Origin: Opitutia bacterium
Lineage (GTDB): Bacteria; Verrucomicrobiota; Verrucomicrobiia; Opitutales; Opitutaceae
NCBI GenBank assembly: GCA_003157575.1
Contig: PMKA01000231.1
Span: 1-15,096, forward strand
DNA: 15,096 nucleotides
Direction: 5' to 3'
The first letter of the stretch is position 1. Every line of letters starts with the position of its first letter. Position numbers and translations under genes: made by a program. Positions 1-15,096 of the stretch are shown piece after piece. The notes under the pieces are model-generated. The model had not been told where the DNA came from and did no database searches. It saw only the letters and a program-made list of their open reading frames with translations.

Positions 1-1
1 C

Positions 2-655
2 GGCAAATGGACCAGTGTGAACGCACTCGACATGGGTGTTCCTGCGCCGACGGTGGCCGAGGCGGTCTTCGCCCGGTGCCTGTCCGCAATCAAGGAGGAG
101 CGCGTGGCGGCATCGAAGATTCTGAAAGGTCCGGGGGCGAAGAAATACGCCGGCGGAAAGAAGGCGCTCATCCAGGCGATCCACGATGCGCTCTACTGCT
201 CGAAGATCTGTTCCTATGCCCAGGGCTTCCAGCTCATGCGCGAAGCCCAGAAGGAATTCAACTGGACGCTCGATTTCGGCTCAATCGCACAGATCTGGCG
301 CGGTGGATGCATCATCCGCGCAGTGTTCCTTCAAAAGATCACCGAGGCCTACGGTCGCGGTCCCCGCCTGGCCAATCTTCTGCTGGATCCTTATTTCAAC
401 AAGACCATCAGGGATGCGCAGGCAAACTGGCGCAAAGTCGTGGCGCTCGCCGCGCAGTACGGGATTCCGGCGCCCACGTTCAGCTCGGCCTTGAATTACT
501 ATGACGGCTATCGGGCGGCCCGTCTGCCGGCCAATCTTCTGCAGGCGCAGCGGGACTACTTCGGCGCCCACACCTACGAGCGGATCGACCAGCCGCGCGG
601 CAGTTTCTTCCATCTCGACTGGCCCGCCCCCGACCGACCGCAGATCGACGCGTAA
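2..655 (+). CDS. gnd: 6-phosphogluconate dehydrogenase, decarboxylating (5'-truncated by window edge)
   Basis: This enzyme oxidatively decarboxylates 6-phosphogluconate to ribulose 5-phosphate with NADP+, in the cytosolic oxidative pentose phosphate pathway. The frame is open from base 2 and reads [14 protein letters not shown], a conserved internal stretch of the family, so the gene begins outside the window; the GTG at 17 is internal. About 217 residues of a usual 470-490 are visible: the all-helical C-terminal domain and tail. Recognisable blocks are [57 protein letters not shown] and the closing RGSFFHLDW. The Rossmann NADP domain and catalytic lysine lie off the left edge. The tail residues that complete the neighbouring subunit's active site are present, so nothing suggests a broken gene. 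It converges on gmk across about 147 bp. Confidence 0.97.
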
Positions 656-745
656 TTCTGGGTCTTTCGCACCGACAACGGCGCGGTTGCCCGGGCTGCT
701 GCCTGGAGACGCGGCACCCTCGGCGCGCCTCACCCGGGGGCGTAT

Positions 746-811
746 GCGGCGAGGATGCCGCGCCAGGAAGAATACAGGTTGCCCCGGACCGCTTCGCGCC
801 CGCTACGGGCG
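746..811. terminator. Possible weak bidirectional terminator hairpins between gnd and gmk
   Basis: Two small GC hairpins lie in the convergent gap. One is GCGGC/GCCGC (746-750 and 757-761) with a 6-nt loop. The other is a 6-bp stem, 797-802 with 806-811, with a 3-nt loop that spans the gmk stop codon. Neither is followed by a clear T tract. The call rests mainly on the convergent position, so it is weak. Confidence 0.25.
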
Positions 812-1435
812 GTTTGACGGACGCAGACGGGAAACCCGGCATTTTTCAGCGGTCCAGATGGACCCGAGCCGGGCGTAGTCCTCGTCCTTCGATCCTGTCA
901 CGATGCAGTAGTCGAAATCCGCCCACTGCTCGATCTCGAACAGAGCGGTCTTCAGGCGCCGCTTGATCTGTTCCGGCGAATCCTGCCCCCGCCCCACCAG
1001 ACGGTCGTTGAGCGTCTGCAAATCGGGCGGCATGATGAACACCGTCACCAGCCGGTCCCGCATCGCCGGATCTCCGGCAAAAGCCTTGCGATAGGCCTGC
1101 ACGCCTTGGACGTCGACGGCGACCACCAGGTCGGTGTCGTGCGCAAGACGGTCGAAGACGGCGCTCTTCTTCGTGCCGTAGCGGTAGACGTGCACCTGAG
1201 CCCATTCGAGAAATTCGCCCTGTGCCAGCGAAGCGTCGAATTCCGCGTCGCCCAGGAAGAAGTAGTCCACGCCCTGTCGCTCCCGATCCCGGGGCGGGCG
1301 GGTAGTGCAGGTCACAATGCGCTCAACCCCGGGGTGGCTGCCGACCAGCCGCTCGATGAGGGTTGTCTTGCCGGTGCCGGTGGGGCCGGCGACGATCAAC
1401 AACAGGCCGCGGAATTCTTTCAGCGCGGGTAACAT
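803..1435 (-). CDS. gmk: Guanylate kinase
   Basis: It phosphorylates GMP to GDP with ATP in cytosolic purine nucleotide synthesis. The product has 210 residues (E. coli Gmk has 207). It shows a P-loop GPTGTGKT at residues 17-24, the GMP-binding CTTRPPRDRERQGVDYFF at about 43-60, the VVAVDVQG strand at about 104-111, a lid region with RLVGRGQDS, and the family ending DYCIVTGSKDEDYARLGSIWTAEKCRVSRL. The open frame extends 115 codons further upstream, but that part is Arg-rich, unlike any Gmk, and overlaps the upstream membrane-protein gene in another frame. ATG at 1435 is therefore chosen, although no clear Shine-Dalgarno precedes it. It starts 17 bp after the upstream gene ends, so it is probably the last gene of the miaB operon. 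The P-loop has T where most Gmks have S or A, a conservative change. Confidence 0.95.
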   Translation of the reverse strand: MLPALKEFRGLLLIVAGPTGTGKTTLIERLVGSHPGVERIVTCTTRPPRDRERQGVDYFFLGDAEFDASLAQGEFLEWAQVHVYRYGTKKSAVFDRLAHDTDLVVAVDVQGVQAYRKAFAGDPAMRDRLVTVFIMPPDLQTLNDRLVGRGQDSPEQIKRRLKTALFEIEQWADFDYCIVTGSKDEDYARLGSIWTAEKCRVSRLRPSNRP

Positions 1436-1452
1436 GACGGGACGGGGTTGGA

Positions 1453-1998
1453 TCAATAGGTGAACGCCACGACGATGAGCACGAAACCGTAGGCGAGCAA
1501 TCCTGCTCCAAACGCGCGGGCTCGCTCGGGCCGGCCGAACAGCCACTGGAAAAAGTCGCGCAGCCGGTAGGGCACCGCGGCCAGATAAAGGGCGGCGACG
1601 ATCGCGACAAAGACGAAGGTCACCATGAAGAGACGTTGCGGGGCGCCGTATTTCATGAAGGCGGCATGAAGAAGGGGCCAGGCGGAAAGCAGGACGAGGA
1701 TGCTGAGTCCGCGCACCGCGAGAAAATCCGGGACATACTTCATCGAGAGGACGCCCAGCGCGGCGAAGCCGACGACCCATGGGGCGTTGGAACTGCCGAT
1801 GATGCGATCGGCCTCCCGCATGTTGCCAACGATAAAAAGAAACCAGAGCACGCCGCCGCCGAAAAGCACGAGCGACGCGACGGACGACCTCGGAAGGCCC
1901 TTGAGCGTGGCGACGACCAACGGGAGATTCAGCGCGAGCAGGATGCCGAGGATGGCGAGAAAAAGACCGGGGAGCAGCGTGGCGAGGGAAAGGGACAT
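1453..1998 (-). CDS. Small integral membrane protein, function unknown
   Basis: I do not recognise a named family. With ATG at 1998 the product has 181 residues and is very hydrophobic, with about six predicted membrane segments near residues 8-31, 39-60, 72-87, 95-113, 122-142 and 160-180. Short Arg/Lys-containing loops (for example PYRLRDFFQWLFGRPERARA before the last helix) separate them. No catalytic or transport motif is evident. A TTG at 2046 would add 16 polar residues and has GGGGAGA upstream. ATG at 1998 lacks a good ribosome site but begins directly with the hydrophobic helix. The start is therefore open; I prefer the ATG. It sits between miaB and gmk with short gaps, so it is probably cotranscribed. 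That placement does not reveal its job. Confidence 0.8.
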   Translation of the reverse strand: MSLSLATLLPGLFLAILGILLALNLPLVVATLKGLPRSSVASLVLFGGGVLWFLFIVGNMREADRIIGSSNAPWVVGFAALGVLSMKYVPDFLAVRGLSILVLLSAWPLLHAAFMKYGAPQRLFMVTFVFVAIVAALYLAAVPYRLRDFFQWLFGRPERARAFGAGLLAYGFVLIVVAFTY

Positions 1999-2063
1999 AA
2001 GGTTGTTCGCGTTCCCCACAAGACCCGAATCATCCCGGACGATCAAGCCTGCCGTTTCTCCCC

Positions 2064-3407
2064 TCAGGCCAGGGAGCCGTAGAGCACGCTGCTTGTGGCG
2101 CGCTCGATCCGGACCGGTGCCAGCGCGCCGATACGGTCTGCGCCGCAGGCAAAATGGACCGTCCGATTGCCGCTGGTGCGGCCCATGAACCTCAATCCCT
2201 TCCTGTCAGGCCCCTCGATGAGAACCTCCTGGACGGTGCCCACCAGAGCCTGGTTTCTGCGCAGGGAATTCCGTTCCAGCAGGCGGAGCAGGACCTGGTT
2301 GCGCGCCTCCTTGGTCTCCTCCGGCACCTGGCCCGGCATGTCGGCCGCAGCCGTGCCGCTGCGGATCGAATACTTGAAGACATAGGCCATGTCGTAGTTC
2401 ACAGCCTCGAAGAATTCCCGGGTCTGTGCGAAATCTTCCTCGGTCTCGCCGGGAAAACCGACGATGACGTCGGTTGAGAAATGCAGGTCCGGGCGGACCT
2501 GGCGCAAGGCGTCGACAATCTCCCGATACCGTTCGCGGGTGTAGGGCCGGTGCATGGCGCGGAGCATGCGGTTGCTGCCCGACTGCAGGGGAAGGTGGAT
2601 GCAGGAGCACAATTTCGGCAGCCGGGCGTACGCCTCCACGAGATCGCGTTTGAATCCGATCGGGTGCGGCGAGGTAAACCGGATGCGGGCGAGGCCGTCG
2701 ATCGCATGCACGCGCTCGAGCAGCTGCACGAAGGGCGTGGCTCCCCCCGGCGCCGCGCGATCGTGCCGGCCGTAGCTCGTGACAATCTGGCCGAGGAGCG
2801 TGATTTCGCGGACGCCGCATCCGACAAGCCCGCGGCATTCGCCGACGATGTCGTCCATCGGGCGGGAGCGCTCATCGCCGCGCGTTTTCGGTACGATGCA
2901 GAAGGTGCAGGCCATGTCGCATCCCTGCTGGATGGAAACGAACGCGGTGACCGGATGTTCGCCGAGCACGTGATCGCGGATGGCGTTCTGGGAGCCCGCC
3001 TCGCCGGCCACGTCGACGATCGTGTTTCCGAGGGGAATGCCGGCCTCGCGGGCCGCCCGCAGATTGTCGAGGTAACCCGGAACCTGGTGAAACTTCTGCG
3101 TGCCGACAATCAGGTCGACATCGGGCAGCTGGTCGAGCAGGGCCGCCCCGCGGTTCTGGGCCATGCAGCCCAATATCCCGAGCACGAAGCGCGCGTCGGT
3201 CTTCTTCCGGGCGGAGGCGCTGCCCGCCTTGCTGATGGCCTTTTGCTCGGCGAGATCGCGCACGCTGCAGGTGTTGAGCAGGAGGATGTCGCACTCATCC
3301 TCCCGTCCGACGATGCGGTAACCACGCGCGCGCAGCATGGCCGCGACGGCCTCGCTGTCGCGTTCGTTCATCTGGCAGCCGTAGGTTTTGATGAAGACCC
3401 GGTTCAT
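2064..3407 (-). CDS. miaB: tRNA-2-methylthio-N6-isopentenyladenosine(37) synthase MiaB
   Basis: A radical-SAM methylthiotransferase that adds a methylthio group to i6A37 of tRNAs reading UNN codons. The product has 447 residues, normal for the family. The N-terminal MTTase domain starts KTYGCQMNERDSEA, with cluster cysteines at 11, 47 (NTCSVR) and 81 (LGCMAQ). The radical-SAM CxxxCxxC is at 163, 167 and 170 (GCDMACTFC), followed by PKTRGDERSRP. FTSPHP, HLPLQSGSNRMLRAMHRPYTRERY and TDVIVGFPGETEEDF are typical. A TRAM-like domain ends the protein. The motif usually written LLGQNVNSY reads LLGQIVTSYG here, a mild divergence. The N-terminal KTYGCQMN block and QSGS region favour MiaB over RimO or MtaB. 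It is the first gene of a three-gene minus-strand operon. No strong Shine-Dalgarno precedes the ATG. Confidence 0.95.
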   Translation of the reverse strand: MNRVFIKTYGCQMNERDSEAVAAMLRARGYRIVGREDECDILLLNTCSVRDLAEQKAISKAGSASARKKTDARFVLGILGCMAQNRGAALLDQLPDVDLIVGTQKFHQVPGYLDNLRAAREAGIPLGNTIVDVAGEAGSQNAIRDHVLGEHPVTAFVSIQQGCDMACTFCIVPKTRGDERSRPMDDIVGECRGLVGCGVREITLLGQIVTSYGRHDRAAPGGATPFVQLLERVHAIDGLARIRFTSPHPIGFKRDLVEAYARLPKLCSCIHLPLQSGSNRMLRAMHRPYTRERYREIVDALRQVRPDLHFSTDVIVGFPGETEEDFAQTREFFEAVNYDMAYVFKYSIRSGTAAADMPGQVPEETKEARNQVLLRLLERNSLRRNQALVGTVQEVLIEGPDRKGLRFMGRTSGNRTVHFACGADRIGALAPVRIERATSSVLYGSLA

Positions 3408-3575
3408 GCCATGTCGCGCAAGTTCCGTCCCAACGCCATGCCGTGGATGCGGCTCGCCAATCCGACCGGATAGGAGGGTTCCCTTAGAAAAAGGCGGTCT
3501 TTAGGGATAAAAACGTGGGGAACGGCCGAATTCCCAGACAGAGCGTGAAGCATCCGGGCTAAGTACCCGCCTGTG

Positions 3576-3610
3576 TCCGGGGGTCAAACGGGAAACAAGA
3601 TGCCCCCGGA
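3576..3610. repeat. Inverted repeat / hairpin in divergent region
   Basis: TCCGGGGG (3576-3583) is perfectly complementary to CCCCCGGA (3603-3610) with a 19-nt gap. An overlapping alternative pairs CCCCC (3603-3607) with GGGGG (3611-3615). No T tract follows, so a terminator is unlikely. It could be an operator or a 5'-leader structure of the downstream operon. Confidence 0.45.
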
Positions 3611-3820
3611 GGGGGTGAAGATTGCCTGCATTGTCCGATGGACATTCCAGCACAACCTATTTTACATTGGTTCCGTTCGTATTTCCTGAGAGGAGAGCCG
3701 ATCTCCCCCCTGCCATGCCTGAACAACTCCGCCCTGCCGCTGCTGCCGCCCAGAACGTTTCGACGTTCTTTCCTCCGTTGTGCGCGACGCTGCTGTAGAT
3801 CGCGACGCCGCAGCTTTATC

Positions 3821-3825
3821 AGGAG
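3821..3825 (+). promoter_or_regulatory. Shine-Dalgarno AGGAG of the chaperone operon
   Basis: AGGAG lies 12 nt before the ATG at 3838. The spacing is slightly long, but it is one of the few clear ribosome sites in the window and supports that start. Confidence 0.6.
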
Positions 3826-3837
3826 AATCCTTTCCGG

Positions 3838-5766
3838 ATGACAGGGCTCAAAGTTCTGGCGGGGCCGCGCGAAGTGGCGAAGAGGATCGATCAGCTGAAG
3901 CTCTCCGCGGAGCTGGGCGGTGCAACGGAGCACTGGTCCTTCGCGCCGGAGAAGGCGCTGACCGTCGATGAACTCCGGGCGGTTTCGCAGGTCTTGAAGG
4001 AGCCCGAGACGCGGCTGGTCCACGAGCTGTTCTGGTTCTGGCCCGAAAAGTATCCCGAGGACGACCCCGCCGACATCGCCACAGGCCTGCTTGCAAAGGG
4101 TGAGACACAGCAGGTCATCGAGTATTGGGAGGATCTCGCAATCGACAACGGGCCGGTCGCCCTGCACAACCTTGCGGTCCTGTACCACCATCAGGCGCTG
4201 GAGTTGGACCGTCTCGAATCTCCCGCCGACCAGGATCTGGCCCAGCTCTGGCTGAAGGCGATCCGTTCCTGGGACCGGATTCGTGTTGATGAAGCCATCT
4301 GGGCGCGGCTTCGGGCGCGGGTGACCGCGCTCGCCGACGCGCGGATTCCGATGGAAATGGTCGGGCAGATGCGGACGACGGTGCCGGACGCCCTCGGGAA
4401 GATCTGCGCCGCGCTCGCATTGGGCCACGGAGAACAGGGACGCGCCGCCCGCGGCGGCCTCCACGCCGCGCTGGTGATGCATATCCACGGCGGCAATACA
4501 GACGCGCGCCGGGCTCTGGAGACCCGCGCGGCGCCCATCGCCCGCCGGATCGACGCCCGCATCAACGAGTCGAAAAACAGGGAGTCGCCGGACGACACCA
4601 ACGAGCTGGCGGAAGCATTGGCGCTCATCCGCGCCAACGACGACGACCTGCATCTGATCGAGATCCTATGCGGCCGGACGGCGGAGTATTACCGCGAAAT
4701 CTCGCAGAGCGTGGCGGACACCGCCCTCAATTGTGTCGTGTCCTATCAACGGCGGACCGGGGACGACTGCGGCTGTCTGCCCGCGCTCCTCCATCTGGTG
4801 GGCATGGAGACGACGCCTGAACTGAAGCTCCGGCTGTCGGACACCTACAGGATCGTCCACGGCAACGCGATCTCGGGCCAGCACCGGATCGTCCCGGAGA
4901 GACGGCTGGGTCCGATGGCGGATGAGATCGAGATGTCGGATTACGAGAAGGACTACGCTCTGCTCAAGGACCACGTCATCCCCGCCCTGCCGGGCCTCCA
5001 ACTGGGCAAGGCCTCGCGCGCGGCATTTTCGGACCGGGTTGCGGGCATGCTGAAGGATCTCGCCTTCGGGATCTACAGGGAGAACGACAATTTCACGTTT
5101 GCAGCGAACGCCTTTGCCACGGCGATGGAGCTGCCCTGCAGCCCCGCCGGGCGCCTTTCCCTGGAGAACGACCGGGCGAAACTGCAAAACGAGTTCGAGA
5201 CGCGGAAGGGAAAGGAACTGCGGCTGGCGGCGGCGGCCAACGTCCTTCAAATCAACGCGCAGGGCATCGATTTCAACGGGCGGTGGACGGCCGCGGCAGA
5301 TCTCGCGGGCCTGCGGCACAAAAGCGAGGGCGGCGGCGGCCTGTCGGGAGCGACCCATGTCATCGCCTGGCGGACAACCGGCGGCGCCGAGGTCGAACTG
5401 AACCGCACCAACCTGCTGGCGCCTTCGGACCACACGGCCCAGGATTATGCGCGGATACTTGACGCGATCTACTTTTTCTTCGTCCCGGATCTGGTCGACC
5501 GGCTTGTGGCGGCGATCCGCCGCGGCGAGGAGGTGCTCATCGGCGAAACGCCCGTGAAGGCCAAGGGAATGGTCCTCGCGTCCCCGGCGCGTTTTGGCGC
5601 CCGGGACGAGCTCGTGGCGTATTCTGCCCTGGAATACAAGGTCGAGGACGGCCAGCTTTCCCTGTCCAGCACGCTCAATCCGTGGCTCTCCGACTCCTAT
5701 GTGGTTGCCGACACCTGGAACGCGGTGATCTTCCAGCAGCTCATCGAGGCGGTGCAGCGCGAATAG
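3838..5766 (+). CDS. Helical-repeat (TPR-like) protein with HELFWFW motif; putative Hsp70-system adaptor
   Basis: A 642-residue cytosolic protein, with no signal peptide or membrane helix, that I cannot name. Residues 57-68 read ETRLVHELFWFW. An Arg/Leu-then-ELFWF motif of this kind is, from memory, found in proteins of bacterial Hsp70 gene clusters, sometimes behind a J domain. No J-domain HPD is present here. Residues 77-125 (ATGLLAKGETQQVIEYWEDLA, ALHNLAVLYHHQALELE-like) look like a TPR hairpin, and helices continue to about 345. Residues about 365-465 are helical. The C-terminus (about 468-640) has strand-rich blocks (INAQGIDFNGRW, THVIAWRTTGGAEVELNRTN, FVPDLVDRLVAAI, ELVAYSALEYKVEDGQLSLSS) resembling tandem PH-like domains. 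It leads an operon with a GrpE-like and an Hsp70-like gene, separated by 3 bp from the former. A client- or co-chaperone-adaptor role is inference from context. Confidence 0.85.
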   Translation: MTGLKVLAGPREVAKRIDQLKLSAELGGATEHWSFAPEKALTVDELRAVSQVLKEPETRLVHELFWFWPEKYPEDDPADIATGLLAKGETQQVIEYWEDLAIDNGPVALHNLAVLYHHQALELDRLESPADQDLAQLWLKAIRSWDRIRVDEAIWARLRARVTALADARIPMEMVGQMRTTVPDALGKICAALALGHGEQGRAARGGLHAALVMHIHGGNTDARRALETRAAPIARRIDARINESKNRESPDDTNELAEALALIRANDDDLHLIEILCGRTAEYYREISQSVADTALNCVVSYQRRTGDDCGCLPALLHLVGMETTPELKLRLSDTYRIVHGNAISGQHRIVPERRLGPMADEIEMSDYEKDYALLKDHVIPALPGLQLGKASRAAFSDRVAGMLKDLAFGIYRENDNFTFAANAFATAMELPCSPAGRLSLENDRAKLQNEFETRKGKELRLAAAANVLQINAQGIDFNGRWTAAADLAGLRHKSEGGGGLSGATHVIAWRTTGGAEVELNRTNLLAPSDHTAQDYARILDAIYFFFVPDLVDRLVAAIRRGEEVLIGETPVKAKGMVLASPARFGARDELVAYSALEYKVEDGQLSLSSTLNPWLSDSYVVADTWNAVIFQQLIEAVQRE

Positions 5767-5769
5767 ACC

Positions 5770-6300
5770 ATGAGCCACACCCTCCTTGCGCAGATCTTCG
5801 CCCGTGATCCGCGGAAACAGGCCCGTTTTCCTGAACTTCCGGTGGACGAGGCCTTGACCGCGCTTCGCCGCCTGGAGGTGAAATTGCGGGACCAGCAGCC
5901 TGCGGCGCCCGCGGCGGCGACACAGGAACCGGCGGCCGGCGACGCCGAGGAGCTGGCCGTCGCGTTTGGAGGGCTGGCGACGCAGATCTGGCGGGCGATG
6001 GGCAAGACGGTCGATCCAGCGACCGGCGAACCGCGCGAGGAAATGAAACGTGTCCACCGCCACATTGAGGGCGCGATGGACGTCCTCAAGCAGATGGGAC
6101 TTTCAATCAACGACTGGGTGAACCAGCCCTACGATGCCGGTCTGCCGGTCAAGGTGCTGACCTTCCAGCCGGCGACGGGTGTCACCCGCGACACCATTGT
6201 GGAGACGGTCCGGCCGACCGTGATGTGGAAGAACCGCCTGGTGCAGGTCGGAGAGGTTGTCGTGGGCACGCCGGCCGGTTCCGGAGAGAAGGCTTCATGA
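5770..6300 (+). CDS. Small GrpE-like protein, putative nucleotide-exchange factor for the adjacent Hsp70
   Basis: The 176-residue product has an N-terminal helical part (about 24-42), an Ala/Pro-rich linker (43-58), and a long helical stretch (59-120, including MKRVHRHIEGAMDVLKQMG). The C-terminal block TRDTIVETVRPTVMWKNRLVQVGEVVVGTP (139-168) has the order and spacing of the GrpE head, which in canonical GrpE reads like VVEELQKGY..NDRVIRPAMVKV. Known GrpE opens the DnaK nucleotide cleft and releases ADP; by analogy this protein could do so for the next gene's product. It has no convincing long N-terminal coiled coil and a Pro/Ala break, so it is at best a divergent relative. Its TGA overlaps the Hsp70 ATG (ATGA at 6297-6300), implying translational coupling. 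The coding frame is certain; the GrpE link is a moderate-confidence inference. Confidence 0.85.
   Translation: MSHTLLAQIFARDPRKQARFPELPVDEALTALRRLEVKLRDQQPAAPAAATQEPAAGDAEELAVAFGGLATQIWRAMGKTVDPATGEPREEMKRVHRHIEGAMDVLKQMGLSINDWVNQPYDAGLPVKVLTFQPATGVTRDTIVETVRPTVMWKNRLVQVGEVVVGTPAGSGEKAS
6283..6288 (+). promoter_or_regulatory. Shine-Dalgarno GGAGAG for the Hsp70-like gene
   Basis: GGAGAG sits 8 nt before ATG 6297, inside the end of the preceding gene. It decides the start: the open frame extends 24 codons further upstream, but those codons overlap the preceding gene and are not Hsp70-like, whereas translation from 6297 gives the typical N-terminus. Confidence 0.75.
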
Positions 6301-8783
6301 GCAGGACGACCGTCGATTACGGAGTCGATCTGGGAACGACCAACAGCACCATCGCGGTGGTGACGGGGACGACGACGGAGGTCATCAAGAATAATCTTGA
6401 ATCGGATATAACGCCGTCCGCCGTCTTCATCAGCGGCAAGGGAAATCTTTGGGTCGGCCAGAACGCCCGCTCGAAGATGGCCGACGAGCGCGCGGAGGAG
6501 GATGTGTTTCTCGAGTTCAAGCGGCGGATGGGCACCGGTTACGAATACAAGTTCCGGGCGAGCGGGCGGCGGATGAGCCCGGAGCAGCTTTCTGCGGAGG
6601 TGCTGAAGGCTCTCCGCGGCGACGTGGCCCAGAGAAAAGGCGAGGAGATCTCGGCGGCCGTGCTCACCGTGCCCGCGGCGTTCGAGCTCCACCAGTGCGA
6701 TGCCACGAAACGGGCGGCGGAGCTGGCCGGGTTCCAGACGTCGCTGCTGCTGCAGGAACCCGTGGCCGCGGCGCTGGCCTACGGGCACCAGAAGCTGGAC
6801 GCCAAGGCCTACTGGCTGGTCTTCGATTTCGGCGGCGGCACGTTCGACGCGGCGCTGATCCGCTCCGAGGACGGCACGATGGTCGTCGCGAACCACGGCG
6901 GCGACAATCTGCTGGGCGGTTCCGACATCGATTGGGCGATTGTGGAGCAGCTGCTCATCCCGCGGGTGAAGGAGCAGCTTGGGATTCGCGATCTGGAGCG
7001 CGGTTCCGCCGCCTGCAAGCACGACCTTCTGCGTCTCAAGGCGGCTGCGGAGACGGCAAAGATCGAGCTGTCGTACAAGGAGACGACGGCGCTCGAGGCG
7101 GCGCTGCGCCGGGGCGCCGGCGAACCCGTGTTGTTCGAGACCCAGCTCACCCGCCGGGAGGTTGCGCAAATCGCCGAGCCGAGCGTGCTGAAGGCGGTCG
7201 AAATTGCAAAACGCGTCCTGTCGGAAAAGGGCGTCGACCCGTCGGCGGTGGAGAAGATGGTCTTCGTCGGCGGGCCCACCCTGGCCCCGTATTTCCGGGA
7301 GCTGGTGAAGGAACAGCTCCGCATTCCGTTTGATGTCGGCGTCGATCCGCTGACCGTTGTGGCCCGCGGTGCGGCGATCTTTGCGGGGAGCCAGCGGCTG
7401 GCGCCCGGATCGGTTTCGGCGCCGTCGACAAGGACCCTTCTCCACGTCGAATTGTTCTACAGGCCGGTGGGAGCGGATTCTGAGCCGCTGATCGGAGGGA
7501 AAGTCGCCGTGCCTGCGGCGACTCCTGCCGGCTACTCGGTCGAAGTCGTCAATGTACAGTCGAAATGGCGCAGCGGAAAGGCCCCTCTCAAGGAGAACGG
7601 TTCCTTTCAATTCACCGTCCGGGCGGAACGCGAGATCCAGAACACGTTCCGGATCGAGGTGCGCGATCCGGCCGGCAACCTCTGCCTCACCGCCCCCGAC
7701 CAGTTCAACTACACCATCGGTGTGATCGTCGAGGAGCAGCCGATCATCAATAACATGGGTGTCGCGATGTCGGACAACAAGGTCGGCGTCCATTTCACCA
7801 AAGGACAGGGCCTGCCGGCCAAGCACAAGCGTTCCTACCGGACCACGGTGGGACTGCGGAAGGGAGAATCGGGAAGCGTGGTGAAGATTCCTGTGGTGGA
7901 GGGAAACCGCGAGCTGGCGGACCGGAACATCCTCATCGGCGCGCTCGAAATCACGCCTGACAAGATCGACCGCGATCTTCCTGCCGGCAGCGAAGTCGAG
8001 GTGACCATGCGCATGGACGCCTCGCGGCTGCTCACGGTTGTGGCCTATGTGCCGCTGCTGGACGAGGAGTTCCCGGCCAGGATCAACCTGGGGGGAAAGG
8101 TGCGCCAGCCCGACATCGCCGTGTTGCGGCAGGAATGGAATCGTGAACTGGCGCGCCTGACCGATCTCAAACAGGGGCTCGAAGAGGCCGGCGAGCGCGA
8201 TGCGGTCGAGATTCTGCGGCAGCTGGAGACCTCCGGGATGATGAGGAACCTGGAACGCCGGTCGATGGGCGATGGCGCGGATTTTGACGCTTTGCTGAAG
8301 GTCGACAGGGACTTGATCGAATTCAAGATCGCGCTTGACGATGTTGCCGCCAGGGTGGCCTGGCCTGCGAGCGTCCGGGAGGCGGAGAACTGGCTGGCGG
8401 ACCTCGACCGGCTCGTTGCGCGGGACGGCACGGAGGAGGAGAAGGCCCGGGGCCAGAAGCTGCGTGAGCAGGTGCGTTCCATCGTGGCGGACAAGAATGA
8501 GGACCGCCTCAAGAAGAAGATCGAGGAGATCGCCGACGTCTATGCAACGACCCTCTACCGCCGGCCGGTCTTCTGGATCGAGTATTTTGAGAGCCTCGGA
8601 CGGAGCCGCCTGCTGATGCGCGACCAGGCGAAGGCCGGCGCTCTTCTTCAGGAAGGACGGGGGTGCGTTGCCGTCAACGATCTGGTCGGCCTGAAGAATG
8701 TTGTTTTCCAGCTTCAAAACATGCTGCCGAGGAGGGTGGCTGAACTCGCCCGCCGGGGGTACGGCTCCGGGCTGGCCGCCTGA
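6297..8783 (+). CDS. Divergent Hsp70 (DnaK-like) chaperone with enlarged region between ATPase and substrate domains
   Basis: An ATP-dependent chaperone of the Hsp70 superfamily with 828 residues against about 640 for DnaK. The nucleotide-binding domain (1 to about 370) has all core motifs: phosphate-1 GVDLGTTNS (9-17), FKRRMG with the catalytic-lysine equivalent K75, EPVAAALAYG (154-163), phosphate-2 FDFGGGTFD (176-184), GDNLLGGSDID (202-212) and adenosine-motif VGGPTLAP (324-331). The DnaK autophosphorylated Thr in GDTHLGG is replaced by Asn204. The conserved hydrophobic linker (DVTPLSLGIE type) is not found. Residues about 375-500 instead form a strand-rich segment. A beta substrate-binding-like region resumes at GLPAKHKRSYRTT (505-517), comparable to DnaK's IPTKHSQVF, and runs to about 590. 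A long charged helical tail (about 605-828) closes the protein and lacks a DnaK EEVD-like or acidic end. It is coupled to the preceding GrpE-like gene and may be the central ATPase of a specialised system. Confidence 0.95.
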   Translation: MSRTTVDYGVDLGTTNSTIAVVTGTTTEVIKNNLESDITPSAVFISGKGNLWVGQNARSKMADERAEEDVFLEFKRRMGTGYEYKFRASGRRMSPEQLSAEVLKALRGDVAQRKGEEISAAVLTVPAAFELHQCDATKRAAELAGFQTSLLLQEPVAAALAYGHQKLDAKAYWLVFDFGGGTFDAALIRSEDGTMVVANHGGDNLLGGSDIDWAIVEQLLIPRVKEQLGIRDLERGSAACKHDLLRLKAAAETAKIELSYKETTALEAALRRGAGEPVLFETQLTRREVAQIAEPSVLKAVEIAKRVLSEKGVDPSAVEKMVFVGGPTLAPYFRELVKEQLRIPFDVGVDPLTVVARGAAIFAGSQRLAPGSVSAPSTRTLLHVELFYRPVGADSEPLIGGKVAVPAATPAGYSVEVVNVQSKWRSGKAPLKENGSFQFTVRAEREIQNTFRIEVRDPAGNLCLTAPDQFNYTIGVIVEEQPIINNMGVAMSDNKVGVHFTKGQGLPAKHKRSYRTTVGLRKGESGSVVKIPVVEGNRELADRNILIGALEITPDKIDRDLPAGSEVEVTMRMDASRLLTVVAYVPLLDEEFPARINLGGKVRQPDIAVLRQEWNRELARLTDLKQGLEEAGERDAVEILRQLETSGMMRNLERRSMGDGADFDALLKVDRDLIEFKIALDDVAARVAWPASVREAENWLADLDRLVARDGTEEEKARGQKLREQVRSIVADKNEDRLKKKIEEIADVYATTLYRRPVFWIEYFESLGRSRLLMRDQAKAGALLQEGRGCVAVNDLVGLKNVVFQLQNMLPRRVAELARRGYGSGLAA

Positions 8784-8837
8784 CGCGAATTTTGCACGCT
8801 TCACCTGCACGCATGCCGGCACACACAAGACAATTCA

Positions 8838-8867
8838 TTGACCCCGCGGCATTCGTCCGCATATCCG
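8838..8867 (+). promoter_or_regulatory. Possible internal promoter upstream of the TPR/membrane gene
   Basis: TTGACC (8838-8843) and TATCCG (8862-8867) with an 18-bp spacer lie just before ATG 8878. The -35 is good and the -10 poor. It might allow separate expression of the fourth gene. Confidence 0.25.
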
Positions 8868-8877
8868 GACCACTGTC

Positions 8878-9372
8878 ATGAACGGATCTCCCGAGGCGCC
8901 GATTCTGACCTGCCTGCGTCTGCTGAAGGCGCTTGATCTTTCGCGTCGAGGGAAGATGCGTGCGGCGCAGTCGTTGCTTGTCGCCGAGGAGACCGCACCC
9001 GAGAATCTGGTCGAGCTTCATGCGCTGGCGGCCCTGGTCACCCGCGAGGGCGACTATCCGCGGGCGTTGCGCCTGTGGCGGATGCTCCTCGAACGCGACC
9101 CCCGGCACGCAGAGGCGGGAAGGATGATCGCTTCGATCGAATTGTGGCAGTCCCGTCCGCCCTGGGTTCGCTATGTTCCGGCAGGCGCGGCGGCCCTGGC
9201 CGTTGTGATCATTGCGCTCGTGGTCATCTTTTCGGGCGGCAGCCCGCCCCCGCCCGCAAGAACCGCGCCGCGGCCGCCGCCTGTGCTTTCGCCCGCGGGT
9301 TCCAGCCAAGCTCCCGCCGCCCCGCAGACCATCACGGTCCCGGGTGCGAACAAACGTCGTCAGGGCCCGTAA
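8878..9372 (+). CDS. Small TPR-like protein with single membrane anchor and Pro-rich tail
   Basis: The 164-residue product has helices at about 10-38, then a TPR-like hairpin (residues about 43-79) whose ELHALAALVTREGDYPRALRLWRMLLERDPRHAEA shows the usual small/large residue pattern. One hydrophobic membrane helix follows at about 99-118 (YVPAGAAALAVVIIALVVIF). The tail is a low-complexity Pro/Ala-rich segment (121-164) ending in basic residues. There is no N-terminal signal peptide, so a cytoplasmic TPR domain anchored by a central helix is likely, with the tail outside (topology inferred). It starts 94 bp after the Hsp70-like gene on the same strand and could tether that system to the membrane. 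No function is known to me. The ribosome site is weak. Confidence 0.75.
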   Translation: MNGSPEAPILTCLRLLKALDLSRRGKMRAAQSLLVAEETAPENLVELHALAALVTREGDYPRALRLWRMLLERDPRHAEAGRMIASIELWQSRPPWVRYVPAGAAALAVVIIALVVIFSGGSPPPPARTAPRPPPVLSPAGSSQAPAAPQTITVPGANKRRQGP

Positions 9373-9425
9373 GCAGGCTTCGCCCGTTTGCGTTTTTTTG
9401 CAAAGCAGGCAATAAGAGCGCTGCT

Positions 9426-10076
9426 ATGGAGACGATATCTACAAAAACGCTTCTGGAACGGCTTCACTGGCGGTATTCGACGAAAAAATTCGATCCGTCG
9501 GCGAAGATCACCGCCGCCGTCTGGTCGGCGATCGAACAGGTGCTCGTGCTTTCCCCTTCCTCTTATGGCCTGCAGCCGTACCGCTTTGTCGTCGTCGCCG
9601 ATCCGGAGCTGCGGAAGAAACTCCGCCCGGTGTCCTGGGACCAGCCGCAGATCACCGATGCCTCGCATCTCGTCGTCTTTGCGCGCAAGCTCGCCATCAC
9701 CGAGGCGGATGTTGAGAGATTTATCAACCTGATCTCCGAGACGCGTTCCACTCCGCGCAATGCCCTCCAACCGTACTACGACATGATGGTCGGCGATCTC
9801 GTGAAGGGTCCGCGGAGCGCCTGGGTCAAGGAATGGGCCGCCCGGCAGACCTACATCGCCCTGGGCAATCTCCTGACCTCGGCGGCGCTGCTCGGCGTCG
9901 ACGCCTGCCCGATCGAGGGCCTCGACCCCGCGAAATACGACGAGATCCTGGGACTGGCCGCCAAGGGGTACGGAACGACAAACGTATGCGCGCTCGGCTA
10001 TCGGGCCGGTGACGACAAATATGCCGTCGCGAAGAAAGTGCGCTTTCCGGGAGACGAGCTGATCGAGCACCGCTAG
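9426..10076 (+). CDS. NAD(P)H-dependent nitroreductase family oxidoreductase (NfsB-like)
   Basis: An FMN-dependent, probably homodimeric cytosolic enzyme that takes electrons from NAD(P)H and reduces nitroaromatics, quinones or related compounds; the physiological substrate is unknown. The product has 216 residues (NfsB has 217). Matching blocks are RYSTKKFDPS (16-25, FMN phosphate contact), SPSSYGLQPYRFVVVAD (43-59), DASHLVVFARK (78-88), ARQTYIALGNLLTSAALLGVDACPIEGLDP (139-168) and KGYGTTNVCALGYRAGDDKY (180-199). The open frame runs 117 codons further upstream but overlaps the previous gene and is non-homologous, so ATG 9426 is chosen. No strong Shine-Dalgarno is visible. It lies 53 bp after the TPR/anchor gene; a link to the chaperone cluster is not shown. 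Confidence 0.93.
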   Translation: METISTKTLLERLHWRYSTKKFDPSAKITAAVWSAIEQVLVLSPSSYGLQPYRFVVVADPELRKKLRPVSWDQPQITDASHLVVFARKLAITEADVERFINLISETRSTPRNALQPYYDMMVGDLVKGPRSAWVKEWAARQTYIALGNLLTSAALLGVDACPIEGLDPAKYDEILGLAAKGYGTTNVCALGYRAGDDKYAVAKKVRFPGDELIEHR

Positions 10077-10087
10077 GAATTCGGCGA

Positions 10088-10126
10088 GCGGCGCGACGCC
10101 CCGCCGCATTCCCGGGCGAAATTTTT
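10088..10126 (+). terminator. Possible rho-independent-like terminator after the nitroreductase gene
   Basis: GCGGCG (10088-10093) pairs with CGCCGC (10102-10107) over an 8-nt loop. A run of five T (10122-10126) follows only after 14 nt, so the geometry is imperfect. Confidence 0.3.
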
Positions 10127-10165
10127 CGTCGCGTGCGGGCTGCGCCTGCTTTTCATCCTGGCTTC

Positions 10166-11614
10166 ATGGGATTACTCGACCGGTTTGTTCCTCAACGCCC
10201 CGTGCGCCCGCCCCATGCGCAGGGGAAATCCGTTTCCGTGCCGGCTCCGGCGCCCCGGGCCGACGTCCGGCTTCCGGAGGAGAAGACTGCGGCCCCTGCG
10301 CCCGCTCCCGAGGAGCCTGCCCCATCCGCCGCCGGCGGAGTATTGGGGCGCCTCAAGGATGCGCGCGAAGCGTTCGCCCGCAAGGACCCCGCCGGCGCCG
10401 TGGCCATCTACGAGGAGGTGCTTGCCGTCGCCGGCGATCGCGCGGACGTCCTTGTGAGCATCTCCGGTGAACTCACCGCCAACGGATGTCCGCGGCAGGT
10501 CATCGATCTCGTCGCGCCGCACTACGATGCGCAACGTCACGGTCCGGCGACGGGCTTCAGTCTGCTGCAGGCCTACATCGCCGTTCGGGAGCCCGAGCCC
10601 GCACAGCATGTTCTCGACCTGCTCTACGCCCTCAACCGGCCTGATTTGCAGGAACGGCTGTTCGGGTTTTCAAATGTGATCGCCGACATGATTTCGCTTG
10701 GCGCCGATGGGACGCCCCCGGGGGCGTCTCCCGAAGCCGGCAGCGCGGCCGGAGGCCCGCCTGACGCCGCTCAGCCCCGGAAGATCGAGATGGCGAGCAT
10801 CAGCAAACCCATCTGGTTTTACGGATTGGAGGACATGGGCGGGCTGCTTCCCAGCAAGGCGGAGAATCTCCGCCGTGTGGCGTTTGCGCAGCTGGCGGTG
10901 CCCGGGCTGGCGGATTTTGCGGAGGTGATGAAACGGCCCGAGGAGGAACTTGGCCGGCTTTCGCGGGGCATCCCCCTCTGGCTCGCCGAGACCCTTTCCT
11001 TCAGCACGAGCTGGACGGGGATCGCAGCCGTCGCCACCTTGCGACGGGAACATTACGGGTTGTTCAACGCCGAATGGACCCACGACAACGTGCGGCAGCT
11101 CGTGGAAACCTCGGGAGACGGGTTCGACTACGTGTTCACCGGCGCCCTTTGGCATAAGGACGAGGCCTTCGAATTGCTCCTGAATCTCTGGGAAGTGAAG
11201 AAATTCCGCATGCGCAAGACATTCACACTTCGCTGGACTCCGGCGACCGCCGACAAGGCGCTTGCGGAATTCTACGCGCAATGGCGCGCTTTCATGGAGT
11301 TCAAGGCCTTTCCTGTCGGGGAGGGCATGGCCTATGAGCCGCCGCAAAATCTCCTCGACTATATCGAGGCGCTCGGGGCCTGCCTCACCCTTTTCCTCGT
11401 CGAGAAACAAGTCCTCCCTCCCGCGCAGGCGCTCGTGCCCGCCGAACTGGCCGCGCGCCTGGGCGCAGGCGCGGCGCAATCCGACGTCGCGTCGCTCCTG
11501 ACGCTCAGCCTTCACGCCCGCGCCCGGCGGCTGGCGCTGCCCGGTTTCGAGTCGCTGCCTCCGCTGGCCACCACGACAGCGGTGGATCAGGCCCGGCAGA
11601 TAGTGTCGTCCTGA
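10166..11614 (+). CDS. Two-part protein of unknown function (helical repeat plus conserved-looking C-terminal domain)
   Basis: The 482-residue product starts MGLLDRFVPQRP at ATG 10166; an in-frame GTG at 10133 would add 11 residues with no better ribosome site. Residues 20-57 are Pro/Ala-rich and disordered. Residues 58-165 form TPR-like helices (LKDAREAFARKDPAGAVAIYEEVLAVAG). Residues 180-206 are a second low-complexity linker. From 208 onward a separate domain begins ASISKPIWFYGLEDMGGLLPSKAENLRRVAFAQLAVPG and continues with aromatic-rich helices (LWHKDEAFELLLNLWEVKKFRMRKTFTLRW) to about 435. I see no signal peptide, membrane helix or catalytic signature. Shared TPR-like architecture with the upstream cluster hints at a protein-interaction role, but this is only inference. 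The 89-bp gap upstream suggests it may be its own transcription unit. Confidence 0.88.
   Translation: MGLLDRFVPQRPVRPPHAQGKSVSVPAPAPRADVRLPEEKTAAPAPAPEEPAPSAAGGVLGRLKDAREAFARKDPAGAVAIYEEVLAVAGDRADVLVSISGELTANGCPRQVIDLVAPHYDAQRHGPATGFSLLQAYIAVREPEPAQHVLDLLYALNRPDLQERLFGFSNVIADMISLGADGTPPGASPEAGSAAGGPPDAAQPRKIEMASISKPIWFYGLEDMGGLLPSKAENLRRVAFAQLAVPGLADFAEVMKRPEEELGRLSRGIPLWLAETLSFSTSWTGIAAVATLRREHYGLFNAEWTHDNVRQLVETSGDGFDYVFTGALWHKDEAFELLLNLWEVKKFRMRKTFTLRWTPATADKALAEFYAQWRAFMEFKAFPVGEGMAYEPPQNLLDYIEALGACLTLFLVEKQVLPPAQALVPAELAARLGAGAAQSDVASLLTLSLHARARRLALPGFESLPPLATTTAVDQARQIVSS
10711..10728. repeat. Perfect 18-bp GC palindrome inside a coding linker
   Basis: GACGCCCCCGGGGGCGTC is exactly self-complementary. 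It lies in the segment encoding the disordered Gly/Pro/Ala linker (about residues 182-188) of the preceding CDS entry. Confidence 0.7.
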
Positions 11615-11654
11615 CGTGGCATCTGCTGCAACCAAACCCGAGACGATTTCGCGG

Positions 11655-11724
11655 GAGGCAACGAAGGAAACGGATACAACGGATTCAGGCGAAGATTCTC
11701 GTCTCGCTTCCCTTCGTTTGCTTC
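11655..11724. repeat. Imperfect inverted-repeat element with a 3 x 9-bp direct repeat, upstream of DAHP synthase
   Basis: Left arm 11655-11671 (GAGGCAACGAAGGAAAC) matches the reverse complement of right arm 11706-11724 (GAAGCAAACGAAGGGAAGC) with a few substitutions and single-base gaps. The left arm starts a run of three 9-bp units: AACGAAGGA (11660), AACGGATAC (11669) and AACGGATTC (11678). On the minus strand the right side reads CACAGAAGCAAACGAAGG, a style I remember as a recurrent intergenic repeat in environmental bacterial genomes (recalled, not searched). It lies entirely in the 136-bp gap before the next gene and could also form a leader hairpin. Confidence 0.6.
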
Positions 11725-11750
11725 TGTGAAAAGCGTTCTCCGATCATCCC

Positions 11751-12818
11751 ATGCCCCGTTTACCCACTTCCGACCTGCGGATCCGCGCCGTCCGTCCGCT
11801 CATCTCCCCCGCGGCGCTCGCCGGGGAACTTCCCCTCGACGACGCAGGCTCGGATTTCGTGGCCCAAAGCCGTCGCGCAGTGGAGGACATCGTGTCGGGG
11901 CGCGACGACCGCCTGCTTGCGCTGGTGGGACCGTGCTCCATCCACGACCCGGTTGCGGCCTGTGAATACGGGGAACGCTTGTGCGAACTGGCGGCGCGAC
12001 ATGCGGCGGAGCTGTTCGTGGTCATGCGGGTCTACTTTGAGAAGCCCCGCACCGTGGTTGGCTGGAAGGGACTGATCAACGATCCCGATCTCGACGGCAG
12101 TTTCCAGATCAACAAGGGTCTGCGAATCGCCCGGCGCCTGATGATCGACCTGACCGCGCGGCGGTTGCCCGTGGCCACCGAGTTTCTCGACACAATCCTG
12201 GGCCAGTATTACGCGGAGCTCGTGAGCTGGGGGGGGATTGGCGCCCGGACCGTCGAAAGCCAGGTGCACAGGGAGCTCGCCTCGGGGCTTTCCATGCCAG
12301 TCGGGTTCAAGAACCGCACGGATGGCAATGTGAAGGTGGCGGTCGACGCCATACTCTCCGCACGGCATGCGCACTGGTTTCCGTCGCTCACAAAGGACGG
12401 GGCGCCCGCAGTGCTCGGCACGGCGGGCAATGACAGCGGCCATCTCGTGCTGCGCGGCGGCGCCAGCGGCCCGAATTTCGGCGCGGAGCCGGTCCGCGCC
12501 GCCGCCGGTCTTTTGAATGGCGCCGGCCTGGCTCCCCTCCTCGTGATCGATTGCAGCCATGCCAACAGCCGCAAGAACGCCGACGCGCAGCCCGCCGTGG
12601 CCGGGGAGATCGCGGCGCAGCTCGCTGCGGGGGAGCGCACAATCTGCGGCGTCATGATCGAAAGCAACCTGCTCGGCGGCGCGCAGGATTGCCACAAGCG
12701 GCCGCTGGTCTACGGACAAAGCATCACCGATCCCTGCCTCTCGCTCGAGAAGACAATCCCTGTGCTGGCCGGTCTGGCCGCCGCGGTCCGGGCGCGGCGC
12801 TCGCGAACGCGACCCTAA
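11751..12818 (+). CDS. 3-deoxy-7-phosphoheptulonate (DAHP) synthase, class I, AroF/G/H type
   Basis: It condenses phosphoenolpyruvate and erythrose 4-phosphate to DAHP, the first step of the shikimate pathway. The product has 355 residues (E. coli AroG has 350). Motifs are ALVGPCSIHDP (57-67, metal ligand C62), MRVYFEKPRTVVGWKGLINDPDLDGSFQINKGLR (92-125, PEP/phosphate binding), ATEFLD, GARTVESQVHRELASGLSMPVGFKNRTDG, HLVLRGG (231-237), IDCSHANSRKN (266-276, H270), GVMIESNLLGG (300-310, E304) and SITDPC (324-329, D327). The N-terminal extension (about residues 8-20) typical of the feedback-regulated class is present. I cannot tell which aromatic amino acid inhibits it, hence no isozyme symbol. 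The ATG at 11751 has only a weak ribosome site. Inverted-repeat elements lie both upstream and downstream. Confidence 0.95.
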   Translation: MPRLPTSDLRIRAVRPLISPAALAGELPLDDAGSDFVAQSRRAVEDIVSGRDDRLLALVGPCSIHDPVAACEYGERLCELAARHAAELFVVMRVYFEKPRTVVGWKGLINDPDLDGSFQINKGLRIARRLMIDLTARRLPVATEFLDTILGQYYAELVSWGGIGARTVESQVHRELASGLSMPVGFKNRTDGNVKVAVDAILSARHAHWFPSLTKDGAPAVLGTAGNDSGHLVLRGGASGPNFGAEPVRAAAGLLNGAGLAPLLVIDCSHANSRKNADAQPAVAGEIAAQLAAGERTICGVMIESNLLGGAQDCHKRPLVYGQSITDPCLSLEKTIPVLAGLAAAVRARRSRTRP

Positions 12819-12837
12819 GATCAGCAATTTCGCACAT

Positions 12838-12992
12838 AGCACACAGAGGCAAGGCATGAGCACAAAGAGAATTGAAGCGGGGAAACTGAATTTCAGGATT
12901 CTCCCGCGAGGTGAAATAACCGGGCAAAGCGCGAACATCTCCAGCAGTCTCCCTGGGTCCTCGTTCCTAGGCTCCGTGCCCTCTGTGACGTG
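12838..12992. repeat. Imperfect inverted-repeat element between DAHP synthase and alkD-like gene
   Basis: The outer arms match as GCACACAGAGGCAAGGCATGAGC (about 12838-12861) against the reverse complement of about 12970-12992 (CACAGAGG, GCA and GAGC shared, with small gaps). Inside lies a short perfect hairpin CTGAATTTCAG (12886-12896). The 194-bp gap has no gene. The CACAGAGG...CACGGAG wording resembles degenerate intergenic repeats common in environmental genomes (recalled, not searched). Confidence 0.55.
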
Positions 12993-13012
12993 CTTCAACC
13001 TCGGTCTTTAGG

Positions 13013-13687
13013 ATGCAAACTTCCGCGGAGATCCTCGCGCACCTGCGCACGCTCGCCAGCCCGCGCGACGCCGAGGGACAGCGCCGTTTCGGGATCACGC
13101 CCAGGGGCGAACTGCTCGGCGTTCGCGCTCCGGTGTTGCGCGCGCTGGCCCGCGCCCATCGCCGCGAACATGAACTCGCGCTGGAATTGTGGGAGACGGG
13201 CGTCCATGAGGCGCGGATCGTTGCCGCGCTGGCTGACGATCCAAAGGCTGTCACCCGGTCCCAGATGGAGCGATGGGTGCGCGACTCCGACAACTGGGCC
13301 GCCACGGACGCCTGCTGCTGCGTCCTGTTCGACCGCACGCCTTTCGCGATTGAGAAGGCGAAGGCGTGGAGCGGGCGGCGCGCCGAGTTCGTGAGGCGGG
13401 CCGGCTTCGTGCTGATGGCGGGGATGGCGGTGCACCGGAAGGAGCTGCCGGACGAGGTCTTCGTTGGGTTCTTCCCTCTGATCCGGCGCGAGGCGGTCGA
13501 CGGACGGAATTTCGTGAAGAAAGCGGTCAACTGGGCGCTGCGCCAGATCGGCAAGCGCAACCCCCGCCTGCGCGTTCTGGCGATTGCCGAGGCGGAAGAG
13601 ATCCATCGTCTCGATTCCCCCTCCGCCCGCTGGATCGCCGCCGGCGCCCTGCGCGAACTCCGACGGGCAAAATCCGAACGCCAGTAG
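13013..13687 (+). CDS. DNA alkylation repair protein, AlkD-like HEAT-repeat glycosylase family
   Basis: The family comprises HEAT-like repeat DNA glycosylases that remove N3- and N7-alkylated purines without classical base flipping. The product has 224 residues, close to AlkD's roughly 235. Key blocks are GITPRGELLGVRAPVLRALAR (27-47), RWVRDSDNWAATDACC (87-102) containing the W95/D99 pair that corresponds to AlkD's Trp/Asp site, RRAEFVRRAGFVLMAG (122-137), and DGRNFVKKAVNWALRQIGKRNP (163-184) with W174. Helical repeats cover the whole length. The ATG at 13013 gives the full N-terminal helix; no clear Shine-Dalgarno is seen. It stands between DAHP synthase and a toxin-antitoxin pair, probably as a single-gene unit. 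Substrate range within the family varies, so exact chemistry is unproven. Confidence 0.88.
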   Translation: MQTSAEILAHLRTLASPRDAEGQRRFGITPRGELLGVRAPVLRALARAHRREHELALELWETGVHEARIVAALADDPKAVTRSQMERWVRDSDNWAATDACCCVLFDRTPFAIEKAKAWSGRRAEFVRRAGFVLMAGMAVHRKELPDEVFVGFFPLIRREAVDGRNFVKKAVNWALRQIGKRNPRLRVLAIAEAEEIHRLDSPSARWIAAGALRELRRAKSERQ

Positions 13688-13691
13688 ACAA

Positions 13692-13709
13692 GCGCCGGCA
13701 ATCCGGCGC
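13692..13709 (+). terminator. GC hairpin directly after alkD-like gene
   Basis: GCGCCGG (13692-13698) pairs perfectly with CCGGCGC (13703-13709) around CAAT, 5 bp after the stop codon. Flanking CAA/TTG allow extension with a bulge. No T tract follows, so it is a terminator-like or repeat hairpin. Confidence 0.4.
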
Positions 13710-13778
13710 CTGCTTGCCCCTGCCGAAAGCGAGCCTTTCTGATTGGGAACGGTGTGCGCCGCCGCCTTTGGGATTGCC

Positions 13779-13798
13779 GCCCGCCATGTGCGGCGGGC
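13779..13798. repeat. Perfect 7-bp GC inverted repeat
   Basis: GCCCGCC (13779-13785) and GGCGGGC (13792-13798) flank a 6-nt loop ATGTGC, just upstream of the toxin-antitoxin promoter. It may insulate that promoter from alkD transcription. Confidence 0.5.
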
Positions 13799-13811
13799 TT
13801 CGACACGAGGC

Positions 13812-13840
13812 TTGACGCATCGATGAGAAGCAGGTATTAA
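13812..13840 (+). promoter_or_regulatory. Sigma-70-type promoter of the RHH/PIN toxin-antitoxin operon
   Basis: TTGACG (13812-13817), a 17-bp spacer, and TATTAA (13835-13840) make a near-consensus promoter. The -10 ends 9 bp before ATG 13850, so transcription is predicted to start at or very near the start codon, leaving no room for a Shine-Dalgarno. Confidence 0.75.
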
Positions 13841-13849
13841 AGTAATACC
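13833..13849. promoter_or_regulatory. Palindromic operator over the -10 box
   Basis: GGTATTA (13833-13839) AAG TAATACC (13843-13849) is a perfect 7-3-7 inverted repeat covering the -10 element and ending one base before the antitoxin ATG. This is the expected position and form of an operator bound by the RHH antitoxin, which would block RNA polymerase. The binding itself is inferred. Confidence 0.7.
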
Positions 13850-14092
13850 ATGCCGGTTCTGAGCTTCAAGGTGGACCCTCACTCGGCGGAGCGCATCCGG
13901 GCCAACGCCCGGGCGGCCAGGTCGTCGGTTTCCGCCTACCTGCGCAAGGCTGCGCTCGGAGAAGATGAAAGGAAGCCTGCCAGAATCGTCCGGCGGAATC
14001 ATCCGGTGTCGGGACTTTCCTATAACGCTGCGGGCGGCGCACGCCCGGTGACTGACGAGGAGATCCGCGCGGCGCTCGCCGATTTCCCGTGA
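13850..14092 (+). CDS. Ribbon-helix-helix antitoxin of a PIN-domain toxin-antitoxin module
   Basis: The 80-residue product has an N-terminal strand-helix-helix (LSFKVDPHSAERIRANARAARSSVSAYLRKAAL, residues 4-36) that fits a ribbon-helix-helix DNA-binding fold: beta strand, basic first helix, SVSAYLR second helix. The C-terminal tail HPVSGLSYNAAGGARPVTDEEIRAALADFP is typical of antitoxins that wrap a PIN toxin. It should neutralise the next gene's product and repress its own promoter through the palindrome just upstream. The last codons overlap the toxin start (GTGA at 14089-14092), so the pair is translationally coupled. The start at 13850 is supported by promoter and operator positions rather than by a ribosome site. 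Confidence 0.88.
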   Translation: MPVLSFKVDPHSAERIRANARAARSSVSAYLRKAALGEDERKPARIVRRNHPVSGLSYNAAGGARPVTDEEIRAALADFP

Positions 14093-14481
14093 AATACCTT
14101 CTCGACGTCAACGCGCTGCTTGCATGGGAGCACACCGGCTCCCCGCACCACGCCGACTTTCACGCCTGGGCGAAGCGGACAGGCCGCGTCAGTCTGTGGA
14201 CGTGCGCCCATTCCGAGCTGGGTTTTCTGCGCGTGTCGATGCAGGTGTTTGGCTACAACCTGTCGCAGGCGGCCGGGGCTTTGGCGTCGCTGAAGGAAAA
14301 CGCAGGCGGGTTTGTCGATGCCGCCCCGTCCCCGCGGCTGCCGTCCTGGGCATCGGCCCCAGCGAAGACCTCGGACGCCTACCTTGTGCAGGTTGCGCGC
14401 GCGAACGGGATGAAACTGGCGACATTTGACACGGGCATCAGAGATCCCATGGCAGAGCTGATCGGCCGGACCCAGCAGTGA
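14089..14481 (+). CDS. PIN-domain ribonuclease toxin (VapC-like)
   Basis: The 130-residue product starts with GTG, overlapping the antitoxin stop. The PIN fold acidic residues are visible: D6 in YLLDVNALL, E43 in HSELGFLRV, D96 in TSDAYLVQVA and D114 in LATFDTGI. All four candidate metal ligands are present, so the enzyme is probably active. VapC-type toxins cleave RNA, commonly tRNA or rRNA, when the antitoxin is degraded; the target here is unknown. The spacing of motifs and the TSDAYLVQVARANGMKLATFD block are typical of chromosomal VapC-like proteins paired with RHH antitoxins. Confidence 0.9.
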   Translation: MKYLLDVNALLAWEHTGSPHHADFHAWAKRTGRVSLWTCAHSELGFLRVSMQVFGYNLSQAAGALASLKENAGGFVDAAPSPRLPSWASAPAKTSDAYLVQVARANGMKLATFDTGIRDPMAELIGRTQQ

Positions 14482-14600
14482 ACAAAGCTTGGGGGGGGAC
14501 CGCCGTGAGCCACCAACCGCCTTGTGAGCTTGAGTCGGGCTCTGTCAGCTCGCTCCTCTCGACCTGCCTTTCAGAAGACCGGTGTTGTGGAGGGCGCCGC

Positions 14601-14625
14601 GCCAGCCTTCGCACGAGGCTGTGGC
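14601..14625. repeat. Palindromic intergenic repeat candidate
   Basis: AGCCT (14604-14608) pairs with AGGCT (14616-14620); GCC (14601-14603) can extend the stem with GGC (14623-14625) past a 2-nt bulge. The wording AGCCTTCGC...GGCT..GGC resembles short dispersed repeats remembered from environmental genomes. No second copy is visible in this window. Confidence 0.3.
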
Positions 14626-14684
14626 ATGGCAGGCTGTCAGCGCCTTTCGGATCTCCCGTAGTTACTTTGGCACTTCATGCCGGT

Positions 14685-14813
14685 TCATAGCGGCGGGATC
14701 ATTTCGGGAGGAACGAGGATTTGAATAGAGCGGGCCTGGCCAGGCGTTCGTGCAATCAAGCCCAGTCGCTCGAGTCGCTGCATCAACTGGTTCATCGTTG
14801 GAATAGTCCCGGC
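14685..14813 (-). pseudogene. Remnant of a LexA-type winged-helix DNA-binding protein
   Basis: The minus-strand frame ending at 14685 reads IPTMNQLMQRLERLGLIARTPGQARSIQILVPPEMIPPL. This is the second half of a LexA-type winged helix: recognition helix (PTVxQMVxxLERxGLI in intact relatives), wing (RTPGQARSI) and the ending VPPE-x-PPL. The preceding part of the same frame (SLLPGGFLPAG and upstream) does not look like the expected first helices, and neither other minus frame supplies them convincingly. The 5' half therefore seems lost or rearranged. ATG 14795 could still start a 36-residue peptide, but it would lack a complete fold. Confidence 0.6.
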
Positions 14814-14892
14814 TGGAAGGAACCCGCCGGGTAGAAGGCTTGTTTCGGCAAAAGACCAGACACATGGTCCCGGCGGATCGAATCTGGGGGTA

Positions 14893-14922
14893 GTCTTGTC
14901 GCTCGCCAAGACGAGGCGAGCG
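14893..14922. repeat. Two overlapping, mutually exclusive perfect hairpins
   Basis: CGCTCGCC (14900-14907) pairs perfectly with GGCGAGCG (14915-14922) over 7 nt. GTCTTG (14893-14898) pairs perfectly with CAAGAC (14907-14912) over 8 nt. The second hairpin's 3' arm occupies the first hairpin's loop, so only one can form at a time. It lies between the winged-helix remnant and the final reading frame. Confidence 0.55.
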
Positions 14923-14956
14923 CTGCATCCTTTCGTCTCAGCCTCTCCAAAACCCC

Positions 14957-15091
14957 ATGAAGCTCGCCGACGTCCTGCATAACACGAAGAATAGCTATGC
15001 CCTCGATCTCTTTACCCCGGCAACCATCGGATACGTCGAGAGGCTTTTGATTGGAACGGAGGATAAGCCGTATGAGATTGCCTCGATTTAG
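14957..15091 (+). CDS. 44-codon reading frame resembling the N-terminus of a type I restriction-modification subunit
   Basis: The frame from ATG 14957 reads MKLADVLHNTKNSYALDLFT, continues through TIGYVERLLIGTEDKPYEIASI and stops at TAG 15089-15091. From memory this pattern (short N-terminal helix, YALDLFTP, then ...KPYxxx before a KPEExVRQ block) resembles the start of type I restriction endonuclease or methylase subunits. The expected continuation is cut by the stop codon six bases before the window end. It may be a truncated or frameshifted gene, or a short unrelated ORF. No ribosome site is evident. Confidence 0.35.
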   Translation: MKLADVLHNTKNSYALDLFTPATIGYVERLLIGTEDKPYEIASI

Positions 15092-15096
15092 TGGAC

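Follow-up and report, generated by a model that had tools for sequence, protein, structure and literature searches.

Organization of the locus

The window analyzed here is a stretch of 15,096 nucleotides from an Opitutia bacterium, taken from a fragmented genome assembly (546 contigs, 73.6% complete). In this window, we confirmed three ORFs encoding a large protein (gene 1), a small protein (gene 2) and an Hsp70 (gene 3), arranged and coupled as the original prediction had described (Table 1). Genes 1 and 2 are separated by a gap of 3 bp (ACC), and genes 2 and 3 share an ATGA overlap. The aromatic motif HELFWFW, which had also been pointed out in the large protein, is present. In addition, a fourth ORF (gene 4) starts 94 bp after gene 3. 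Relatives of gene 1 start 41 codons earlier, at the equivalent of the in-frame ATG 3715 of the window. In the window this frame holds a TAG at 3796-3798 (codon 28), where P0001, a 95%-identical relative, has Glu. Because of this stop codon, gene 1 of the window, starting at 3838, is without helix I of the J-like domain described below. The TAG is either a real nonsense change or an assembly or sequencing error.

Table 1. Features of the four-gene locus; positions refer to the window.
Feature	Position	Strand	Basis or remark
Upstream in-frame part of gene 1 (leader and helix I, LYxENPFR)	3715..3837	+	Translated in relatives
Gene 1, large protein (J-like domain, alpha-helical solenoid, C-terminal beta domains)	3838..5766	+	642 aa
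Degenerate J-like domain (helices II to IV, helix I missing, HPD absent, HELFWFWP at its end)	3838..4044	+	N-terminal profile
Helical solenoid of gene 1 (residues 121-500 of P0001, offset by 41)	4075..5214	+	AlphaFold2 model of P0001
Beta domains at the C-terminus of gene 1 (residues 502-683 of P0001), the first of PH/FERM-F3 type	5218..5763	+	
Gene 2, GrpE-like protein	5770..6300	+	176 aa
Gene 3, divergent Hsp70	6297..8783	+	828 aa from the ATG at 6297
Hsp70 nucleotide-binding domain	6321..7388	+	R167 equivalent Leu150 (codon 6744-6746), Q378 equivalent Phe362
Extra segment between linker and SBDbeta	7449..7712	+	Bounds by eye; weak Ig-like matches only
SBDbeta	7713..8066	+	Bounds by eye; second PF00012 stretch 7755-8183, DnaK alignment
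Gene 4, TPR-like protein	8878..9372	+	Hydrophobic stretch 9175-9231

The large protein

Gene 1 had been taken to encode a non-J adaptor, a reading we abandon since the protein appears to start with a degenerate J-domain. Profile-profile comparison of the gene 1 N-terminus with J-domains gave E 4e-6, and none of 200 shuffles was equally good; an early, small test had given E 1.6e-4 and a probability of 51. The 29 J-domains used in the comparison were selected with a pattern in which HPD is obligatory (29 of 30 loci). When an N-terminal profile of 25 sequences was searched against the PDB, J-domain proteins made up 14 of the 17 rows and led the list. With a profile of nine sequences, DnaJ came 13th (E 0.0084), behind armadillo chains. 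The designed armadillo-repeat match (E 5.9e-6) proved to be a sum of weak repeats without a single stretch that passed, and the armadillo-repeat reading was rejected, its rows being absent once the profile comprised 25 sequences. A 108-sequence N-terminal profile matches residues 1-70 of gene 1 in the window (whole-sequence E 3.2e-22). Searched singly against Pfam, the J-like sequences gave nothing above the cut-off of 27.8 bits, and the best among the matches listed reached 14.3 bits. In the AlphaFold2 model of P0001, the J-like helices lie at residues 39-43, 51-67, 84-95 and 97-105; this model and the profile matches support J-domain homology with helices I-IV in the family, and the HELFWFW motif closes the domain at the position of helix IV.

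The HPD motif is the customary defining and catalytically needed element of J-domains. It was found between helices II and III in none of the 108 gene 1 relatives; P0233 contains the letters HPD, but ahead of helix I. Another 15 of the 123 proteins of the large family did not fit the N-terminal pattern and were dropped; two of these are fragments without that end, and HPD is absent from the first 140 residues of all 15. Judged from these comparisons, gene 1 relatives begin with what appears to be a J-domain that has lost its HPD and is J-like by descent.

For the large protein, searches with Pfam, NCBIfam and PADLOC returned nothing useful, and the Pfam scan found no match to the DnaJ C-terminal domain in gene 1. 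Foldseek and VIA searches with the whole model, which barely probed the J-like domain, gave generic solenoid and PH-like matches only (best Foldseek E 0.016).

The GrpE-like protein and the divergent Hsp70

Gene 2 was placed with GrpE by Foldseek (TM-scores 0.33-0.48 by query length), and its predicted fold has the long helices and beta head of GrpE. No match to PF01025 was obtained at E up to 1, and the match to NF010741 (E 0.025, 14 bits) is below the cut-off of 184. A gene 2 profile searched against the PDB by sequence alone gave three unrelated chains and no GrpE; it weakly matches the canonical GrpE of the same genome (E 5e-4). Based on the fold and the weak matches to the NCBIfam model and to canonical GrpE, gene 2 is assigned as a predicted GrpE homologue below model cut-offs, in keeping with the GrpE-like protein originally proposed.

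Gene 3 matches PF00012 (HSP70) with E 1.3e-74 and scores 258.9 bits with TIGR02350, the DnaK equivalog model, below its cut-off of 822.55, which agrees with its description as a divergent Hsp70. The catalytic residues T11, K70, E171, T199 and D201 (DnaK numbering) of the nucleotide-binding domain are kept in 21/21 family Hsp70s. The SBDbeta is weak but could be placed by a second PF00012 stretch (E 2.6e-4, 19.7 bits) and a second aligned DnaK stretch (23.9 bits). The GrpE-signature loop, shortened in HscA, is present in the family Hsp70s with different letters. Of two cleft bridges named in PMC8215388, one is kept (K or R at 55 in 20/21, E267 in 21/21) and the second is not.

The same source describes hydrogen bonds from the HPD aspartate D35 to R167 and Q378 of DnaK (PMC8215388), and another reports that DnaK R167H suppresses the DnaJ D35N defect (PMC7289447). 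In all 21 family Hsp70s, R167 is replaced by Leu, Pro, Ala or Ser, Q378 by Phe and N170 by Gln, and D148 and R151 are lost; the five residues are all kept in 17/17 canonical DnaKs of related genomes and in E. coli HscA and HscC. R167 is also missing from four divergent Hsp70-like proteins outside the family in these genomes (L029, L030, L119 and L120), so its loss fits the loss of HPD but is by itself no proof of co-evolution. The family is further marked by a longer stretch from the Q378 to the P419 equivalent, with about 100 residues added: the two positions are 146 residues apart in gene 3 and 145-160 in 21/21 family Hsp70s. This spacing is 42 in E. coli DnaK, 42-44 in the 17 DnaKs of relatives, 44 in HscA and 48 in HscC; L029, from the same genome, has a long segment too (144 residues). 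Gene 3 thus reads as an Hsp70 with intact ATPase residues and an altered J-docking and allosteric site, and not as a DnaK equivalog.

A duplicated and drifted but otherwise ordinary dnaK/dnaJ/grpE set, with gene 3 as a canonical DnaK-like paralogue, would offer the same three functional classes, and the best PDB matches of gene 3 are indeed DnaK chains. We disfavour this explanation as highly improbable given the TIGR02350 score (259 against 823), the absence of HPD in 108/108 and of the docking residues in 21/21 proteins, the extra residues in every family Hsp70 and the lack of a match to the DnaJ C-terminal domain in gene 1.

Relation to the housekeeping chaperones

A PF01025 scan of the same genome identified one canonical grpE on contig C15, adjoining a dnaJ, and a PF00012 scan identified an N-terminal DnaK-like fragment on the border of contig C149, assigned to DnaK by eye and by its score. 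Besides the dnaJ on C15, two more J-proteins were observed. Since a canonical grpE, a dnaJ and a DnaK-like fragment are present elsewhere in the genome, the operon is not the housekeeping copy and is separate from that system, as had been proposed. The genome also contains a second divergent Hsp70 locus, L030 (C121, 1-7456) and L029 (C250, 1-3908), whose contigs probably abut because the residues at which an Hsp70 fragment breaks off are those with which it resumes. This locus encodes a ClpB-like AAA_2 protein, a Ser/Thr kinase with TPR, a TPR protein, two tandem Hsp70s and a small protein whose start is, by eye, HPD-less and J-domain-like.

Distribution and linkage

The gene 2 profile matches 19 of the 252 genomes of the family, a patchy distribution, and 7 of the 387 genomes of the phylum, one of which is the window's own; a phylum match in G108 (E 7e-4) is a canonical GrpE by eye and was excluded. 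The named relatives belong to Opitutia, Opitutaceae and other Verrucomicrobia records. Three of six same-genus genomes show no gene 2, and the module is therefore dispensable. The 19 family genomes and three others of the phylum provided 22 distinct loci, the duplicates L080, L081, L083 and L084 being left out of the counts; as loci were picked by holding a gene 2 relative, relatives of gene 1 or the Hsp70 without gene 2 would have been missed.

Among the 21 loci besides the window, 19 contain relatives of both gene 1 and the Hsp70. The other two end with their contigs: L025 has a Sel1-like fragment in place of gene 1, and L092 stops before an Hsp70. Gene 1 and Hsp70 relatives are thus each found in 21/22 loci, and with context they are neighbours in 20/22. 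The trio is linked above chance, and the expected co-occurrence was borne out as a conserved neighbourhood. Two separate frames make up gene 1 in L024 and L087, and in L095 the distance from gene 2 to the Hsp70 is about 1.4 kb. L026 carries tandem gene 1 relatives (545-2266 and 2327-3832) followed by one GrpE-like gene and one Hsp70, which suggests two J-like partners per Hsp70 in this lineage.

Gene 4 belongs to the module, being present in 17/22 loci; it was not found in L027, L093 and L095, and contigs end in L092 and L094. In L012-L016 and L024 it follows the Hsp70. Its TPR matches are weak (best E 0.0034, below the Pfam cut-off), and a hydrophobic stretch is seen in 17/17 relatives (best 19-residue mean hydropathy 1.92 to 3.18; 2.83 in the window). 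The self-contained three-gene module that had been postulated is not proven; it also leaves out this TPR protein with its hydrophobic helix.

The scanned neighbours in the window encode a guanylate kinase, a radical-SAM/TRAM protein, a nitroreductase, a DAHP synthase, a DNA-alkylation-repair protein, a PIN protein and one protein without family; no GTPase, GAP1 or FNIII gene was found among them. A 493-aa protein encoded at 10133-11614 has no Pfam family above cut-off. Among nine loci compared, only L012 and L013 have relatives of it downstream, and it may be a further late gene of this neighbourhood.

These neighbours bear on the idea that the module supplies the chaperone arm of a system for conflict or signalling, like those described around GAP1-N2 GTPases or Ser/Thr kinases. 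According to PMC7159879, about 14% of GAP1-N2 neighbourhoods contain HSP70, GrpE and FNIII proteins fused to DnaJ or TPR; GAP1-N2 neighbourhoods in general are also reported from Verrucomicrobiae, with the HSP70 theme mainly in Actinobacteria and Firmicutes. A Ser/Thr kinase gene lies ahead of gene 1 in three divergent loci (by Pfam in L027 and L095, by motif only in L094). However, the scanned window neighbours include no GTPase, and PADLOC gave a single weak match of 30 residues on gene 3 (E 0.0021), so that we regard such a system as improbable.

A proposed Hsp70 machine

We consider the locus to be, with reasonable probability, an accessory four-gene Hsp70 machine, probably membrane-tethered, that combines a J-like partner lacking HPD with an exchange factor of its own. 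The original reading stands as to the divergent Hsp70, the GrpE-like factor, the conserved neighbourhood and the distinction from the housekeeping system, and fails as to the non-J adaptor. We infer that the four products act together. The J-like domain would dock only on its cognate Hsp70, through a co-evolved contact replacing that between the HPD aspartate and R167/Q378. The solenoid and PH-like part of gene 1 may select the client or site, the GrpE-like protein would reset the nucleotide on the Hsp70, and gene 4 may tether the machine to the membrane.

The combination of a J-like partner without HPD and an Hsp70 without the matching contact residues probably reflects a rewired J-Hsp70 switch. 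More specifically, we tentatively suggest that an HPD-free J-domain could still fire the Hsp70 ATPase, HPD and R167/Q378 having been replaced together, in an orthogonal system with its own GrpE that is insulated from the DnaK network. Complete loss of J-stimulation, however, predicts the same absence of HPD (108/108) and of R167, Q378, D148 and R151 (21/21). The J-like domain would then be a scaffold or a Pam16-like regulator giving no ATPase stimulation, and the Hsp70 a slow or Hsp110-like holdase with its cycle set by the client and the GrpE-like factor alone. Pam16 is a degenerate J-domain that acts in mitochondrial import, yet it works with Pam18, and no J-protein carrying HPD was observed within the module. 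The J-like region is also kept in relatives labelled as several phyla, which, together with the position of gene 1 beside the family Hsp70 in 20/22 loci, suggests a kept contact. We therefore find loss of stimulation rather unlikely. With the HPD and its Hsp70 contacts both gone and the J-like domain, linkage and exchange factor kept, the rewired module would provide a natural and direct test of the role of the HPD contact, and a possible orthogonal chaperone pair.

Comparison with known systems

No prior description of this four-gene Hsp70 module was recognised in searches of the open-licence PMC literature. The module resembles the DnaK-DnaJ-GrpE triad in its ATPase with catalytic residues, its J-type domain and its GrpE-fold factor. 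It differs from the triad in lacking HPD and R167/Q378, in the extra segment before SBDbeta, in having its J-like domain fused with a solenoid and PH-like domains and in the TPR partner with a hydrophobic helix; the canonical genes, moreover, sit separately in the window genome. With Pam16/Tim16 and other degenerate J-domains it shares an HPD-less J-fold near an Hsp70, but no HPD-bearing J-partner was seen within the module, and the docking residues of its Hsp70 are changed. The GAP1-N2 GTPase systems likewise have linked HSP70, GrpE, and J or TPR components, together with GTPase or FNIII genes not seen among the scanned window neighbours. HscA/HscB and HscC/DjlB-DjlC are similar as accessory Hsp70s with a dedicated J-type partner, and HscB and DjlC carry HPD. 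As described in PMC8215388, DjlC is membrane-inserted, and HscA and HscC have lost the interaction with GrpE. The module inverts this pattern: HscA and HscC keep the J contact (R167, N170 and Q378) and drop GrpE, whereas the module keeps a GrpE-like gene and loses HPD.
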